A DNA stretch of 64,000 bases from Salinibacterium sp. M195 (GTDB taxonomy: Bacteria; Actinomycetota; Actinomycetes; Actinomycetales; Microbacteriaceae). The notes beneath the pieces are model-generated. The model was not told where the DNA came from, searched no databases, and saw only the letters and a program-made list of their open reading frames with translations. The position numbers were made by a program, and so were the translations under genes. Below are positions 1-64,000 of this stretch, in pieces. Every line of letters starts with the position of its first letter. Within the stretch, counting starts at the first letter, position 1. The DNA lies in NCBI RefSeq assembly GCF_019443965.1, contig NZ_CP040814.1, forward strand, positions 1,116,001 through 1,180,000. Reading direction: 5' to 3'.

Positions 1-116
1 AAGGGCTCCTCGGAGACCGCTTCGGCTGCGCGCTGCCGGCTGAAGCGGCGCTGACGCATCGGATCTACGATGCGGCAATTCGCTCCCACGAGTCGGGTTC
101 GGTGCAGGTTCCCTAG
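1..116 (+). CDS. 3' end of an unidentified gene (possibly Gfo/Idh/MocA oxidoreductase)
   Basis: An open frame in phase 3 enters from the left edge and stops at TAG 114-116. Only 37 residues are visible, ending HESGSVQVP. The short segment HRIYDAAIRSH followed by a terminal valine strand resembles the C-terminus of Gfo/Idh/MocA sugar dehydrogenases, but this rests on general pattern only. It precedes the ROK regulator on the same strand with about 90 bases between them. The identity stays open. Confidence 0.45.
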   Translation, partial: GLLGDRFGCALPAEAALTHRIYDAAIRSHESGSVQVP

Positions 117-208
117 CCTCGTGCGCGCTCGCTGGGGTTCGGTCGACATAGTCAGTCACCCTCTCTGCGGACTATTGTTCTCGGGAAGAGCGAAAGCTGA
201 AGGGTGCC

Positions 209-1462
209 ATGACAGAGCAAGCGAGTTCGGTGTCGCGGCGGGGAACGAATCTGCCCGCGATGGGCGATTTCAATCAGTCGGTGATCTTGGATGCGATCCG
301 ACGCGCCCCCAAGGGCCTGAGTCGAGTGCAGCTGGTTCCGGCGACGGGACTCTCAGCTCAAACGATCTCTAACATTTGCCGTCGTCTCATTGATGCCGGT
401 TTCGTTCTCGAGGCGGGCAAGGAGAGCACCGGTCCCGGTAAGCCACGCACGATGCTCGTGGTCAATCCAGAAGGCCGCTACGCGCTCGGAGTGCACCTCG
501 ACCCCACCGTGATGACTTTTGTGATGCTCGACTTGACGGGCGCTGTGGTGATGCGCGTGCGTAAGCCGACTCCGACCGAGACTGATCCGGCGAAGATCAT
601 CAATAAGATCGGTCGTGAACTTTCGAAACTCATTGCGTCATCCGGCGTGGACAAGGATCGGATTGCCGGCGTAGGCATCGCGGCGCCAGGGCCCATCGAT
701 AGTGTTCTGGGCACCGTGGTCGATCCTCCGCACCTCACCGGCTGGCATCGAGTGCCGCTGAGAGACGCACTGGGTGACGCCACCGGGCTGCCGGCCATTT
801 TGGACAAAGACGTTACGGCGGCAGCAATCGCTGAAATGTGGGCCGGCGGCGCTAACGGCACGGGAAGCTTTTGTTTTTTCTATCTCGGCACTGGAATCGG
901 AGTCGGACTTGTCGTCGATGACCTTGTCGTGCGGGGTAGCTCCGGAAATGCGGGGGAGATTGGCCACATCGTCACCGACCCGAACGGCCCACCATGCTTC
1001 TGTGGGTTGCGCGGCTGCATCGCGGTGACGTGCATGCCGCAAGCTCTCGTGCAGGAAGCAGAGGAGCTCGGTGTTCTTGACGACTCTCGCGTGGGCAACG
1101 ACACCACATCGGTGGATGCCCGTTTCACGCAGTTGTGCGATGCGGCCAACGACGGGAACGCGATTGCAGTCGAGATAATTGAGCGTTCGGCCGTGCGTCT
1201 TTCTCGGGCAGTTGCCGTCGTCGCGAATGTTTTGGACGTTGATCGGGTCGTCTTCGGTGGGCCGTTTTGGGCTCGACTTTCGGAGTTCTATCTGCGCAAA
1301 ATTCCCGAGTTGCTTGAAGAGCTTCGGGCAGCGCGCCGAATACACCACATCACTCTCAGTGGGTCAGTTGTTGGCGATGATGTCGCAGCAGTCGGCGCGG
1401 CGTGCCTGGTGCTTGACCGCGCGCTCGCGCCGAATCCGAAGGCGTTATTGATCGCTCACTAG
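209..1462 (+). CDS. ROK family transcriptional regulator
   Basis: A 417-residue ROK (repressor, ORF, kinase) protein. A winged helix-turn-helix lies at about residues 20-75 (LSRVQLVPATGLSAQTISN), followed by a sugar-kinase-like fold with DKDVTAAAIAE and GTGIGVGLVV. The zinc-binding signature CxCGxxGC is intact at Cys263, Cys265 and Cys270, after GEIGH. ROK regulators usually sense a free or phosphorylated sugar and repress adjacent sugar genes. ATG 209 is preceded by AAGGG at suitable spacing; an internal ATG at 260 is also possible. It lies directly upstream of the sugar ABC importer and alpha-mannosidase genes, so it probably represses them. The inducer is unknown. Confidence 0.9.
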   Translation: MTEQASSVSRRGTNLPAMGDFNQSVILDAIRRAPKGLSRVQLVPATGLSAQTISNICRRLIDAGFVLEAGKESTGPGKPRTMLVVNPEGRYALGVHLDPTVMTFVMLDLTGAVVMRVRKPTPTETDPAKIINKIGRELSKLIASSGVDKDRIAGVGIAAPGPIDSVLGTVVDPPHLTGWHRVPLRDALGDATGLPAILDKDVTAAAIAEMWAGGANGTGSFCFFYLGTGIGVGLVVDDLVVRGSSGNAGEIGHIVTDPNGPPCFCGLRGCIAVTCMPQALVQEAEELGVLDDSRVGNDTTSVDARFTQLCDAANDGNAIAVEIIERSAVRLSRAVAVVANVLDVDRVVFGGPFWARLSEFYLRKIPELLEELRAARRIHHITLSGSVVGDDVAAVGAACLVLDRALAPNPKALLIAH

Positions 1463-1533
1463 CGGTTCTCGCTCGATCTAATTTGCGGGTTTCGCATGGT
1501 TCTTTGGCGCGCAAAAAAGTATTCGTCAACTCC

Positions 1534-1564
1534 TTGACATCTATATATCTATTCGATGTACTAT
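1534..1564 (+). promoter_or_regulatory. Promoter of the sugar ABC importer with overlapping inverted repeat
   Basis: A perfect -35 TTGACA (1534-1539) is followed by a TACTAT -10 (1559-1564, spacing 19), preceded by TG. An inverted repeat ACATC-N13-GATGT (1537-1559) sits between and over these boxes, where a repressor such as the upstream ROK protein would block transcription. The spacer is very AT-rich (TATATATC). Regulation by the ROK protein is inferred. Confidence 0.5.
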
Positions 1565-1650
1565 TGGCGCAAGGTGCCAAGGGTGGTCTGAAATGCCGTT
1601 GGTCCTGGGGTAGCCAAGAACTCAACAGCTATATGGAGCAAAGGAGCACC

Positions 1651-3015
1651 ATGAAAAAGAGCGCAGCAGTCGCGATTTCGGTGATCGCCGTAGGATCCCT
1701 CCTCGGTATCGCCGGATGCACGTCCACTCCGTCGGATTCGTCCGAAAAGACCATCAAGGTCTCGTACATCAAGACCGATGCCTTTACCGCCCTCGATGAC
1801 CTGTTCACCAAGGTGAAGCCTGAGTTTGAGGCAGCGAACCCCGGCGTCACCGTCGAGCTCGATCCGATCGCGGCAACCGACGATGACTACAAGACTAAGT
1901 TGGCTCTGTCGCACCGTTCGGCTGAGACCGCGCCAGACGTCTTCTACGAAGACCAAGGCAATGTTCGATCGGATGCCGAGGCTGGCTACTTGCTCGCTCT
2001 CGATGACTACGTCGCCAAGTGGGACGATTGGTCCGAATTCACCGACGCGGCGAAACAAGCTGGCGCCGGGGATGACGGCAACATCTACTCGGTCTCGTTG
2101 GGAACAGACACTCGTGCCATCTGGTACAACAAAACAGTCATGACCAATGCCGGCATCGACGTGCCTTGGGAGCCCCAGAGCTGGGATGACGTTCTCGTCG
2201 CCGCCCGCAAGATCAAGGCGTCAGACCCCAGCGTTGTTCCGTTCAACCTCTATGCCGGTACTGGTACCGGTGAGGGTTCAAACATGCAGGGCTTTTACGA
2301 GCTGCTGTACGGCACCGACCTCGGTGGAGATGCGCTGTACGACTCCGAGAGCAACAAGTGGGTTGTCGGTTCCGACGGCTTCACTGAGTCGCTCGAGTTC
2401 CTGAAGACCATCTACGACGAAGGATTGGCGCTCACGCCAGCCCAAGCACTCGACCCCAACATCTGGAAGTCAGTCTTCGGCGAAATGTTCCCGAACGCAA
2501 AACTCGGTGGCACCGTTGAAGGTTCGTACACTCCGTCATTCTGGGTAGAAGGTGGATCATTCGAGTGGGCTGACTACGCCACAGAAATGGGTGCAACCGC
2601 GTTCCCGACTCAAGACGGTCAGGCTCCGGGCGGCGTCAGCATGTCCGGTGGTTGGACTCTGGCCGTTGGCTCGCAGAGCGCGAACCCGCAGTTGGCGTTC
2701 GACTTCATGGCTCAGGCATTGAGCTTCGAGAATGCTCTGGAATATGACAATGTCAACGCCCAAATCGCTGTTCGCAAGGATGTCGCGGCAGATGAGAGCT
2801 ACCTCGGCGCGAACCCGTTCGTTGGCGCCGTAACCGATCTCGTTGAAGTCACGCACTTCCGTCCATCAACGAGCATCTACAACCAGATCTCCGTTGAAGT
2901 TCAGAAGGCATCCGAAGCGGTTATTACCGGCAAAATGTCACCGGCTGAAGCTGCTGCGTCGTATGACGCCGCGGTGACGAGCATCGCTGGTGATGACATG
3001 GTGATCGAGAAGTAA
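1651..3015 (+). CDS. Sugar ABC transporter substrate-binding lipoprotein
   Basis: A 454-residue extracellular solute-binding protein of the family-1 (MalE/UgpB) type. ATG 1651 follows a clear AAGGAG (1641-1646) and gives MKKSAAVAISVIAVGS followed by the lipobox GIAGC, so it is lipid-anchored on the outside of the membrane. An upstream in-frame start would bury the signal peptide and is rejected. The body shows the usual pattern: PDVFYEDQG early, AIWYNKTVM for ligand contact, then GGWTLAVGSQS near the C-terminus. It delivers a carbohydrate to the two permeases downstream. The GH38 gene in the same block suggests alpha-mannosides. No ATPase is encoded here, so a shared MsiK-type ATPase elsewhere is likely. 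Confidence 0.92.
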   Translation: MKKSAAVAISVIAVGSLLGIAGCTSTPSDSSEKTIKVSYIKTDAFTALDDLFTKVKPEFEAANPGVTVELDPIAATDDDYKTKLALSHRSAETAPDVFYEDQGNVRSDAEAGYLLALDDYVAKWDDWSEFTDAAKQAGAGDDGNIYSVSLGTDTRAIWYNKTVMTNAGIDVPWEPQSWDDVLVAARKIKASDPSVVPFNLYAGTGTGEGSNMQGFYELLYGTDLGGDALYDSESNKWVVGSDGFTESLEFLKTIYDEGLALTPAQALDPNIWKSVFGEMFPNAKLGGTVEGSYTPSFWVEGGSFEWADYATEMGATAFPTQDGQAPGGVSMSGGWTLAVGSQSANPQLAFDFMAQALSFENALEYDNVNAQIAVRKDVAADESYLGANPFVGAVTDLVEVTHFRPSTSIYNQISVEVQKASEAVITGKMSPAEAAASYDAAVTSIAGDDMVIEK

Positions 3016-3070
3016 CCCTTCCCATGCGCACCAGAATCGAACCGAGACCACGGAACAGGAATCGCCCGAA

Positions 3071-4027
3071 GTGACTGCAGAAGTGATCTCGACGACTCAA
3101 GGTGCACGAGACGGACGGAGGCCCGGACCCCAGCGTTCGGGCCGCCGTTCGGCTCTGAAGAAGATCTCCCGCGTAGTGCGGATGATTCCGCTCGTTCCTG
3201 CGATCATCATCATGGTGGTGTTCCTGGCCGGACCCATTATCTGGTCGTTCTATGGCTCGCTTACCAACGCCGCCCTTTCCGGTGCGAACGCCGCGAACAG
3301 CTCCTTTATCGGGCTCGACAATTACGTCAAGCTTTTCAATGACCCGGTATTTCCGCAGTCGTTGTGGATCACGATTGTTTTCACTTTGGCATCGGCGGTC
3401 ATTTCGCAGAACGTGCTTGGACTGGGGATCGCCCTCGTCGTCACGCGGGCGAACAAGAGGCTCGCGACAATCGTCAGCTCAACGGTTGTTGGTGCATGGA
3501 TCCTGCCGGAAATTGTCGCCGCCTTCGTTTGTTACGCGTACTTCAGCCAAGACGGAACGCTCAACCAGATTTTGGCGCTCGTAGGGCTGACAGGCCCCAA
3601 TTGGCTTTACACCTTCCCCCTGCTGGCGGTCGTCTTGGCGAACCTCTGGCGTGGAACCGCCTTCTCATTGTTGGTTTACCAAGCAGCGCTCAACGACGTG
3701 CCGCCGGAGATCTCAGAAGCGGCGATGATCGACGGCGCAGGGGGTGCGAAGCGGCTCTTCTTCGTCACCATTCCCATGATCAAAAACACGATTACGACGA
3801 ACCTGATGCTGATCACCCTTCAGACGCTGTCGGTCTTCACCCTTATCTATGTGATGACCTCAGGTGGACCGGGCAACGACAGCACGACCCTGCCGATCCT
3901 CGCGTACAAAGAGGCTTTCCGATTCGGCAACATCGGCTACGGAACCGCTATCGCGACAATTCTCCTGTTGATTGGTGCTGTCTTCTCCATCATCTACATT
4001 CGGGCAGCACGCCCCTCGAAGGACTAG
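3071..4027 (+). CDS. Sugar ABC transporter permease (MalF type)
   Basis: A 318-residue membrane protein starting at GTG 3071. A positively charged cytoplasmic tail of about 35 residues precedes six predicted membrane segments, the first being IPLVPAIIIMVVFLAGPIIW. The EAA loop for docking the ATPase is EISEAAMIDGAGGAKRLFF, with the typical EAA and DGA-G elements. It would pair with the next permease to form the transmembrane channel for the sugar caught by the lipoprotein encoded 55 bases upstream. No unusual features. Confidence 0.93.
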   Translation: MTAEVISTTQGARDGRRPGPQRSGRRSALKKISRVVRMIPLVPAIIIMVVFLAGPIIWSFYGSLTNAALSGANAANSSFIGLDNYVKLFNDPVFPQSLWITIVFTLASAVISQNVLGLGIALVVTRANKRLATIVSSTVVGAWILPEIVAAFVCYAYFSQDGTLNQILALVGLTGPNWLYTFPLLAVVLANLWRGTAFSLLVYQAALNDVPPEISEAAMIDGAGGAKRLFFVTIPMIKNTITTNLMLITLQTLSVFTLIYVMTSGGPGNDSTTLPILAYKEAFRFGNIGYGTAIATILLLIGAVFSIIYIRAARPSKD

Positions 4028-4031
4028 GACA

Positions 4032-4916
4032 ATGACAACTACTACTAGTCCCCAGCCCGCGAAACGTAAGCCGAGCGTCCTTTCTCTGGCATCTCCCCAA
4101 CGACGGATGTCGGCAATCCTCGCGAATTCGGCGCTCGTCGTGGTCGGTGTGAGCTTCCTGCTCCCTCTGGTCTGGCTCGTCTTTGCGGCCTTCGACCCGA
4201 ATGCGACCTACAAAACCCAGATTCCGCAGACGGTGACGTTCGACAACTTCGCCGCCGTACTCACGCCTGAATTGACCTTCATCCCGATGCTCAACAGTCT
4301 GATCATCTCGGTCGGAACAGCCACCGTGACAATCGTGGCAGCGCTTCTGGCGGCGTATCCACTTTCGCGCTACCAGTCGCGCTTCAACAAGCCATTCATG
4401 TACACGGTGCTTTTCGGAACGAGCCTTCCGATCACGGCGATCATGGTGCCGGTTTACCTCTTGTTTGTGCAAATGAATCTGCTCGACTCAATGCCGGGAA
4501 CAATCTTCTTCATGGCCGCCTCGGCGCTGCCCATTGCCATCTTCATGACCAAGAACTTCATGGACTCAGTGCCCATCAGTTTGGAAGAAGCGGCCTGGAT
4601 GGACGGCGCTTCTGCAATGCGAGCACTCGGCTCGATCGTTGTCCCCCTCATGCGCCCCGGCATTGCTGTGGTCGCGATCTTTGTCTTCTTCCAGGCATGG
4701 GGAAACTTCTTCGTCCCGTTCATCCTTTTGCTGTCGCCAAGCAAGCAGCCAGCAGCAATCAGTATTTATACCTTCTTCGGACAGTACGGCTCCATCGCCT
4801 ATGGAGAGCTCGCCGCGTTCTCACTCATCTATGCAGTGCCCGTCATGGTGCTCTACGTGGTGGTGTCCCGCGGCATTGGTGGATCGTTCGCCCTAGCCGG
4901 GGCTGTTAAGGGATGA
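4032..4916 (+). CDS. Sugar ABC transporter permease (MalG type)
   Basis: A 294-residue permease. ATG 4032 lies 4 bases after the previous stop; an earlier in-frame codon inside the preceding gene is less likely. A short cytoplasmic tail leads into ILANSALVVVGVSFLLPLVW and five further membrane segments. The EAA loop is SLEEAAWMDGASAMRAL. Together with the MalF-type gene it forms the importer core. The close spacing indicates one transcript running from the binding protein through to the mannosidase. Confidence 0.93.
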   Translation: MTTTTSPQPAKRKPSVLSLASPQRRMSAILANSALVVVGVSFLLPLVWLVFAAFDPNATYKTQIPQTVTFDNFAAVLTPELTFIPMLNSLIISVGTATVTIVAALLAAYPLSRYQSRFNKPFMYTVLFGTSLPITAIMVPVYLLFVQMNLLDSMPGTIFFMAASALPIAIFMTKNFMDSVPISLEEAAWMDGASAMRALGSIVVPLMRPGIAVVAIFVFFQAWGNFFVPFILLLSPSKQPAAISIYTFFGQYGSIAYGELAAFSLIYAVPVMVLYVVVSRGIGGSFALAGAVKG

Positions 4917-4976
4917 CGCAGAAAATTGGCCGCACGGCGACGGTGCCGTGTTCGAGTTTGGGGCTAGGGAGCCAAC

Positions 4977-7900
4977 ATGCATGAAAATCGAGCGCTGAGT
5001 GAAGCGCGGATCGATCGCTTCTTCAATGAACGACTTGTACCGAACGTGTACCGCGAAACAGCACCGCTATCGATAGCCACCTGGATCGTTCCGGGGGAGC
5101 CTGTCGCTTTCGCCGAAGCCCGCCAGGCGGAGTATGCCTCGTTCGCCGTCGGAAGCATGTGGGGTCGTCCGTGGGGAACCGTCTGGTTCCATGTCACGGG
5201 GAGCGTCCCCGAGCACTGGCGCGCTGCGGATGCCGTAGTCGAGGTCGTCGTCGACCTCGGCTTCAGTGCTGGTCTTCCCGGTTTTCAGGCCGAGGGCCTT
5301 GCCTTTGCCCCTGACGGTCGCATCCTGAAAGCGATTGAGCCTTACAACGACTATCTCCCTGTTGATGTGGCAGCGGGCTCTGTCGATCTTTATCTCGAGG
5401 CAGCATCGAACCCCAATGTCGCTGCCGGCTTTGCATTTACGCCGACGGCGCTTGGCGACCTTGCGACTGCTGGCAACGAATTGCAGTATCAACTCAAGCG
5501 GTTAGACCTTGCGTGGATGGATTCCCCGGTCTGGGAACTGGTGCAAGATGTCCGTGCCCTTCGAGGGCTCATGGCCGAACTTGCCGACACCCTTCCGCGG
5601 CGTCACGAGATTCTTCGCGCGCTCGGAAACATGGTGGATGCCATGGACCCGACCGACATCTCCGGTACGGCCATTGCGGGTCGAGAAGCCCTCGCCGGAG
5701 TGCTTGCGAGCCCCGCGTATGCGAGTGCCCACCGTCTGGCCGCTATCGGGAATGCGCACATCGATAGTGCGTGGCTGTGGCCGGCCCGGGAGACGGTTCG
5801 CAAAGTTGCGCGCACTTTTTCGAACGTTCTCGCGCTCATGGAATCCGACCCCGACTTCACGTTCGTCGCGTCATCCGCCCAGCAGTTTGAATGGTTGAAG
5901 GCATCGCAGCCTGAGCTTTTTGAACGGGTCAAGGCACAGGTTGCCGCTGGCCGGTTCATCCCCGTTGGCGGAATGTGGGTGGAGTCAGACACCAACATGC
6001 CGGGGGGCGAAGCGCTCGCCCGCCAGTTCATCGCCGGCAAGCGTTTCTTCATGGAAGAGTTCGGCGTCGAACCGGTCGAGGCGTGGCTCCCCGACTCATT
6101 CGGCTATTCGGCAGCGCTCCCGCAAATCGTGTCAGCTGCCGCTTCGAAGTGGTTCCTGACCCAGAAGATTTCGTGGAACGAAACCAACACGATGCCGCAC
6201 CACACCTTCTGGTGGGAGGGCATCGACGGCACACGCGTCTTCACGCATTTTCCGCCGGTCGACACCTACGCCTCTGAAGTATCAGCAAAAGAACTTGCTC
6301 GCGCAGAACGGCAATACGCCGAGAAGGGGCAGGGCACTAGTTCACTGCTTCCCTTTGGATGGGGTGACGGCGGTGGCGGACCGACTCGTGAGATGTTGGC
6401 GGCGGTCACTCGAACCGGCGACCTCGAAGGTTCGCCGCGCACCCAGCACGCCACACCAGCCCAGTTCTTTGGCGAAGCTCACGCCGAATATGCGGATGCG
6501 CCAGTCTGGTCTGGCGAGCTCTATCTCGAGCTCCACCGCGGAACCCTCACTTCGCAGGCAAAAACCAAACGCGGTAATCGCCGAAGCGAGCACCTATTGC
6601 GCGAGGCCGAACTCTGGGCGACCGCGGCGGCAGTGCTTCGCGGGGCCGAGTACCCCTACGACGCCGTGGAGGCGGCGTGGAAGACGGTGTTGCTGCAGCA
6701 ATTTCACGACATCCTTCCTGGTTCCTCGATCGCGTGGGTGCATCAGGAGGCTGAAGCCAACTATGCGCGGGTCGAAGCGGAACTCTACGACGTCACGATG
6801 AATGCTCTGGCTGAACTTGCCGGAGAGGGAGACGATGAACTCGTCTTCAACTCTGGCCCCTTCGCACGCAACGGCGTCGACGGCATCTCTGGTTCCGTCC
6901 GTAGACCGGCCGCGGTGACCGCCGCCCCGCAGCCGAGCGGTGACGGCTTCGTTCTCGACGATGCACGTACTCGAGTGACGTTGGATGCTCGCGGACTCAT
7001 CATTTCGCTGGTCGATCTGGTTGCTGGCCGCGAACTTATCCCTCGTGACCAGCCCGGAAACCTGTTGCAGTTGTTCCGCGACACTCCTAACCAGTGGGAT
7101 GCGTGGGATATCGATGAGAGCTACCAGCGCGACCTGCAGAACCTCACCACTGTCGACTCGATCGGGCTCACTGGCGATGGCACTGGGGTTCGGATCGAGC
7201 GATCGTTTGGTGAGTCGCGAGTGGTCCAAGAGTTAAGACTCAACTCAGAAACCGGGGCCATCGATATTGAAGTCAGTGTCGATTGGCACGAGACCCAGAA
7301 GCTACTGAAGCTCGCCTTTCCCTTGGACATTCACGCCGAGCGCGCGGCATCCGAGATCCAGTTCGGCCACATTTTTCGGCCAACACACTCAAATACGTCA
7401 TGGGATGCTGCGCGCTTCGAAACCGTCGCACACCGCTGGGTTCATGTTGGCGAGCCAGGCTACGGTGTCGCGATCGCGAACGATGCGACCTATGGCTACG
7501 ACATCCGACGTGGGGGAGAAGACGGAAGTGCCACGTCCACCGTCGTTCGGGCGTCGCTGTTGCGCGCACCGCTCTTTCCCGACCCAGAATCTGATCAGGG
7601 CACGCATGAGTTCACGTTCTCCCTCACAGCGGGGGCGGACATTGCCGATGCCGTCTCTGAGGGTTACCGACTCAACGTGCTTGAACGTGTGGTTCGTGGT
7701 TCAGGCGAAGTGCCTGCACTGTTCACCTGCAGCAATAGCGCGGTCATCATCGAGACCATCAAGCTTGCCGAAGATCGTTCGGGAGATGTGGTGATTCGTC
7801 TGTACGAATCGCTCGGATCTCGAGTGCGTGCGACGATCACGCCAGAATTCGGATGGCGGTCGGTTGTTCAAACTGATCTGCTCGAGCGAGCCATCAGCCG

Positions 7901-7988
7901 GACCGCGATTGACGACGATGACGAGGGCGACGTGTCGGTTACTGTTCGCCCATTTCAGATCGTTACGCTGCGATTCACGCGCAACTAG
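4977..7988 (+). CDS. Alpha-mannosidase, glycoside hydrolase family 38
   Basis: A 1003-residue cytosolic enzyme with no signal peptide, removing alpha-linked mannose from imported oligosaccharides. The GH38 N-terminal domain carries zinc ligands in NAHIDSAWLW (His261, Asp263) and the nucleophile Asp373 in LPDSFGYSAALPQI. The loop GWGDGGGGPTREM and the helix HDILPGSSI follow. The C-terminal half is the beta-rich mannosidase domain ending in PFQIVTLRFTR. Length fits bacterial GH38 enzymes. ATG 4977 follows CTAGGGA. It ends the ROK-ABC importer block, which points to scavenging of mannosylated glycans, for example yeast or algal glycoprotein glycans. The exact linkage is not readable from sequence. 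Confidence 0.93.
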   Translation: MHENRALSEARIDRFFNERLVPNVYRETAPLSIATWIVPGEPVAFAEARQAEYASFAVGSMWGRPWGTVWFHVTGSVPEHWRAADAVVEVVVDLGFSAGLPGFQAEGLAFAPDGRILKAIEPYNDYLPVDVAAGSVDLYLEAASNPNVAAGFAFTPTALGDLATAGNELQYQLKRLDLAWMDSPVWELVQDVRALRGLMAELADTLPRRHEILRALGNMVDAMDPTDISGTAIAGREALAGVLASPAYASAHRLAAIGNAHIDSAWLWPARETVRKVARTFSNVLALMESDPDFTFVASSAQQFEWLKASQPELFERVKAQVAAGRFIPVGGMWVESDTNMPGGEALARQFIAGKRFFMEEFGVEPVEAWLPDSFGYSAALPQIVSAAASKWFLTQKISWNETNTMPHHTFWWEGIDGTRVFTHFPPVDTYASEVSAKELARAERQYAEKGQGTSSLLPFGWGDGGGGPTREMLAAVTRTGDLEGSPRTQHATPAQFFGEAHAEYADAPVWSGELYLELHRGTLTSQAKTKRGNRRSEHLLREAELWATAAAVLRGAEYPYDAVEAAWKTVLLQQFHDILPGSSIAWVHQEAEANYARVEAELYDVTMNALAELAGEGDDELVFNSGPFARNGVDGISGSVRRPAAVTAAPQPSGDGFVLDDARTRVTLDARGLIISLVDLVAGRELIPRDQPGNLLQLFRDTPNQWDAWDIDESYQRDLQNLTTVDSIGLTGDGTGVRIERSFGESRVVQELRLNSETGAIDIEVSVDWHETQKLLKLAFPLDIHAERAASEIQFGHIFRPTHSNTSWDAARFETVAHRWVHVGEPGYGVAIANDATYGYDIRRGGEDGSATSTVVRASLLRAPLFPDPESDQGTHEFTFSLTAGADIADAVSEGYRLNVLERVVRGSGEVPALFTCSNSAVIIETIKLAEDRSGDVVIRLYESLGSRVRATITPEFGWRSVVQTDLLERAISRTAIDDDDEGDVSVTVRPFQIVTLRFTRN

Positions 7989-8217
7989 CGGCCCGAGACA
8001 GCCATCAGAAGGCTCGGATGCGGCGATAAACCGTATCCAGAAGTTCAAGTCCCGCAAGATTTGCCGATCTTTCGCTCTCTACAGCCCGCTATCGGAAAAC
8101 GCACAACCTTAGGCACGGTAGGCTTTCCCCTTGGCGCGCGTCTCTTGGAGCCGACCAATTTGGCACCGTTTCGCCGCCGTCCCCACTCACCATTACGCGC
8201 GGATTGGAATGAGCAGC
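7989..8217. other. Intergenic region before sucC
   Basis: About 230 bases with no credible gene. I see no strong terminator for the mannosidase and no palindrome. The sucC promoter must lie here, but no -35/-10 pair stands out convincingly. Confidence 0.5.
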
Positions 8218-9387
8218 GTGGATCTATTTGAGTACCAGGCCAGAGACGTATTTGAGTCGTATGGCGTACCAGTACTTGCCGGCCTAATTGCCGACACCCC
8301 AGAAGAAGCCAAAGCAGCAGCCGAGAAAATCGGTGGAACCGTTGTAGTCAAGGCTCAGGTCAAGACCGGCGGTCGCGGCAAAGCGGGTGGTGTCAAGGTT
8401 GTTCACAACGCCGATGACGCCTTCGCCGCAGCCGAGCAGATCCTTGGTCTCGACATCAACGGCCACACGGTCAAGCGAGTAATGATTGCTGCCGGTGCTC
8501 GCATCGCGCAGGAGTTCTACTTCTCCGTGCTGCTCGACCGAGCAAACCGCTCCTACCTCTCGCTGTGCAGCGTTGAAGGTGGAGTGGAGATCGAGGTGCT
8601 TGCTGTTGAGCGCCCCGAGGCTCTCGCCAAGATCGAGGTCAACCCGCTCACGGGTATCGACCTCGCCAAGGCCACTGAAATCGCGAAGGCTGCCAACTTC
8701 CCGGCAGAGCTCGTCGACAAGATCGCTCCCGTTTTCGTGAAGCTGTACGACGTCTACAAGGGCGAAGATGCAACTCTCGTTGAGGTCAACCCTCTCGTGA
8801 TCACCGAAGACGGCGACATTGTTGCCCTCGACGGCAAGGTATCGCTCGACGAGAACGCAGACTTCCGTCACCCCAAGCACGCTTCGCTCGAAGATGCAGC
8901 GGCAGCTAACCCCCTCGAGGCGAAGGCTAAGGCCAACGGCCTCAACTACGTCAAGCTCGACGGTGAAGTTGGTGTCATCGGTAACGGTGCCGGCCTCGTC
9001 ATGTCGACGCTGGATGTTGTTGCCTACGCTGGCGAAAACCACGGCAATGTGAAGCCAGCCAACTTCCTTGACATCGGTGGCGGAGCATCCGCAGAGGTCA
9101 TGGCTGCTGGGCTCGACGTTATTCTCAATGACCCTCAGGTCAAGAGCGTGTTCGTCAACGTTTTCGGTGGAATCACCGCGTGTGACGCTGTTGCTAAGGG
9201 AATTGTGGGTGCGCTCGCAGAACTCGGCAGCGCAGCAAACAAGCCTCTCGTTGTCCGTCTCGACGGCAACAAGGTCGAGGAGGGTCGCGCGATTCTTGCT
9301 GAAGCGAACCACCCCCTCGTGACGCTAGCCGCCTCTATGGACGAGGGCGCCGACAAGGCCGCCGAACTCGCCAACGCCGCGAAGTAA
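8218..9387 (+). CDS. sucC: Succinyl-CoA synthetase (ADP-forming) subunit beta
   Basis: TCA-cycle enzyme subunit that, with SucD, converts succinyl-CoA to succinate while forming ATP or GTP. The ATP-grasp domain is complete: [19 protein letters not shown] for nucleotide binding and [19 protein letters not shown] for Mg2+. The C-terminal ligase domain has the loop IFG-type segment [12 protein letters not shown] chose GTG 8218 because family members begin M-D-L-F/Y-E-Y-Q; ATG 8209 three codons upstream is an alternative, and longer starts reach into non-conserved sequence. The resulting 389 residues match the family length. sucD follows after 10 bases in the same operon. Confidence 0.95.
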
Positions 9388-9397
9388 GGAACCGAGC

Positions 9398-10285
9398 ATG
9401 TCAATTTTCCTCAACAAGGATTCCAAAGTCATCGTTCAGGGCATCACCGGCGGTGAGGGCACCAAGCACACCGCTCTCATGCTCGCTGCTGGCACCCAAG
9501 TTGTTGGCGGCGTCAATGCCCGCAAGGCCGGCACGACGGTAGTTCACGGTGACGTTGAGCTGCCCGTGTTCGGCACTGTTGCTGAAGCAATGGAGAAGAC
9601 GGGGGCGGATGTTTCGATCGCTTTTGTTCCTCCGGCCTTCACCAAGGATGCCGTTGTCGAAGCTATCGACGCTGAGATCCCGCTGCTCGTCATCATCACC
9701 GAGGGTGTTCCCGTCGGCGACTCTGCCGAGTTCTGGGCTTACGCGCAGGAGAAGGGCAACAAGACCCGCATCATCGGGCCGAACTGCCCCGGAATCATCA
9801 CGCCAGGTGAAGCACTCGTCGGCATCACGCCAGCGAACATCACCGGCAAGGGCCCGATCGGTCTCGTCTCCAAGTCGGGAACGCTCACCTACCAAATGAT
9901 GTACGAACTCCGTGACCTCGGATTCTCGACCGCAATCGGCATCGGTGGCGACCCCATCATCGGCACCACGCACATTGACGCTCTCGCAGCGTTCGAGGCT
10001 GACCCCGAGACCAAGGCCATCGTCATGATCGGTGAAATTGGTGGAGACGCTGAAGAGCGTGCCGCTGACTACATCAAGGAGCACGTCACGAAGCCTGTTG
10101 TTGGCTACGTTGCTGGCTTCACAGCCCCCGAGGGTAAGACCATGGGTCACGCTGGTGCGATCGTTTCTGGCTCAGCCGGAACCGCTCAGGCCAAGCAAGA
10201 AGCTCTTGAAGCCGCTGGTGTAAAGGTCGGCAAGACGCCGTCTGAAGCCGCCAAGCTCATGCGCGAAATTCTCGAAACTCTGTAG
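9398..10285 (+). CDS. sucD: Succinyl-CoA synthetase subunit alpha
   Basis: A 295-residue CoA-binding subunit of succinyl-CoA synthetase. The N-terminal CoA-binding Rossmann domain shows [13 protein letters not shown] and [11 protein letters not shown]. The phosphorylated histidine lies in [14 protein letters not shown], as in all SucD proteins, and [11 protein letters not shown] is intact. It is translated from ATG 9398 after an AAGGA-like site overlapping the end of sucC. A strong hairpin terminator follows. Confidence 0.96.
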
Positions 10286-10305
10286 CAAGAACCTTTCGCT
10301 ACGGC

Positions 10306-10346
10306 CAAGCGCCGCTCGTCTTCGTGACGGGCGGCGCTTGTGGTTT
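10306..10346. terminator. Terminator between sucD and the EamA gene
   Basis: A 15-base stem (10306-10320 with 10326-10340, one G-U pair) closes a 5-base TTCGT loop and is followed by TGGTTT. It lies between convergent genes and could stop transcription from both sides. Confidence 0.8.
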
Positions 10347-10387
10347 AAGCACTTAGATTGCTGTGTCAGGCGTGCGGCGAAATCGCG

Positions 10388-11269
10388 CTAGGCGTGCGGT
10401 GCGGGATCGAGTTCGGCTTGGGGAACGCGAGTTCCGCTACGTTGCGCGGCGGCTCCCGCGAGCACGACGAGGCCGATGCCGATCCACTGCACGAATGACG
10501 GAATCTGGTGCAGCACGATGAGGCCGACGATCACTCCGAAGGCGGGTTCGAGCGCCATGAGTGTTCCGAATGCCGTGTGGGTCATCCGGCGCAGCGCCAG
10601 CATCTCGAGCCCGAAGGGCAGCACGGGTGAGAGCAGGGCCAAGCCGAGTGCGATCGGCAACACGCGCCAGTCGAAGTCGGGAATGACCTGGGGTGCTCCC
10701 ACGAACGTTGCCATGAGGGCAGCAATCGGGATGGTCATTGACAGCGAGCTGATGCCCGAGAAACGGTCACCGACTTTTTGCGTGAGCAAGATGTAGCTAC
10801 CCCAGCCCACTCCGGCCAGCAGTGCGAAACCAACACCGACGAGGTTCGTTTCGCCCTCCCACGGTTCGGTGAGCAGCACAACGCCGACCAGCGCCAGACC
10901 GGGCCAGGCGAGCATCCGGGCACTACCGCTTCGAATGGCGGCAACCGCGAGCGGTCCCAAGAATTCGATGGCCACGGCGGTGCCGAGCGGGATGTGTTCG
11001 AGCGCCGAGAGGAAGGCGACTGACATAACCGCGGTGGCGACGCCCAGCCCGAGAATCGGGGCGATGTCTTGACGACGGATGCGACGCACCTGTGGGCGCG
11101 CAACCATCAAGAAGATGATGCCGCCAAATACCAACCGCAGCCACGCGGTTCCGCCGGCGCCAACTTGCTCAATGAGCCCAACCGAGAAGGCCGAGCTCAG
11201 TTGGATCATCATCATGGCGGCGACCGCCATCGACCACGCGGGCAGTGGCTCGCGCGTTGTGGCGGTCAT
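10388..11269 (-). CDS. EamA/RhtA-like drug/metabolite exporter
   Basis: A 293-residue inner-membrane protein of the DMT superfamily with two EamA repeats and about ten hydrophobic segments. The first repeat contains WLRLVFGGIIFLMV and EHIPLGTAVAIEFLGPL; the second contains MTHTAFGTLMALEPAFGV, a pairing characteristic of RhtA-type amino-acid exporters such as threonine/homoserine exporters. Its start overlaps the stop of the B3/4 gene by 4 bases, so the two are translationally coupled. With the XRE-cupin regulator further upstream it forms a three-gene operon often seen in bacteria. An amino-acid efflux role is likely, substrate unknown. Confidence 0.88.
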   Translation of the reverse strand: MTATTREPLPAWSMAVAAMMMIQLSSAFSVGLIEQVGAGGTAWLRLVFGGIIFLMVARPQVRRIRRQDIAPILGLGVATAVMSVAFLSALEHIPLGTAVAIEFLGPLAVAAIRSGSARMLAWPGLALVGVVLLTEPWEGETNLVGVGFALLAGVGWGSYILLTQKVGDRFSGISSLSMTIPIAALMATFVGAPQVIPDFDWRVLPIALGLALLSPVLPFGLEMLALRRMTHTAFGTLMALEPAFGVIVGLIVLHQIPSFVQWIGIGLVVLAGAAAQRSGTRVPQAELDPAPHA

Positions 11270-11985
11270 GGTGCAGTCACTAGGCGCCGTGAAAGGGAAA
11301 CGGCAGGATTGATAGCAGTGAGCGCGGCCACGAGGGCGTCGCCCGCAGCCCGCAGCGCATCATCCGTCATTGGTTTGAGCGCGTCAAAAATGAAGAAACC
11401 TGTGGTGGTGTCATCGCTGAGCGCGGTGCGGGGCCCTTGACGCCAGTTCCAGCGACGGCAGGTCACACCGGCATCGTCACGCCAGACAACTTCGCCGGCG
11501 CTCGGATGCTCCACGACTGCTTCGCCGTTGGCGAAGGCTTCGAAGGTCTCGTCTCCGACAGCGCGCACGAGGCGTGCTGGTCCGGCGTAGAGGGCGAGGT
11601 CTTCGCCGCCGACCGGCACTTGGTGCAGCACCGAGATTGCGTTGTAAATGTCGGTGAGCGCGTTCACGCGGGGGAGACCTTCGGCGGCGCGACGTGTGAG
11701 AGCTTCGAGGCTGTTGCGGGTGCGCTGCGGCTTGGCACCGAACGTGCGGTACGCCTCGCGCCAGGCGGCAATGTGCGGCAGCTCCTCGACGGGCTGATCG
11801 GCGAGAAGGCTGCGGGCATGAGTCTCGGCCGCGTGGATGAGTTCGTCGCTCGCCGTGTTGCTGGGCGCAGCATCCAGTCCCTCGATCACGAGGAGCAGTG
11901 CGCGGTAGTCAGGCCGAAGCTCGAAAACAGGCGCGTCGACTGAGGCGGAGTTCAAGAAGTCGTCGTGAGCCTTGGTGCTAGACAT
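11266..11985 (-). CDS. B3/4 domain-containing protein (PheRS beta-like editing domain)
   Basis: A 239-residue soluble protein made of one B3/B4 domain, the module that hydrolyses mischarged tRNA in phenylalanyl-tRNA synthetase beta. Typical elements are AWREAYRTFGAKPQRTRNS, LPRVNALTDIYNAISV and WRDDAGVTCRRWNWRQG. Free-standing copies are common but their substrate is not established; candidates are mischarged tRNA or an unusual aminoacyl compound. Its neighbours are an amino-acid-type exporter (4-base overlap) and an XRE-cupin regulator (8-base overlap), so a role in coping with a toxic amino acid is plausible, by inference only. Confidence 0.85.
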   Translation of the reverse strand: MSSTKAHDDFLNSASVDAPVFELRPDYRALLLVIEGLDAAPSNTASDELIHAAETHARSLLADQPVEELPHIAAWREAYRTFGAKPQRTRNSLEALTRRAAEGLPRVNALTDIYNAISVLHQVPVGGEDLALYAGPARLVRAVGDETFEAFANGEAVVEHPSAGEVVWRDDAGVTCRRWNWRQGPRTALSDDTTTGFFIFDALKPMTDDALRAAGDALVAALTAINPAVSLSRRLVTAP

Positions 11986-12583
11986 GGGATGTCTCCGTTC
12001 GGTGTGACGCGCCGATGCCCGGTTCCAACACGGTCAAGACGAATCGTGTGGGCTCGGGGCTCTGGTTGTTGTAGGTGTGGTCTTCGTCGCCGGGGAACGC
12101 CAGCGAGTCTCCGGCTCCGAGCGCGAACGTCTCGGAGGCGACGGTCATCGTGATTTCGCCCTCGAGCACGTGCAGCAGCTCTTGAGTGCCGGCGCTGTGC
12201 GCTTCGCTCGAATGTGAGTCGCCGGGCATGAAAGTCCACTCCCACAACTCGAGGGCCTCGGGGGTGTTGCTGGAGGCCATCAGGATGCCGCGACCACCCT
12301 TCTCACCCGTCCAGAGCGCTGCGCCAGCACCGGCGCGCGTGACCTTCGCCTGCTGGGTCGTTGGCGGCTCCACGAGGGCGGGCAGGCTCACGCCAAGGGC
12401 TTCGCTGAGGCGGAGCAGGGTTCCCACGCTCGGATTCGCCGCGCCCTGCTCGACGTTGACAACCATGCGGCGGCTGACTCCGGCTTGCTCAGCGAGCTGG
12501 TCGAGAGTCAACTTGCGCGCTTGCCGCTCGTTCTTGACACGGGTGCCGATCGTGCGCGCCAGAAGTTCGGTGGGTTCATCCAT
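11978..12583 (-). CDS. XRE-family regulator with cupin sensor domain
   Basis: A 201-residue regulator. The N-terminal helix-turn-helix is at about residues 10-65 (LTLDQLAEQAGVSRRMVVNV), followed by a C-terminal cupin-2 barrel with GDSHSSEAHSAGTQELLHVL and AGDSLAFPGDEDHTYNN. I chose ATG ending at 12583, giving MDEPTELL; a longer start at 12601 would lie inside the operator repeats. It heads a coupled operon with the B3/4 and EamA genes. Regulators of this build sense a small ligand in the cupin pocket. Tandem AGTGCACT-containing repeats directly at its start suggest autorepression. Confidence 0.9.
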   Translation of the reverse strand: MDEPTELLARTIGTRVKNERQARKLTLDQLAEQAGVSRRMVVNVEQGAANPSVGTLLRLSEALGVSLPALVEPPTTQQAKVTRAGAGAALWTGEKGGRGILMASSNTPEALELWEWTFMPGDSHSSEAHSAGTQELLHVLEGEITMTVASETFALGAGDSLAFPGDEDHTYNNQSPEPTRFVLTVLEPGIGASHRTETSHV

Positions 12584-12613
12584 CAGTGCAGCATAGTGCA
12601 CTCATAGTGCACT
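12581..12613 (-). promoter_or_regulatory. Tandem operator repeats of the XRE-cupin operon
   Basis: Two perfect copies of the 11-base unit CATAGTGCACT stand head to tail (12592-12602 and 12603-12613), preceded by a degenerate third copy CATCAGTGCAG (12581-12591). The core AGTGCACT is itself palindromic. The 11-base period places successive sites on the same helix face. The array abuts and slightly overlaps the regulator start codon, so binding would block its own transcription. Confidence 0.7.
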
Positions 12614-12658
12614 GCGCTATCAGCTTCTGCCGGTGAGCGTGCCGCTGCCGTTGCCGAC

Positions 12659-13333
12659 TTACTCGCGCAGCTCGTGCCTCACGGGCTTGAGCCGTTGCGG
12701 TGCGTCGGCTGCCTCGGGGAACTCGCACGTGAAGCGACCGGAGTAGCCAAAGAGGAACCCCCAGAGTCGATTGCGCACTTCGAGGGAGATCACGAACTCG
12801 TTCGTCTCATCGTCGAACGATTCCGTGAGATTGGCGCGACCGCTGAAGAGCATGGGAAAGCGGAACGCGATCGGGCCCTCGTAGAAGCGCTGGGCATCCG
12901 ACCTCAATTGCAGAGAACCGTCGTCGGTCACTGTGAGCTCGAGATCTACGGCGAGGTGCTGGTGGGTGCCCAAGTAGTCGACGATGCGGTCGCCGGCCTC
13001 GTTGAGCACCATCGTTGCATCGAAACGCGTTGGCTTGCTTCGCACCGAGTACTCGCGCACAAAGGTGATGGTCTCGCGGCCGAAAGGGTCACGGTAGGGG
13101 TAGTTCTCGATACGGAATGCAACATTGCTACCGATGTCTGGTGTCAGGATGTTGCGGAACCAGCCGATCCACAAGAAGGGGACCGTCCACCACGGGCCGC
13201 GCCGGATGTTCGACATGACGCCAGTGCCCACTGCGGCGTAGCAGGAATCGAGTCCAACTCCGAAACGCTTCTGGAGCATGGGGTGCAGACGATCGAAGTC
13301 GTCGCCGAGCACGGTGGCGAACATCGAAGTCAT
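12659..13333 (-). CDS. DUF4166 domain-containing protein
   Basis: A 224-residue protein that matches my recollection of DUF4166: an N-terminal stretch beginning FATVLGDDFDRLHPMLQKRF, a central IENYPYRDPFGRETITFVRE and a C-terminal half rich in alternating beta strands. The function of the family is unknown. It has no signal peptide and no obvious catalytic motif. It follows the SRPBCC gene with a 4-base overlap, so the two are probably co-translated and may act on the same hydrophobic ligand. In other bacteria DUF4166 is found fused to or beside membrane or lipid-related proteins. Confidence 0.75.
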   Translation of the reverse strand: MTSMFATVLGDDFDRLHPMLQKRFGVGLDSCYAAVGTGVMSNIRRGPWWTVPFLWIGWFRNILTPDIGSNVAFRIENYPYRDPFGRETITFVREYSVRSKPTRFDATMVLNEAGDRIVDYLGTHQHLAVDLELTVTDDGSLQLRSDAQRFYEGPIAFRFPMLFSGRANLTESFDDETNEFVISLEVRNRLWGFLFGYSGRFTCEFPEAADAPQRLKPVRHELRE

Positions 13334-13923
13334 GGTGCCTCCAAGGCGGACAGAGTGGCGGGAGCGTCATCCATCGCCCGCCCGCGACGCGGGGTGCGCC
13401 GACAGCGGCCAGCATGCGGATGCCCTGGTTTCCAGAAGGCAAGCGGTGAGTGCGGTGCGATGTCGCTTTCGGCCCACAAGCGTAGGCTGTCGAAACTCCA
13501 AGCGGTGAGCCATCCAACCATGGGGCGGATGAGGATACGGTCGAGAAAGTTGCCCCAGGCCGGCTCGTAGTCGTAGCCGGTAATGAAGCGCGTGCCGCCG
13601 GGGATCGGAACATAGCGCCAGTAGCCGCGGCCGTCGCCGAGCGGGGAGAGGCGGTCAGTGGTCGTGAATCGCAGAGCAGAGGTGCGGGTGCCGTCTGGCC
13701 TCGTGATCTCGCCGCGGGTCGTGCCCGTTCCCACGATCGTGTGCAAGGGCATGCGACGTTCATAGCGAAAGCGATATCCGTCATCGTCGAGCGTGTCGAA
13801 CGGGATGATGCGACTGAATCGCAGATCCCAGCGGCTGTGGTTCTCGGTCTCTTGCGTAAGGCGCCAGACGGTATCGATATCGGCCGCGATATCAATCTCA
13901 ACGTAGATTGCTGGGGACCTCAT
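13330..13923 (-). CDS. SRPBCC family protein
   Basis: A 197-residue START-like helix-grip protein. ATG at 13923 gives MRSPAIYVEIDIAADIDTVW, the standard first strand and helix of this fold; HSRWDLRFSRI and a C-terminal GNFLDRILIRPMVGWL helix follow. An upstream in-frame start would add 17 unlike residues and was not used. The final helix lines a ligand cavity in this family, which binds lipids, polyketides or steroids. The 4-base overlap with the DUF4166 gene suggests a functional pair. The ligand is unknown. Confidence 0.8.
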   Translation of the reverse strand: MRSPAIYVEIDIAADIDTVWRLTQETENHSRWDLRFSRIIPFDTLDDDGYRFRYERRMPLHTIVGTGTTRGEITRPDGTRTSALRFTTTDRLSPLGDGRGYWRYVPIPGGTRFITGYDYEPAWGNFLDRILIRPMVGWLTAWSFDSLRLWAESDIAPHSPLAFWKPGHPHAGRCRRTPRRGRAMDDAPATLSALEAP

Positions 13924-14044
13924 GACTCCAGTATGCGGGAGTTGTGACGTCGCTCGTGAGGTTTCGTCGCACAAAATCTGGGTTTCTTATCGTGGCCGCA
14001 AGGGCGCCTCATTCCCTGTCCCCCTAATAGTGGACAATGTGTCA

Positions 14045-14095
14045 CGTTATGGTAACGATGGACTATGGGGGACCCCCTGTAAAGGGGTAGAACGC
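14045..14095 (+). promoter_or_regulatory. Inverted repeats upstream of the subtilase gene
   Basis: The 257-base divergent gap before the protease holds a palindrome CGTTA-TGG-TAACG (14045-14057), a GGGGGACCCCC element (14067-14077) and a hairpin ACCCC-N7-GGGGT. These are candidate regulator or leader structures. I cannot place a convincing -35/-10 pair. Confidence 0.35.
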
Positions 14096-14180
14096 CCTTA
14101 TAGTGGCAATTGGCGAGTGCCCGACCGCCACAACGCACGACCACATCAGTAGTCCCATTCAACGAAGAATAGGAACATTC

Positions 14181-17100
14181 GTGAGCATTCGAAGAGTCAT
14201 ATCGGTGGTGGCAACGACAACTCTTGTCGCCACTTCCCTGGTTACCGGCGCCGCACTCGGCGCCACAGCTGCACCAGCATCCATTGGTGGCGGCGGCCAA
14301 ACTGAATTCACCCCCGGACGTTACATCGTCACAATGGTGGATCAGGCTGCAGCAACCTACGACGGCGGCGTTCGCGGATTCGACGCGACAACGCCTCCCG
14401 ACGGTGAGCAACTCAACCCTCGCCGGCAAGTAGTGCAGGACTACACCGAGTATTTGGAAGAGAAGCAAGAGGATGCCGCGGCATCCGTCGGCGCTGATAT
14501 CGACTACTCGTACACGCTCGCGACAAACGGCTTCTCGGCCGATCTGACCGCAGCCCAAGCAGTGGCCCTCTCGGCTAACAAGCTGGTGGCCTCGATCGTG
14601 CCCGACGAATTGAAGAAGATCACGGCGGCGCAACGCTCAACAGAGTTCCTCGGCCTTGAAGGCGCAGAAGGACTGTGGGCATCCATCGGCGGTGCGGAGA
14701 CTGCGGGGGAAGGAATCGTTGTCGGCGTGCTCGACACCGGATTCGCTCCTGAAAATCCGGCCTTCGCCGGTGACGCCCTCGGCAGCACGGCAGGCGCAGC
14801 ACCCTACCGGGACGGTGACGCAACCGTATTTGCTAAGGCCGACGGCCAGACCTTTACTGGTGCGTGCATCGAAGGCGAGCAATTCACGGCCGACGATTGC
14901 ACCACCAAGGTGATCAGTGCCCGCTACTTTGTTGACGGCTTTGGAGCCGGCAACCTCGGCGACGCCAGCGTCGGAGAGTATGTCTCTCCCCGAGACGGTG
15001 ATGGCCACGGATCGCACACTGCGAGCACCGCTGCCGGAAACCTCGAAGTAGACGCTAACGTTGGCGGCAACGCACTCGGATACTTCTCCGGTGTCGCCCC
15101 CGCTGCCAAGATCGCCGCCTACAAGGTCTGCTGGAGTGGTCCGGATCCGGTCGTTACGACCGACGACGGCTGTGCATCCACTGACCTTCTTGCCGCAATC
15201 GACCAGGCGGTCGCTGACGGTGTTGACGTGATCAACTATTCGATCGGTGGAGGCGCTGCTACGAGCACCGTTTCGCCAACTGACCAGGCCTTCCTCGGTG
15301 CTGCTGCTGCCGGCGTTTTCGTCGCAGCCTCCGCCGGAAACGATGGCCCGGGAGCAACGACACTCGACAACGCAGCCCCCTGGATCACTACCGTTGCCGC
15401 AAGCACCATTCCGAACTACGAAGCCACTGTCACTCTCGGTGACGGCCAAGAATTCGCCGGTGCCTCGATCACAGTCGACCTCGACCCCGCCGCAGAGCCG
15501 CTGACAGGCGAACTCGTGAACGCTGCGGATGTTGCCCTTGCTGGTGCCGTTGACCCCAACCTGTGCCTTGCCGACACTCTCGATCCCGTTCTCGTTGAGG
15601 GCAAGATCGTTGTCTGTGAGCGCGGAGTGATCGCCAGAGTAGACAAGTCGGACGAGGTCGCTCGCGCTGGCGGTATTGGCTCGATTCTGGTGAACGTGAC
15701 CCCGAGCTCGACAGACCTCGACACTCACGTGATTCCGACCATCCACCTAGATGCTCGGTACCACGATCAAGTTCTTGCCTACGCGGCGACCGCGGGGGCA
15801 ACGGCAACGTTCACCCCGGGAAACGACACTGCCTACCAGCCGCCAACGCCGCAAGTGGCGGGATTCTCGTCCCGTGGTCCCGTTGAGGCCGATGGCAGCG
15901 ACATCGTCAAGCCAGACATTTCGGCACCCGGCGTAGGAATTCTCGCCGCCGGTGCGAACGCTGAAGGTGCCGACCCGACGTTCCAACTGTTGTCAGGAAC
16001 ATCGATGTCATCGCCGCACATCGCCGGTCTCGCCGCGCTGTACCTCGGTGAACGCCCCAATGCGACCCCAGCGGAAATCAAGTCGGCATTCATGACCACC
16101 GCCTACGACACCGTTGACGGCGACGGCGACCCCGTCACCGACCCCTTCACTCAGGGTGCTGGTCACGTTGACCCGACGAAGTTCTTTGAACCCGGTCTGC
16201 TCTACCTCAACGGGATCGGCGATTGGCTGTCGTACATTGAAGGTGCTGGCTATGACGTGCTCGACCCCGCGGTCGTCGCAATTGATCCCAGCAATCTCAA
16301 CCTGGCATCCATCGGGATTGGTTCGTTGACAGCACCAGAGACGATCACCCGCACCGTGACCTCCACTCAGGCTGGAACGTTCGAGGCATTCATCGCGATC
16401 CCTGGAATCGACGCAACGGTGTCGCCATCAACGCTGACCTTTGGCGCTGCAGGCGAAACTCAGAGCTTCGAGGTGACCTTTAGTCGAACGGATGCTGCTC
16501 TCGATCAGTTCACCACCGGAGCGCTCACCTGGACCAGCGGCGACACCGCAGTGCACAGCCCCGTTGCCGTGCGCCCCGTCACCATCGAGGCTCCAGCATC
16601 GGCAAGCGGAACCGGAACGTACGGCGCCGTTGACATCACTGTCACCCCTGGCGGAACCGGCGACATCCCGCTGGTCTCGACAGGACTGACTGCCGGCGTC
16701 TTCTACGAAGATCCCACGGGAGTCGAAGCCGACCATTCGGGTTCGGGTGCCAGCGGTGATGAGTTCACCTATGACGCGACAGTGCCAGAGGGAACGACGT
16801 ATGCGCGATTCGATCTCGACTCGATCGATGACACCGCAGACCTCGACCTGATCGTGTACCTGCTCGACGAGACAGGAACGCCGATCGCAGGCTGGCAGTC
16901 CGCCACCGGTGACGCAGACGAGCGAGTGAACCTCGCAGATCCGACGCCTGGCAACTACTTGGTCATCGCTTCGGTCTACGCGGCCAATCCCACAACCGCA
17001 TTTGATGTGCGAACCTTCGCGGTCGTCCCTGGTGCTGGAGAACCCCTCGGATTGACCCCGGCGGTTCTCTCGGGTGTTCAGGGCGAGCCAGCGACGTATA

Positions 17101-17780
17101 CGGCATCGTGGGAAGGCCTTGCGCCATTCACGAGTTACCTTGGCCTCATTAGCTACGGTGACACCGGCGCAAGCACTGCGCTCGACATCATCACGCAAGA
17201 AGATGTTGTGCCAGGTACCCCGGTAAACACTGTGTTGCCGTCGATCTCAGGCAAGCCGAACGTCGGCAAGAAACTCACCGCTAATCCCGGCGAGTGGGAT
17301 GTCGATGGGCTGAAGTTCAGCTACCAGTGGCAAGCAGATGGCACCGCTATTGTGGGCGCTGACAAGCGCAAGTACACGGTTACTCCCGCTGACGAAGGCA
17401 AGGCAATCTCGGTTGTCGTCACCGCAAGCAAGAAGGATCTGCCGAGTGCGACGGCCACGTCAGAGTCGGTGATGATCAACTACAGCTCGAGTGTGAGTCT
17501 GTCGGTCAGCCGTCACATTGCGTTCTCCTGGAACACGGTGAGTGCGACCGTCAAGGTGGCCACCGGTGCGGATGCTGCCGCGGCGGGAACGGTAAAGGTC
17601 ATGGTCGACGGTAAGAAGGTCGACACCATCACTCTGAGTGAAGCGGACAACGGGAAGGTGACGGTGAAGCTACCGAAGCTTGATCGTGGACTGCACCAAG
17701 TGTCAGCACAGTTCGTTCCGGCTGATGACACTGTGACTGGCTCGACTAGTCGCAACGATTGGGTGTGGATCGTCTTCTAG
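14181..17780 (+). CDS. Secreted subtilisin-like serine protease (S8) with PA and C-terminal accessory domains
   Basis: A 1199-residue exoprotease. GTG 14181 follows AGGAAC and gives a Sec signal peptide ending near AATAAPA-type sequence (about residue 33); an upstream in-frame GTG would spoil it. Domain order: I9 propeptide (RYIVTMVD), S8 catalytic domain with Asp185 (VLDTG), His276 (DGHGSH) and Ser608 (GTSMSSPH), a protease-associated insert at about 400-530 (VEGKIVVCERG), a fibronectin-III-like C-terminal subtilase domain, a PPC-like domain, an Ig-like module (KPNVGKKLTANPGEW...YQW) and a final Ig-like repeat. There is no LPxTG or anchor, so it is released. It would feed peptides to the cell. 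The layout is that of large actinobacterial cucumisin-like subtilases. Confidence 0.94.
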   Translation: MSIRRVISVVATTTLVATSLVTGAALGATAAPASIGGGGQTEFTPGRYIVTMVDQAAATYDGGVRGFDATTPPDGEQLNPRRQVVQDYTEYLEEKQEDAAASVGADIDYSYTLATNGFSADLTAAQAVALSANKLVASIVPDELKKITAAQRSTEFLGLEGAEGLWASIGGAETAGEGIVVGVLDTGFAPENPAFAGDALGSTAGAAPYRDGDATVFAKADGQTFTGACIEGEQFTADDCTTKVISARYFVDGFGAGNLGDASVGEYVSPRDGDGHGSHTASTAAGNLEVDANVGGNALGYFSGVAPAAKIAAYKVCWSGPDPVVTTDDGCASTDLLAAIDQAVADGVDVINYSIGGGAATSTVSPTDQAFLGAAAAGVFVAASAGNDGPGATTLDNAAPWITTVAASTIPNYEATVTLGDGQEFAGASITVDLDPAAEPLTGELVNAADVALAGAVDPNLCLADTLDPVLVEGKIVVCERGVIARVDKSDEVARAGGIGSILVNVTPSSTDLDTHVIPTIHLDARYHDQVLAYAATAGATATFTPGNDTAYQPPTPQVAGFSSRGPVEADGSDIVKPDISAPGVGILAAGANAEGADPTFQLLSGTSMSSPHIAGLAALYLGERPNATPAEIKSAFMTTAYDTVDGDGDPVTDPFTQGAGHVDPTKFFEPGLLYLNGIGDWLSYIEGAGYDVLDPAVVAIDPSNLNLASIGIGSLTAPETITRTVTSTQAGTFEAFIAIPGIDATVSPSTLTFGAAGETQSFEVTFSRTDAALDQFTTGALTWTSGDTAVHSPVAVRPVTIEAPASASGTGTYGAVDITVTPGGTGDIPLVSTGLTAGVFYEDPTGVEADHSGSGASGDEFTYDATVPEGTTYARFDLDSIDDTADLDLIVYLLDETGTPIAGWQSATGDADERVNLADPTPGNYLVIASVYAANPTTAFDVRTFAVVPGAGEPLGLTPAVLSGVQGEPATYTASWEGLAPFTSYLGLISYGDTGASTALDIITQEDVVPGTPVNTVLPSISGKPNVGKKLTANPGEWDVDGLKFSYQWQADGTAIVGADKRKYTVTPADEGKAISVVVTASKKDLPSATATSESVMINYSSSVSLSVSRHIAFSWNTVSATVKVATGADAAAAGTVKVMVDGKKVDTITLSEADNGKVTVKLPKLDRGLHQVSAQFVPADDTVTGSTSRNDWVWIVF

Positions 17781-17804
17781 GCGGTACACGCTGAAGTGCC
17801 ACAG

Positions 17805-17840
17805 CAACGGCTGGTCGTCCCCACAGGCGGCTGGCCGTTG
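17805..17840. terminator. Weak hairpin between convergent protease and IclR genes
   Basis: A 7-base perfect stem CAACGGC/GCCGTTG (17805-17811 with 17834-17840) encloses a 22-base loop. There is no T-run. It is the only terminator-like structure in this convergent gap and may be imperfect or factor-assisted. Confidence 0.3.
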
Positions 17841-17847
17841 TTGGCGT

Positions 17848-17906
17848 TAGCCGTCGGCGTCTTTAGCTGTCGGCGTTTCTAGCCGTCCGCGTCTCTAGTC
17901 GTCGGC
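17848..17906. repeat. 16-base tandem repeat overlapping the 3' end of the IclR gene
   Basis: About 3.7 copies of a 16-base unit, consensus TAGCCGTCGGCGTCTC, begin at 17848, 17864, 17880 and 17896. The last, partial copy encodes the final codons and the stop of the minus-strand IclR gene, and each further copy repeats a CTA or TTA, which reads as another stop codon on that strand. It looks like slippage duplication of the gene end. Confidence 0.8.
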
Positions 17907-18668
17907 AGGGCGGCGCACGACGGGCGGCGGCCACGCCGCAAAGCCGAGCTCGCGTGAGATATTGCGCGCGGTCTCCCGCAGCACGTTGAGCACATTGTCT
18001 TCTGGTGGCCACTCGCTCGAGGGCATCACGACGGCGACCGCGGCAATAACGCTCCCGTTGCGGTCAGCGATCGGTGCCGCAATTGACGACTCGCCGAGAA
18101 CGGCTTCGTCTTCCTCCGTGGCGATGCCGCGCTCGGCAATCTGCGCAAACTGCAGAATGAGTTTCGCGGGATCAGTGATGGTGTCTCCGGTGAGACTGCG
18201 GAGAGGTTTCTCGAACAGCTGGTCAGCGGCATCCGCGTTGTAGGTCAACAAAATCTTGCCCATCGCGGAGGCGTGCACGGGGATGGAGAGCCCGGTCTCC
18301 GGCATCTGTTCTGTACCGTCTGGCCGGTTGTTGTGGTGGATGACGATGACTTCGTCGAAGAGTTCAGCCCCGAGTCGAGTGGCGAGCCCGGTTCGCTTTG
18401 CGAGTTCTTGGGTCCAGCGCATCGCCCGCGCCCGCACGTCGAGGGTGTCGAGGTAGACGTTCGAGAGCTTGAGGAGTGCCGGGCCGAGCATGTAACGGTT
18501 GCCGTTGGGCTCTTTTGCGACGAGTCCGTGGGCTTGGAGGGACTTGACGATGCCGTGCACTGTCGATGGGGGGAGTCCGAGAAGGCCGGCGAGTTCGGTG
18601 ATTCCGAGATGGCGTGCGCCCTGAAGTGATGAGAGCACTTGTGCTGCTCGATCGATCGATTGGATCAA
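17895..18668 (-). CDS. IclR family transcriptional regulator of the dihydroxyacetone operon
   Basis: A 257-residue IclR regulator. The N-terminal winged helix runs from IQSIDRAAQVLSSLQGARHL through LGLPPSTVHGIVKSLQ, and the C-terminal effector domain spans about residues 80-245 (IPVHASAMGKILL, ATEEDEAVLGESSIAAPI). Translation starts at TTG 18668 behind GGGGAG. It is divergent from the channel-dhaKLM operon, whose promoter carries two palindromes suited to an IclR dimer, so it very likely controls glycerol or dihydroxyacetone use and its own gene. Its 3' end lies in a tandem repeat. Confidence 0.92.
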   Translation of the reverse strand: MIQSIDRAAQVLSSLQGARHLGITELAGLLGLPPSTVHGIVKSLQAHGLVAKEPNGNRYMLGPALLKLSNVYLDTLDVRARAMRWTQELAKRTGLATRLGAELFDEVIVIHHNNRPDGTEQMPETGLSIPVHASAMGKILLTYNADAADQLFEKPLRSLTGDTITDPAKLILQFAQIAERGIATEEDEAVLGESSIAAPIADRNGSVIAAVAVVMPSSEWPPEDNVLNVLRETARNISRELGFAAWPPPVVRRPADD

Positions 18669-18738
18669 CGCTGCTCCCCGTCATTAGGTCGGTATTCATT
18701 ATGTCTGCAGTGACTGTTTACTTTTGCAGCATCTCCGC

Positions 18739-18802
18739 TTGACAAGATGATAGTGAACGTAGCATATTCGACATTATCGAATAACGTTCCGATATTACGG
18801 AA
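18739..18802 (+). promoter_or_regulatory. Promoter and two operators of the channel-dhaKLM operon
   Basis: A perfect TTGACA -35 (18739-18744) with a CATATT -10 (18763-18768) at 18-base spacing. Palindrome 1 is TATTCG-N7-CGAATA (18765-18783), overlapping the -10. Palindrome 2 is TTCCG-N6-CGGAA (18787-18802), directly downstream. Both have a TTC-G/CGAA-like core, as expected for sites of one IclR-type repressor; the position implies repression. The same region must hold the IclR promoter on the other strand. Confidence 0.7.
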
Positions 18803-18850
18803 TACGGCGACACCCGGTCGCACGAACAGGTTGAGTTCAAAGGAGAACTA

Positions 18851-19609
18851 ATGGATGAGAACAAGCAGTGGCAAAAGCTGGCTGCAGAGTTTCTAGGAAC
18901 CGCTTTTCTGGTATTCGTCGGCGTTGGCTCTGTGCCCGCGACCTTCATCCTGAACGGTGACGAGCCCTTCACAATGGCGAGCCTCGGAATCATTTCGTTC
19001 GCCTTCGGTCTCATCGTTGTCGTCACGGTGTACGTGTTCGGTTACATCTCCGGCAACCACATCAACCCGGCAGTCACTATCGGTCTCGCCGTCGCCGGCA
19101 AGTTCGCGTGGCGTGAAGTTCCCGGCTACCTCGTCGCTCAGCTTCTCGGTGCTACCGCCGGTGCGTTCGCGATCGTTGGCGTTCTCGGCCAGGCCGCAGT
19201 AGACGCCGGCTTGGGAGTCGCCTCCTTCAATCCAGACACGATCCCCGTTGGCCAGGCATTCTTCGCTGAGTTCATCGGTACGTTCATCCTCGTCTTTACC
19301 GTCTTCGGTGTTATCCACCGCAAGGCAGCCCCCGGCTTCGCCGGACTCGCGATCGGTTTCGTCGTGTTCGCCGCCATCATTCCTGTTGGTCCGATCACCG
19401 GCGCATCCATCAACCCGGCCCGGACCACCGGCCCGATGCTCGTTCAGCAGATCATGGGCGGGCAAGTCGCATGGGAGCAGCTGTGGGTCTACCTCGCCGC
19501 TGAGCTGCTCGCCGGCGTACTCGCCGCTCTCGCGTTCGGCTTCATCTCGAAGACCGCCGCAGACAACACCACCCTCACCGAGGTACTCACGGAAGAGAAG
19601 GCCAAGTAA
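18851..19609 (+). CDS. MIP family channel (glycerol/dihydroxyacetone facilitator)
   Basis: A 252-residue major intrinsic protein with six membrane spans and two NPA half-helices, HINPAVTIG and SINPARTTGP. ATG 18851 follows AAAGGAG. The NPA after the second half-helix is followed by R-T rather than the R-D seen in classical glycerol facilitators or the R-S of water channels, so the selectivity is uncertain by motif alone. Its place as first gene of a DhaKLM operon, overlapping dhaK by one base, argues for uptake of glycerol, dihydroxyacetone or a related small polyol. Confidence 0.9.
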   Translation: MDENKQWQKLAAEFLGTAFLVFVGVGSVPATFILNGDEPFTMASLGIISFAFGLIVVVTVYVFGYISGNHINPAVTIGLAVAGKFAWREVPGYLVAQLLGATAGAFAIVGVLGQAAVDAGLGVASFNPDTIPVGQAFFAEFIGTFILVFTVFGVIHRKAAPGFAGLAIGFVVFAAIIPVGPITGASINPARTTGPMLVQQIMGGQVAWEQLWVYLAAELLAGVLAALAFGFISKTAADNTTLTEVLTEEKAK

Positions 19610-20607
19610 TGAAGAAACTCATCAACACCCCAGAGTCGGTACTCGCCGACGCGCTCGCCGGCATTGACGCTGCGCACCCCGAGCTGAAGGTCGACCACGT
19701 CAACCGCGTGATCTACCGCGCAGAACCCACCCGCGCCGGCAAAGTCGCCCTCATTTCCGGTGGCGGCTCGGGCCACGAACCGCTCCACGGAGGCTTCGTA
19801 GGCTTCGGGATGCTCGACGCGGCATGTGCCGGTGAAGTCTTCACCTCGCCAACCCCCGATCAGATACAGGAAGCCACCAAGGTTGCGGACTCCGGCGCTG
19901 GCGTACTGCACATCGTCAAGAACTACACCGGCGACGTCATGAACTTCGAGATGGCTGCCGAAATGGCCGAAGCGGAAACCGGAGTGAAGGTTGCCTCGGT
20001 CGTCGTCAACGACGACGTAGCCGTTCAGGACTCGCTCTTCACGGCCGGACGCCGTGGCGTTGGCCTCACCGTATTGCTCGAAAAGATCGTCGGCGCAGCA
20101 GCTGAAGAGGGACAAGACCTCGCCGCGGTCACCGCACTGGCACACCGAGTCAACGATTCCGGTCGCTCCATGGGGATGGCTCTCACGAGCTGTACCGTTC
20201 CCGCGGCAGGAAAGCCGACCTTCGATCTGCCAGACGACATGATGGAAATCGGTGTCGGCATCCACGGAGAACCCGGTCGCCACCGCGAGAAGCTGGCGGA
20301 TGCCGCCTCGATCGCCAAGCAACTGGTCGACCCGATCCTGTCCGACATGGACTTCACAGGCTCACCAGCCATTGTGATGATGAACGGAATGGGCGGAACC
20401 CCGCAGATCGAGCTGTACATCATGTACAACGAGGTCGCGAAGCTACTCGAAGCCGCCGGAGTGCAGGTTGTGCGCAACCTCGTCGGTGACTACATCACGA
20501 GTCTTGATATGGCTGGCTGCTCGGTCACCATTCTCAAGGCTGACGAAGAAATGTTGAAACTATGGGATGCCCCGGTGAACACCGCCGGGCTCCGCTGGGG
20601 AGTCTAA
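19609..20607 (+). CDS. dhaK: PEP-dependent dihydroxyacetone kinase, substrate-binding subunit DhaK
   Basis: A 332-residue protein that binds dihydroxyacetone covalently as a hemiaminal with a histidine, here His219 in IGVGIHGEPGRHRE. The glycine-rich GGGSGHEPLHGGFVG and NYTGDVMNFEMAAEMA loops of the active site are complete. It works with DhaL, which carries ADP, and DhaM, which passes phosphate from the PTS, to make dihydroxyacetone phosphate. The GHEPLH form is that of true DHA kinases, unlike the fused kinase at 35351-37039. The start codon overlaps the channel stop (TAATG). Confidence 0.96.
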   Translation: MKKLINTPESVLADALAGIDAAHPELKVDHVNRVIYRAEPTRAGKVALISGGGSGHEPLHGGFVGFGMLDAACAGEVFTSPTPDQIQEATKVADSGAGVLHIVKNYTGDVMNFEMAAEMAEAETGVKVASVVVNDDVAVQDSLFTAGRRGVGLTVLLEKIVGAAAEEGQDLAAVTALAHRVNDSGRSMGMALTSCTVPAAGKPTFDLPDDMMEIGVGIHGEPGRHREKLADAASIAKQLVDPILSDMDFTGSPAIVMMNGMGGTPQIELYIMYNEVAKLLEAAGVQVVRNLVGDYITSLDMAGCSVTILKADEEMLKLWDAPVNTAGLRWGV

Positions 20608-20612
20608 GAACA

Positions 20613-21254
20613 ATGTCTACAAGCACCATCTCTCTCGACCAACTGATCGCCTGGCTTTCGCGGTTCCGCGATCTCGTGACCGAGAAACAGAGCTACCTGA
20701 CCGAACTCGATTCGGCCATTGGCGACGCTGACCACGGCTCCAACATGGTCCGCGGCATGAACGCAGTGGTCGAAAAAGTTGGTGCAGCGCCAGCCGCCGC
20801 CGCCGATGAACTTCTGAAGTCCGTGGGCATGACCCTCGTCACTTCTGTCGGCGGCGCCGCTGGGCCCCTCTACGGCACTCTCTTCTTGCGGATGGGCGTC
20901 AGCGCTGGCTCCGTCACCGAATTGGATGGGGCCGCATTCGGTGCTTCTCTGCGCGCGGGCCTCGACGGTGTTGTTGCGCGGGGCAAGGCCGAAGCGGGCG
21001 ATAAGACAATGTTCGACGCGATCAACCCTGCGCTGGATGCCTGGGATGCTGCCGTCGCTGGCGGCGCAGACATCGCTGCTGCGGCATCCGCAGCGCTCGC
21101 TGCAGCCGAGAAGGGTCGCGATGCAACCGAACCTCTCGTTGCGCGCAAGGGTCGCGCAAGCTACCTCGGAGAACGCAGCGCTGGCCACCTTGACCCTGGC
21201 GCCACCTCGAGCACACTACTGTTCCAGGCGCTTGCCGACACCGTAGCGAGCTGA
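20613..21254 (+). CDS. dhaL: Dihydroxyacetone kinase subunit DhaL (ADP-binding)
   Basis: A 213-residue all-helical subunit that holds a tightly bound ADP-Mg pair, rephosphorylated by DhaM. The metal-binding aspartates and histidine lie in LDSAIGDADHGSNMVRGM, and GGAAGPLYGTLFLRM and GDKTMFDAINPAL follow as in the family. ATG 20613 lies 5 bases after dhaK; a longer in-frame start inside dhaK is rejected because the family begins near the helix LDQLIAWLSRF. The C-terminal ERSAGHLDPGATSS contacts the nucleotide. Confidence 0.96.
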   Translation: MSTSTISLDQLIAWLSRFRDLVTEKQSYLTELDSAIGDADHGSNMVRGMNAVVEKVGAAPAAAADELLKSVGMTLVTSVGGAAGPLYGTLFLRMGVSAGSVTELDGAAFGASLRAGLDGVVARGKAEAGDKTMFDAINPALDAWDAAVAGGADIAAAASAALAAAEKGRDATEPLVARKGRASYLGERSAGHLDPGATSSTLLFQALADTVAS

Positions 21255-21256
21255 GC

Positions 21257-22009
21257 ATGATTGGGATTGTGGTGGTGAGCCACAGCCCTGCGCTTGCGCA
21301 GGCGACGGTGAATCTTGCCCTAGAAATGGTGGGGGAGACCCCGCCGCCGATTGCCATCGCGGCCGGTGCCGGTGAGGGAATCATCGGAACCGATGCCGTG
21401 AAGGTTGCTGCAGCGATCGATGAGGTTGCCAGTGGCGACGGCGTTCTCGTCTTTATGGATCTCGGTTCTGCGGTGCTGAGCGGCACCATGGCAACCGAAT
21501 TCATGAGCACTACCGATGAGGTGAGACTCACGGATGCTCCCTTCGTCGAAGGCCTGATTGCTGCGGTCGTTCTGGCCAATGCTGGGGCGTCGCTTGATGA
21601 GGTCGATCGGGAAGCTCGTGCCGCGATGGGGCCGAAACAGAGTCAATTGGCCGATCAAGGTGATGCGCCTGATTCCCCAACGGCACCTGAAACGGCCGCT
21701 GCTGCGACCGTTGCTGCGACCGTTGACGAGATCAGCGCCGAGGCTTCGCTGATCAACCCAGACGGTTTGCACTCGCGCCCGGCCGCCGCAATCGTTCAGG
21801 CCATCGCCAAACTTGACGCGAAAGTCACGATCGCTGACGTCACTTCGGGCAAAGGTCCGGTGGCAGCGAACAGTCTGATCGGCATCATGTCTCTCGGCGC
21901 GACCAAAGACCATGTCGTGAAATTCACCGCGACAGGAGATGCCGCCCAGGACGCGATCGACCTGCTTGTTGCGATGGCCGCAGACGGCTTTGGTGAACTC
22001 AATCACTAG
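21257..22009 (+). CDS. dhaM: PTS-dependent dihydroxyacetone kinase phosphotransferase subunit DhaM
   Basis: A 250-residue two-domain protein. The N-terminal EIIA-mannose-type domain (about 1-130) has its phosphorylated histidine in VVVSHSPALA (His9), followed by VFMDLGSAVLSGTMA. An Ala-rich linker leads to a C-terminal HPr-like domain (about 165-250) with LHSRPAAAIVQAI, whose histidine accepts phosphate from Enzyme I. The EI-like third domain found in some DhaM proteins is absent. It therefore depends on the general PTS Enzyme I encoded elsewhere. It starts 2 bases after dhaL. Confidence 0.95.
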   Translation: MIGIVVVSHSPALAQATVNLALEMVGETPPPIAIAAGAGEGIIGTDAVKVAAAIDEVASGDGVLVFMDLGSAVLSGTMATEFMSTTDEVRLTDAPFVEGLIAAVVLANAGASLDEVDREARAAMGPKQSQLADQGDAPDSPTAPETAAAATVAATVDEISAEASLINPDGLHSRPAAAIVQAIAKLDAKVTIADVTSGKGPVAANSLIGIMSLGATKDHVVKFTATGDAAQDAIDLLVAMAADGFGELNH

Positions 22010-22105
22010 TCACCACACTTCGCGGCCCGTGCTGCCTGCCAGACCACTCTTTTGCGGTAAGCCGTAGCCGCAGCGGCCGAGAGTGCGGGTACGCTCGCGT
22101 TCGAC

Positions 22106-23320
22106 ATGAATCGCCAGCTCACCCTCCTCTTCGCCGCCTTTGAGGCTCTCTTGGTGGTCGCTATCGGTATCGCGATACCGCTGGTTCCGCTCACGCTCTT
22201 GTGGGGCATCCACTACGGCCTTGCGATCGACTGGACAGTGTTCTGGCGGTCAGCGGTCGACATCTGGTTAGTCGGCCATGGTGTCGATATCACTGTGGTC
22301 CTAGACCCGACCGTCGCGTCGTCTTTGGGCTTTGCTGCCGCGAGCACTCCGGTGACGATCACGATGGCGTTGCTGGGCTTTGCACTGCTTACCGTGCTGC
22401 TTGGCGTTCGTGCCGGGCGCCGTGTTGCGGAAACCTCGCACGCACTGCTGGGCACATTTGCCTCCCTTGCCACATTCGGGGCGGCGTCGCTCGTGGTCAC
22501 TTTCTCCGCCCTGCATCCGGTCGCGCATCCGTCTCTCTGGCAGGGCACACTGCTGCCGACGCTCGTGTTCGCCGTCGGGCTTCTTATCGGCAGTCAGGTC
22601 GTCAGCACGAAGAGCCGTGTTGTTGGACCGGTTCGGCGGTGGATTCTCGGATGGCCGGCTCACGTGCGCACTATCGTCGCGACTTCGTTGCGTGGTGGGG
22701 CAATCGCTGCTGCCGGCTTGCTGACCATCGCGTCAATCGTCACGACGCTGGCCATTGTGAGTTCCTATGCGGAGATCATTCGCCTGTATGAGGCATTGCA
22801 CACCGAAGTGCTTGGTGGCGTGGCCGTGACCCTGGGGCAACTCGCCCTTCTGCCCAATATCGTTTTGTGGTCAACCTCATGGTTGGTTGGACCGGGCTTC
22901 GCGATCGGGGCAGGGTCGACTGTGTCTCCATTGGCAACAACGTTGGGGCCAATCCCCGCGATCCCTGTGCTTGGCGCGCTGCCGACCGGTGAGTTCGCTT
23001 TTGGATTTGTCGGGCTTCTGGCACCCATCATCGTTGGCTTTTTGGCGGCCGCCGTGCTGGGGCCGCGAATCGCGGGGGAGTTGCGACGCCGTGAACTCGC
23101 CATAGTGGCCGCGGGTATTGGGCTGACGGCGGCCGCCATTATCGGACTACTCGTGTGGTCGTCTGCTGGAGCCGCTGGCCCTGGCCGACTGAGTGATGTC
23201 GGGCCCCAGCCGTTGATAGTGACGGCGTGGGCGTTCGTCGAGTTCTCGATCGCCGCAGGCCTCGGATTGTTGACAGCTGCTCGACCCGAGCGGGCAGATG
23301 CCGGGTTCACGCAGCGCTAG
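22106..23320 (+). CDS. DUF6350 family integral membrane protein
   Basis: A 404-residue polytopic protein with roughly nine to ten hydrophobic segments and almost no soluble part. No enzymatic motif is visible. Its position directly before purN-purH matches the actinobacterial DUF6350 family, which I recall occupying this slot in many genomes (sometimes labelled PerM-like). The function is unknown. Segments such as VTLGQLALLPNIVLWSTSWLVGPGFAIG and GFLAAAVLGPRIAGELRRRE are characteristic of the group as I know it. ATG 22106 was chosen as the first codon of the hydrophobic reading frame. Confidence 0.8.
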   Translation: MNRQLTLLFAAFEALLVVAIGIAIPLVPLTLLWGIHYGLAIDWTVFWRSAVDIWLVGHGVDITVVLDPTVASSLGFAAASTPVTITMALLGFALLTVLLGVRAGRRVAETSHALLGTFASLATFGAASLVVTFSALHPVAHPSLWQGTLLPTLVFAVGLLIGSQVVSTKSRVVGPVRRWILGWPAHVRTIVATSLRGGAIAAAGLLTIASIVTTLAIVSSYAEIIRLYEALHTEVLGGVAVTLGQLALLPNIVLWSTSWLVGPGFAIGAGSTVSPLATTLGPIPAIPVLGALPTGEFAFGFVGLLAPIIVGFLAAAVLGPRIAGELRRRELAIVAAGIGLTAAAIIGLLVWSSAGAAGPGRLSDVGPQPLIVTAWAFVEFSIAAGLGLLTAARPERADAGFTQR

Positions 23321-23329
23321 GCTGGATGG

Positions 23330-23914
23330 GTGCTCACACTCGTTGTTTTGATTTCAGGGGGCGGGTCTAATCTCGCTGCCCTCCTCGAAGCGGCCGAAAG
23401 CGCCGACTTCCCCGCTCGCGTCATCGCCGTCGGTGCCGACCGCGCTGCCGACGGTCTCGAGCATGCCGAGCATTACGGGATCCCCACCTTCTCGGTGCCG
23501 ATGTCGAGCTTCGCTAACCGCGATGAGTGGGGCGATGAACTGCTCGAGCAGATTCAGGTCTGGAAAGCCGATCTCGTGGTGTTGAGCGGTTTCATGAAGC
23601 TGCTGCCGCCGCGTGTGGTGGAAGCGTTGTCTCCAAACATCATCAACACGCATCCCGCGTACCTCCCCGAATTTCCCGGTGCCCACGCGGTGCGGGATGC
23701 TCTCGTTGCTGGCGCGACTCAGACGGGTGCCAGCGTGATTAAGGTCGACAACGGTGTCGATAGCGGTCCGATCATCGTGCAGGAGCGCGTGGCTATCGAA
23801 CCCGGCGATACCGAAGAACATTTGCACGCCCGGATCAAGCCGATTGAACGCCGACTGCTCGTGCAAACGATCGTCGACATTGCTACCAACCGCATCAACC
23901 TAAAGGAACTCTGA
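23330..23914 (+). CDS. purN: Phosphoribosylglycinamide formyltransferase
   Basis: A 194-residue enzyme of purine synthesis that formylates GAR with 10-formyl-tetrahydrofolate. GTG 23330 gives [18 protein letters not shown], with the phosphate-binding loop at the N-terminus. The catalytic Asn-His pair is in [16 protein letters not shown] and the catalytic Asp in [14 protein letters not shown]. It precedes purH by 5 bases, so steps 3 and 9-10 of the pathway are co-expressed. Confidence 0.96.
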
Positions 23915-23919
23915 ATCTC

Positions 23920-25521
23920 ATGAGCGGCCCAAGCCATAACCCTGCGGACTTTCGCGAACGCGATGTAGTTCCTATCCGTCGTGCCCTCATCTCGGTGAGT
24001 GACAAGTCGCGGCTTCTCGAACTCGCTGGCGCGCTCGCTGACGCGGGTGTCGAACTGGTTTCGACCGGGTCGACCGCGAAGACAATTGCGGCCGCTGGTC
24101 ACGAGGTAACCGAGGTATCGAGCGTTACCGGCTTCCCGGAATCGCTCGACGGCCGCGTCAAAACGTTGCACCCCGCCGTTCATGCCGGCATCCTTGCCGA
24201 TTTGCGCCTCGAATCGCACGAGGCACAGCTCGACGAGCTGGGGATCAAAGCGTTTGACCTCGTCGTAGTGAACCTCTACCCGTTCGTGGAGACCGTCGCC
24301 TCCGGTGCTGCTCCCGCAGATATTGTCGAACAGATCGACATCGGCGGCCCCGCCATGGTGCGTGCCTCGGCAAAGAACCACGCCAATGTGGCGATCGTCA
24401 CGAGCCCCGACAGCTATGACGAGATCATTGCTGCGGCATCGGCTGACGGAACAAGCTTTGCGCAGCGTTACGCGCTGGCCTCTCAGGCCTTTGCGCATAC
24501 GGCTGCCTATGACACCGCAGTGTCGCAGTGGTTCATGACCGGCGCCCTCTTGGGCGAGCCGGATGCTTCGGATTCCGCACCTGCATTCCCGGCCCACATC
24601 GACGTTGCCGCCGACCAGCTCGCGGTGCTCCGCTACGGCGAAAACTCGCACCAGCATGCCGGTCTTTATGGTGTTGCCGCATCCAGCGGAATTGCCCAAG
24701 CGACTCAGCTCGGTGGCAAAGAGATGTCGTACAACAATTACGTGGATGCCGACGCCGCTTTACGCGCCGCCTATGACCATGAGTCTCCCGCGGTTGCGGT
24801 CATCAAGCACGCTAACCCCTGCGGAATCGCCACTGCGGCCACGATTGCCGAAGCTCACGTTTTGGCCCATGCGTGTGACCCGATCTCGGCCTATGGCGGG
24901 GTTATTGCGGCCAATGGCATCATTACGAAGGCGGCAGCAGAGTCAATTTCGCCCATCTTTACCGAGGTTGTTGTTGCTCCCGGCTTTGAGCCTGAGGCGC
25001 TCGAAATTTTGAAGGCTAAGAAGAACCTGCGTCTGCTCCAGCTGCCCGAGGGCTACGCCCGTGATGGCCGCGAGCTGCGCCAGATTTCCGGCGGAATGCT
25101 CGTGCAAGAGCTCGACAACCATTTCGTGCCGGCCTCGATGTGGAAGCTTGCCGCAGGCGATGCTGCTGACGCTGAGACTCTCGCAGATCTTGAGTTTGCG
25201 TGGCGAGCGGTTCGCGCAGTGAAATCGAATGCAATTTTGCTCGCAGACGGCGGAGCATCCATTGGTGTCGGCATGGGGCAGGTAAATCGAGTGGACTCGT
25301 GCCAGCTGGCGATTTCGCGCGCTGGCGACCGGGCACTGGGCTCGGTTGCCGCCAGCGATGCATTCTTCCCGTTTGCGGATGGACTTCAGCTGTTGCTCGA
25401 TGCCGGTGTTCGCGCAGTGGTTCAGCCAGGTGGTTCGATTCGTGACGAAGAAGTGATTGCTGCGGCTATTGAAGCGGGCGTCACGATGTACTTCACGGGC
25501 GAGCGCCACTTCTTCCACTAG
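23920..25521 (+). CDS. purH: Bifunctional AICAR formyltransferase / IMP cyclohydrolase
   Basis: A 533-residue enzyme that catalyses the last two steps of IMP synthesis. The N-terminal cyclohydrolase domain (about 1-200) has [27 protein letters not shown] and NLYPF. The C-terminal transformylase domain contains [11 protein letters not shown] and the catalytic KHANPCGIA, and ends in [11 protein letters not shown] and FTGERHFFH. Nothing is missing. ATG 23920 follows the purN stop closely. Confidence 0.97.
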
Positions 25522-25586
25522 CAGCTAGCGAGTGCCGAATCACGCGTACGGCAAACGCATATATTACGACCGATAGGTTGGGGACC

Positions 25587-26786
25587 ATGATCAGTGTGGG
25601 TCGGCGTTTCGCCGCAGCGTTAACTTCTGGAATTGCCGTCGCAGGCACCGTTTATGTCGCAACAGGGTTGGCGTTCTTCACGTCGAATGGTGCAGCGGCA
25701 GAGAATTTGCCGGCGATTGCTGAGTACTTCTTGCCGATGGCTCTGGTGCTTTTCGTGACCTATTCGATTGTCTCCGCGTTGGAGATTCATCGTTACTGGT
25801 TCACCGCGGCGGTAGTCGGGCTTGTGCTCGGTATGGTTTCGGCAATTGCGGGAACAGCCTTGGGGATTATCGCCACCGGCGCTGAGCTGAACGCTGAGGC
25901 GTTCACCTTCATCGTGGCGACGCTGTTGGGCACCAACCTCATCTTTGTCGTCGTCACCATCATTGCGGCGGTCACGGTCGGTCGCCGGGTGTGGAACGCT
26001 CTCACTGTGGTTCCGGCTCAACCGACTCAGTTGATTGCTTTGGTTCGCGCACCCTCATCACAATTGGGCGAGGGCGAGCTCACTCACCTCGACCGGGTTC
26101 CTGTAGACGCCGAACTCGCAGACTCCCAGTGGGAGGGCTACGTTGCGGCGCTTCGCGCCAATGGTTTCGAGACGATTGAAGTTCCGGCGGCTGACGAACT
26201 TGCGGACTCTGTCTTCATCGAAGACACCGTCGTCGTCTTCGGCGAGGTCGCTGTGCTGACGAGCCCCGGTGCCGAGAGTCGTGAGGCAGAGATCGAGGCC
26301 GTGCGCGTGAGCGTCACAGAGCTCGGTTTGGAATTGCACGAAATCACTCAGCCCGGCACGCTCGACGGCGGTGATGTGCTCAAGGTTGGTTCGACGGTGT
26401 ACGTCGGTCGCGGTGGTCGCACTAACGCGGAGGGCATCCGCCAGCTTCGCGCCATCGTTTCCCCTCTCGGCTATTCGCTGATTGCTGTCCCGGTTGAGAA
26501 GGTGCTTCATCTTAAGAGCGGTGTAACAGCGCTGCCGGATGGCACCGTTATCGGATACCCCGATCTGGTCGACAACATCGACCTCTACGATCGCTTCCTT
26601 GCGGTGCCGGAGGCCGAAGGTGCTGCTGTCGTTGTGCTGTCGGATGACGCAGTACTCATGTCATCGTCAGCGCCGAAGACTGCGGCGCTCATCGCCGATC
26701 TCGGATACCGCGTGGTGACGGTTGACGTGTCTGAGTTCGAGAAAATGGAAGGCTGCGTCACGTGCCTTTCGGTGCGCATTCGCTGA
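25587..26786 (+). CDS. Membrane-anchored dimethylargininase (DDAH) fusion
   Basis: A 399-residue two-part protein. Residues 1 to about 145 form four predicted membrane segments (for example AEYFLPMALVLFVTYSIV and TLLGTNLIFVVVTIIAAVTV). Residues 150-399 are a complete DDAH of the guanidine-modifying pentein superfamily: IALVRAPSS, SVFIEDTVVVFGE, GTLDGGDVLKVG, His308 in LHLKSGV and the catalytic Cys393 in VTCLSVR. DDAH hydrolyses methylated arginines to citrulline and methylamine. ATG 25587 was preferred to TTG three codons before. Most DDAH proteins are soluble and about 255 residues, so the membrane part is a true addition. Its job (anchor or ligand passage) is unknown. Confidence 0.88.
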   Translation: MISVGRRFAAALTSGIAVAGTVYVATGLAFFTSNGAAAENLPAIAEYFLPMALVLFVTYSIVSALEIHRYWFTAAVVGLVLGMVSAIAGTALGIIATGAELNAEAFTFIVATLLGTNLIFVVVTIIAAVTVGRRVWNALTVVPAQPTQLIALVRAPSSQLGEGELTHLDRVPVDAELADSQWEGYVAALRANGFETIEVPAADELADSVFIEDTVVVFGEVAVLTSPGAESREAEIEAVRVSVTELGLELHEITQPGTLDGGDVLKVGSTVYVGRGGRTNAEGIRQLRAIVSPLGYSLIAVPVEKVLHLKSGVTALPDGTVIGYPDLVDNIDLYDRFLAVPEAEGAAVVVLSDDAVLMSSSAPKTAALIADLGYRVVTVDVSEFEKMEGCVTCLSVRIR

Positions 26787-26797
26787 TCTGAGTCAAT

Positions 26798-26827
26798 TTC
26801 ACAAAATCGTGGTTTTGCGATTGTGAA
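26798..26827. promoter_or_regulatory. Imperfect hairpin in the gap before the ABC exporter
   Basis: Arms TTCAC-AATCG and CGATT-GTGAA pair over ten bases with a 2-base bulge and an 8-base loop (26798-26827). It is AT-richer than its surroundings. It may be an operator for the exporter genes or a weak terminator for the dimethylargininase gene. No T-run follows. Confidence 0.35.
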
Positions 26828-26968
26828 TACGTTGCGGCAGGCATATCCTAAGAGGCTGTCTGCCTAGCGTCATCCCGACGAAATGCAGCGGTTCACGGTC
26901 GCGAATTCAGTGACCCGCAGTAGTCACGATCACCGCCCTCGGTGATCCCTTCTCGTCAAGGATCCACG

Positions 26969-28765
26969 GTGTCAGAACAGTCTGTCCAGCCCGAACGCCA
27001 CAAAGCGGTCGGCACTTTTGCGGCGATCCGCCGGCTTTACCCCTACGCCAAACCGGCGATGCCCCACATCTATCTCGGCATGATCGCCGCGCTGGCCGCG
27101 GGGATCGTTGCGTTGCTGATCCCGCAAGTGTTGCGTTCCCTCGTGGACGGACCATTGCAATCAGGAGACTCTTCGGAGATCTGGCCAGCCTTCTTTATCG
27201 TTCTGGGGCTTGGCGTTGTCGAGGCGATCATGATCGCTTTGCGCCGCTATTTTGTGCTGACACCTGGCACCCATGTTGAGGCGCGTATGCGCAACACCCT
27301 CTACATGACGTTGCAGCATTTGCCCGTAAGTTTTCATGACCGCTGGCCGAGCGGACAGTTGCTGTCGCGCGCAGTGAGCGACCTCAGTCTCATTCGTCGC
27401 TGGCTGTCCTTCGGGCTCGTTCTCCTCGTCGTCAATGTGCTCACGATTGTCGTTGGCCTCATCTTTTTGGTCAACATCTCGTGGGTGCTCGGTGTCATTT
27501 TTATCGTCACCTCGATTCCACTCTGGGTGTACGGGTACGTCTTCGAAAAGAAGTACTCCATCGTCGCGCGCCGCAGTCAAGACCAAAGCGGAGACCTCGC
27601 CACTACGGTCGAGGAATCAGTGCACGGCATCCGGGTGCTTAAAGCCTTTGGGCGAGGCAAGCATGCACTCATTGGTTTCTCGGCCCAGGCCGAAAGCCTG
27701 CGCGGCACCGAGATCGAGAAGGCACGCGCCATCGCCGGTATCTGGCTGTGGCTGCTTCTCGTGCCCGACGTCATGTTCGCACTCGGCTTACTCGGTGGAG
27801 TGTGGCTCGTCGTACAGGGCAACATTTCGGCTGGTGACCTCGTCGCATTCTTTGCTACGGCAACGGTGCTGCGCTTCCCGGTGGAATCGATCGGTTTCCT
27901 CCTCTCGATGACGTTCGACGCTCGCACGGCTGCCGACCGCTTCTTCGAAGTGATGGATTCTGCGAACCCGATCACCGACCCCGAGCACCCGGAGACGATC
28001 ACTGAGAGCGAAGGGCGTCTTGAGTTCACCAACGTGCACTTCCGCTACCCTGATTCGCCCGCAAATGTGCCCGATCTCATCAACGGGATCAACCTCACTA
28101 TTGAGCCGGGCGAGACGATGGCTCTTGTGGGGCTGACCGGTTCCGGAAAGTCGACCATCACCGCCCTCACGACACGTCTCTATGACGTGACTGAAGGTTC
28201 GATCTCGATCGACGGTGTCGACATTCGCAACCTCACCCTGCTGGAGCTGCGGCGTCATCTCGCGATGGCCTTTGAGGATGCAACGCTGTTCTCATCGAGT
28301 GTGCGCGAAAACGTGCTCATGGGGCGCCCGGATTCGACTGAAGAAGAACTGCGCGAAGCTCTCGGAATCGCTCAAGCCGACTTCGTTTACGACTTACCGG
28401 CCGGCCTCGACACCCTCGTTGGTGAAGAAGGACTCAGCCTCTCTGGAGGTCAACGACAGCGCCTGGCGCTCGCCAGGGCAGTCGCGGCCCAACCGGCGGT
28501 GCTGGTGCTTGATGACCCGCTCTCGGCGCTCGATGTCGATACGGAAGCATTGGTCGAAGCCGCATTGCGCAAGATTCTCGGTTCGACTACGGCGCTCATC
28601 GTGGCCCATCGGCCATCGACAGTGATGCTCGCAGACCGGGTTGCGCTGCTTGAAGACGGCAAGGTCACCGCGGTCGGACGTCACTCCGATTTGCTCGCGA
28701 CGAGCAGTCATTATCGCTACGTCATATCCAGTCTCGAAGAAGAAGAACAGGAGGTCACCTCATGA
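26969..28765 (+). CDS. Heterodimeric ABC exporter, subunit with degenerate ATP site
   Basis: A 598-residue type-I half-transporter: six membrane segments then an ATPase domain. GTG 26969 follows CAAGGA; an upstream in-frame GTG lacks a ribosome site. Walker A is GLTGSGKST, the signature is canonical ([10 protein letters not shown]), but Walker B reads VLVLDDP, with Asp in place of the catalytic Glu, and the Q-loop has Glu for Gln (AFEDATLF). The switch His is present (VAHRPS). With its partner, which has the opposite defect, this makes one consensus and one degenerate ATP site, as in TM287/288- or BmrCD-like exporters. Substrate unknown; drugs or lipids are typical. It overlaps the next gene by 4 bases. 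Confidence 0.92.
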
Positions 28766-30567
28766 GCGTCACAGGAACTTCTGGCGAAGAACGCAACGAC
28801 TACACGAAGGTCGAGAGTCGCCAGATTCGGCAACGATCGCTGCGACTTCTTGGTTCACTGATCTCGCCCCTTCGCGCCCGCGTGATTCTCACGATGGCGG
28901 TTGTCGTCGTGAGTACGGCAGCCCAAGTCGCTGGACCAGCGCTGATCGCTTTTGGCATCGACCGCGCGCTACCCGCGCTTATCGATGGCAACGGACTGCC
29001 CCTCATCGTGACTGTTGGCGCCTACCTGCTCACCGGTGTCGCAGGGGCGACCCTGATCGCTTGGTACACCGTGCTGAGTGCGCGCGTGAGCCAAGCGATT
29101 CTCTTTGACCTGCGCAAACGCGTGTTCCTGCACACCCAGCGCTTGAGCCTCGAGTTTCACGAGAGCTACACGTCTGGCCGAATCATCGCGCGTCAAACCA
29201 GCGACCTCGACGCGATTCGTGAACTGCTCGACTCTGGCATCAACCAGCTTGTTCAGGGTGCGCTCTACATGGTGTTCATCGCGATCGCCATGTTCTCGCT
29301 CGACTGGGTGAGCGGCATCGTTCTGTTTGGCGCCCTCATTCCGTTGGCGTTCCTCACACGCTGGTTCCAGTTGCGTTCGCAATTGCACTTCCGCGAAACA
29401 CGAACTACCTCGGCGAAGCTGATCGTGCACTTTGTGGAGACGATGACGGGAATCCGCGCGGTCAAAGCGTTCCGCAAAGAAGAGCGCAATCGTGCACATT
29501 TCGGCGGGCTCGTTGAGAATTATCGGGATGCCAACGCCCGCGTCATCCAATTGTTCGGAATTTTTGATCCTGGCCTCGTGCTCATCGGTAACGTTGCCCT
29601 AGCTCTCATTCTGTTGATCGGTGGCCTTCGGGTGTCGACAGGTGAACTCGCGATCGGTGCCCTGCTCGGTGCGCTCTTGTACGCTCGGCAGTTCTTTGCG
29701 CCAGCGCAAGAGATGGCGATGTTCTACAACTCGTATCAGTCGGCTGCTGCTGCCCTCGAGAAAATTTCTGGTGTGCTGGAAGAGAAGCCGACGGTCGCTG
29801 ACCCGACGACTCCGATTGACCTGCGCAAGGCCAGCGGAACCGTGAAGTTTGATGGCGTTGAGTTTGCCTACAACGCCGACAAGGTGATTCTGCCGAAGTT
29901 TGATCTCGAGTTGCCTGCCGGGCAAACGATCGCCATGGTGGGAACAACCGGTGCGGGAAAGTCGACTCTCGCGAAACTCATTTCGCGGTTCTACGACCCC
30001 AGCCAGGGGACTGTCTCGCTCGATGGCGTTGATCTGCGCAAGTTGCACCCGAAGGACCTTCGGCGCGCGATCGTGATGGTCACCCAAGAGGCGTACCTAT
30101 TCTCCGGAAACGTCGCAGACAACATTGCTCTTGGCAAACCTGATGCGACCCGCGAGGAGATCATCAAGGCCGCCAAAGCGGTCGGGGCACACGAGTTCAT
30201 CGAAGCTCTTCCGAATGGCTACGAGACAGACGTGAACAAGAGGGGTGGCCGAGTAAGTGCCGGGCAGCGACAACTGTTGTCGTTTGCGCGAGCGTTTATC
30301 GCCGACCCCGTTGTGCTGATTCTGGATGAGGCAACTGCGTCACTCGACATTCCCAGCGAGCGTCTCGTGCAGGCTGGCCTACAAACGCTGCTCTCCGATC
30401 GCACCGCCATCATCATCGCGCACCGTCTCTCGACGGTCGCCATCGCTGACCGCGTACTCGTCATGGAACACGGCCGGGTCATCGAGGATGGCACTCCGCA
30501 GGAACTGATCTCGGGAAGTGGAAAATTCGCCCAGCTGCACGCGGCATGGCGCGACTCGCTCGTTTAG
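28762..30567 (+). CDS. Heterodimeric ABC exporter, subunit with catalytic Walker B
   Basis: A 601-residue half-transporter pairing with the preceding protein. Six membrane segments are followed by an ATPase domain with Walker [11 protein letters not shown]-loop [10 protein letters not shown], Walker B VLILDEAT with catalytic Glu, and switch His IIAHRLS. Its signature is altered to VSAGQRQ. Because each composite site uses Walker motifs from one subunit and the signature from the other, this Walker B with the partner's LSGGQ forms the working site. ATGA overlap with the first gene gives coupled translation. A strong terminator follows. Confidence 0.93.
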
Positions 30568-30592
30568 TCGCTCATTTGGCGCGTTCGCATTG

Positions 30593-30625
30593 CCGCCCCG
30601 ATGCTCAGGCATCGGGGCGGTTTTT
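30593..30625 (+). terminator. Rho-independent terminator after the ABC exporter
   Basis: A perfect 12-base GC-rich stem (30593-30604 with 30609-30620) closes a TCAG tetraloop and is followed by TTTTT. It separates the exporter operon from the GntR-TTT operon. Confidence 0.93.
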
Positions 30626-30676
30626 GCGTTAACGCCTGAGTTGTGGGCAGCAGTTATCGCGCGTGCGACTGCTGAC

Positions 30677-30736
30677 TTGACGCGGTTGATCGATCTGGAT
30701 ACTGTGTGTTTACCGTTTACTGTTTACTGTAAACAG
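30677..30736 (+). promoter_or_regulatory. Promoter and operator of the GntR-TTT operon
   Basis: TTGACG (30677-30682) and TACTGT (30700-30705) are spaced by 17 bases. Just downstream lies the perfect palindrome CTGTTTAC-T-GTAAACAG (30720-30736), with two further GTTTAC half-sites before it. The palindrome falls at or just after the start of transcription and ends about a dozen bases before the regulator gene, as expected for autorepression by the GntR protein. Confidence 0.7.
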
Positions 30737-30748
30737 AGTGAGGAACCA

Positions 30749-31411
30749 ATGATGCAGCCTCTGCTTCCACAACGCCCGATCGGGCTCGGCGACCAAGTCG
30801 CTGATGAGCTCCGCCGTCAAATCGTGACGCAAGTGCGACCGAACGGTTCGCTGCTTCTCGAAGAGAAACTAGCCACCGACTTCCAAGTCAGCCGAGGCCC
30901 CGTTCGCGAGGCCATCCGCACGCTTACGCAAGAAGGACTCGTCGCGAGCGGAAAGCGAAGCGCAACAGTCATCGGGCTCACCGCCGCCGACATCGACGAA
31001 CTATTCTCCCTACGCGCGTCGTTAGAACTCCTGGCATTGCGCGAGTCAGTCGTTCAGCATTCCGAAGACCTGAACGCATCACTTGACGCCGTCATCGTCG
31101 ACATGAAGGCCGCCGTTGCCGCCGTCGATGCCGCCGCTTTTACCCTCGCCGACCTGCACTTCCACGGGGCCTTTTACGCCGCGTCTCAGCACCGACGCCT
31201 TTCTGATGTCTGGGCTCAGTATCGCCCAACCATCGAACTGCTTCTTCTTGTCGCCAACGTTGGCCACGCCGATCTCGAGCCCGCGCTGCACAGTCATATC
31301 GTGCTCGCGGAACTCATCCGTGAAAACGAGCTCGACGCAGCATGCGACGAGCTCGAGAAGCACCTAGACCACTCACGCGCTCGAGTGCGCCGTGAGTATG
31401 CGGGCGGCTAA
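30749..31411 (+). CDS. GntR family (FadR/FCD) transcriptional regulator
   Basis: A 220-residue regulator. ATG 30749 follows GTGAGGAA; longer in-frame starts run back through the terminator and operator and are rejected. The winged helix is LGDQVADELRRQIV to FQVSRGPVREAIRTLTQEGL, and the C-terminal all-helical FCD ligand domain has the metal-binding pattern DLHFHGAFY and HSHIVLAE. FCD regulators bind metal-chelated carboxylic acids or sugar acids. It heads the TTT transporter-DapA-DhaKL operon, so the ligand is probably the imported acid or a breakdown product. Confidence 0.92.
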   Translation: MMQPLLPQRPIGLGDQVADELRRQIVTQVRPNGSLLLEEKLATDFQVSRGPVREAIRTLTQEGLVASGKRSATVIGLTAADIDELFSLRASLELLALRESVVQHSEDLNASLDAVIVDMKAAVAAVDAAAFTLADLHFHGAFYAASQHRRLSDVWAQYRPTIELLLLVANVGHADLEPALHSHIVLAELIRENELDAACDELEKHLDHSRARVRREYAGG

Positions 31412-31457
31412 CCACCCACTCGCACGCACCACCCACAACGATGTGAAAAGGAAAACA

Positions 31458-32420
31458 GTGAAAAACAAGTTCATCACCATCGCCGCAGGAGCTGCGGCAC
31501 TTCTCCTCTTGGCTGGCTGCGCGAATAGAGACGCTGCCGTTGTCGATGACGAGGACTACCCGAGTAAGGCGATCACCCTCGTGGTTCCTTACGCCGCTGG
31601 TGGTGCATCCGACCTGTCGGCTCGCACTCTCGCCGCGGCGATGGAAGAGTCCCTCGGGCAGTCGATCATCGTCGAGAACCGCACGGGCGGTGCCGGTTCA
31701 GTCGGGCTCTCCTACCTCTCAGGTCGCCCAGCCGATGGATACACGATTGGGTACCTCCCTGTTGAATCAGTAATGCTGCAGTATCAGGGTTACGACCTTG
31801 ACCCCGCCGCCTACGATGTTCTCGGTCAAATCGTTTCGGTACCCGCGACCATTGCCGTGCCGGCAGACAGCCCCTATGAAACGTTGCAGGATCTCGTCGA
31901 TGCGGCTGAAGCTAACCCGGATTCCATCACCGTTTCCAACTCTGGCGCAGGATCGATCTGGCAGGCAGCGACAACGGCGCTTAACGAAGTGGCCGGCGTC
32001 TCGTTGAAGCCTGTTCCGTTCGACGGCGGAGCTCCAGCAGTTACCGCAGCGATCGGGAGTCAGGTCGATGCTGTTATTGCCGGAATCTCTGAAACTGCTC
32101 CAGCGGCAGCGGATGGTCGCCTGCGCGTGCTCGCCATCTTCGATGACGAAGCTTCCGATGCATTGCCCGGAGTCGAGACCGCTAAGTCTCTCGGATTCGA
32201 TGTATCCATCGGTGGTTGGGGCGCAATCGGTGCTCCCGCTGGATTGCCCGATTCTGTGCGCGATGCACTGTCAGACGCTGTAAAAGCCGGAGTCGAATCT
32301 GAAGAATTCACTTCCGTTATCAACAAGTCGGGCAACCTTCCGGTCTACAAGAACTCGAGCGACTTCACGACGTTCTTCACCACGGAATCGGAGCGATTCG
32401 GCGCGCTCTTCGCAGAGTAA
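31458..32420 (+). CDS. Tripartite tricarboxylate transporter substrate-binding lipoprotein (TctC family)
   Basis: A 320-residue extracytoplasmic receptor. GTG 31458 follows AAAAGGA and gives a short signal with lipobox LLLLAGC. The fold markers are YPSKAITLVVPYAAGGASDL near the N-terminus (ligand beta-hairpin), VENRTGGAGSVG, and SNSGAGSIWQ. TctC-family receptors bind di- or tricarboxylates and sugar acids. TctB and TctA follow immediately, so all three transporter parts are present. The ligand cannot be read from sequence, but the downstream lyase-like enzyme and keto-kinase favour a hydroxylated acid over citrate. Confidence 0.92.
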   Translation: MKNKFITIAAGAAALLLLAGCANRDAAVVDDEDYPSKAITLVVPYAAGGASDLSARTLAAAMEESLGQSIIVENRTGGAGSVGLSYLSGRPADGYTIGYLPVESVMLQYQGYDLDPAAYDVLGQIVSVPATIAVPADSPYETLQDLVDAAEANPDSITVSNSGAGSIWQAATTALNEVAGVSLKPVPFDGGAPAVTAAIGSQVDAVIAGISETAPAAADGRLRVLAIFDDEASDALPGVETAKSLGFDVSIGGWGAIGAPAGLPDSVRDALSDAVKAGVESEEFTSVINKSGNLPVYKNSSDFTTFFTTESERFGALFAE

Positions 32421-32424
32421 AACA

Positions 32425-32925
32425 ATGACTGCTCCTGTTCTTTCGGAGCAGGCCCCCACGGCCGGCGGTGACGAATCTCGTTTCCGCCGGCTGGTCGGCC
32501 CGCTCGCAGGCCCGGCAATTGGACTCATCTTTGGACTCGTCGTCCTTGTAATATCGCAGTCCATCGTCGAGCCCAACATTGCGACAAGTTTCAGCCCACG
32601 ATGGTGGCCGCAGTCGCTCGGCGCTCTCATTGCGATCTTGAGCGCCGGTGTGCTCATCAAGGACATCGCGCGTCCTGGTGTTCCCGATGAAATGGAGCCC
32701 GCGACGCGAACTGGCTACGGCCGCGTACTCGCCGTCTTCGGCGCAATCGCTGCGTACGCGGTGGTCTGGTATTTCGTTACTTTCCCGATCGCAACCGCAC
32801 TGCTCTTTGTGGCACTCGTTCTCATCTTGGGCGCGCGCGGTTGGAAAGCGATCGTTATTTTCCCCCTCGTGTGTACCGGCGTGCTGTACACCCTGTTCGG
32901 ACTGCTATTGAAGGTGCCGCTATGA
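32425..32925 (+). CDS. Tripartite tricarboxylate transporter small membrane subunit (TctB family)
   Basis: A 166-residue protein with four predicted membrane spans, the usual build of the DUF1468/TctB family: LAGPAIGLIFGLVVLVISQS, LGALIAILSAGVL, VLAVFGAIAAYAVVW and ATALLFVALVLIL. The family's conserved arrival at a terminal hydrophobic hairpin is visible. It starts 4 bases after the receptor and overlaps the large subunit by 4 bases, as is standard for this transporter class. Confidence 0.9.
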   Translation: MTAPVLSEQAPTAGGDESRFRRLVGPLAGPAIGLIFGLVVLVISQSIVEPNIATSFSPRWWPQSLGALIAILSAGVLIKDIARPGVPDEMEPATRTGYGRVLAVFGAIAAYAVVWYFVTFPIATALLFVALVLILGARGWKAIVIFPLVCTGVLYTLFGLLLKVPL

Positions 32926-34457
32926 ACCCCGTGACAGTTGGTCTCGAACAGCTCGCCGACCCCTTTGTTCTGCTGTGTATTTTGATCGGTGCTCTTGTAG
33001 GCATGCTCGTCGGGGCCTTTCCCGGCGTTACGGCCACAATGGCCGTCGCTCTTGCCAGCAGTTTTACTTTGACCATGGACCCGGTCCCGGGGCTGGCGGT
33101 GCTCTTAACGATCTACGTCGCTGCCAACTTTGGCGATCGCGTTCCGGCGATCCTGGTGAATACTCCCGGAACTCCGGCGTCAATCGCGACGACTTTCGAC
33201 GGCTATCCGATGGCGAAGAAGGGCTTGGCCGGAGTAGCACTCACGACATCCGCGTTCGCCTCAGCGATTGGCACGTTTGCCGGTCTGTTGTTGCTCGTCT
33301 TCGCTGCGATCCCCCTCTCAAAGATTGCGCTTCAGTTTGGCCCGGCAGAAATGTTTGCCCTCGTTGTCTTCGGCCTCACCATGATGGTTGGCGTCTCTGG
33401 CGGCAAGATTGGCAAGGGGCTTATTGCTGGAGCCATCGGATTGGCACTGGCCGTTATTGGCCGCGACCCCATTACGGGCACGGAACGCTTCACCTTCGGG
33501 ATCTTGGAGCTCAGCGATGGCATCCCCTTCATCGCCGCAATTATTGGCCTGTTCGGTGTTGCCGACGTGCTCGACCAGATGTTGAGTCATCGGGCGGAGA
33601 AATATACTCCGATCACCCAATTCGGGCGTTGGTGGCCCAACCGCGCAGAGCTGCGCCAGATGGTCAGGCCACTCTTCGTAGGATCTGGAGTTGGTGCTGT
33701 CGTAGGCGCTGTTCCTGCAGCAGGCGGCGATATTGCCGGGATCATGTCGTGGGCAGCAGCGAAGAAGGCATCGAAACACCCCGAAGAGTTTGGAAAAGGC
33801 TCGATCGAAGGTCTGACCGCTACAGACACTGCCTCGAACGCGACACTCGGTCCATCCGTCACCACAACGCTGGCTCTCGGTATTCCGGGAGACTCAGTGA
33901 TGGCCGTGCTGATTGGATCGCTGATCATCTGGGGTATTCAGCCAGGGCCGGCGCTCTTTACCAATCGCCCAGATCTTGTTTACACGATCGCGGGAATCAT
34001 GGTGGTTGCGACGGTTCTCACGTTGGTACTCAGCCTCGTGCGGCTGCGTGGCGTGACCAAACTTCTCGAACTCAAGCCAGCCTTCCTGTGGACCGTCATC
34101 ATCGTGTTCTGCATGGTGGGAACCTTCGCCGTCAACAACAGCGTCTTCGATGTGGGAGTCATGCTGCTGTTCGGTCTCGTCGGGTTGGTTCTGAGGCGCA
34201 CGGGATTCCCCGCGGGACCCGTAGTGCTCGGGCTGATCTTGGGCAAACTCGCCGAGGGCAACCTTCGGAGAGCGCTAGAAATTGGCGGGATTGAGAACAT
34301 TTTGACCAGCCCGATCGCCGTGACGACACTGATCATCAGTGCCGCAGCGATCACCCTCCCTGCACTGTTCGCGCGCGTCAAGCGCAGAAAGCTCGCCCAA
34401 CTCGTTACAGCGCAGCAAGCTACGACATCGTTACCAACCGACCCTCTCCGAAAGTGA
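32922..34457 (+). CDS. Tripartite tricarboxylate transporter large permease (TctA family)
   Basis: A 511-residue permease with about twelve membrane spans. ATG 32922 overlaps the small-subunit stop (ATGA). The two family signatures are present: GMLVGAFPGVTATMAVAL in the first half and GAVVGAVPAAGGDIAGIMSW in the second, plus TASNATLGPSVTTTLALGIPG. It uses an ion gradient to import the acid delivered by the receptor. The next gene begins within or just after its stop codon. Confidence 0.95.
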   Translation: MNPVTVGLEQLADPFVLLCILIGALVGMLVGAFPGVTATMAVALASSFTLTMDPVPGLAVLLTIYVAANFGDRVPAILVNTPGTPASIATTFDGYPMAKKGLAGVALTTSAFASAIGTFAGLLLLVFAAIPLSKIALQFGPAEMFALVVFGLTMMVGVSGGKIGKGLIAGAIGLALAVIGRDPITGTERFTFGILELSDGIPFIAAIIGLFGVADVLDQMLSHRAEKYTPITQFGRWWPNRAELRQMVRPLFVGSGVGAVVGAVPAAGGDIAGIMSWAAAKKASKHPEEFGKGSIEGLTATDTASNATLGPSVTTTLALGIPGDSVMAVLIGSLIIWGIQPGPALFTNRPDLVYTIAGIMVVATVLTLVLSLVRLRGVTKLLELKPAFLWTVIIVFCMVGTFAVNNSVFDVGVMLLFGLVGLVLRRTGFPAGPVVLGLILGKLAEGNLRRALEIGGIENILTSPIAVTTLIISAAAITLPALFARVKRRKLAQLVTAQQATTSLPTDPLRK

Positions 34458-34465
34458 TCAGAACC

Positions 34466-35347
34466 ATGACTATTCCCCTGACCCCCCTCGTCATCACCGC
34501 CACGCCGACCCTCTTCAACGCCGACGAAACTCTGAACCTTGAGGGCATCCGTTCGCATGTGGAATGGCTCCGTGGCCACGGCGTCGACGCACTGTTCCCC
34601 GCCGGGACTTCGGGAGAGTTCCCGTCTCTCACCGATGATGAACGCATCGAAATTCTCTCGATCTGCCTCGACATTTTTCCGGCAGATAGCGTCTACTTTC
34701 ACGTCGGCGCCGCGACCGCACGACAGGCCGAGAACCTCGTGCGCCGTGCGGTCGCCCTGGGAGCGACTCGCATGGCAGCGATCACCCCGTTCTTCCAGCC
34801 GGCACCCGAAGACCAGGTCGTCGACTACTACCGCCGTCTCGTGAACGCTGCCGATGGTGCCGAAATCTTCGCGTATCTCTTCGAAGCCCGTACCTCCAGT
34901 CACTCGCTGCCGAGCGTGCTTTCGCGACTCGTCGAGGTTGGAGTTGCCGGAGTGAAGCTGAGCGGCGAACCCGACGAACGCGTCGAGCAGTTCATCGCTG
35001 CAGCGCCGGAAGGATTCACCGTCTTCTCCGGCAACGACGTGTCCTTCGGCTGGCTCATTCAATCTGGCGGCCACGGAATTATCTCGGGAGTATCGTCGGC
35101 GTACCCCGAACCCTTCGTGAAGCTCCGCGATGCTCTCATTGCCAACGACGCTGACGCCATCGCTCACTGGCAAGCAAAAGTTGAGCAAGCCGTAACCGCG
35201 GTACGTGCAGGCAGCCTGACTCACCTCAAAGCAGGAATCGCTGCCCGTGATTTTGCCGCGAGCCCGGTGCGTTCAGCAATTGCACCCGTGAGTGACACTG
35301 ACCTCCTCACGATTCAGTCACTCGCCACCGAATACAACGAGAACTAG
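34466..35347 (+). CDS. DapA-family class I aldolase/dehydratase of unknown substrate
   Basis: A 293-residue TIM-barrel enzyme of the dihydrodipicolinate synthase/N-acetylneuraminate lyase family. The Schiff-base lysine is Lys164 (GVKLSGEP) and the partner tyrosine Tyr137 (FAYLFEARTS). The pyruvate-carboxylate loop is AGTSGEFPSL. The second-shell TPYYN of DapA is replaced by TPFFQ, removing one catalytic-triad tyrosine, so lysine synthesis is unlikely; a 2-keto-acid aldolase or keto-deoxy-acid dehydratase role fits better. ATG 34466 is my choice; GTG 34454, overlapping the permease stop, is possible. It lies between a carboxylate transporter and a keto-sugar kinase, implying cleavage of the imported acid. 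Confidence 0.82.
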   Translation: MTIPLTPLVITATPTLFNADETLNLEGIRSHVEWLRGHGVDALFPAGTSGEFPSLTDDERIEILSICLDIFPADSVYFHVGAATARQAENLVRRAVALGATRMAAITPFFQPAPEDQVVDYYRRLVNAADGAEIFAYLFEARTSSHSLPSVLSRLVEVGVAGVKLSGEPDERVEQFIAAAPEGFTVFSGNDVSFGWLIQSGGHGIISGVSSAYPEPFVKLRDALIANDADAIAHWQAKVEQAVTAVRAGSLTHLKAGIAARDFAASPVRSAIAPVSDTDLLTIQSLATEYNEN

Positions 35348-35350
35348 ACC

Positions 35351-37039
35351 ATGCGCAAGATTATTAACGAGCCAGACGCCTTCGTTGACGAAGTCATGGA
35401 GGGCATTTTTGCTGCCCACGCCAGCCAAATTCGGCCAGCTACGACAGACAATCGCACCCTCGTTCGCGTAGATTCACCGAAAACTGGGCGGGTGGGCATC
35501 GTCACCGGTGGCGGCTCTGGTCACTTGCCCTTTTTTCTCGGGTACGTCGGTCAAGGACTCTGCTCAGCCGTGGCAATCGGCAACGTGTTCTCCTCTCCTT
35601 CGTCGGCCCAAATCTATGCCGCATCGCAGGCGGTTAGTTCTGACGCCGGGCTGCTCTACCTCTACGGCAACTATGGGGGAGACGTCTACAATTTCGACAT
35701 TGCCGCCGAGATGTGCCGCACCAATGGCATCCAGGTCAACACGGTCCTCGGAACGGACGACCTCCTCTCTGCACCGCCGGAAAGAGCCGCCGATCGCCGC
35801 GGCGTTGCTGGGCTCTTCTTGGTCTACAAAGTGGCCGGCGCTGCTGCCGACCAGCTGCTGAATCTTGATGAAGTTACGCGCATTGCTAACGCTGGTGTGC
35901 AGAACACCCGCACGATGGGGGTTGGCCTGTCGCCAACGATTCTGCCGGCAGCGGGAGAAGCAACATTCCACCTCGCTGATGGCGAAATGGAAATCGGGGT
36001 CGGTATCCATGGAGAACAGGGTACGCATCGCGGTCCGCTGGAGTCTGCCGATCAGATCACCGATCGCTTTCTCGAAGGGATTGCTGGCGAACTGAAGTTG
36101 ACGGACGGTGCACGTGTTGCTGTGCTCGTTAATGGCTTGGGCGCGACACCGCTAGAAGAGCTCTACGTCATGTATCGCCGGGTGAACACCGTGCTCGCAG
36201 CGCGCGGGGTGACTATCGCGCATCGTTTCGTTGGCGAATATGTCACGAGCCTTGAAATGGCCGGAGCGTCGCTCTCGATCATGATCCTTGACGATGAACT
36301 TGAGGCGCTCATTGCTGCTCCGGCAGCGTCGCCGTTCTTCCAACAGGGAACCACCGAAACGATCTCGGCGGCGAATGCTCCGGCCCTGGTCGATGCCTCA
36401 GTATCCGCCTTCGCCCCTGCCCCGGTCACGACCGGCAAGCGAAGTGCCGCACGGCAGCTGCTGATTGAGCGCCTTCCTGCGATGTCCGCCTATGGGGAAG
36501 AGCTTCGGGAACTCGATGCAGCGCTCGGCGACGGAGACCTCGGAATCACGGTGACCGAGGGAAGCGCAGCCGTTGCTGCTGCTCTCAGCGAGCTGCCCGA
36601 AGATTCTGACGCGGCGACACTGCTCCGTGCTGCTGCTAGTGCATTCGCGGCAGCGAACCCCTCGACGTTTGCCGCTTTGGTTGGCTCAGGACTATTTGCT
36701 GCGGCCGATGCCATGCCGGCTCGAAGTGAACTCGGCCTCGATGAACTCGTGGTCGCGCTTCAGGCAGTCTTCGATCGTGTGAGCGAAAAGGGTGGAGCGC
36801 GTCTCGGAGACAAGACCTTCCTCGATGTTTTGCACCCTGTCATTGAGGCGCTTGCCGGGACGAGAGGATCAACCGAGGGAGCGACCGTGACGGCCGCAGC
36901 TCGGCTCGCGGTCGATGCTTCCGCTCAGCTTCAGTCAGCACGGGGACGAGCAGCGTGGCAACAGGAACGAACCATTGGTCACCGCGATCCTGGTGCGGTT
37001 GCTGTGCTGCGGTTTGTGGAAGTGCTTTCGGGCGAATAA
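35351..37039 (+). CDS. Fused DhaK-DhaL family kinase (dihydroxyacetone/erythrulose kinase type)
   Basis: A 562-residue ATP-dependent kinase. Residues 1-330 are a DhaK domain with the hemiaminal histidine at His220 (VGIHGEQGTH). After an Ala/Pro-rich linker, residues 355-560 form the DhaL domain (LDAALGDGDLGITVTEG, LGDKTFLDVLHPV, GHRDPGA). In the first domain the DHA-kinase loop GHEPLH is GHLPFFLGYVG, a form I associate with kinases of larger ketoses such as erythrulose. The second DhaL Asp-His element reads GDGDLG instead of GDADHG, which may alter nucleotide binding. It ends the TTT operon, 3 bases after the DapA-like gene, so it probably phosphorylates the keto product of that enzyme. Confidence 0.85.
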   Translation: MRKIINEPDAFVDEVMEGIFAAHASQIRPATTDNRTLVRVDSPKTGRVGIVTGGGSGHLPFFLGYVGQGLCSAVAIGNVFSSPSSAQIYAASQAVSSDAGLLYLYGNYGGDVYNFDIAAEMCRTNGIQVNTVLGTDDLLSAPPERAADRRGVAGLFLVYKVAGAAADQLLNLDEVTRIANAGVQNTRTMGVGLSPTILPAAGEATFHLADGEMEIGVGIHGEQGTHRGPLESADQITDRFLEGIAGELKLTDGARVAVLVNGLGATPLEELYVMYRRVNTVLAARGVTIAHRFVGEYVTSLEMAGASLSIMILDDELEALIAAPAASPFFQQGTTETISAANAPALVDASVSAFAPAPVTTGKRSAARQLLIERLPAMSAYGEELRELDAALGDGDLGITVTEGSAAVAAALSELPEDSDAATLLRAAASAFAAANPSTFAALVGSGLFAAADAMPARSELGLDELVVALQAVFDRVSEKGGARLGDKTFLDVLHPVIEALAGTRGSTEGATVTAAARLAVDASAQLQSARGRAAWQQERTIGHRDPGAVAVLRFVEVLSGE

Positions 37040-37051
37040 TGGCTCGGTGCG

Positions 37052-37372
37052 CTACGCAGAGGGGCAAAAGCGCGCAAGCTTCAGATCGACCCGATAGCTG
37101 CCGTCGGGCATCCATCTCAGTGGCGTTGATTCGGTCTCGTAATAAGCGAGTGCCTGATCTTCGTGACAGACCGGTGGATGCCCGCCCGCACGAATCACGC
37201 GCCACCACGTGACGTCTGAGCCGTAACGGGCCATCACGGTGCCGACGGCGCGAGCTGCCCGAGAACCGAGCGTCGCCGCGACATCGCCGTAGGTCATGAC
37301 CTGACCTTCCGGAATATCGTCAACTACGGCAAGCACGCGACTCACAAAATCGTCGTTAGGGGTGTTCACCAC
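37052..37372 (-). CDS. MGMT-family protein, alkyltransferase-like (ATL)
   Basis: About 106 residues, matching the DNA-binding domain of O6-methylguanine methyltransferase. IPEGQVMTYGDVAATLGSRAARAVGTVM is the recognition helix region (read in pieces). The PCHR active-site motif is replaced by WWRVIRAGG, so no alkyl-accepting cysteine exists. ATL proteins bind alkylated bases and hand them to nucleotide excision repair. I place the start at GTG 37372; the frame is open far upstream but that part is unlike the family. The start lacks a clear ribosome site. It follows the GNAT gene on the same strand. Confidence 0.75.
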   Translation of the reverse strand: MVNTPNDDFVSRVLAVVDDIPEGQVMTYGDVAATLGSRAARAVGTVMARYGSDVTWWRVIRAGGHPPVCHEDQALAYYETESTPLRWMPDGSYRVDLKLARFCPSA

Positions 37373-37443
37373 TGTGATTTCTGTATTTCGGAGCCGAGCG
37401 GAGCCCGAAGGACTGTCGGACCTGCGGAGGAAAAGCGAACTGA

Positions 37444-37896
37444 CTACAGCGTGTACTCGCCGAGCTTTTCGCCATACTGGGTTTCGCCGACAACGCTGAA
37501 GCCGACCTTGAGGAAGAATTGTTCTGGGCCGTCGTCGCCCTCTTCCCAAATTGCGGTGATTCGATCGAATCCGCGACTGCGGGCCTCTTCGCAGAGCGCT
37601 TTAACGGCGAAACGACCGACGCCAGCACCCTGAGCATCACCGGACACGCTCACGCGCCAGATGCAGCTGCGGAATTCTTCTTGCGAAGCTTCGGGGTCAA
37701 AGTTGCCGCGGATGAAACCAACAACCTTGTCTCCGTCGAGAACCACGCGGGGCCACGACGTGAGCGGATCGATGAAAGCATCAGCGATCGCATAGGAGGG
37801 CGGCGTCACGAACTGCTCTTGACCGCGTCGTAGCGTGAGGTTGTTGGCGGCAACGATGGTGCTTGCCGATAATTCTTCAAGTCGTAAGTCACCCAT
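37444..37896 (-). CDS. GNAT family N-acetyltransferase
   Basis: A 150-residue acetyl-CoA-dependent acetyltransferase. The CoA pyrophosphate loop is SGDAQGAGVGRFAVKAL, preceded by the strand CIWRVSVS and followed by GFDRITAIWEEGDDGPEQFFLKVGF split over the C-terminal half. The build resembles diamine/spermidine acetyltransferases (SpeG/BltD-like), but the substrate is not proven. It is divergent from icd, with the shared intergenic region carrying a perfect palindrome. Confidence 0.85.
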   Translation of the reverse strand: MGDLRLEELSASTIVAANNLTLRRGQEQFVTPPSYAIADAFIDPLTSWPRVVLDGDKVVGFIRGNFDPEASQEEFRSCIWRVSVSGDAQGAGVGRFAVKALCEEARSRGFDRITAIWEEGDDGPEQFFLKVGFSVVGETQYGEKLGEYTL

Positions 37897-37933
37897 GGAT
37901 ACAGGCTAGTCCGAGGTAGACAGATGCGCCAAG

Positions 37934-37953
37934 GTATCTCGATGTCGAGATAC
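37934..37953. promoter_or_regulatory. Perfect palindromic operator between the GNAT gene and icd
   Basis: GTATCTCGA-TG-TCGAGATAC is a 20-base perfect inverted repeat, 37 bases before the icd ribosome site and 37 bases before the GNAT start. A TAAGCT -10 candidate (37967-37972) would place this repeat over the icd -35. It is a strong candidate site for a dimeric regulator, possibly of the MarR or TetR type; the regulator is not in the window. Confidence 0.65.
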
Positions 37954-38001
37954 TTAAGAAAAAGAGTAAGCTGGTAGAGGCCACTAACTAAGGAGCAAAG
38001 C

Positions 38002-39216
38002 TTGTCCAAGATCAAGGTAGAAGGCACCGTCGTCGAACTCGACGGCGACGAAATGACGCGAATCATCTGGCACCGGATCAAGGAAACCCTGATTCACCCC
38101 TACATCGACGTCGACCTCGAGTACTACGACCTCGGCATTGAAAGCCGCGACGCGACCGACGACCAGATCACCATCGATGCGGCTCACGCCATCCAAAAGC
38201 ACGGTGTTGGCGTCAAGTGCGCAACCATTACCCCCGACGAAGCCCGTGTTGAAGAATTCGGTCTCAAGAAGATGTGGCGCAGCCCGAACGGCACCATCCG
38301 CAACATCCTTGGTGGCGTAATCTTCCGCGAGCCCATCATCATCTCGAACATCCCCCGTCTCGTTCCAGGCTGGAACAAGCCGATCATCATCGGCCGTCAC
38401 GCCTTCGGCGACCAGTACCGTGCTACCGACTTCCGGTTCAAGGGCAAGGGAAAGCTGACCGTCGAGTTCGCTCCCGAAGATGGCTCAGAGCCCATGAAGT
38501 TTGAGGTCTACGACGCACCAGGCGACGGAATCGCTCAGGTTCAGTACAACCTCGACGACTCGATCGTCGACTTCGCGCGTGCCAGCCTCAACTATGGCCT
38601 CACGCGTAACTACCCCGTGTACCTCTCAACGAAGAACACGATCCTCAAGGCCTACGACGGTCGCTTCAAGGACATCTTCGAAGAGGTCTTCCAGAACGAG
38701 TTCAAGGACAAGTTCGAAGCAGCCGGCCTCACCTACGAGCACCGCCTCATCGACGACATGGTCGCATCCGCCATGAAGTGGGAAGGTGGCTACGTCTGGG
38801 CTTGCAAGAACTACGACGGCGACGTACAGTCCGACACCGTAGCCCAGGGCTTCGGCTCGCTCGGCCTCATGACCTCCGTTCTGGCAACGCCAGACGGAAA
38901 GGTTGTTGAAGCAGAGGCAGCTCACGGAACCGTGACGCGTCACTACCGCCAGCACCAGCAGGGCAAGCCAACCTCCACGAACCCGATCGCCTCGATCTAC
39001 GCGTGGACCCGAGGACTCGCTCACCGTGGTGTGCTCGACAACAACCAGGAGCTCATCGAGTTCGCTTCGACCCTGGAGGATGTCGTCATCAAGTCGGTTG
39101 AAGATGGTCACATGACGAAGGACCTCGCACTGCTCGTCGGGCCGGACCAGAAGTGGGAAACCACCGAAGAGTTCCTCGACACGCTCGACAAGAACCTCGC
39201 CGCACGTCTCGCATAA
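38002..39216 (+). CDS. icd: NADP-dependent isocitrate dehydrogenase
   Basis: A 404-residue dimeric class-II isocitrate dehydrogenase (eukaryote-like type), oxidatively decarboxylating isocitrate to 2-oxoglutarate with NADPH formation. TTG 38002 sits behind a perfect AAGGAG (37990-37995). Key segments are [12 protein letters not shown], the isocitrate-binding [28 protein letters not shown], the metal and catalytic region [16 protein letters not shown] and [19 protein letters not shown], and [10 protein letters not shown] for NADP. A palindrome upstream suggests specific regulation and a strong terminator follows. Confidence 0.97.
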
Positions 39217-39266
39217 TCTGCGTCTCACGCGGTAACTGACTGGCTGACGCCACGAGGTTTCACGAA

Positions 39267-39297
39267 GGGCCCGAAAGCTTCGGCTTTCGGGCCCTTT
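39267..39297 (+). terminator. Rho-independent terminator after icd
   Basis: A perfect 12-base stem GGGCCCGAAAGC/GCTTTCGGGCCC (39267-39278 with 39283-39294) closes a stable TTCG tetraloop and is followed by TTT. Confidence 0.93.
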
Positions 39298-39432
39298 CGC
39301 GTCTGCGCACCCGCAGGAAAACACCCAGCTGTCTCTCGTTACTCTTGAGCGGCGGGTGCCGTGAGGTGCCTGCTCGTGCAGAACGCGACAGCGTGCTGCA
39401 GAGTGCAACGCGGGAGACGTGAGGAGACAGCA

Positions 39433-40284
39433 ATGACCATCGTCATAGCCGGCTGTGGTGACCTCGGCATCGAGGCGGGGCTCCGCTTTGCGGCGCTGGG
39501 GCATCCTGTAGTGGGCCTGCGGCGTTCGGTCGAGAAGCTGCCGCCCGAGATCGCTGGGCAATCCGTCGATCTGTCTGCGCACGTGCCCACGCTTCCTGCA
39601 GATACCAGCGTCGTAGTGATTGCCGTAAGTCCCGATGAGCGCACGCGCGACGGCTATCTCGCTACCTATGTCGAAAGTGTGCGGAACATCGCCGCTGCTA
39701 TTGAGCGAGACTGCGCCAGAGAGCCCAGAGTTATTTATGTCTCGTCGACCGCGGTCTATGGTGTCAGCGATGGTTCGTGGGTCGACGAATTTACGCCAGC
39801 GAAACCCGCCTCGGAGACGGCAACTGTCTTGCGAGAAGCCGAAGTGTTGCTGCTCGAGAGTGTCGCTAACTCGACAATTCTGCGATTGGCGGGAATCTAC
39901 GGGCCGGGCCGCACCCGTCAGATCGACCGCATTCGTGAGGGGAACGAAACGTTAGCGCTCAACCCTTACTTCACCAACCTGATCCATCGTGATGACGCTG
40001 CGGCGGCGATCGTGCACCTCGCGATAATGGTCACATCGCCCGCCAGTATCTACATCGGGGTAGACGATGAGCCCGCCGATCAACGCGAGGTCGTCGGCTT
40101 TCTCGCCCGCAGAATCGACCGACCAGTGCCGCCGACGAGTGCAGACGGTGCCAGCGATGGCAGGGGGAGCGGTAAGCGTTGTCGCAATGACCTGCTGAAA
40201 AGCACGGGCTTCTCTTTTGTTTATCCGAGCTATCGCGAAGGATATTCGGCAGTGCTCGCGGGAGAGGGAAGCCGTCATCGCTAA
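39433..40284 (+). CDS. NAD-dependent epimerase/dehydratase-like protein
   Basis: A 283-residue Rossmann-fold protein of the extended SDR type. ATG 39433 follows GAGGAGA. The nucleotide loop is IAGCGDLGIEAGLRFAALGH, the central strand and active-site region VIYVSSTAVYGVSDG contains the Ser-Tyr but the YxxxK lysine is not evident, and LRLAGIYGPGR closes the cofactor pocket. The GxGxxGxxxG form and the SSTAVYG motif resemble YeeZ/SDR-a5-like proteins that act on nucleotide sugars or unknown substrates. No partner gene is adjacent. The function is unassigned. Confidence 0.8.
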   Translation: MTIVIAGCGDLGIEAGLRFAALGHPVVGLRRSVEKLPPEIAGQSVDLSAHVPTLPADTSVVVIAVSPDERTRDGYLATYVESVRNIAAAIERDCAREPRVIYVSSTAVYGVSDGSWVDEFTPAKPASETATVLREAEVLLLESVANSTILRLAGIYGPGRTRQIDRIREGNETLALNPYFTNLIHRDDAAAAIVHLAIMVTSPASIYIGVDDEPADQREVVGFLARRIDRPVPPTSADGASDGRGSGKRCRNDLLKSTGFSFVYPSYREGYSAVLAGEGSRHR

Positions 40285-40375
40285 CGTTCCTGCTCATTCG
40301 GTGAGGATCGGGCCAGGGACCTCACGCCCCAGAGAACTCATCTAAACTCTTCCCACCAGATCTAAGGGGGTTCGC

Positions 40376-41647
40376 GTGACAACAGCCAATCGCTCACGGT
40401 CATCCTCTCGCTCGGATGATGAGCTCATTAACACGGTAATTGGCGGCCGGTATCGCATCACCGGTCTGATCGGCCGTGGCGGCATGGCTTCCGTCTACCG
40501 GGCCCGCGATGAGTCGCTTCCGAGGGAAGTCGCGCTCAAACTGATGCTGCCTGGCATGGCAAACCCTGATGAGATCCGCAGACAACGTAACGAGGTAGAG
40601 ACTCTCGCCGCGCTCAACCATCACGCGTTAGTCACTCTCTTTGATGCGGCATCCGAGACGGCTGAAGCCACAGATCGTGTCTTTATCGTCATGGAGTTCG
40701 TGGACGGCCCCAATCTGCGTGAGGCGATGACGGCTCCTTTGTCGCCGTCATTGGTCGCGCACCTTGGTGCCGATATTGCAGAAGCACTTCATTACATGCA
40801 TGGTCGTGGCGTCGTGCATCGCGACGTCAAGCCAGCCAATATCCTGCTAGCGACTTCGGAACTTCCCGACCGCCAATTTCACGCGAAGCTTGCAGACTTT
40901 GGGATTGCACGTCTTGTCGATGGCACGAAGATGACCTCGACGGGAACCATCATCGGTAGCGCAAGCTATCTCAGCCCCGAGCAAGCCCGCGGCAGTGAAG
41001 CGTTGGGGGCCTCCGATGTCTATTCGCTCGGACTCGTCTTGCTCGAAGCGCTGACAGGTCAGGCTGCGTTTCCCGGCAGCGCGGTCGAGACGATCGGTGC
41101 GCGGCTCAACACCTCCCCCCGCGTGCCGGACGGCCTTAGCGAAGAGTGGCGAAAACTGCTGGTCACCATGACGACACTCGATGCCGAGCAGCGACCGCTT
41201 CCGATGGACATCGCTGTCTCATTGAGGACGCTTGCGTACTCATCTGAGGGCATGGATGCGATCGAAGGTGAGCCCACCCGTGCGCTCGTTCAGTCTGAGA
41301 GCGGGGTGAATGAGGCAACAGTTCTCGAACCCACGAAGGCGTATGCCCGAGTGGAGACGCAAGCAACAGAAGCGTGGGCAGTGCCGGAGGAATCGCCCGC
41401 AGTGGCATCATCGACAGCGGCATCCTCCGCAGCGCCGAAAAGAAACGTCAGGCTAAGTCGTGACGGCGTCAAGCGCCTCGGTATCGTGGCGGCGACCGTT
41501 CTCGTGCTGGCCGTCGGTGCAGCCGCGTGGTCAACTGCTCAGAATCAACTGGCAACCCCATCAGATCCAGCGTCGCCCAGCTACCCCGCAGTTCCTGGAC
41601 AACTGGGAACTCACCTCGAGCAACTCCAAGAAAGCGTGGAGCCATGA
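40376..41647 (+). CDS. Transmembrane serine/threonine protein kinase (Hanks type)
   Basis: A 423-residue kinase. GTG 40376 follows TAAGGGGG. The kinase domain (about residues 22-280) has GLIGRGGMASVY, the ATP-lysine Lys55 (VALKLM), HRDVKPANIL with Asp150, DFGIARL and the SPEQARG APE-like motif. A linker of about 90 residues rich in Ala, Thr and Glu precedes one membrane span (LGIVAATVLVLAVGAAAW). Only about 40 residues lie outside, Pro/Ser-rich, with no PASTA repeats, so it is not a PknB ortholog. Its stop overlaps the start of a lipoprotein gene (ATGA), suggesting the two act together. Confidence 0.93.
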   Translation: MTTANRSRSSSRSDDELINTVIGGRYRITGLIGRGGMASVYRARDESLPREVALKLMLPGMANPDEIRRQRNEVETLAALNHHALVTLFDAASETAEATDRVFIVMEFVDGPNLREAMTAPLSPSLVAHLGADIAEALHYMHGRGVVHRDVKPANILLATSELPDRQFHAKLADFGIARLVDGTKMTSTGTIIGSASYLSPEQARGSEALGASDVYSLGLVLLEALTGQAAFPGSAVETIGARLNTSPRVPDGLSEEWRKLLVTMTTLDAEQRPLPMDIAVSLRTLAYSSEGMDAIEGEPTRALVQSESGVNEATVLEPTKAYARVETQATEAWAVPEESPAVASSTAASSAAPKRNVRLSRDGVKRLGIVAATVLVLAVGAAAWSTAQNQLATPSDPASPSYPAVPGQLGTHLEQLQESVEP

Positions 41648-42087
41648 ACCTCAGAAATCTCAGCCTCCCGCGCAGCATCGTCGCGGCCGGCGCTGCCTTG
41701 GTGCTCGCTGTGTCGTTGAGTGCCTGTGCGCCAACCTCGCCCGACTTCGATTCTGACGCGGCATCGCTGCTGCAATCATCAGTTGCAGAAGTGACCGACG
41801 CTGCGGCGGCGGGTGACCCAGTGGCAGCCCTGGCCGCCCTCGACGTTCTCCAAGGCCAGCTGAACGAGAACACCTCGACCGGTGCCATTGGAGCTGAGCG
41901 GAGCGCCCGAATTCAAGCTTCTCTCGACCTCGTGCGCGCCGACCTTACTGCGGCATTACCTGACCCGTCTCCAACTACCGATCCAGCGGATGAAACGTCG
42001 AACGGTAACGGTAACGGCAAGGGCAAAGGCGAAGGCGATGATAAGGAAAAAGACGAAAAGGAAGACAAGGGCAATAAGAAGGATTAG
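41644..42087 (+). CDS. Small lipoprotein with charged low-complexity tail
   Basis: A 147-residue hypothetical lipoprotein. ATG 41644 overlaps the kinase stop; the frame is open upstream but the signal peptide starts here (RSIVAAGAALVLAVSLSAC, lipobox LSAC). A helical middle (about 30-110) with DAAAAGDPVAALAALDVLQG may form a short coiled or TPR-like hairpin. The last 30 residues are almost only Gly, Asn, Lys, Asp and Glu (NGNGNGKGKGEGDDKEK). No known domain. Translational coupling to the kinase suggests a role as its surface partner or sensor, by inference. Confidence 0.75.
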   Translation: MNLRNLSLPRSIVAAGAALVLAVSLSACAPTSPDFDSDAASLLQSSVAEVTDAAAAGDPVAALAALDVLQGQLNENTSTGAIGAERSARIQASLDLVRADLTAALPDPSPTTDPADETSNGNGNGKGKGEGDDKEKDEKEDKGNKKD

Positions 42088-42237
42088 GTCCACCCCGCCG
42101 AGCGCGAGTTTCTGTGCGCCAACATCGGCTCGTCACTCTCATTGAACGCTCGGCTAGCTTTCGGCCAGCATTGAGGGTTGCTGCTTAGCGTCGACAGCGC
42201 AGCACAACTGCGCAACCGTCGCCGAATGGGAGAGACC

Positions 42238-42732
42238 ATGCCAGCTCACGATCACGCAACAGCAGACCAGCTCGACACTATCCGTTCCATCATGAAGAGC
42301 ACGCGCATTGCGATGCTGACCACGGTCGAAGCGGGCGGTGCTCTCCATAGTCACCCCATGACGGTTCAGGAAGCGAGCTTCGACGGAGACTGCTGGTTCC
42401 TTGCCTCAGAGAACGCGGATGCCGTTCAGCAGCTTCAGGCTCACCCTCACGTGAACGTCTCCTATTCCGGCTCCGCGCAGTGGCTGTCGCTCGCAGGCAC
42501 GGCCGAGATCGTGCGCGATCAGGCGAAGAAGACGGAACTCTGGAACACGTTTACCGACGTGTGGTTCGACGGTGGCGAGACGGATCCCTCGGTCGTGCTC
42601 ATTCACGTGAAGGCTGATTCGGCGCAGTACTGGGAGAGCCCCGGCAAGGTCGCGATCCTGGTCGGTGCACTTGCCGCGAAAGTCTCCGGGGGTGAGCCTC
42701 AGACTGGTTCCTCTGAGTCAGTCACGGTCTAG
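42238..42732 (+). CDS. Pyridoxamine 5'-phosphate oxidase-like protein (general stress protein 26 type)
   Basis: A 164-residue split beta-barrel flavin- or cofactor-binding protein. ATG 42238 follows GGGAGA. Family features are IRSIMKSTRIAMLTTV, HSHPMTVQEASFDGDCWFLAS and HPHVNVSYSGSAQWLSLAGTAEIV, all matching the GSP26/PNPOx-like group rather than true PdxH. Such proteins bind FMN, FAD, heme or F420 and often respond to stress. The DUF2231-Rieske gene follows in 39 bases on the same strand, hinting at a shared redox or stress role. Confidence 0.85.
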   Translation: MPAHDHATADQLDTIRSIMKSTRIAMLTTVEAGGALHSHPMTVQEASFDGDCWFLASENADAVQQLQAHPHVNVSYSGSAQWLSLAGTAEIVRDQAKKTELWNTFTDVWFDGGETDPSVVLIHVKADSAQYWESPGKVAILVGALAAKVSGGEPQTGSSESVTV

Positions 42733-42771
42733 CACTCTAAAGAACCACACGCTGAGAGGAACGAGGCTCTG

Positions 42772-43650
42772 ATGAAACGACTACCAGTACTGCGAAACGT
42801 TGACCGCCTAGAAGAGGCGACTGCGCTAGATCCCGCTGTCGAAAAGACGCGCGGCGTCGTGGACACAGTTCTTCGCCCTCGGTGGTTGCGGGACTTCCTC
42901 CACGGCGTGCCGATTGGGCACCCCGTGCATCCGCTTGGCGTACACGTTCCGTTCGGTGCATGGATCTCGGCTGGTGTGCTCGACACTCTGCCTGGCACCG
43001 AGCAAGCGTCGCGCGCACTGGTCGGAGTAGGCGTGCTGGGAGCAAGCGGAACGGCTGTTGCGGGCTTTGCGGACTGGTCGAAGCTCGACGAGAAGCAACA
43101 GCGCGTCGGCATCGTGCACGCCGCGGTCAATGTTGTGGCGACGGGCCTCTTCGCGGCATCCTTCGTGCAGCGCTCTCGCGGCAAGCACACGAGTGGCAAG
43201 GTTCTGAGTTACGCAGGACTGGCCATTGCGACTGGCGGTGGCTATCTCGGTGGACATTTGAGTTACCGCCAAGGTGCAGGTGTCAACCACGCTCCAGACG
43301 TCGAGGCAACCTTTCCCCACGGGTGGCAGCAGCTAGCGCCGCTTGCCGAGCTCGCGGATGGCAATCTAGAGAAGCGCGTTGTCGCCGATACCGAGGTTGT
43401 GGTCTTCCGTCGCGGAGACCGGGTCTCGGTGCTCTCGAACACCTGCAGCCACCTCGGAGCTGAACTCCACGACGGCTACGTCGTTGGCGACGATTCCACC
43501 CCGGGAGGCGCGTGCGTGGAGTGCCCGTGGCATCAGAGTGCGTTCTCGCTTGAAACGGGCGAAGTGATCCACGGGCCAGCGACTAGTCCGCAGCCGCGTT
43601 TCGAGAGCCGCGTCGTAGACGGCACGGTAGAGATTCGGTTGCCGCGGTAA
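42772..43650 (+). CDS. DUF2231 membrane domain fused to a Rieske 2Fe-2S domain
   Basis: A 292-residue membrane redox protein. Residues about 35-175 are a DUF2231 domain with four hydrophobic segments (GHPVHPLGVHVPFGAWISAG, then VGVGVLGASGTAVAGF). Residues 195-292 are a Rieske domain with complete cluster ligands: Cys-x-His in NTCSHLGAEL and Cys-x2-His in VECPWHQSAFS. DUF2231 proteins contain conserved histidines that may bind heme, so an electron-transfer pair within one chain is possible. The redox partner is unknown. ATG 42772 is preceded by GAGAGGA. The fusion is found in several actinobacteria as far as I recall. Confidence 0.85.
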   Translation: MKRLPVLRNVDRLEEATALDPAVEKTRGVVDTVLRPRWLRDFLHGVPIGHPVHPLGVHVPFGAWISAGVLDTLPGTEQASRALVGVGVLGASGTAVAGFADWSKLDEKQQRVGIVHAAVNVVATGLFAASFVQRSRGKHTSGKVLSYAGLAIATGGGYLGGHLSYRQGAGVNHAPDVEATFPHGWQQLAPLAELADGNLEKRVVADTEVVVFRRGDRVSVLSNTCSHLGAELHDGYVVGDDSTPGGACVECPWHQSAFSLETGEVIHGPATSPQPRFESRVVDGTVEIRLPR

Positions 43651-43674
43651 CTACCTCGGTTTCATCCCGCCAGC

Positions 43675-44460
43675 TTAGGAGAGTGGATGTTGCTTGGGGG
43701 ATGGGTCGGATGCGTCCGTCGGCGCAGGCGTTCCTGATGACGCGGCCACCTGACTCGCGTGTTCGAGGAGCACGTGCTTGAGCTCAGCCACCTGCTTCGT
43801 GAGGTCGGTCACTTCGCGGCGCGTGGCGACGTGCGAGAGTTCGTCTTGGGCGGCAACGCGCTCCACGATCCACGAAGCTAGGGTTGCCGTGACCACACCG
43901 AGGAGGGCGATGCCAGCGACCATCACGCCAGCGGCAATGACTCGACCAAGCGTTGTCGCGGGGTAAATATCGCCGTAACCGACCGTCGTGATGGTGACGA
44001 ACGCCCACCAGATTCCGTCACCGAGGTTAGTGATTTGGCTGCTGTCAGCGCTGCGCTCGGTATCCAGAATGGCAAGTCCGGCAACAAATACGAGAAGCAG
44101 TGACGAGCCAACGGCGTACGTCAGAACACCACCTCGTACGGCAGTTCCCGCGCGTCTTTGTAGCACGTTCAGCAGTGTCACCAAGCGCAGCAGGCGCAGC
44201 GGGCGCAACATGGGCAGCACGACGACGAGCAGGTCGAACAGGTGCTTCCTAAACCACAACCAGCGCCGTTCGGCCAAGATGAGGTTAACGAGGTAGTCGA
44301 CAACAAACACCACCCAGGTAATCGCAATCACGACTTCGGCAACGAGCATTTCTGTGCCGGAAAGATTGGCGATTACTTCCCACGCGTAGGCGATCAGAAA
44401 AATGACTGCCGCAATCGTGAGCGGTATGTCCATGATCTGTTGCCAGCGCCGTTGAGTCAT
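43675..44460 (-). CDS. Voltage-gated-like potassium channel
   Basis: A 261-residue ion channel subunit. ATG at 44460 was chosen because a longer frame overlaps the upstream permease gene. Six hydrophobic segments are predicted, an Arg-rich S4-like stretch LRPLRLLRLVTLLNVLQRR, and the selectivity filter TITTVGYGDIYP with its pore helix. The last 60 residues form a coiled-coil-like tail (REVTDLTKQVAELKHVLLEH) that could hold the tetramer together. It is convergent with the Rieske gene. No RCK domain follows. Confidence 0.93.
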   Translation of the reverse strand: MTQRRWQQIMDIPLTIAAVIFLIAYAWEVIANLSGTEMLVAEVVIAITWVVFVVDYLVNLILAERRWLWFRKHLFDLLVVVLPMLRPLRLLRLVTLLNVLQRRAGTAVRGGVLTYAVGSSLLLVFVAGLAILDTERSADSSQITNLGDGIWWAFVTITTVGYGDIYPATTLGRVIAAGVMVAGIALLGVVTATLASWIVERVAAQDELSHVATRREVTDLTKQVAELKHVLLEHASQVAASSGTPAPTDASDPSPKQHPLS

Positions 44461-44485
44461 GGTTTCGAGCCTATCGACCCCGTAG

Positions 44486-45832
44486 TTAGGTCCCACCGCG
44501 CAGAGCAGTAATAGGCTCAATATTGGAAGCCCGATTCGCTGGATACGCACCGGCGACGAGCCCGACGACGGCACCGAGGAGGGCGGCGCCGAGCGCGACC
44601 CAGATGTCAAGAACCGGCGACCACCCCTGTGTTAACGAGACGATCACCACCGCAAATACACCTAGTGCCGAGCCGATTAGCCCGCCTAGAAGGCCGATGA
44701 CCACAGACTCAACAATAAATTGCGACGCAATATTGCGCTTAGTCGCCCCGAGCGCACGCCGAAGCCCTATCTCGCCGACACGCTCCATTACCGACAGCAG
44801 CGTGACATTGGCGATGCCCAGCCCGCCGGCAAGCAGCGCGATCGCGCCCAGAATCAGAAAGACAATGTTGACGTCGGCCTGCACGCTCTCTTGGAGCTCT
44901 GACTTTGTCGCCGGCGCTTGCACGGTGAAGTTTTCTGGTGTGTTGGGGTCTAGCGCGATTGGTGCCTGTCTGGCGACGAGATCGCCAGCACCAACTTGGA
45001 TCTGAATCTGCAGTTCATCTGGCGAGGGCAGACCGAAGTCTGCGCGTGCAGTTCCGAGCGGAAGAATGACGGAATCAAGCAAATCGCTGCGTCGTTCTAC
45101 CCCCGCGATAATTCCGATCACGGTGTATGAGCGATCGCCGATGAAGATCGAGGGTTGGCTATCGACGCGGTTGATGCCGATTTTTTCGGCGGCATTCGCT
45201 CCGAGCACAACAACTCGATCTCCCCGATCGTCGTGACCGCTGTCGAAATACCGGCCGGTGATCACGAGGCCGCGTACGGCGTCGAGCAGCGATGCTGAGG
45301 TTGCGACTAACGGTGGACTGAGCGTCTCTGCCGCGGAGGGGTCGTTCACCGGGACCGCAGTGATGGCGATTTCTCCCAGAGGCACGGCGGCTATCAGCCC
45401 GGCTCGCTCAACCCCTGCTAACCGCTCGACGCGCTCGGCTGAATCCCACGGTAGCCGTGCGATTGACCGCGATTCACCCCTCGCATCGCGACTGCTGCCG
45501 GGCTCGATTACTACCTGGGTTGCGGCGACCGCATCGAATTGGCTGGCGATCTGACCGGCGGCGGTTTGTGCGAAACCTATCGTGACGACAAGTGACGCGA
45601 TTCCGAGCACAGTGCCGAGAGTGGTCATTACGAGCCGTGAAGGGCGTGCCCCTATGCCAAAAGACGCCTCGATTATGAGGTCCTGCACCAGAAATCGGTC
45701 GCTGTGCTTCACAGCGGGTGCTGCCGAAACGATCTCGGAGACGGCATCGTTCTTGGGCTTCGCGGCCGTGCCGCGCGTGCGAGAGGAACTGAAGGGTCTC
45801 GGCAGACGAGCTAACCAACGCGGCAGTTTCAC
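44486..45832 (-). CDS. MacB/FtsX-like ABC transporter permease
   Basis: A 448-residue permease starting at GTG 45832. An N-terminal cytoplasmic tail leads to the first membrane helix (TTLGTVLGIASLVVTIGFAQ), then a large extracytoplasmic MacB-type domain of about 240 residues (VVVLGANAAEKIGI), then three C-terminal helices with the FtsX motif (SVMERVGEIGLRRALGATKR). MacB-type systems do not carry substrate through the membrane but drive a periplasmic-type cycle. The start overlaps the ATPase stop by 4 bases and an adaptor protein is encoded upstream. Confidence 0.93.
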   Translation of the reverse strand: MKLPRWLARLPRPFSSSRTRGTAAKPKNDAVSEIVSAAPAVKHSDRFLVQDLIIEASFGIGARPSRLVMTTLGTVLGIASLVVTIGFAQTAAGQIASQFDAVAATQVVIEPGSSRDARGESRSIARLPWDSAERVERLAGVERAGLIAAVPLGEIAITAVPVNDPSAAETLSPPLVATSASLLDAVRGLVITGRYFDSGHDDRGDRVVVLGANAAEKIGINRVDSQPSIFIGDRSYTVIGIIAGVERRSDLLDSVILPLGTARADFGLPSPDELQIQIQVGAGDLVARQAPIALDPNTPENFTVQAPATKSELQESVQADVNIVFLILGAIALLAGGLGIANVTLLSVMERVGEIGLRRALGATKRNIASQFIVESVVIGLLGGLIGSALGVFAVVIVSLTQGWSPVLDIWVALGAALLGAVVGLVAGAYPANRASNIEPITALRGGT

Positions 45833-46545
45833 GCGAGCTCGCTTAGTTGACCGTCAGCGATACGAACACGACGTTGGGCGCGTTCGGCAACCGCTGAGTC
45901 GTGAGTGATGATGACGAGAGTGAGCCCATCAGCATGTAGTTCTTCGAAGAGATTCATGACTTCGCCAGATGTAGTCGCATCGAGGTTCCCGGTCGGTTCG
46001 TCGGCGAGAAGCAGTCGCGGCGAGCTGACCACCGCGCGGGCAACAGCCACTCTTTGGCGTTCGCCGCCGGAGAGTGTTCCTGGCAAAAAATCTAGTCGGT
46101 GGTTCAGTCCTACTCTGTCGAGGGCAGCTCGCGCACGATCTTCACGCTCGGCGCGGGGTACCCCGTTGTAGAGGGTAGCGATGAGCACGTTATCGAGCAC
46201 CGAGCGGTGTGGCAGCAAGTGAAAAGCTTGAAAAACGAAGCCGATGCTTCCGCCTCGAACTGCAGCACGATCATCTTCGCTCAGCAAGCTCGTCAGTTGC
46301 CCGTCGAGGTGGTATTCACCGACACTTGGTCTGTCGAGCAGGCCAAGGACGTTGAGCATCGTCGATTTTCCTGATCCGCTCGGTCCGACAATCGAGAGGT
46401 AATCGCCCGTATTGATGCGCAGGTTTACAGCTCTTAGCGCTTGGACCTCTGGCGGGCCAGGAAAGGATCTAGTCACATTGATAAGTTCGACGACGGGAGC
46501 CGCCTCGCCGCGAGGAATGAGCTCGATCGCACCGGGTCCTGTCAT
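45829..46545 (-). CDS. MacB/LolD-like ABC transporter ATPase
   Basis: A 238-residue ATPase with Walker A VGPSGSGKST, signature LSGGERQRVAVARA, Walker B LLLADEPTGNLD and switch His ITHDS. The insertion GSIGFVFQAFHLLPHRSVLDNV is typical of the LolD/MacB/FtsE group. Its ends overlap both neighbours by 4 bases (adaptor before, permease after), so the three proteins are made together. It energises the FtsX-like permease. Confidence 0.95.
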   Translation of the reverse strand: MTGPGAIELIPRGEAAPVVELINVTRSFPGPPEVQALRAVNLRINTGDYLSIVGPSGSGKSTMLNVLGLLDRPSVGEYHLDGQLTSLLSEDDRAAVRGGSIGFVFQAFHLLPHRSVLDNVLIATLYNGVPRAEREDRARAALDRVGLNHRLDFLPGTLSGGERQRVAVARAVVSSPRLLLADEPTGNLDATTSGEVMNLFEELHADGLTLVIITHDSAVAERAQRRVRIADGQLSELA

Positions 46546-48086
46546 CGGCCAACCACAACAAGGGCCCCAGCATCAAGCTTTTCTTCAACAGGGATGATCT
46601 CTACATAGCCCTCCGCTGCGAGCCCTGTCGTGACCTCTACAAGCCGTGTAGTTCCGTCTTCTTCGCTAACCTCAATTCGAGATTCTCCGCCCGCTCCAGC
46701 CGTGAGCGCGGCGAGTGGAACGGCAAGAACCTTCCCTTCGGTGGAACTGACGGGAATCTGCACCCGCACATTGTTGCCTTGAAGTATCTGCAGCTGTTCG
46801 GGGGTGAGGGCGTCTGGCGTAAGAGCTACGTCGTACCGCACCCCCTCTTGCGCTTTTCCGTCGTCGCGTGGCTCGACTTTTGTTACTGTCGCCGCAATTT
46901 CGCTGTCGTCAGGCATCGTGATAACGGCGCGTGCGCCGACCGTGAGCAATTTAGCGTCACTCTCCGCTGCCGAGGCCGCAATGATGAGGCTTGCACCGGA
47001 CACCCGCATTATGGAGGCCCCGACAGTGGAGCCTCGAGTGACCATGACCTCATCTACTCGCCTCGGCAGTCCGCTGAGGTAGAGCACTTCGCTCGACGGG
47101 AGATAACTGAGAGTGCCGCTGCGAGTTTCCGCGAGCATGTCTCGCGCCGACGAAGCTCCTGCTCGGGCGGCGTTGAGGGCAGCTACCGCGGCACCGGCGT
47201 CGGGAGCGGCGAGTGCTTCCTTCCGTGCCGCCACGGCGATGGCATAGTCTGCTGCTCGGTCGGCGACCTCTGCCGGGTCGAGGGGATCTGCTTTCTGGGC
47301 AGCCTTCAACGCGACATCCGCTTGTCTGACTAGGTTGTTTTGGGCCAAGCGCACCGATTCCGGCGCTCCCGTCTTTGCCGCAGAAAGCTCGCGTTGCGCG
47401 GCAGCTACTTGTTCATCGGCCGATCGTACGTTGTCTTCAGCCGAGCGCACAGACTCCGCAGTTCCTTCCGGGGAATCAGGTGCGGGATAGCCGACCGTGC
47501 TATAAAGTTCGGCGATGCCGGCCGCCGTTGCAGAATCGAACAGGTTCGATTCGGGGTTGCCTCCGTCGATACCGACCGCTCGCAGCGCTTGCTTGAGCTG
47601 TACGACATCTGGCCCGGCAACGCCGATGCGCAGAGTGCGGTAGACCGGAAGGTCCCCTGGCAACACGATAACCGGCCGTCCAGCAACTTCAAGGGCTACC
47701 GCAAGCGCCGTGAGGCTGGCGCCCGCCTTGGGGACTTGTCCCGTGACGACTGCAGGGCCACCGATATCGCCCGTTTCTAGAGCGACCTCAATCGAATCTG
47801 CGAAGTTAGCATCGCCACGAAGCGTCACATCGTTGGCGAGCTCACGGTTCTCGACGGGCACAGTGATGAGGCCGGCATCAGGCGCGGTTGCGTTCTGAGC
47901 AGCTTGGCCCGGAGAGACGATGAACCTGCTCAACAAGACGCCGGCCAGCAGAGAAACGATGGCCACTACTGCCATAACCCAGATGACGCGGTTGCTGTTG
48001 AGCAGCCGCTTCCACCCGCTCGCGCGAGAGGGGGCGGCCACGTCGCTCTCTTCTCCGAGAGAGACCGGCGAAAGTTCGGTCGGCAT
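46542..48086 (-). CDS. HlyD-like adaptor with peptidoglycan-binding-like domain
   Basis: A 514-residue membrane fusion-type protein. After a short tail comes one membrane anchor (VIWVMAVVAIVSLLAGVLLS). A peptidoglycan-binding-like helical domain follows at about 155-195 (GVAGPDVVQLKQALRAVGIDG), then a long coiled-coil hairpin rich in Ala and Glu (about 205-320), and C-terminal beta-barrel modules (RVQIPVSSTEGKVLAVPLAAL, VVVGR end). This is the layout of VexA-like adaptors in Gram-positive MacB systems, here possibly docking to the cell wall. ATG 48086 directly abuts the lipoprotein stop and its 3' end overlaps the ATPase gene. Confidence 0.88.
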   Translation of the reverse strand: MPTELSPVSLGEESDVAAPSRASGWKRLLNSNRVIWVMAVVAIVSLLAGVLLSRFIVSPGQAAQNATAPDAGLITVPVENRELANDVTLRGDANFADSIEVALETGDIGGPAVVTGQVPKAGASLTALAVALEVAGRPVIVLPGDLPVYRTLRIGVAGPDVVQLKQALRAVGIDGGNPESNLFDSATAAGIAELYSTVGYPAPDSPEGTAESVRSAEDNVRSADEQVAAAQRELSAAKTGAPESVRLAQNNLVRQADVALKAAQKADPLDPAEVADRAADYAIAVAARKEALAAPDAGAAVAALNAARAGASSARDMLAETRSGTLSYLPSSEVLYLSGLPRRVDEVMVTRGSTVGASIMRVSGASLIIAASAAESDAKLLTVGARAVITMPDDSEIAATVTKVEPRDDGKAQEGVRYDVALTPDALTPEQLQILQGNNVRVQIPVSSTEGKVLAVPLAALTAGAGGESRIEVSEEDGTTRLVEVTTGLAAEGYVEIIPVEEKLDAGALVVVGR

Positions 48087-49043
48087 CTACTTGGTCTGGG
48101 TGGCTGCGGCGAGCATCTCGTCAAGTTCTGCCTTGTTCTCGGCAACGAACTTTTCTTCGAGCTTGAACTGGGCGGCGAGCGTCTTCTGCTCGAAATCGAG
48201 GTCCTCGCTGCAGTGGAAGTCTGCGAGGGCAAGGTCGATTTCTTGGTCGCGGAGTTCAGTGCGTTTCTCCTTGCTGAGTTCCACGCCGTCGGCCCACGCC
48301 TCTTCGCTTTGGGCATTCATGAAGTCGTAGACGGCGTCTTTCGTTGCGAGGTCAGGATGTCCGGCATCGGCCATGCAGGACGACCACTCGGCGTTGAATT
48401 TCTTCATCTCGGGCGTTTCTTGCTGCTCCTCCCACAGTTTGCTCATTGAGTCGATGAGGTTTTTATACTGTGGATCTGAATAAATCTGGTCGCCGCGAAC
48501 CTCTGAGTTGGCCGTGCCGTAACAACCGAGCGGTTCGAAGCTAAAGTCGGGGTCATTCATTTCTTCTTCGGTCGGCTGTGGTCCGTGCAACACCTCGTAG
48601 TATGCGGTCTGCTCGCTCTCGGAAAGTGCCATTACGTAGTCTTGGTTGGGGTCGACGTAGTTCTCTGCTTCTTCATTCTGCGCAGCCTGTTGCTCATCGG
48701 TGAGGTTGTAGCCGTAACCATTAGCGGCCACCCACTCCTCAGTGTTTCGGTCAGCTAATTCGCTGTCGTCAAAACTGTAATTGTCGGTCTGATCCACCGG
48801 CAAATAGGTAAAGCCCTCGTCGGCCATGCATTCGGCGATCAGCTCCTCAGCAGCATTCGCCTCGGCAATGTACTCGTCGTTCTCTCTGTCTCCGCCGTAG
48901 AGTGCGGTCGAGTAGACGTATAGCGGGCTGTCCTCATACGTGAGTTCGCCACTCCTCTCGCCGGTCGATGAGCAGCCCGCGAGCAATAGGGACGCGCAGG
49001 CGACTGATGCGACACCGAGGGTGACGAGACGTGGTCGGGGCAT
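48087..49043 (-). CDS. Lipoprotein of unknown function, first gene of the MacB-type operon
   Basis: A 318-residue lipoprotein. ATG 49043 follows GAGGAG and gives a signal peptide with lipobox LLLAGC. The mature part is very acidic, rich in Glu, Asp and Tyr, with two copies of a short Cys motif, ECMADEGF and SCMADAGH, and a third Cys in ADFHCSED. These cysteines may form disulfides outside the cell. A helical tail rich in Lys and Glu ends it. I recall similar CMADAGF-type lipoproteins next to VexABC-like systems in actinobacteria, suggesting a dedicated partner, but no function is established. Confidence 0.8.
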   Translation of the reverse strand: MPRPRLVTLGVASVACASLLLAGCSSTGERSGELTYEDSPLYVYSTALYGGDRENDEYIAEANAAEELIAECMADEGFTYLPVDQTDNYSFDDSELADRNTEEWVAANGYGYNLTDEQQAAQNEEAENYVDPNQDYVMALSESEQTAYYEVLHGPQPTEEEMNDPDFSFEPLGCYGTANSEVRGDQIYSDPQYKNLIDSMSKLWEEQQETPEMKKFNAEWSSCMADAGHPDLATKDAVYDFMNAQSEEAWADGVELSKEKRTELRDQEIDLALADFHCSEDLDFEQKTLAAQFKLEEKFVAENKAELDEMLAAATQTK

Positions 49044-49213
49044 GGTGCACTCCTCAAGTAGTGAGAACCGGCGTTTCTCAACGCATCTGGTTACTGGATG
49101 AGGCAATGCTACAACCTTGAGGATTGATCGAACATCATTCTTCAGGATGAGTTTGGGCTAAGGGGAGGCTGCACTAGCTGGTCGGATGCCGCGAACGAGA
49201 GTAGAACGAGAGA

Positions 49214-51055
49214 ATGACAAGTTTTGCCTCAGCCGTTAGACGCTATCCGCTCGTCGCTCTGACGGTAGTCGTCGCCGTTGTCGGTCTCGCACTGAACTGG
49301 ACACCAGCATCCGCTGTCGTTCCGTGGCTGTTGTCGGTCTATTCGCTTGCCGTTGCCGCCCGCGAGGCAGTTTCGATGGTGCGCAAACTTCTGCGGCGCG
49401 AGTTCGGCCTCGATGTACTCGCGGTGACCGCGATCGTTGCCACCGTCGTTGTCGGCGAGTATTGGGCGAGCATCGTGATTGTGCTGATGCTCACCGGTGG
49501 TGAAGCACTCGAAGATTTCGCCGCTGGTCGAGCCAAGCGCGAGCTGAACGCGTTGCTCAGCCGGGTGCCTCAAACGGCCCATCAGGTGACGGCAGCCGGC
49601 GACATTGTTGATGTGCCGGCCACTGAGGTTGCGGTGGGGGATCGCCTGGTGGTGCGTCCCTCGGAGATCGTGCCGGTGGATGCGGTGCTGGTCTCTGCAA
49701 CGACTGCCGTGGATGAGTCATCCCTTACTGGCGAAAGCATGCCCGTCGAGAAGGTCACGGGAGACGTGCTTTTGAGCGGTTCGGTGAATGGGCCAGAAGC
49801 TGTCACGGTGCAGGCGAGCGCTCGAGCATCCGACAGCCAATACCAACGGATCGTTGAGCTCGTCACCGAAGCTGCGGAGAGTAAAGCCCCCATCGTGCGC
49901 CTTGCCGATCGTTATGCGGTGCCGTTTACGCTCGTGTCGATCGGCCTGGCTGCCATTGCGTGGTTGATCTCGGGTGACCCGGTGCGCTTCGCCGAAGTGC
50001 TCGTCGTTGCGACGCCATGTCCGTTGCTGATTGCTGCTCCGGTGGCGTTCATGGCCGGAATGTCGAGCGCCTCTACCTACGGTGTGGTGGTGAAGAACGC
50101 CGGAACGCTCGAAGTGCTCGCCCGAGCGAAAACCGTCGTTTTCGATAAAACAGGAACACTGACCAGCGGTCGCCCCGTCGTCGTCGATGTCCGCCCCGAG
50201 GGCGAACGGACTGCCGACGAGTTGCTTTCCCTGGTGGCAGCGGCTGAGCAATACTCCTCACACGTGCTCGCGGCTTCCCTGGTGGATGCCGCAAAGCAGC
50301 GTTCTCTCGTGTTGCCTGAGGTCACCGATGCTCGTGAAGTAGCCACTCACGGAGTGCAGGCTCGAATCGGCAACCAGATGGTGACCGTGGGTAAGCCCGC
50401 CTTCGTAGCCGAACGGGCCACCACCCTGACCCGCGTCGACCTGGCGAGCGGTGAGGCTGCCGTCTATGTGAGCGTCGATGACCAGTACGCTGGCGCGATT
50501 GTGCTGCGCGATGCTGTGCGACTCGAGGCGGAACGCACGTTGAGCGATCTGCGCGGGCTGGGCATCCAGAACACCCTGATGCTGACGGGGGATGTGAAGG
50601 AGACGGCGCGTAAGGTCGCCGACGAGCTACACATCAGCGAAGTTCATGCAGAGTGCCTGCCAGAAGACAAGGTGCGCCTCGTGCACGCGACAACTCCGCG
50701 CCCGGTTGTCATGGTCGGCGATGGCGTGAACGATGCGCCCGTACTGGGAGCCGCCGACGTCGGCATCGCGATGGGGGCCAAAGGATCAACGGCGGCAAGC
50801 GAATCAGCTGATGTCGTTATCCTCGTCGACGATCTTCACCGGGTGGTATCGGCCGTGCAGGTCAGTCAGCGCACCGTACAAATCGCTCTGCAAAGCATTT
50901 GGATCGGAATCGCCATCAGCATTGGACTCATGCTCTTTGCGATGACGGGTGCGCTGCCCGCTGTGGTTGGCGCGGCATTGCAAGAAGTCGTTGACCTCGT
51001 CACCATCCTCAATGCACTGCGGGCGCTGAGCCTCAAACGTCGCTTGCGTGGCTAG
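49214..51055 (+). CDS. Heavy-metal P1B-type ATPase with CPL intramembrane motif
   Basis: A 613-residue metal-pumping ATPase. It lacks the N-terminal metal-binding domain. The A-domain loop is SSLTGESMPVEK, the phosphorylated Asp311 lies in DKTGTLTSG, and MVGDGVNDAPVL is the hinge. The ion-path motif is TPCPLLIAAPVA (Cys269), that is Cys-Pro-Leu rather than the usual Cys-Pro-Cys of Cu+ or Zn2+ pumps. The last helix carries LQEVVDLVTILNALRAL. The metal therefore cannot be assigned by motif; this subtype is frequent in actinobacteria without a known ion. It is a single gene, divergent from the lipoprotein gene. Confidence 0.92.
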   Translation: MTSFASAVRRYPLVALTVVVAVVGLALNWTPASAVVPWLLSVYSLAVAAREAVSMVRKLLRREFGLDVLAVTAIVATVVVGEYWASIVIVLMLTGGEALEDFAAGRAKRELNALLSRVPQTAHQVTAAGDIVDVPATEVAVGDRLVVRPSEIVPVDAVLVSATTAVDESSLTGESMPVEKVTGDVLLSGSVNGPEAVTVQASARASDSQYQRIVELVTEAAESKAPIVRLADRYAVPFTLVSIGLAAIAWLISGDPVRFAEVLVVATPCPLLIAAPVAFMAGMSSASTYGVVVKNAGTLEVLARAKTVVFDKTGTLTSGRPVVVDVRPEGERTADELLSLVAAAEQYSSHVLAASLVDAAKQRSLVLPEVTDAREVATHGVQARIGNQMVTVGKPAFVAERATTLTRVDLASGEAAVYVSVDDQYAGAIVLRDAVRLEAERTLSDLRGLGIQNTLMLTGDVKETARKVADELHISEVHAECLPEDKVRLVHATTPRPVVMVGDGVNDAPVLGAADVGIAMGAKGSTAASESADVVILVDDLHRVVSAVQVSQRTVQIALQSIWIGIAISIGLMLFAMTGALPAVVGAALQEVVDLVTILNALRALSLKRRLRG

Positions 51056-51070
51056 TCGCCCGCGTGGAGG

Positions 51071-52579
51071 CTAGTACCCCGAAAAGTAGTCGGTGTGGAT
51101 GCGGCGGGCCCCGTTTGCGCGAAGGGTCGACTTGAGGTCGTTGACGAGGGCTGGCGGGCCTGACAGGTAAACGCGGCGGCCGGCCAAGTCGGGCACGAGC
51201 GCGGAGAGAGCGTCGCCGTTCATCCGGCCTTCGCTGCCGAGCACCCACCCTGCGGGTAGTGACTCGGCCAATTGCGGTCCGAAGACGATGACGCGAACGC
51301 CCGCTTCGACGAAGAGTCCACTGAATGGCAGCGTTTCGGTGCGTGAGGTGGCATACACGAGCACGATGTCACGTTCGTCATCGTGAAGATGGGAATGTGC
51401 GATTTGGCTGGCGAAGGGGGTGACGCCGATGCCGCCGGCCACGAGCAAGAGGGGTTCGGAGGTTTTTCGGGGGAGAACAAAATCGCCCCAAATTCCGGTG
51501 GCATTGACGTCAGCTCCGCGCGGCAACGCCAAGAGCGCCGCCTTGAAACTGCTTGACCTTTCGGGTGCCGTAAACGTGATCGACAGGGTCGCTCCGGCCG
51601 AGGGCGCTGACGAGATGGTGAAGTAGCGGCGTGCTCCCCGCAGGTCGGGCGAGGGGTGCGGCAACGAGAGCTCAATGTATTGGCCCGGCCTAAACGAGAG
51701 TGGGCGGTGCGGGGCAAAAGTTAGTTCCCACGTGCCGGGGGCTATCTCTTCTGTTTCGGTGAGCGTCATCCGAATGGTGCGGCGCTGCGTGAATGCGAAG
51801 GCGATGAGGTTGCCGATAAGGAGGGCGAGTAGCGGGTCGCTGAAAATGGGCCCGAGAGAGAAGGGGATAGCGAATAGCAACGCAACGATTGCAGCAATGC
51901 TGAGGCGCTGCCAACGACGAGGAGGGAGGGTGAGAGGTTCGCTCAGCATGAAGCCAACGAAGAAGATGAGTTGCGATGATGCGAACGTGAAGCTGAGCGC
52001 GTCGGTGAGTGTTCCACCACCGGCGACAGTGAGAGCGATGCGGATGCTCGCGGCAACGACGATAAACACGAGACCAAGGTCGAGTCGTCGGGTGCGGTAG
52101 AGGATCAGGAAGGCGGCAACCACGATGAGGGGTTGCAGCAGGGGTGTTCCCACCCACCAAGTCGGAAAACCGAGGGGGGCGAAGATGAAGACATAGGCCC
52201 CAAGCGCTGCCGGATTGAAGATATGGCGCCCGCGGAATGCGATGAGAAATTTGGATGCCCCAGCAATGGTCGAGGCGAGAGCGATGCCGAGCAGGCCCAG
52301 CGGTTCAAGGCTAGGGGCCATGATGAAAAACACGAGCAGTCCCGTGATGAGCGCCGACTCGAGGTGGGCACGCTGGCGGACTATGCGCGCGCCAATCCCG
52401 CTGGCGAGGTAACTGAATCCGACAGCAACAGGGAGGCTCGCGAGAAGCGCAAAAGGGTCGGGGGAGATGAGATCCAAGAATGCCAACGTTATTGCGGCAA
52501 CCGACAGGATCGCGAGCGATATCCAGACAAGTTTGTACATCGCGAGTGCGCCGAGGCTGCGATCTAACCAACGTTTCAT
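51071..52579 (-). CDS. NqrB/RnfD-like membrane domain fused to FAD/NAD(P)H oxidoreductase
   Basis: A 502-residue membrane flavoprotein. ATG 52579 overlaps the apbE stop (ATGA). Residues about 10-285 contain roughly nine to ten membrane spans resembling RnfD/NqrB (HIFNPAALGAYVFIFAPLG, SEPLTLPPRRW). Residues 290-502 are a ferredoxin-NADP reductase-type module: RRYFTISSAPS binds FAD and VAGGIGVTPFASQ binds NAD(P)H. There is no 2Fe-2S cluster motif. It would take electrons from NAD(P)H inside and pass them through membrane flavins to the FMN-binding lipoprotein encoded in the same operon. Confidence 0.88.
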   Translation of the reverse strand: MKRWLDRSLGALAMYKLVWISLAILSVAAITLAFLDLISPDPFALLASLPVAVGFSYLASGIGARIVRQRAHLESALITGLLVFFIMAPSLEPLGLLGIALASTIAGASKFLIAFRGRHIFNPAALGAYVFIFAPLGFPTWWVGTPLLQPLIVVAAFLILYRTRRLDLGLVFIVVAASIRIALTVAGGGTLTDALSFTFASSQLIFFVGFMLSEPLTLPPRRWQRLSIAAIVALLFAIPFSLGPIFSDPLLALLIGNLIAFAFTQRRTIRMTLTETEEIAPGTWELTFAPHRPLSFRPGQYIELSLPHPSPDLRGARRYFTISSAPSAGATLSITFTAPERSSSFKAALLALPRGADVNATGIWGDFVLPRKTSEPLLLVAGGIGVTPFASQIAHSHLHDDERDIVLVYATSRTETLPFSGLFVEAGVRVIVFGPQLAESLPAGWVLGSEGRMNGDALSALVPDLAGRRVYLSGPPALVNDLKSTLRANGARRIHTDYFSGY

Positions 52580-53436
52580 AGGAACAGTTCTCCGTCGATA
52601 TCTGGCGAGTACTCTACTCGTCCCGTAGACAACATGCGCACCCACTGAAAGTCGAAATCGGCGGCGAGGGCCGAGGGCTCGGCCACGAAGAGCGCGGTAG
52701 CGAGCCCATCAGCCTCGAGTGCTGTCGCGGCAATTGCCCACGTCGCAATAATGCGGTCGGTTGGCAGCCCGGTGCGCGCGTCGAGAATGTGGTGCAATCC
52801 GGCCCAGGCCCGGCGGTTGGGAGCTGAGGCGCAGATCGCTTGGTTGCGCACCGAAACAACGCCGATGGCTTTGGTGGTGTCGAGTGGATGTTCCAGCGCA
52901 ACCCGCAGCGGCGTTTCGCCTCGGTGAAGCAGGTCTCCACTCGCATCCACTGTTGTGGCGGTGACTCCGTGGGCGGCGAGCACTTCGGTCACAAGGTCGA
53001 CGAGGTAGCCCTTGCCTGCGGCTCCCACATCGAGCACAGCGGGGGTGAGGGTGGTGAGTTCAGTGCCATTCCAGCTGATCGCTTCGTGCCATTCGGGCAC
53101 GCGGGTGCGAATGTTGCTTGGACGCAGCGAGTAGGTGCGGTCGTAGCCGAGTTCTTCGAGGGCGCGGCCAACGAGCGGGCTTACTGCTCCGTTGGTCGCG
53201 TCGTAGAGCCGGCGGTAAAGATCGAAGAGTGGTGGGGCATCCGCGGGAAATGTGTAGGTGCCGGGGGTGCGCGCTAGTGCGGTGACAAGGGAGTCTTCGC
53301 GAAAGCGTGAGTATGTTCGATCGAACTGTTCGATTCGTTCGGCGATGGCAGCTTCAGTGTCGGCGCTGAGGGGCAGGGCGGTGTCAATTTGCCAGGGCGC
53401 ACCGATTGCATCGAACGTGTTACTCGGCGAGAGCAT
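52576..53436 (-). CDS. apbE: FAD:protein FMN transferase
   Basis: A 286-residue ApbE flavin transferase, attaching FMN to a threonine of a target protein. Family motifs are DVGAAGKGYLVDLV, TVDASGDLLH, HHILDARTGLPTD and the Mg2+-binding EADGLATALFV. ATG 53436 overlaps the FMN-binding gene by 17 bases; longer starts run deep into that gene. No signal peptide or lipobox is visible, so it may act in the cytosol or lack a recognisable export signal. Its neighbours on both sides are its likely target and the electron donor. Confidence 0.93.
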   Translation of the reverse strand: MLSPSNTFDAIGAPWQIDTALPLSADTEAAIAERIEQFDRTYSRFREDSLVTALARTPGTYTFPADAPPLFDLYRRLYDATNGAVSPLVGRALEELGYDRTYSLRPSNIRTRVPEWHEAISWNGTELTTLTPAVLDVGAAGKGYLVDLVTEVLAAHGVTATTVDASGDLLHRGETPLRVALEHPLDTTKAIGVVSVRNQAICASAPNRRAWAGLHHILDARTGLPTDRIIATWAIAATALEADGLATALFVAEPSALAADFDFQWVRMLSTGRVEYSPDIDGELFL

Positions 53437-53860
53437 CCGCCTTGATCGCAGCGACGGCGTTGTTGAATCCGCCACTGGTGAGCGATGAGCCAGCAACTTT
53501 ATCGACGGAGAGCTCGTCGATGTTCTTGCCGACAACTTCGGCAGCGATTCCGTTGATGAATTCGCCTTGAAACTGTTGGGAGTTGGGGCTCTCGCCGAAA
53601 CCAACAACGGTGACATCGGTAATGACGTTGCTTGCGAGGGTGAGGGTGACTTCTACTTGCTCGGCACCGTTTGGCGAGATGTAGTCACCGGTTTCGGTGT
53701 AGCTGCCGTCGGTGTAGTCGCCGCCCGCTGCGGGAGTCACGGCATCCGAGACAGAGTTATCGGTTCCGGTGGCGGGAGAGGAGCATGCGGCGAGCGCTCC
53801 TACCAAGGTGGCGCCGGCAAAGAGGGCTACGGCGGTCTTGTTTACGTTGAGGCTGCGCAT
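53420..53860 (-). CDS. FMN-binding domain lipoprotein
   Basis: A 146-residue lipoprotein. ATG 53860 gives a signal peptide with lipobox GALAAC; upstream in-frame codons are rejected for lack of it. The mature part is one FMN_bind domain (GDYISPNGAEQVEVTLTLAS, ITDVTVVGFGESP), ending in VAGSSLTSGGFNNAVAAI, where the Thr of the S-S-L-T-S-G segment fits the ApbE flavinylation motif. It would carry covalent FMN on the outer face. First gene of an operon with apbE and the membrane oxidoreductase. Confidence 0.9.
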   Translation of the reverse strand: MRSLNVNKTAVALFAGATLVGALAACSSPATGTDNSVSDAVTPAAGGDYTDGSYTETGDYISPNGAEQVEVTLTLASNVITDVTVVGFGESPNSQQFQGEFINGIAAEVVGKNIDELSVDKVAGSSLTSGGFNNAVAAIKADALAE

Positions 53861-54267
53861 GAGGCTCCAAGTCAAGGATGGTGAGTGTTCAGTATGCCCG
53901 AGTAACCCTGACGGGAGGCTGGTGTTCGATCGATAGAGGGTTCTGGCGCTGTTTTGCGCCGAAAGTCTGAGTAGCACAACAGGGCAGTCTTGTTGAAGTC
54001 GCGACGAACCTACACGCCGTGCCGACATCAGAACAACAATAAAGTTTCTGACCGCTCAAGAATTGAGCGGATGAGGAGCGACAAATCAGAATAGAACTCC
54101 GCCCTCGGAATTCGCTCATCGCTCTGAACTGCTTCTCGCGCGAGTGCAGAGAAATCACGTGAATCGGGTCCCGAAAATGCGATTTCGTAGGATTGTGTTA
54201 CGATCGTTCAATCCTGAAAAGATCTGCCGTTCGGTGGACCTCACGTTAGATTCGCGAAAGGCGTTCA
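53861..54267. other. Divergent intergenic region between flavinylation and TRAP operons
   Basis: About 400 bases with no credible gene on either strand. It must hold two divergent promoters. The only clear structure is the inverted repeat at 54189-54215 on the TRAP side. Confidence 0.6.
54189..54215 (+). promoter_or_regulatory. Inverted-repeat operator before the TRAP operon
   Basis: AGGATTG-N13-CAATCCT forms 7-base arms around a spacer holding ACGATCGT (54200-54207). It lies 52 bases before the binding-protein gene. It is a candidate site for the GntR-type regulator encoded at the end of the cluster. Confidence 0.55.
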
Positions 54268-55299
54268 ATGTCGAACATTCCTATTAGAAACCTGCGCCGC
54301 GGCACCTTTGTCGCTGGCATCACTGCACTAGCTCTCGTGGCGGCAGGATGTGCATCAACTCCCGGGGGAACGACACCCGATGGAGAACGCACCCCAGTCG
54401 TGCTCAATCTCTCGACTACTCAAGTCGAAGACGCTCCTGAAAATGCTGCACTGTGGGAGTTCGTCGATCTGGTTGAAAGCAAAGCTGACTGGATCAGCTT
54501 CGACTACATAGGTGGCCCTGAGACGATCGCCCCGAACGACGCGGCAGAGTCCGTGCAACTCGGTGCGGTAGACATCGCCAGTGTGTGCTCGTGCTACTAC
54601 ACCCAGGTGGTTCCCGAAGCCGGTGCCTTCGACGTCGCGCCAACTAGCCCAGCTGAGGACCGTGAAAATGGTGCTCTCGAGTTGCAGCAAGCGTGGCATG
54701 AAGAGGCAGGATTCCACCTCTTAGGCAACTCAATTCACGACATGTCGTTCATCATGCACTTCGGGCCGCGCTACAAAGAACTCGATATCGAGAACCTCGA
54801 CCTCAGCAGTCTGCTGATGCGATCCGCACAGACCGCCCAGCCGGCAGTTGAGGCTTTCGGTGCGGAAGTCGTGACGCTACCCATTTCTGAGGTGTACACG
54901 GCGATGGAGCGCAACGCGATCGATGGTTTTGCTGCCGGCAACGTCGGTATGTACAAGCTCGGAATCGCCGAACCGATCAAGGCATCGCTCATGGCTGACC
55001 TGATCTACGTGCGCTACCCGATTCTGATGAACCTGAACACGTGGAACTCGCTGGATGAGGAGACTCAAACCGTGCTTACCGAAGCGATGGCAGAGACTGA
55101 GGGTCACCTCAGCGACATCTTTGGTCCCCTTCTTGAAGAGGAGCACGCGCAGTGGGAGGCAGACGGCAAGGAATTGCTTGTTCCGTCTGATGCAGCCCAA
55201 GAGCGCATCGCCGAGCAGGCGCGCGGCTCGCTCTGGGACCGGTTGATTGAACTCTCACCGCGCGTTCAAGAGCTTAAGGACCTCTACGCCACCCAGTAG
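54268..55299 (+). CDS. TRAP transporter substrate-binding lipoprotein (DctP family)
   Basis: A 343-residue receptor with signal peptide and lipobox VAAGC, anchored outside the cell. The DctP fold shows AAESVQLGAVDIASV, the ligand-arginine region DLSSLLMRSAQTAQP and PISEVYTAMERNAIDGFAAG. The arginine in LLMRS is the usual carboxylate anchor of TRAP receptors, so the substrate is an organic acid or sulfonate. The two membrane subunits follow. ATG 54268 is preceded by GAAAGG. Confidence 0.93.
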   Translation: MSNIPIRNLRRGTFVAGITALALVAAGCASTPGGTTPDGERTPVVLNLSTTQVEDAPENAALWEFVDLVESKADWISFDYIGGPETIAPNDAAESVQLGAVDIASVCSCYYTQVVPEAGAFDVAPTSPAEDRENGALELQQAWHEEAGFHLLGNSIHDMSFIMHFGPRYKELDIENLDLSSLLMRSAQTAQPAVEAFGAEVVTLPISEVYTAMERNAIDGFAAGNVGMYKLGIAEPIKASLMADLIYVRYPILMNLNTWNSLDEETQTVLTEAMAETEGHLSDIFGPLLEEEHAQWEADGKELLVPSDAAQERIAEQARGSLWDRLIELSPRVQELKDLYATQ

Positions 55300-55343
55300 G
55301 GGTTCTACCCGGCCTGTTCCCATTCGCTCAAGGGAGAGCTCAG

Positions 55344-55862
55344 TTGTTGAAATCAATCTATCGGCGGCTTGTCGCCGCCGCGGCAGTGGTCTCCGGACTT
55401 CTGTTGGTCTACATGGGGCTGGCAACGGCGCTCGGAGTATTTGCTCGCTACGTACTTCGAACCCCATCGCGATTCCTTTTCGAGTCGACAGAGATGGCGA
55501 TTGCTATCTGCGTATTTCTTGTTCTCGCATACACCGCCCTCAAAGGCAGGCACGTGCGCGTCGAAGTGATCCCTGATCGATTCGCAAAGACCAACCTCGC
55601 GCTAGACAAGTGGTCGGATCGTGTGACCGCGTTGCTCAGTTTCGTTTTTGCGGCGTTCGTATTCACGCAGTTCTATAACGACCTTGCCAGTGGCATACGG
55701 ATTGGTTCAACAACTGGGCTTCCCCGCTGGGTGCCCATGCTGACGTTCTTTATCGGCCTCGTGCTCTACGGCATCTTCCAGCTGCGCTGGGTGAAGCCCG
55801 AGATTGAGACGGATATCGAGGCTTCGGTGGCCGAAAATCAAACGGAAGCAGACAAGTCATGA
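55344..55862 (+). CDS. TRAP transporter small permease (DctQ family)
   Basis: A 172-residue protein with four membrane spans. It starts with TTG 55344 after AGGGAGAG, an uncommon start codon for this family but supported by the ribosome site. Typical elements are a first helix VVSGLLLVYMGLATALGVFARYV (read in parts), STEMAIAICVFLVLAYTALKG and GRHVRVEVI, the conserved loop before helix three. A charged C-terminal tail rich in Glu follows. ATGA overlap with the large permease. Confidence 0.92.
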   Translation: MLKSIYRRLVAAAAVVSGLLLVYMGLATALGVFARYVLRTPSRFLFESTEMAIAICVFLVLAYTALKGRHVRVEVIPDRFAKTNLALDKWSDRVTALLSFVFAAFVFTQFYNDLASGIRIGSTTGLPRWVPMLTFFIGLVLYGIFQLRWVKPEIETDIEASVAENQTEADKS

Positions 55863-57235
55863 TCGACATTGCTCCCGCACTGTGGGCGAGCATTTTCTTC
55901 GGCGGACTAGCAATCTTGCTCTTGCTCCGCTTCCACATCGCCGCGGCCCTCATGACGATTTCAGTTCTCGGTGCGATCTTGCTTTACGGACCGCTGCCGG
56001 GCGTTCAGCTTTCAGTGCTCGCTGCCACCTCCAGCATCTCTACCTTCACCTTGACGGCGATACCGCTGTTCATTCTGATGGGTGAACTGCTGTTTCGCTC
56101 GGGGCTCGCCCTGGCAGGCATCCGCGCACTCGATTTGATGTTCGCACGAGTCCGTGGACGTGTCGCCTATCTAACTGTGGGCGCCGGGGGTGTATTCGGC
56201 GTACTTTCGGGCTCAGCCGTTGCCTCTACCGGCGTGCTCGGTGGAACCCTGGTACCTGAGATGTTGCGCCGAGGATACTCCCGCAGGCTTGCGGCAGGTT
56301 CCGTGCTCGGTGCCGGTGGGCTTGCAATGATTCTGCCGCCGAGCGCGGTGGTTATCGTCTGGGGCGCTACCGCGGGCGTGCCCATTGGTCCGCTCCTAAT
56401 CGCAGGAATTATCCCCGGAATTATGATGGCCCTCGGGTACGCGTTTGTCGTGTTTATCTGGAGCAAATTCTTCGGGGGCGCCGAACCTGCTGCCACGACA
56501 AAGTTGGCGGCACAAGAACGGCCAGGATCGGCTTTGGGGTCCACGAATGATGGAGCGGATCCGGCTATCGCCAAGAAAGAGACCCGCGAAGCGTGGCTGG
56601 CCATGGTGGCCCTCGGCGCGATCGTCGCGACGACGCTTTCGGTGATCATCGCGGGTATTGCAACGCCATCCGAATCAGCCAGCATCGGCCTCGTGATGAC
56701 TGTCATTGCCGTGGCCGCCTTCAAACGCTTGTCGATCAAGGTCATCGTCGAGAGCGTTCGACAGGCGATCCTCTCGACCGGAATGATTTTCTTCCTCATT
56801 CTCGGTGCGAGTATCTATGCAAAAGTGATGGCGGGAAGTGGCGTCGTCCGGGAATTTGTCGGAGCCTTGACGTCGTTTTCGGACAACAGCTACGTGCTCA
56901 TTGTCATCATGCTCGTCATTGTCATCGTGCTTGGCCTGTTCCTCGAGTCGATTGCGCTTGTACTTCTCACCATCCCGCTGTTCAATCCGATTATTTCGAC
57001 TCTAGGAATAGACCCGATCTGGTTCGGGCTGATGATGATCATCGCCATCCAGATTGGAACAGTTACTCCTCCGATGGGAATGTCGCTCTTCGTGATCAAG
57101 CGCTACATGCCAGCGTCAATGAAAATGAGCGAGGTCTATAAGGCCGTGCTGCCGTTCGTGAGCTCTGACCTTCTCGTGATCATCGTGATCATGATGTTCC
57201 CGATCCTCACCTCCCTACTGCCCAGTCTGATGTAG
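55859..57235 (+). CDS. TRAP transporter large permease (DctM family)
   Basis: A 458-residue, about twelve-span ion-coupled permease. Signatures are TAIPLFILMGELLFRSGLA near helix 2-3, GVFGVLSGSAVASTGVLGGTLVPEM and MILPPSAVVIVWGATAGVPI, plus the second-half PMGMSLFVIKRY. A long cytoplasmic loop (about 205-245) with Lys, Ala and Pro is visible. It completes the TRAP importer. A 66-base gap with AAAGGAG leads to the catabolic genes. Confidence 0.95.
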   Translation: MIDIAPALWASIFFGGLAILLLLRFHIAAALMTISVLGAILLYGPLPGVQLSVLAATSSISTFTLTAIPLFILMGELLFRSGLALAGIRALDLMFARVRGRVAYLTVGAGGVFGVLSGSAVASTGVLGGTLVPEMLRRGYSRRLAAGSVLGAGGLAMILPPSAVVIVWGATAGVPIGPLLIAGIIPGIMMALGYAFVVFIWSKFFGGAEPAATTKLAAQERPGSALGSTNDGADPAIAKKETREAWLAMVALGAIVATTLSVIIAGIATPSESASIGLVMTVIAVAAFKRLSIKVIVESVRQAILSTGMIFFLILGASIYAKVMAGSGVVREFVGALTSFSDNSYVLIVIMLVIVIVLGLFLESIALVLLTIPLFNPIISTLGIDPIWFGLMMIIAIQIGTVTPPMGMSLFVIKRYMPASMKMSEVYKAVLPFVSSDLLVIIVIMMFPILTSLLPSLM

Positions 57236-57301
57236 CTGTGGTTGCCACGCTCTCTCTTCACCTCATCACAACGATCCGCACACCTATAAAGGAGTTTGAT
57301 T

Positions 57302-57682
57302 ATGTCCACTGAATTATTTGACCGGGGAATGGCCAACCGCCGCGCTGTGCTAGGGGACGCCCACGTCGACCGCTCCATCGCGAGCGCAACAGAGTTCTCT
57401 CAAGAGTTGATCGAGCACGTCACCAAGTACTGCTGGGGAGACATCTGGGATCGCCCGGGGCTCGCCCGCCGCGATCGCAGCATCGCCAACCTTGCGATGC
57501 TGACCGCTCTTAATCGCGGTCATGAACTCAAGGTCCACGTTCGTGGCGCGATCAACAATGGCGTTACTCCTGATGAAATTAAAGAAGTTCTGCTCCAGAC
57601 TGCGATCTACTGTGGCGTTCCTGCCGCGATGGAGAGCTTTCGGCTCGCAGGCGAAGTGATCGAACAAATGGCTAAGGAATAG
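57302..57682 (+). CDS. Carboxymuconolactone decarboxylase (PcaC-like) protein
   Basis: A 126-residue small helical protein. ATG 57302 follows a perfect AAAGGAG. It keeps the full PcaC-type core: RRAVLGDAHVDRSIA, CWGDIWDRPGL, RSIANLAMLTALNRGHELKVH and the C-terminal EIKEVLLQTAIYCGVPAAM. In aromatic catabolism PcaC decarboxylates gamma-carboxymuconolactone, but no other protocatechuate genes are here. A related lactone or beta-keto-acid decarboxylation in the TRAP pathway is more likely. It lacks the CxxC of AhpD peroxidase-type members. Confidence 0.85.
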   Translation: MSTELFDRGMANRRAVLGDAHVDRSIASATEFSQELIEHVTKYCWGDIWDRPGLARRDRSIANLAMLTALNRGHELKVHVRGAINNGVTPDEIKEVLLQTAIYCGVPAAMESFRLAGEVIEQMAKE

Positions 57683-57685
57683 GCT

Positions 57686-58579
57686 GTGTCAGCACAACGA
57701 ATACGTTTCATCGGGCTCGGCAAGATGGGCGCGCCGATGGCGGCTCGCTTGCTCGAGCGTGAGATAGCGCTGGAACTTGCGGATGCTGACCCGGATGCTG
57801 TGGACGCCATCGTCGCTTCCTATCCGGGGCTTGCTAGCCCCGCTGGGGAGTGTTGGGCAGGAACCGACATCGTCATCCTGATGCTGCCTGGCTCTCCGAT
57901 TATCGAATCTGTCGTGGGAGGTGCCGGCGCGCTAGAGGGGCTTGACGCTGGCGCCACCATCGTCGATATGAGCTCAGCGGAGCCTGGCAGCACGGTGTCG
58001 CTCGCTGCTAAGGCCGCCGCGAAGGGGGTGCGATTTGTCGATGCGCCAGTGTCCGGTGGAGTACTGCGTGCCAAGGATGGCACCCTCGCCATCATGGTGG
58101 GGGGATTCAGCAGCGACGTGGCAGATGTGTCGAGACTGTTCGAGCCTCTTGGCACGATGATGCATGTGGGTCCGGTGGGTTCGGGACACGCGGCGAAGGC
58201 TCTCAACAATCTTGTGTCGGCGACCACCCTCGCCATCACTGCCGAGGCCATTCTCGCCGGCGAAGCCTTCGGAATCGAGCCAGCAACGATGACTCAAGTT
58301 CTGAACTCATCGTCTGGCCGAAGCAATTCTTCCGAAGTGAAAATGCCGAAGTTCATTTTGCCTGAAACGTTCGATTCGGGGTTTGCGCTGAGCTTGATGG
58401 CCAAGGATCTCAGGATTGCGGCGTCGCTGCTGCCTCAGGTTTCAGCACATGGCTCGGTCGCAACGTCGGCCATCGAACTGTGGAACGCAGCAGACTCAGA
58501 GTATGAGCCAGCCGCCGATCACACCCTCATTTTTGAGTTCCTCACACGTCAGCAAGGAAGAGATGATGAGCAAGGCTAA
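57686..58579 (+). CDS. Beta-hydroxyacid dehydrogenase (3-hydroxyisobutyrate dehydrogenase family)
   Basis: A 297-residue NAD(P)-dependent oxidoreductase from GTG 57686. The Rossmann loop is FIGLGKMGAPMAARLL, substrate-binding DAPVSGGVLRAKDGTLAIM, and the catalytic lysine lies in GSGHAAKALNNL. This family oxidises 3-hydroxyisobutyrate, tartronate semialdehyde, 4-hydroxybutyrate or sulfolactaldehyde, among others. The Asp-Asp-like end of strand 2 (LADADPD) favours NAD over NADP. It begins 3 bases after the CMD gene and overlaps the next gene. Confidence 0.92.
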   Translation: MSAQRIRFIGLGKMGAPMAARLLEREIALELADADPDAVDAIVASYPGLASPAGECWAGTDIVILMLPGSPIIESVVGGAGALEGLDAGATIVDMSSAEPGSTVSLAAKAAAKGVRFVDAPVSGGVLRAKDGTLAIMVGGFSSDVADVSRLFEPLGTMMHVGPVGSGHAAKALNNLVSATTLAITAEAILAGEAFGIEPATMTQVLNSSSGRSNSSEVKMPKFILPETFDSGFALSLMAKDLRIAASLLPQVSAHGSVATSAIELWNAADSEYEPAADHTLIFEFLTRQQGRDDEQG

Positions 58580-59756
58580 CTCGCGGGGCATCGTCGCCTA
58601 TATGGAGGCACCCGGTGTGCTCCGTCTCGCCCTCGCCACCGTTCCAGAGCCAGAGAGTGGCGGGATTGTGATGCGAAATAGCCTGGCAAATGTGTGCGGC
58701 TCCGAGCTCCACATTTGGGCAGGAAAACACCCTGTCAAAAAACGTGGTGGTCTCGGCCACGAAGTGGTTGGCACTATCGAGCGACTCGGCGACGATGTCA
58801 CCATGGACAACCGCGGTCAGCCGCTTGCCGTCGGAGATCGCATCGTGGCGACGTATTTCCAAACGTGCCATCGTTGCTTCCACTGTCTCGAGGGCGAGTA
58901 CAACCTGTGCGACAACGCATATGAATTCTTTAGCAAGCAGCCTGAGGAAGCTCCCCACTTTCACGCGGCTTTTTCTACCCACAGCTACATCCACCCGCGT
59001 CAGCACGTTTACCGAGTTCCTGACGGACTCTCCGACGAGATAGTGGTCGGCGCAAATTGTGCGCTTAGCCAGGTGATGTACGGCTTAGACCAGATCAATC
59101 CAGGAGCGGGTCAGACAATTGTGGTCCAGGGCGCGGGCGGCCTTGGTCTTTATGCCGTCGCCGTGGCGAAAGAGCGTGGCGCGCGGGTTATCGTCGTGGA
59201 CTCCGTCGCGGCACGGCTCGAACAGGCTCAAGCCTTTGGCGCAGACGCTATCGTCGACATTTCTCAGCATCCGCAACTCGACGAACGCGTGCGAATCATT
59301 CGCGAGCTCACGGATGGCCGTGGTGCAGATGCTGCCGTTGAAGTAGCCGGTATTCCTGCCGCCTTTGCAGAAGGGCTGCAATTGCTCCGACGCGGTGGTC
59401 GCTATCTCGTCATGGGCAACCTTTCCCCTGGAGTGAGTATCGACTACGATCCGGGGCTGATCACGCGTAAGGCATTGACCATTGTGCATGTTGACCGCTA
59501 TGACGGTCGCTACCTCTGGAAGGCACTGTGTTTTCTGGAACGAAACGCTGCTCGGCTTCCGCTAGATCGGCTCAGCGCCACGGTTTTCGGACTTGAAAAC
59601 GTGCAAGATGCGCTCGACCGTTCACTGGATCGCAGCGTGACGCGAGCGTCGATTGATATGCGTTCCATCGACGCGATGCTTGAGCAGCTCGAATCGGATC
59701 CTGACACGCAAGTTCTTGAAAGCGGAGCACCGCAGAATGAGAAAACTGAATCATGA
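58566..59756 (+). CDS. Zinc-dependent alcohol dehydrogenase (MDR family)
   Basis: A 396-residue medium-chain dehydrogenase. ATG 58566 is 7 bases after AAGGA; ATG 58563 is equally near. The catalytic zinc segment is VCGSELHIWAGKHP to GGLGHEVVG, and the structural zinc site TCHRCFHCLEGEYNLCDN has four cysteines. NAD binding uses VQGAGGLGLYAVAVA. The tail ends in a Glu-rich stretch (DTQVLESGAPQNEK). The gene overlaps the previous one by 14 bases and the next by 4, so it belongs to the same pathway. Substrate unknown. Confidence 0.92.
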   Translation: MSKANSRGIVAYMEAPGVLRLALATVPEPESGGIVMRNSLANVCGSELHIWAGKHPVKKRGGLGHEVVGTIERLGDDVTMDNRGQPLAVGDRIVATYFQTCHRCFHCLEGEYNLCDNAYEFFSKQPEEAPHFHAAFSTHSYIHPRQHVYRVPDGLSDEIVVGANCALSQVMYGLDQINPGAGQTIVVQGAGGLGLYAVAVAKERGARVIVVDSVAARLEQAQAFGADAIVDISQHPQLDERVRIIRELTDGRGADAAVEVAGIPAAFAEGLQLLRRGGRYLVMGNLSPGVSIDYDPGLITRKALTIVHVDRYDGRYLWKALCFLERNAARLPLDRLSATVFGLENVQDALDRSLDRSVTRASIDMRSIDAMLEQLESDPDTQVLESGAPQNEKTES

Positions 59757-61174
59757 GTGACAAACTGTTGCACTGGATTGACAACGAACAAGTAGATTCT
59801 GCTGACGGGGCGAGCGTCACCACGCACAGCCCGGTGACTGGCGAGCCGATGACGACGCTCGCTTCTGGCGGCGAGCGCGAAGTGTCACTTGCCGTTGCCG
59901 CGGCAAGCGCTGCCGCTCCGCTCTGGCGCAACACTGATGCCAAGCAGCGTGGACGCTTGCTGCATGCGCTCTCGGTCGCTATTCGTGAAAACTCGCAATC
60001 GCTTGCCGATGACGAGATCGCCGAAACAGGAAAGCCACGCTCAACCGCGCTCAGCGAGATCGCAAACTCCGCAGATTATTTCGAGTACTACGCAGCACTC
60101 GTGCACTTGCCTGCCGGTGAGGTCATCAATACGAAGGCAACGGAACACACCTTCACGATCAGAGAACCGATCGGTGTCGTTGCCGTCATCACCCCGTGGA
60201 ATGTACCTCTCAATCAGGCTGCGCGCGCCTGCGCGCCTGCGCTTGCCGCGGGAAACACGGTGGTCATCAAACCTGCAGAGGTGACTTCTCGCACGACGAT
60301 TCGCCTGGCGAAATTAATGGGCGAGGTGGGGATCCCTGCCGGTGTTTTCAACGTAGTGCTCGGCAAGGGAAGCGTTGCGGGTGATGCGCTGGTTCGCCAA
60401 GACGCGGTGCGAAAAGTTGCTTTCACGGGATCGGTCGGTGTCGGGCGCTTGATCGGCAAGATCGCCGCAGACCGCATTATTCCCGTAACGCTTGAGCTCG
60501 GCGGCAAGTCGGCGAATATTGTCTTCGCCGACGCTGACCTTGACGCTGCAGCTAGTGAGACGGTACGGGCCTTTACTTCGAACGCCGGTCAGGTCTGCTC
60601 TGCTGGTACTCGTCTACTTGTGCAGTCGTCCATTCGAGAAGAGTTTTTGGCGAAGGTGGTCGAGCAAGCGCGCACACTTTCTCTGGGCAGCGATGTGGGG
60701 CCGCTCATCACGCGCGACCAGTATCTCAAGGTGCAGGAGCACTTGAACCTAGCTCCCACTGAGCACGCAGAGACGCTCTTGGGGGGAATCGGCGCAACAT
60801 CTGATAACGCGGTGGGAAACTATATTCCTCCTACGATCTACGCCACTCAGAATTCCAACTCACGAATTGCCACTGAAGAAATCTTCGGGCCGGTTCTCGT
60901 TGCTATCACTTTCGAGAGTGACGAGGAAGCGATCCGTATTACAAACGACTCCGACTACGGGCTCATTGCCGGCGTCTGGACTCGGGATATCTCGCGAGCG
61001 TTAACCGTCGCCCGTTCGCTCGAAGTGGGCCAGGTGTTTGTGAATACGTGGTCGACGGGTGCGGTGGAGACGCCCTTCGGCGGAGTGAAGGAGAGCGGCT
61101 ACGGCCGAGAGAAGGGTATTGAAGCCCTTCATCACTACACTCAGCTCAAGTGTGTTGTGATTGCGACGGTCTGA
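59753..61174 (+). CDS. NAD(P)-dependent aldehyde dehydrogenase
   Basis: A 473-residue ALDH. The cofactor region is TPWNVPLNQAARACAPALAA and KPAEVTSRT; the general base Glu lies in TLELGGKSANIVF and the nucleophile is Cys282 in NAGQVCSAGTRL. TEEIFGPVLVAI and PFGGVKESGYGREKG are present at the C-terminus. It oxidises the aldehyde made by one of the two upstream dehydrogenases to an acid. ATGA overlap with the alcohol dehydrogenase gene. Confidence 0.94.
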   Translation: MSDKLLHWIDNEQVDSADGASVTTHSPVTGEPMTTLASGGEREVSLAVAAASAAAPLWRNTDAKQRGRLLHALSVAIRENSQSLADDEIAETGKPRSTALSEIANSADYFEYYAALVHLPAGEVINTKATEHTFTIREPIGVVAVITPWNVPLNQAARACAPALAAGNTVVIKPAEVTSRTTIRLAKLMGEVGIPAGVFNVVLGKGSVAGDALVRQDAVRKVAFTGSVGVGRLIGKIAADRIIPVTLELGGKSANIVFADADLDAAASETVRAFTSNAGQVCSAGTRLLVQSSIREEFLAKVVEQARTLSLGSDVGPLITRDQYLKVQEHLNLAPTEHAETLLGGIGATSDNAVGNYIPPTIYATQNSNSRIATEEIFGPVLVAITFESDEEAIRITNDSDYGLIAGVWTRDISRALTVARSLEVGQVFVNTWSTGAVETPFGGVKESGYGREKGIEALHHYTQLKCVVIATV

Positions 61175-61217
61175 AAGTAATGATGCAGTATTTGATGACA
61201 GTAGAAAGCGGTAGAAC

Positions 61218-61880
61218 GTGAACCTTGCCAGCGGATTCGACAGGGGAGAACTGTCGCTGAAGAGTCGCGTCATCTCTCACATTCGAGACGCGATTCTTTA
61301 CGGAGATTTGGCACCCGGGCGGCGCCTTCCTGAGCGCGAACTCTGCGAGCAGCTGGGTGTGAGTCGCACGCTGATTCGCGAGGCAATTCAGCATCTTCAA
61401 GCAGAAGGTTTGGTTACGGCCATTTCACATCGGGGGCTCACCGTATCGCAGCTCACGGACCGTGATGCGCGCGAAATTTTTGCAGTTCGCGAGGTCCTTG
61501 AGGCGTTCATTGGGCGTCTTTTTGCGGCGAATGCAGGAGTCGACGTCTTTGACGCACTAGAGACTTGTGTCGATGAACTTGGCAACGTCGGTGCATCAGG
61601 CGACTACTCCGCCACTCTTAGGCTAAAACATGAAATCTACGAGATATTGATTCAGGGCTGCGGAAGCGAAACTGTCGGAAACATTCACACTCAATTGAAC
61701 AACCGGATCTCGTTATTGCGTCGCCGTTCACTGGCGAACCCTGGTCGGCTTCAACAGTCGGTGCTTGAGTTGAAGAGCATTGTGGCTGCGGCGCGTGCGC
61801 GGGATATACAGCGCACCGGAGAGTTGTGCGCCGCCCACGTGCGAGCAGCAGCGGCCGCCGCTGGATATACCGAGGAGTAA
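61218..61880 (+). CDS. GntR family (FadR/FCD) transcriptional regulator
   Basis: A 220-residue regulator starting at GTG 61218 after GCGGTAGAA. The winged helix is GRRLPERELCEQLGVSRTLI and the FCD ligand domain spans about 85-215, with the metal-type pattern LRLKHEIYEILI and a final AAHVRAAAAAA. It closes the TRAP cluster and shares its strand, so it probably senses the transported acid. Its ribosome site is weak. The operator before the TRAP receptor gene is a candidate target. Confidence 0.9.
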   Translation: MNLASGFDRGELSLKSRVISHIRDAILYGDLAPGRRLPERELCEQLGVSRTLIREAIQHLQAEGLVTAISHRGLTVSQLTDRDAREIFAVREVLEAFIGRLFAANAGVDVFDALETCVDELGNVGASGDYSATLRLKHEIYEILIQGCGSETVGNIHTQLNNRISLLRRRSLANPGRLQQSVLELKSIVAAARARDIQRTGELCAAHVRAAAAAAGYTEE

Positions 61881-62148
61881 AATCGATAGTGGCGAATGTC
61901 GACGGGGATTTCTCGGCTATGGTGCAACGCTTCGAATGAGTCTGTGCCTACTTCCGTGCGGCCGATCGTGTGGCCCAACGCTGGTTGCGCGCCGTTGACA
62001 CGTGTTTTTCGGACTTCCGGCTGAATCCAGGCTCATACTGTCTTGTTGACTCCGCAGGTTCACGGTAGTGGTCGTGTCTACTGCGACCTTGGTAACAATT
62101 TTGCTGCGAAGGTTGCAAATCTTTAGTTCGTAAAGTTTACTAACAAAC
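61881..62148. other. Intergenic region before the second ROK gene
   Basis: About 270 bases with no gene that I can support. The last 40 bases hold the promoter of the ROK gene; the remainder shows no clear terminator or repeat. Confidence 0.5.
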
Positions 62149-62151
62149 ATG
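62113..62151 (+). promoter_or_regulatory. Promoter of the ROK gene, probably giving a leaderless transcript
   Basis: TTGCAA (62113-62118) and TTTACT (62136-62141) are 17 bases apart. The start codon ATG 62149 lies 7 bases after the -10, the usual start distance, and no ribosome site is visible. An inverted repeat TTAGT-N11-ACTAA (62123-62143) covers spacer and -10, a natural place for autorepression. Confidence 0.5.
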
Positions 62152-63288
62152 ACAATGGGGTTCACCAACGGGAAAGCACTACGGCCAACGGCAAAAGTGC
62201 TGCCCGAGCACGCACGCAATCACAACAGATCACTCGTGATTCAAACGCTCTACCGCCAAGGCGAACTGAGCCGCGCCGACATCGCGCGCGAAACCGGCCT
62301 CACCCGCGTCACGATCTCAGACCTTGTTGCCGAACTCATCGTTGATGGGCTGGTGATTGAAACCGGGCAACGAGAAGGCAGTCGCCCGGGTAAACCCGCG
62401 ACAATGCTCGAGCTGAACGCCGAAGCCTTCGACCTTGTCGGTGTCGACCTCAGCGACTACAGCACCTTCCGCGGCGCCGTTATGGATCTGCATGGAGCGA
62501 TCCGCCACCGTCACGAGATCGCACTAGACGACAGCAGCGGTGCGGATGCCACCACCAAAGTCATTGCGCTAATGGAAGCCCTTCTCGCCAACGTCACCCG
62601 CCCCGTGCTCGGCGTCGGTATCGGATCACCCGGAATCGTCGACCTCGCGGGTGTCGTGTTGAGCGCACCTAACCTTGGCTGGGACGACCTGCCGCTTCAG
62701 AGCATGCTCACCGAACGATTCGATCTGCCCGTTGTCGTCGCCAACGATGCCAACGTCGCCGCGCTGGCCGAGCACAGCTTCGGCGGTGCGGCTAGCGACA
62801 TGATGCTCGTCAAGGTCGGTCACGGTGTCGGCGCGGGACTGCTCTTGGGCGGCATCCCGCTTTTCGGAAGCACCTTTGCGGCTGGCGAAATCGGCCACGT
62901 CGTTGTCGGTACCGACGGCGGGTTGGAATGTGCGTGCGGCAAGACCGGGTGCCTAGAGACGTGGCTCGCGGCACCGCGGTTGGATGCAGCGCTAGCTGGC
63001 ACATCCAATGAAGAAGAACGAAACACGGTTCTAGCAGAAGCAGGGCAACGCCTCGGCATCGCCCTAGCCCCTGTTGTCGGGGCGCTCAATCTTTCAGAGG
63101 TTGTGTTAAGCGGTCCGACCCCATTGCTTGAGGGTGCGCTGAAGCAAGCCACCATCGAGACACTCCGCGCGCGAACGATGGCCAAGTTTCACGGCGATCT
63201 GACGGTGCGGATGACAGCGCTCGGAGAGGACATTGTCATGCGCGGCGCAGCCGTGATGGTGCTCTCCGCGCAACTCGGAGTCTCATAG
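62149..63288 (+). CDS. ROK family transcriptional regulator
   Basis: A 379-residue ROK protein. The winged helix covers about 25-80 (GELSRADIARETGLTRVTIS). The kinase-like part has VVANDANVAALAEHSFGGAA, VGHGVGAGLLLGG and the zinc motif CxCGxxGC at Cys261, Cys263 and Cys268. ATG 62149 may be the first transcribed codons; ATG 62155 is the alternative. It lies 68 bases before a sugar ABC binding-protein gene, the same arrangement as at the left end of the window, so it probably controls that importer. The ligand is unknown. Confidence 0.92.
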   Translation: MTMGFTNGKALRPTAKVLPEHARNHNRSLVIQTLYRQGELSRADIARETGLTRVTISDLVAELIVDGLVIETGQREGSRPGKPATMLELNAEAFDLVGVDLSDYSTFRGAVMDLHGAIRHRHEIALDDSSGADATTKVIALMEALLANVTRPVLGVGIGSPGIVDLAGVVLSAPNLGWDDLPLQSMLTERFDLPVVVANDANVAALAEHSFGGAASDMMLVKVGHGVGAGLLLGGIPLFGSTFAAGEIGHVVVGTDGGLECACGKTGCLETWLAAPRLDAALAGTSNEEERNTVLAEAGQRLGIALAPVVGALNLSEVVLSGPTPLLEGALKQATIETLRARTMAKFHGDLTVRMTALGEDIVMRGAAVMVLSAQLGVS

Positions 63289-63356
63289 TCGAGCTCCATG
63301 CACTACGAGGTGTCCAGTTCTCCGCTGGCACCATCGCCCTAGGAAAGGAAACACAG

Positions 63357-64000
63357 TGAGGAAACTCAGCATCGCGGCGCTTGGCGTCGTGGCAGCGTTA
63401 GCTCTGGCAAGTTGTTCAGCGGGAGACAGCGGCAGCGGCGAAGACGCCACCGCAGACCTGCGCGTGTGGTTGGTCGGAACGGATACTCCCCAAGAGGCCC
63501 GTGACTACCTGATCGACACCTTCGAGTCAGAAAACCCCGGATCGACAATCACCATCGAAGAGCAGGCGTGGGGTGGTCTCGTTGACCTTCTCACCACCAA
63601 CCTCTCCGGCAGTGACAGCCCCGACCTCGTTGAGGTCGGCAACACTCAAGCAGCAGCATTTACGTCGGCGGGCGCATTCCTCGACCTCACTGCTGACTAC
63701 GACGCCTTGGGTGGCGACGACCTTCTTCCCGGATTCGTGGAGGCTGGATCGTACGACGACAAGTTCTATGCAGCGCCGCTCTATTCGGGCTCGCGACTGG
63801 TCTTCTACAAGAAGGATGCCCTTGCTGGGGCGGGGCTGAGCGTTCCGACCACCCTCGACGAGTACATCAGCAACGGTGTCGCGCTCGCGGACGCTAACCC
63901 TGGCGCATCCGGAATCTGGTGGCCAGGACAGGACTGGTACAACGCGCTTCCCTTTATTTGGGAGAACGGTGGCGAAGTTGCCACCTTCGAGGGCGGCGAA
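63357..64000 (+). CDS. Sugar ABC transporter substrate-binding lipoprotein (cut by window end)
   Basis: The first 214 codons of an extracellular solute-binding protein. GTG 63357 follows AGGAAAGGAA. Signal peptide with lipobox LALASC. The family-1 pattern is visible: LRVWLVGTDTPQEARDYL, the PDLVEVGNTQAAAF motif, and SRLVFYKKDALAGAGLSVP. It resembles receptors for oligosaccharides. The frame is open to the right edge; permeases probably follow outside. It is distinct in sequence from the binding protein at 1651-3015. Confidence 0.9.

Follow-up and report, generated by a model that had tools for sequence, protein, structure and literature searches.

A six-gene operon at positions 30749-37039 of the window, the whole stretch of 64,000 nucleotides from Salinibacterium sp. 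M195 that was analysed, is probably a patchily distributed, self-contained catabolic unit, one and the same unit in scattered actinobacteria. It encodes a GntR/FCD regulator, a TctABC importer, a DapA-fold enzyme and a fused DhaK-DhaL kinase (DhaKL). Its role is tentatively proposed, with confidence a little below even, to be the catabolism of a 3-deoxy-2-keto (2-ulosonic) sugar acid through uptake, retro-aldol cleavage and phosphorylation by DhaKL.

Organization and boundaries of the operon

All six genes are located on the plus strand. The regulator gene (30749 or 30752 to 31411) is followed by those for the TctC solute receptor (31458-32420, GTG start, with a lipoprotein-like start of the protein), the small membrane subunit TctB (32425-32925), the large membrane subunit TctA (32922-34457, ATG start), the DapA-fold class I aldolase-like enzyme (34466-35347, ATG start, 293 aa) and the fused kinase (35351-37039). 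Gene starts were chosen from the start codon and homologue length, and the frames were checked. Pfam matches to GntR with FCD, TctC, TctB, TctA, the DHDPS fold and Dak1 with Dak2 bear out the families named in the first-pass annotation. That annotation also described gaps or overlaps of a few bases throughout, which is correct from TctC through DhaKL (a 4-bp ATGA overlap of TctB and TctA, then gaps of 8 bp before the DapA-like gene and 3 bp before DhaKL) but not between GntR and TctC, where the gap is 46 bp.

A terminator-like hairpin of 13 pairs was located by pattern match at 30592-30621 (plus strand), 3' of the upstream ABC-exporter gene; the scan gave 11 such sites in the region, where shuffled sequence averaged 6.3, and revealed no promoter-like site. 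Since this hairpin precedes the operon and the next assigned downstream gene (37052, minus strand) follows in convergent orientation, the transcription unit probably consists of these six genes. Seven genomes of the same genus lack the operon at this place, the genes that end here at 30567 and 37052 being direct neighbours there; this delimits an inserted unit at 30568-37051.

Recurrence of the gene set

Of the 80 relative loci fetched, 22 show the Tct-DapA-DhaKL order again; they represent four actinobacterial families. The DapA copies of these loci, together with that of the window and one more, form a single clade of 24 in an 84-row tree (support 100/94), while the DhaK halves of the same arrangement fall inside a 30-row clade, comprising these 24 and six others, in a 47-row tree (support 96/92). 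Therefore, the aldolase and the kinase have for the most part travelled together. The kinase is not tied to the DapA-fold aldolase, however, because the six other DhaKL proteins of its clade sit with other genes: five have FGGY and M29-like neighbours, and the sixth (L134) adjoins an HpcH/HpaI aldolase. In Thermobifida fusca the operon has an enolase-superfamily gene as its neighbour on the other strand; used as a query, the protein of that gene gave no match at other loci of the DhaKL branch, and it was given no weight.

The close form of the operon was present in 2 of 27 same-genus genomes and, at an identity of at least 72%, in 4 of the 398 genomes sampled from the family, the own genome being included in both counts. 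Such a patchy spread speaks for accidental neighbours or a decaying relic. The neighbourhood comparison, for which chance assembly was the outcome that counted against the annotation, nevertheless went the other way: given an order shared by four families, reading frames that are open, a single DapA clade, a DhaK clade and a recurring upstream element, accident or decay is extremely improbable. The earlier view of one coherent catabolic unit is supported; neither its gene set nor the element was described among the matches listed in open-licence literature, in searches not all aimed at the gene set.

Regulator and operator-like element

The element, at 30708-30735 (plus strand), consists of four in-register 7-bp half-sites, GTTTACC GTTTACT GTTTACT GTAAACA, of which the first three are direct and the last inverted, and 13 bp separate its end from the first GntR start codon. 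The tandem 7-bp half-sites follow the pattern GTTWAC/GTWAAC, and the element would be a binding site of the regulator. All 59 matches to the pattern (59/59) in 1.88 Mb from 100 loci lie at most 300 bp upstream of a pathway gene, and one base shuffle gave 0 matches. In the own 3.04-Mb genome no further exact match to the two-half-site pattern was found; the palindromic core with one mismatch occurs at one further place, so the regulon may be slightly larger than the operon. No dehydratase or dehydrogenase gene was seen under an exact match in this genome, in keeping with import of the keto-deoxy acid as such. Among 29 genomes searched, four had no match, and the element occurred off the operon at five places examined in their context, with one further candidate (G428); of the five, only the Brevibacterium album site adjoins a GntR paralogue.

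The regulator contains both the HTH and FCD domains. Residues D135, H139, H183 and H205, which we take to be the FCD metal site (Asp/three His), are invariant in 60/60 aligned rows. As a general rule the FCD metal residues go with a carboxylate effector, and their retention suggests such an effector here.

Transporter, aldolase-like enzyme and kinase

The importer is a tripartite tricarboxylate transporter (TTT), with TctA at 467, TctB at 61 and TctC at 145 bits, all over the Pfam cut-offs. By sequence, the nearest solved homologue of TctC is 25HK (164.5 bits), the alginate-oligosaccharide receptor of Vibrio sp. C42 (PMC13390454), followed by BugD (136.4 bits). In the alignments the Pro of citrate-binding BugD is Ala in the window TctC, and the alginate receptor contacts Thr225 and Arg227 both read as Gly; the kinship to 25HK and the first difference speak for a sugar-acid ligand, the second difference against it.

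Tyr137, Lys164 and TPFFQ (TPYYN in E. coli DapA) of the DapA-like enzyme were confirmed in the 293-aa numbering. The earlier statement that it does not serve lysine biosynthesis also holds: it scored 93 bits for the TIGR00674 equivalog (cut-off 206.15), and four other PF00701 matches exist in the genome, one of which, at 258 bits, is a better candidate for the lysine-pathway DapA. The marks of a class I pyruvate aldolase are present (Lys164, Tyr137, GTSGE and Ser166), all 24 operon rows have the same K, Y and S, and Lys164 is expected to be the Schiff base residue. Ser166, at Lys+2, aligns with Thr167 of NanA and Thr169 of YagE, while DapA has Ala163; a Ser at this position would fit an aldolase better than a dehydratase. 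Phe110 replaces DapA Tyr107, a member of the catalytic triad, and F or Y occurs among the relatives shown. At the position of DapA Arg138 and NanA Leu142 the enzyme has Arg142, which 77 of the 83 rows share and which might contact a second acid group.

For the structure model, the first four Foldseek rows were C. glutamicum N-acetylneuraminate lyase, and VIA-align placed DapA chains first. Because DapA, NanA and YagE lie within about 1 Z, the predicted fold does not choose among them. Sialic acid catabolism was rejected, the N-acetylneuraminate lyase cut-offs being missed at 53.9/382 (TIGR00683) and 76/281 bits (NF003164); no nanE or nanK gene was noticed in the neighbourhoods scanned. The second-best NCBIfam profile, archaeal KDG aldolase NF040954, gave 83.9 bits against a cut-off of 390.

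DhaKL contains Dak1 and Dak2 and keeps His58, Asp111, His220 and the GDGDLG motif; it thereby has the active-site His, the base His and the Asp of DhaK as well as the GDGD metal motif. It passed the dihydroxyacetone kinase family NF011049 (550 vs 492 bits) and missed the ATP glycerone kinase model TIGR02361 (331.9 vs 574.95 bits). It belongs to a GNYGGD subfamily, in which GNYGGD stands in place of KNYTGD, and this Lys to Gly change in DhaK may indicate a substrate other than dihydroxyacetone; no relevant literature was found on DhaK Lys104. Four listed relatives carry the JGI name D-erythrulose 4-kinase, and the Nocardiopsis ansamitocini member of the same operon type is named erythrulose kinase in UniRef. 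Database kinase names of this kind are usually automatic.

Proposed pathway and alternatives

What the sequences establish is the gene set with its order and conservation, the recurrent element, the insertion and the identity of the residues; regulation, substrate, reaction and product are what we infer. The regulator would stay bound to the tandem element as long as no acid effector is present, and TctABC would import the acid. The DapA-fold enzyme would form a Schiff base between Lys164 and the 2-keto group and, by retro-aldol cleavage, release pyruvate and a small aldehyde (a C3-C4 carbonyl). Subsequently, DhaKL with ATP would phosphorylate the aldehyde for central metabolism, cleavage thus preceding phosphorylation. 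Simplest would be a substrate of the 2-keto-3-deoxygluconate/galactonate type, a C6 acid from which glyceraldehyde and subsequently a triose phosphate would arise. A KDG route may already exist in this genome, since a KDPG-type aldolase match occurs elsewhere. According to a 2018 review, all characterised TTT ligands but one carry two carboxylates or another such group (PMC5812351), and the lack of an equivalent group, together with Arg142, counts against a C6 monoacid.

A C7 acid, 3-deoxy-heptulosonate (or heptulosarate), would yield pyruvate and a tetrose, with DhaKL acting as a tetrose/erythrulose kinase. The names of the kinase relatives, one of them in the same operon type, would favour such a C4 product, and the GNYGGD motif and Arg142 point the same way; the automatic origin usual for such names, and the need of an aldotetrose for an isomerase before a ketose kinase, with none in the operon or under its element, leave this substrate doubtful, with an appreciable minority chance. 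That the DapA-like enzyme is instead a dehydratase, with or without decarboxylation, on the model of 5-keto-4-deoxyglucarate dehydratase, with the kinase on a different branch, is unlikely. Such enzymes do occur within the DapA fold, Arg142 could hold a distal carboxylate, and TTT systems are reported for aldarates and D-glucarate (PMC13390454). The scores of 57.9/278 (NF002958) and 45.7/374 bits (TIGR03249) are nonetheless both below cut-off, the product would need no DhaKL, and the Ser at Lys+2 is of the aldolase type. Of the earlier proposal of uptake, cleavage or dehydration, and phosphorylation of a hydroxylated acid, the dehydration branch is accordingly disfavoured, while uptake with C-C cleavage and phosphorylation is still the best reading.

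The first-pass annotation had offered cleavage to pyruvate plus dihydroxyacetone or a related ketone, which would proceed from a branched (tertiary alcohol) keto acid and lead to DHAP. Retention of the DhaK His, the base His and the Asp supports this, as does the activity of DhaK kinases on ketones; human TKFC, a fused DhaK-DhaL kinase, takes both dihydroxyacetone and D-glyceraldehyde (PMC6429413). The latter activity suits an aldehyde, and at 19609-22009 the window already carries genes for a DhaK-DhaL-DhaM set of the PTS type that has the KNYTGD motif. For a pyruvate-type class I aldolase to release a ketone, its substrate must be a branched tertiary alcohol; ordinary 3-deoxy-2-keto acids yield an aldehyde, which makes dihydroxyacetone the chemically less likely product. 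We know of no natural 3-deoxy-2-keto acid with a tertiary-alcohol branch, which also counts against this ketone. The pyruvate part of the proposal is retained; the ketone part is weakened to a distinctly unlikely option.

Comparison with known systems

The E. coli nan operon follows the same logic of importer, aldolase and kinase, and NanA shares the DapA-fold Schiff-base chemistry, the Lys+2 hydroxyl and the HVG motif. It differs in its low identity (~21-24% in structural alignments), in the lyase cut-offs that the DapA-like enzyme misses, in Leu142 for Arg142, and in its kinase and importer types. YagE and archaeal KDG aldolase share the fold and Thr/Ser at Lys+2; however, the DapA-like enzyme is far below the archaeal profile cut-off, and yagE adjoins a D-xylonate dehydratase gene, whereas the DapA-like gene has no dehydratase neighbour. 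The Vibrio sp. C42 alginate locus likewise has a GntR gene and a TTT whose receptor is the solved homologue closest to TctC. There, phosphorylation (KdgK) precedes cleavage (Eda), whereas the window pairs a DapA-fold enzyme with DhaKL and has no lyases. Fused DhaK-DhaL kinases (C. freundii DHA kinase 1un9, human TKFC, erythrulose kinases) have the same domain order, active-site His and GDGD; the window kinase differs in GNYGGD, in falling under the TIGR02361 cut-off and in its aldolase-like and importer neighbours.

A possible wider family of operons

Actinobacterial loci with sialidase-like BNR_2, FucI-like, FGGY and PfkB genes contain homologous GntR and DapA (33-43%) and mostly TctABC, and 14 of 28 carry the same element. 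They differ in having several sugar-handling enzymes, compared with one DhaKL in the window. In Devosia kin (L050, L051) an HpcH/HpaI aldolase and PfkB stand behind DapA, and the TRAP/HpcH/HIBADH-like cluster of Brevibacterium album in which the GntR paralogue lies carries the same element; both indicate the same sugar-acid theme. It is conceivable, although improbable on present evidence, that the DhaKL operon belongs, as one branch, to a so far unrecognised family of 2-ulosonic-acid uptake systems in actinobacteria, with a shared GntR and element, TctABC, a DapA-fold aldolase and a tail matched to the aldehyde, C3-C4 in the DhaKL branch and a pentose in the BNR_2/FucI-like/FGGY/PfkB branch, fitting cleavage of Kdo to pyruvate and D-arabinose.

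In the latter branch Kdo could be taken up free or as a glycoside. The FucI-like proteins match Pfam Fucose_iso_C (37 bits, cut-off 29). Their standing as proven D-arabinose/L-fucose isomerases is not supported, with at most 28 bits locally against E. coli FucI, a profile alignment probability of 13% and, in an uncertain alignment, D, E and H at the positions of its metal residues E337, D361 and H528. Because they are unsupported as isomerases, the Kdo reading is a guess.

If the proposed pathway is true, four components would gain a role at once: the TctC receptor, the group of aldolases, the subfamily of kinases, and the regulator together with its DNA element. A short, defined set of assays would be on offer, and the bacterial routes for keto-deoxy sugar acids would be extended by one that cleaves first and phosphorylates second. 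With the element, much of the family could be traced across genomes, part of the sialidase-linked branch included.

Organisation and recurrence of the operon

On the plus strand of the 3.04 Mb chromosome, six genes form one unit: a GntR/FCD regulator (30749-31411), the receptor TctC (31458-32420), TctB (32425-32925), TctA (32922-34457), a DapA-fold enzyme of 293 aa (34466-35347) and a fused DhaK-DhaL kinase, DhaKL (35351-37039). Just upstream, a pattern scan located a terminator-like hairpin of 13 pairs (30592-30621), the same scan finding no promoter-like site; downstream, the next assigned gene (37369-37052, minus strand), alkyltransferase-like by eye, is convergent with the operon.

The first-pass annotation had read these genes as a compact pathway and asked for a gene-neighbourhood search, in which the gene order was indeed found to recur. 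With the DapA-like enzyme as query, a protein search returned 106 sequences, 22 of which were aligned with the window sequence to give a 23-sequence query for a species-genome scan. Among the best 80 loci of the 92 relatives thus confirmed, 22 (L023-L044) carry TctC-TctB-TctA-DapA-DhaKL in that order on one strand. GntR is present in 20 of these, at the front of the operon in 19 and at its end in L034, and in the other two the contigs start inside TctC. The hosts belong to Microbacteriaceae, Micrococcaceae, Brevibacteriaceae and Nocardiopsidaceae, with one unplaced actinobacterium; Salinibacterium sp. PAMC 21357 is the nearest named carrier found (DapA 98% identity). In the DapA tree (84 rows), the 22 loci, the window and L152 form a single 24-row clade (support 100/94), hereafter the DhaKL clade. 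Its neighbours are Georgenia ruanii, whose DhaKL lies about 8 kb from DapA on the opposite strand, and Micromonospora rows whose gene set differs; L076 and L149, labelled DhaKL-adjacent, fall outside. The operon is real and conserved, and searches of one open-licence library showed no description of the gene set. In Thermobifida fusca, an enolase-superfamily (MR_MLE) gene adjoins the operon on the opposite strand (L038:12778-13974).

In the DhaK tree (47 rows), the 24 operon rows and six others (L134-L139) compose a 30-row clade (support 96/92), in which the operon label requires at least two changes, implying that other clusters have also received or supplied the kinase. One of the six, the Microbacteriaceae locus L134, has DhaKL adjoining an HpcH/HpaI gene, together with a separate GntR-TctCBA-DapA (29%) unit.

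Probable insertion and patchy distribution

Two adjacent ABC exporter half-genes (26942-30567) precede the operon, and the end of the second marks the insertion boundary. Among 27 same-genus genomes searched, the DapA-like gene occurs at 98-100% in M195 and one other, and a third holds a relative at 33%. Of the 27, 26 carry the gene at 37052, which occupies 27 places in total: at seven the exporter gene directly adjoins it, the operon being absent, at nine the two are further apart, at nine no exporter lies within the 1.5 kb read, and two are the operon carriers. The simplest account is an insertion gained by a common ancestor of both carriers, loss also being possible. The GC content of the operon (0.597) equals that of the window (0.599). 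At the family level, a relative at E <=1e-40 occurs in 18 of 398 sampled genomes, four of which (M195 included) have one at 72% identity or more.

The operator-like element

The candidate operator precedes GntR and consists of four 7-bp half-sites in register (30708-30735). A search of 100 loci (80 plus 20 further; 1.88 Mb) for two half-sites spaced by one base gave 59 matches, every one of them no more than 300 bp ahead of a named pathway gene, and one base shuffle of these loci gave none; the loci had been picked for carrying the pathway, so that whole genomes weigh more. In the M195 genome, GTTWACNGTWWAC, a nearly equal pattern outside which the GTAAAC-N-GTTTAC arrangement falls, gave no further match, and the palindromic core with one mismatch added one place. 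Twenty-nine other genomes were also scanned, the reversed-pattern control giving 0 to 3 matches per genome. Eighteen of the 29 belong to the DhaKL clade, and match positions were compared by hand with the operon loci: in 14 of the 18 the element is confined to the operon, G043 and G419 each have one extra place, G424 has no match, and in G428 the match is on a contig outside those read. The element lies within 120 bp of GntR in 17 of the 20 DhaKL-clade loci having that gene, the exceptions being L030 (contig edge), L034 (site before TctC instead) and L038. In GntR itself, D135, H139, H183 and H205 are invariant over the best match per row (60 rows); we read these as the metal-binding residues of an FCD regulator of the carboxylate-binding kind. 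The operon is apparently self-contained.

Enzymes and receptor

Alignment of the DapA-fold enzyme with E. coli NanA, YagE and DapA places Lys164 and Tyr137 in the window enzyme. Two residues after the lysine stands Ser166, compared with Thr in NanA and YagE and Ala in DapA; Phe110 occupies the position of DapA Tyr107, and the HVG of NanA is retained. The AlphaFold2 model (mean pLDDT 94) has C. glutamicum N-acetylneuraminate lyase as its top Foldseek match, whereas VIA-align ranks a DapA chain at the top, NanA and YagE trailing it by about 1 Z. The fold therefore does not discriminate between these types, and aldolase chemistry rests on residues and context.

DhaKL retains His58, Asp111 and His220, and Gly replaces the Lys of E. 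coli DhaK before NYxGD. GNYGGD is found in all 46 subfamily rows examined; in the PTS-type DhaK that the window also encodes, the motif is KNYTGD. This second DhaK belongs to a second dihydroxyacetone set (18851-22009) with a MIP channel, DhaL and a DhaM-like EIIA-man/HPr protein. A third DhaK-DhaL pair in M195, of GNYGGD type (L133, G000:C1:820001-838000), neighbours genes for a periplasmic sugar-binding protein, ABC-type genes, and genes for 3-hydroxyisobutyrate-dehydrogenase-like, BtpA, FGGY and M29-like products; parts of this set recur in other Microbacteriaceae loci. At L149:8146-10687, DhaK and DhaL adjoin a DapA-family gene (306 aa) very unlike that of the operon, which makes this a separate pairing of an aldolase-type gene with a kinase. 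The human DhaK-DhaL enzyme TKFC is reported to phosphorylate both D-glyceraldehyde and dihydroxyacetone (PMC6429413).

The nearest solved relative of TctC by sequence is 25HK, deposited for the receptor that binds alginate oligosaccharides in Vibrio sp. C42 (PMC13390454). Gly24 of that receptor is Pro in citrate-binding BugD and Ala in TctC, but two others of its contact residues, Thr225 and Arg227, are both Gly in TctC, whose ligand therefore need not be the same.

Proposed pathway

An acid would enter via TctABC and an effector would free GntR; Lys164 would form a Schiff base, retro-aldol cleavage would yield pyruvate and an aldehyde, and the latter would be phosphorylated by DhaKL. Because no dehydratase or dehydrogenase was found under the element in the M195 genome, a substrate already in the 3-deoxy-2-keto acid form is favoured. 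Judging from the kinase, the second product would have about three or four carbons. Dihydroxyacetone as product would require a branched substrate, while a C6 acid yielding glyceraldehyde would require no further enzyme. Against a simple C6 monoacid, however, count Arg142, equivalent to DapA Arg138 where NanA has Leu142 and kept in 77 of 83 rows; the erythrulose-kinase database names of some DhaKL relatives and of one member of the operon type; and a reviewers' remark on two-group TTT ligands (PMC5812351). The general mechanism of uptake, retro-aldol cleavage and phosphorylation is moderately supported, any particular substrate being tentative.

The wider DapA family

Distant DapA kin (33-43%), mostly accompanied by TctABC, occur with varying sets of BNR_2 sialidase-like, remote FucI-like isomerase, FGGY and PfkB genes (L046, L047, L052, L053, L057, L078, L093 and L094 among them); the BNR_2 proteins inspected have no signal peptide by eye. 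In Devosia, an HpcH/HpaI aldolase and PfkB are found instead. A Kdo pathway would be a tempting reading of the sialidase/isomerase branch, but the similarity of the isomerase to E. coli FucI is too low to sustain it. In Brevibacterium album (L189), the element recurs at a second cluster, which has a GntR paralogue together with TRAP transporter, HpcH/HpaI-like and HIBADH-like dehydrogenase genes.

The element is present in 14 of the 28 sialidase/isomerase loci, Micromonospora included, the other 14 having no exact match; in Arthrobacter L052 it precedes each of PfkB, DapA and a second GntR. Of four Devosia loci, three carry it (L050, L051 and L061; absent from L101). Regulator and element are thus common to much, not all, of the family. 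As the DhaKL clade is nested among these multi-enzyme kin in the DapA tree, by midpoint rooting only, the DhaKL tail may replace a multi-enzyme tail.
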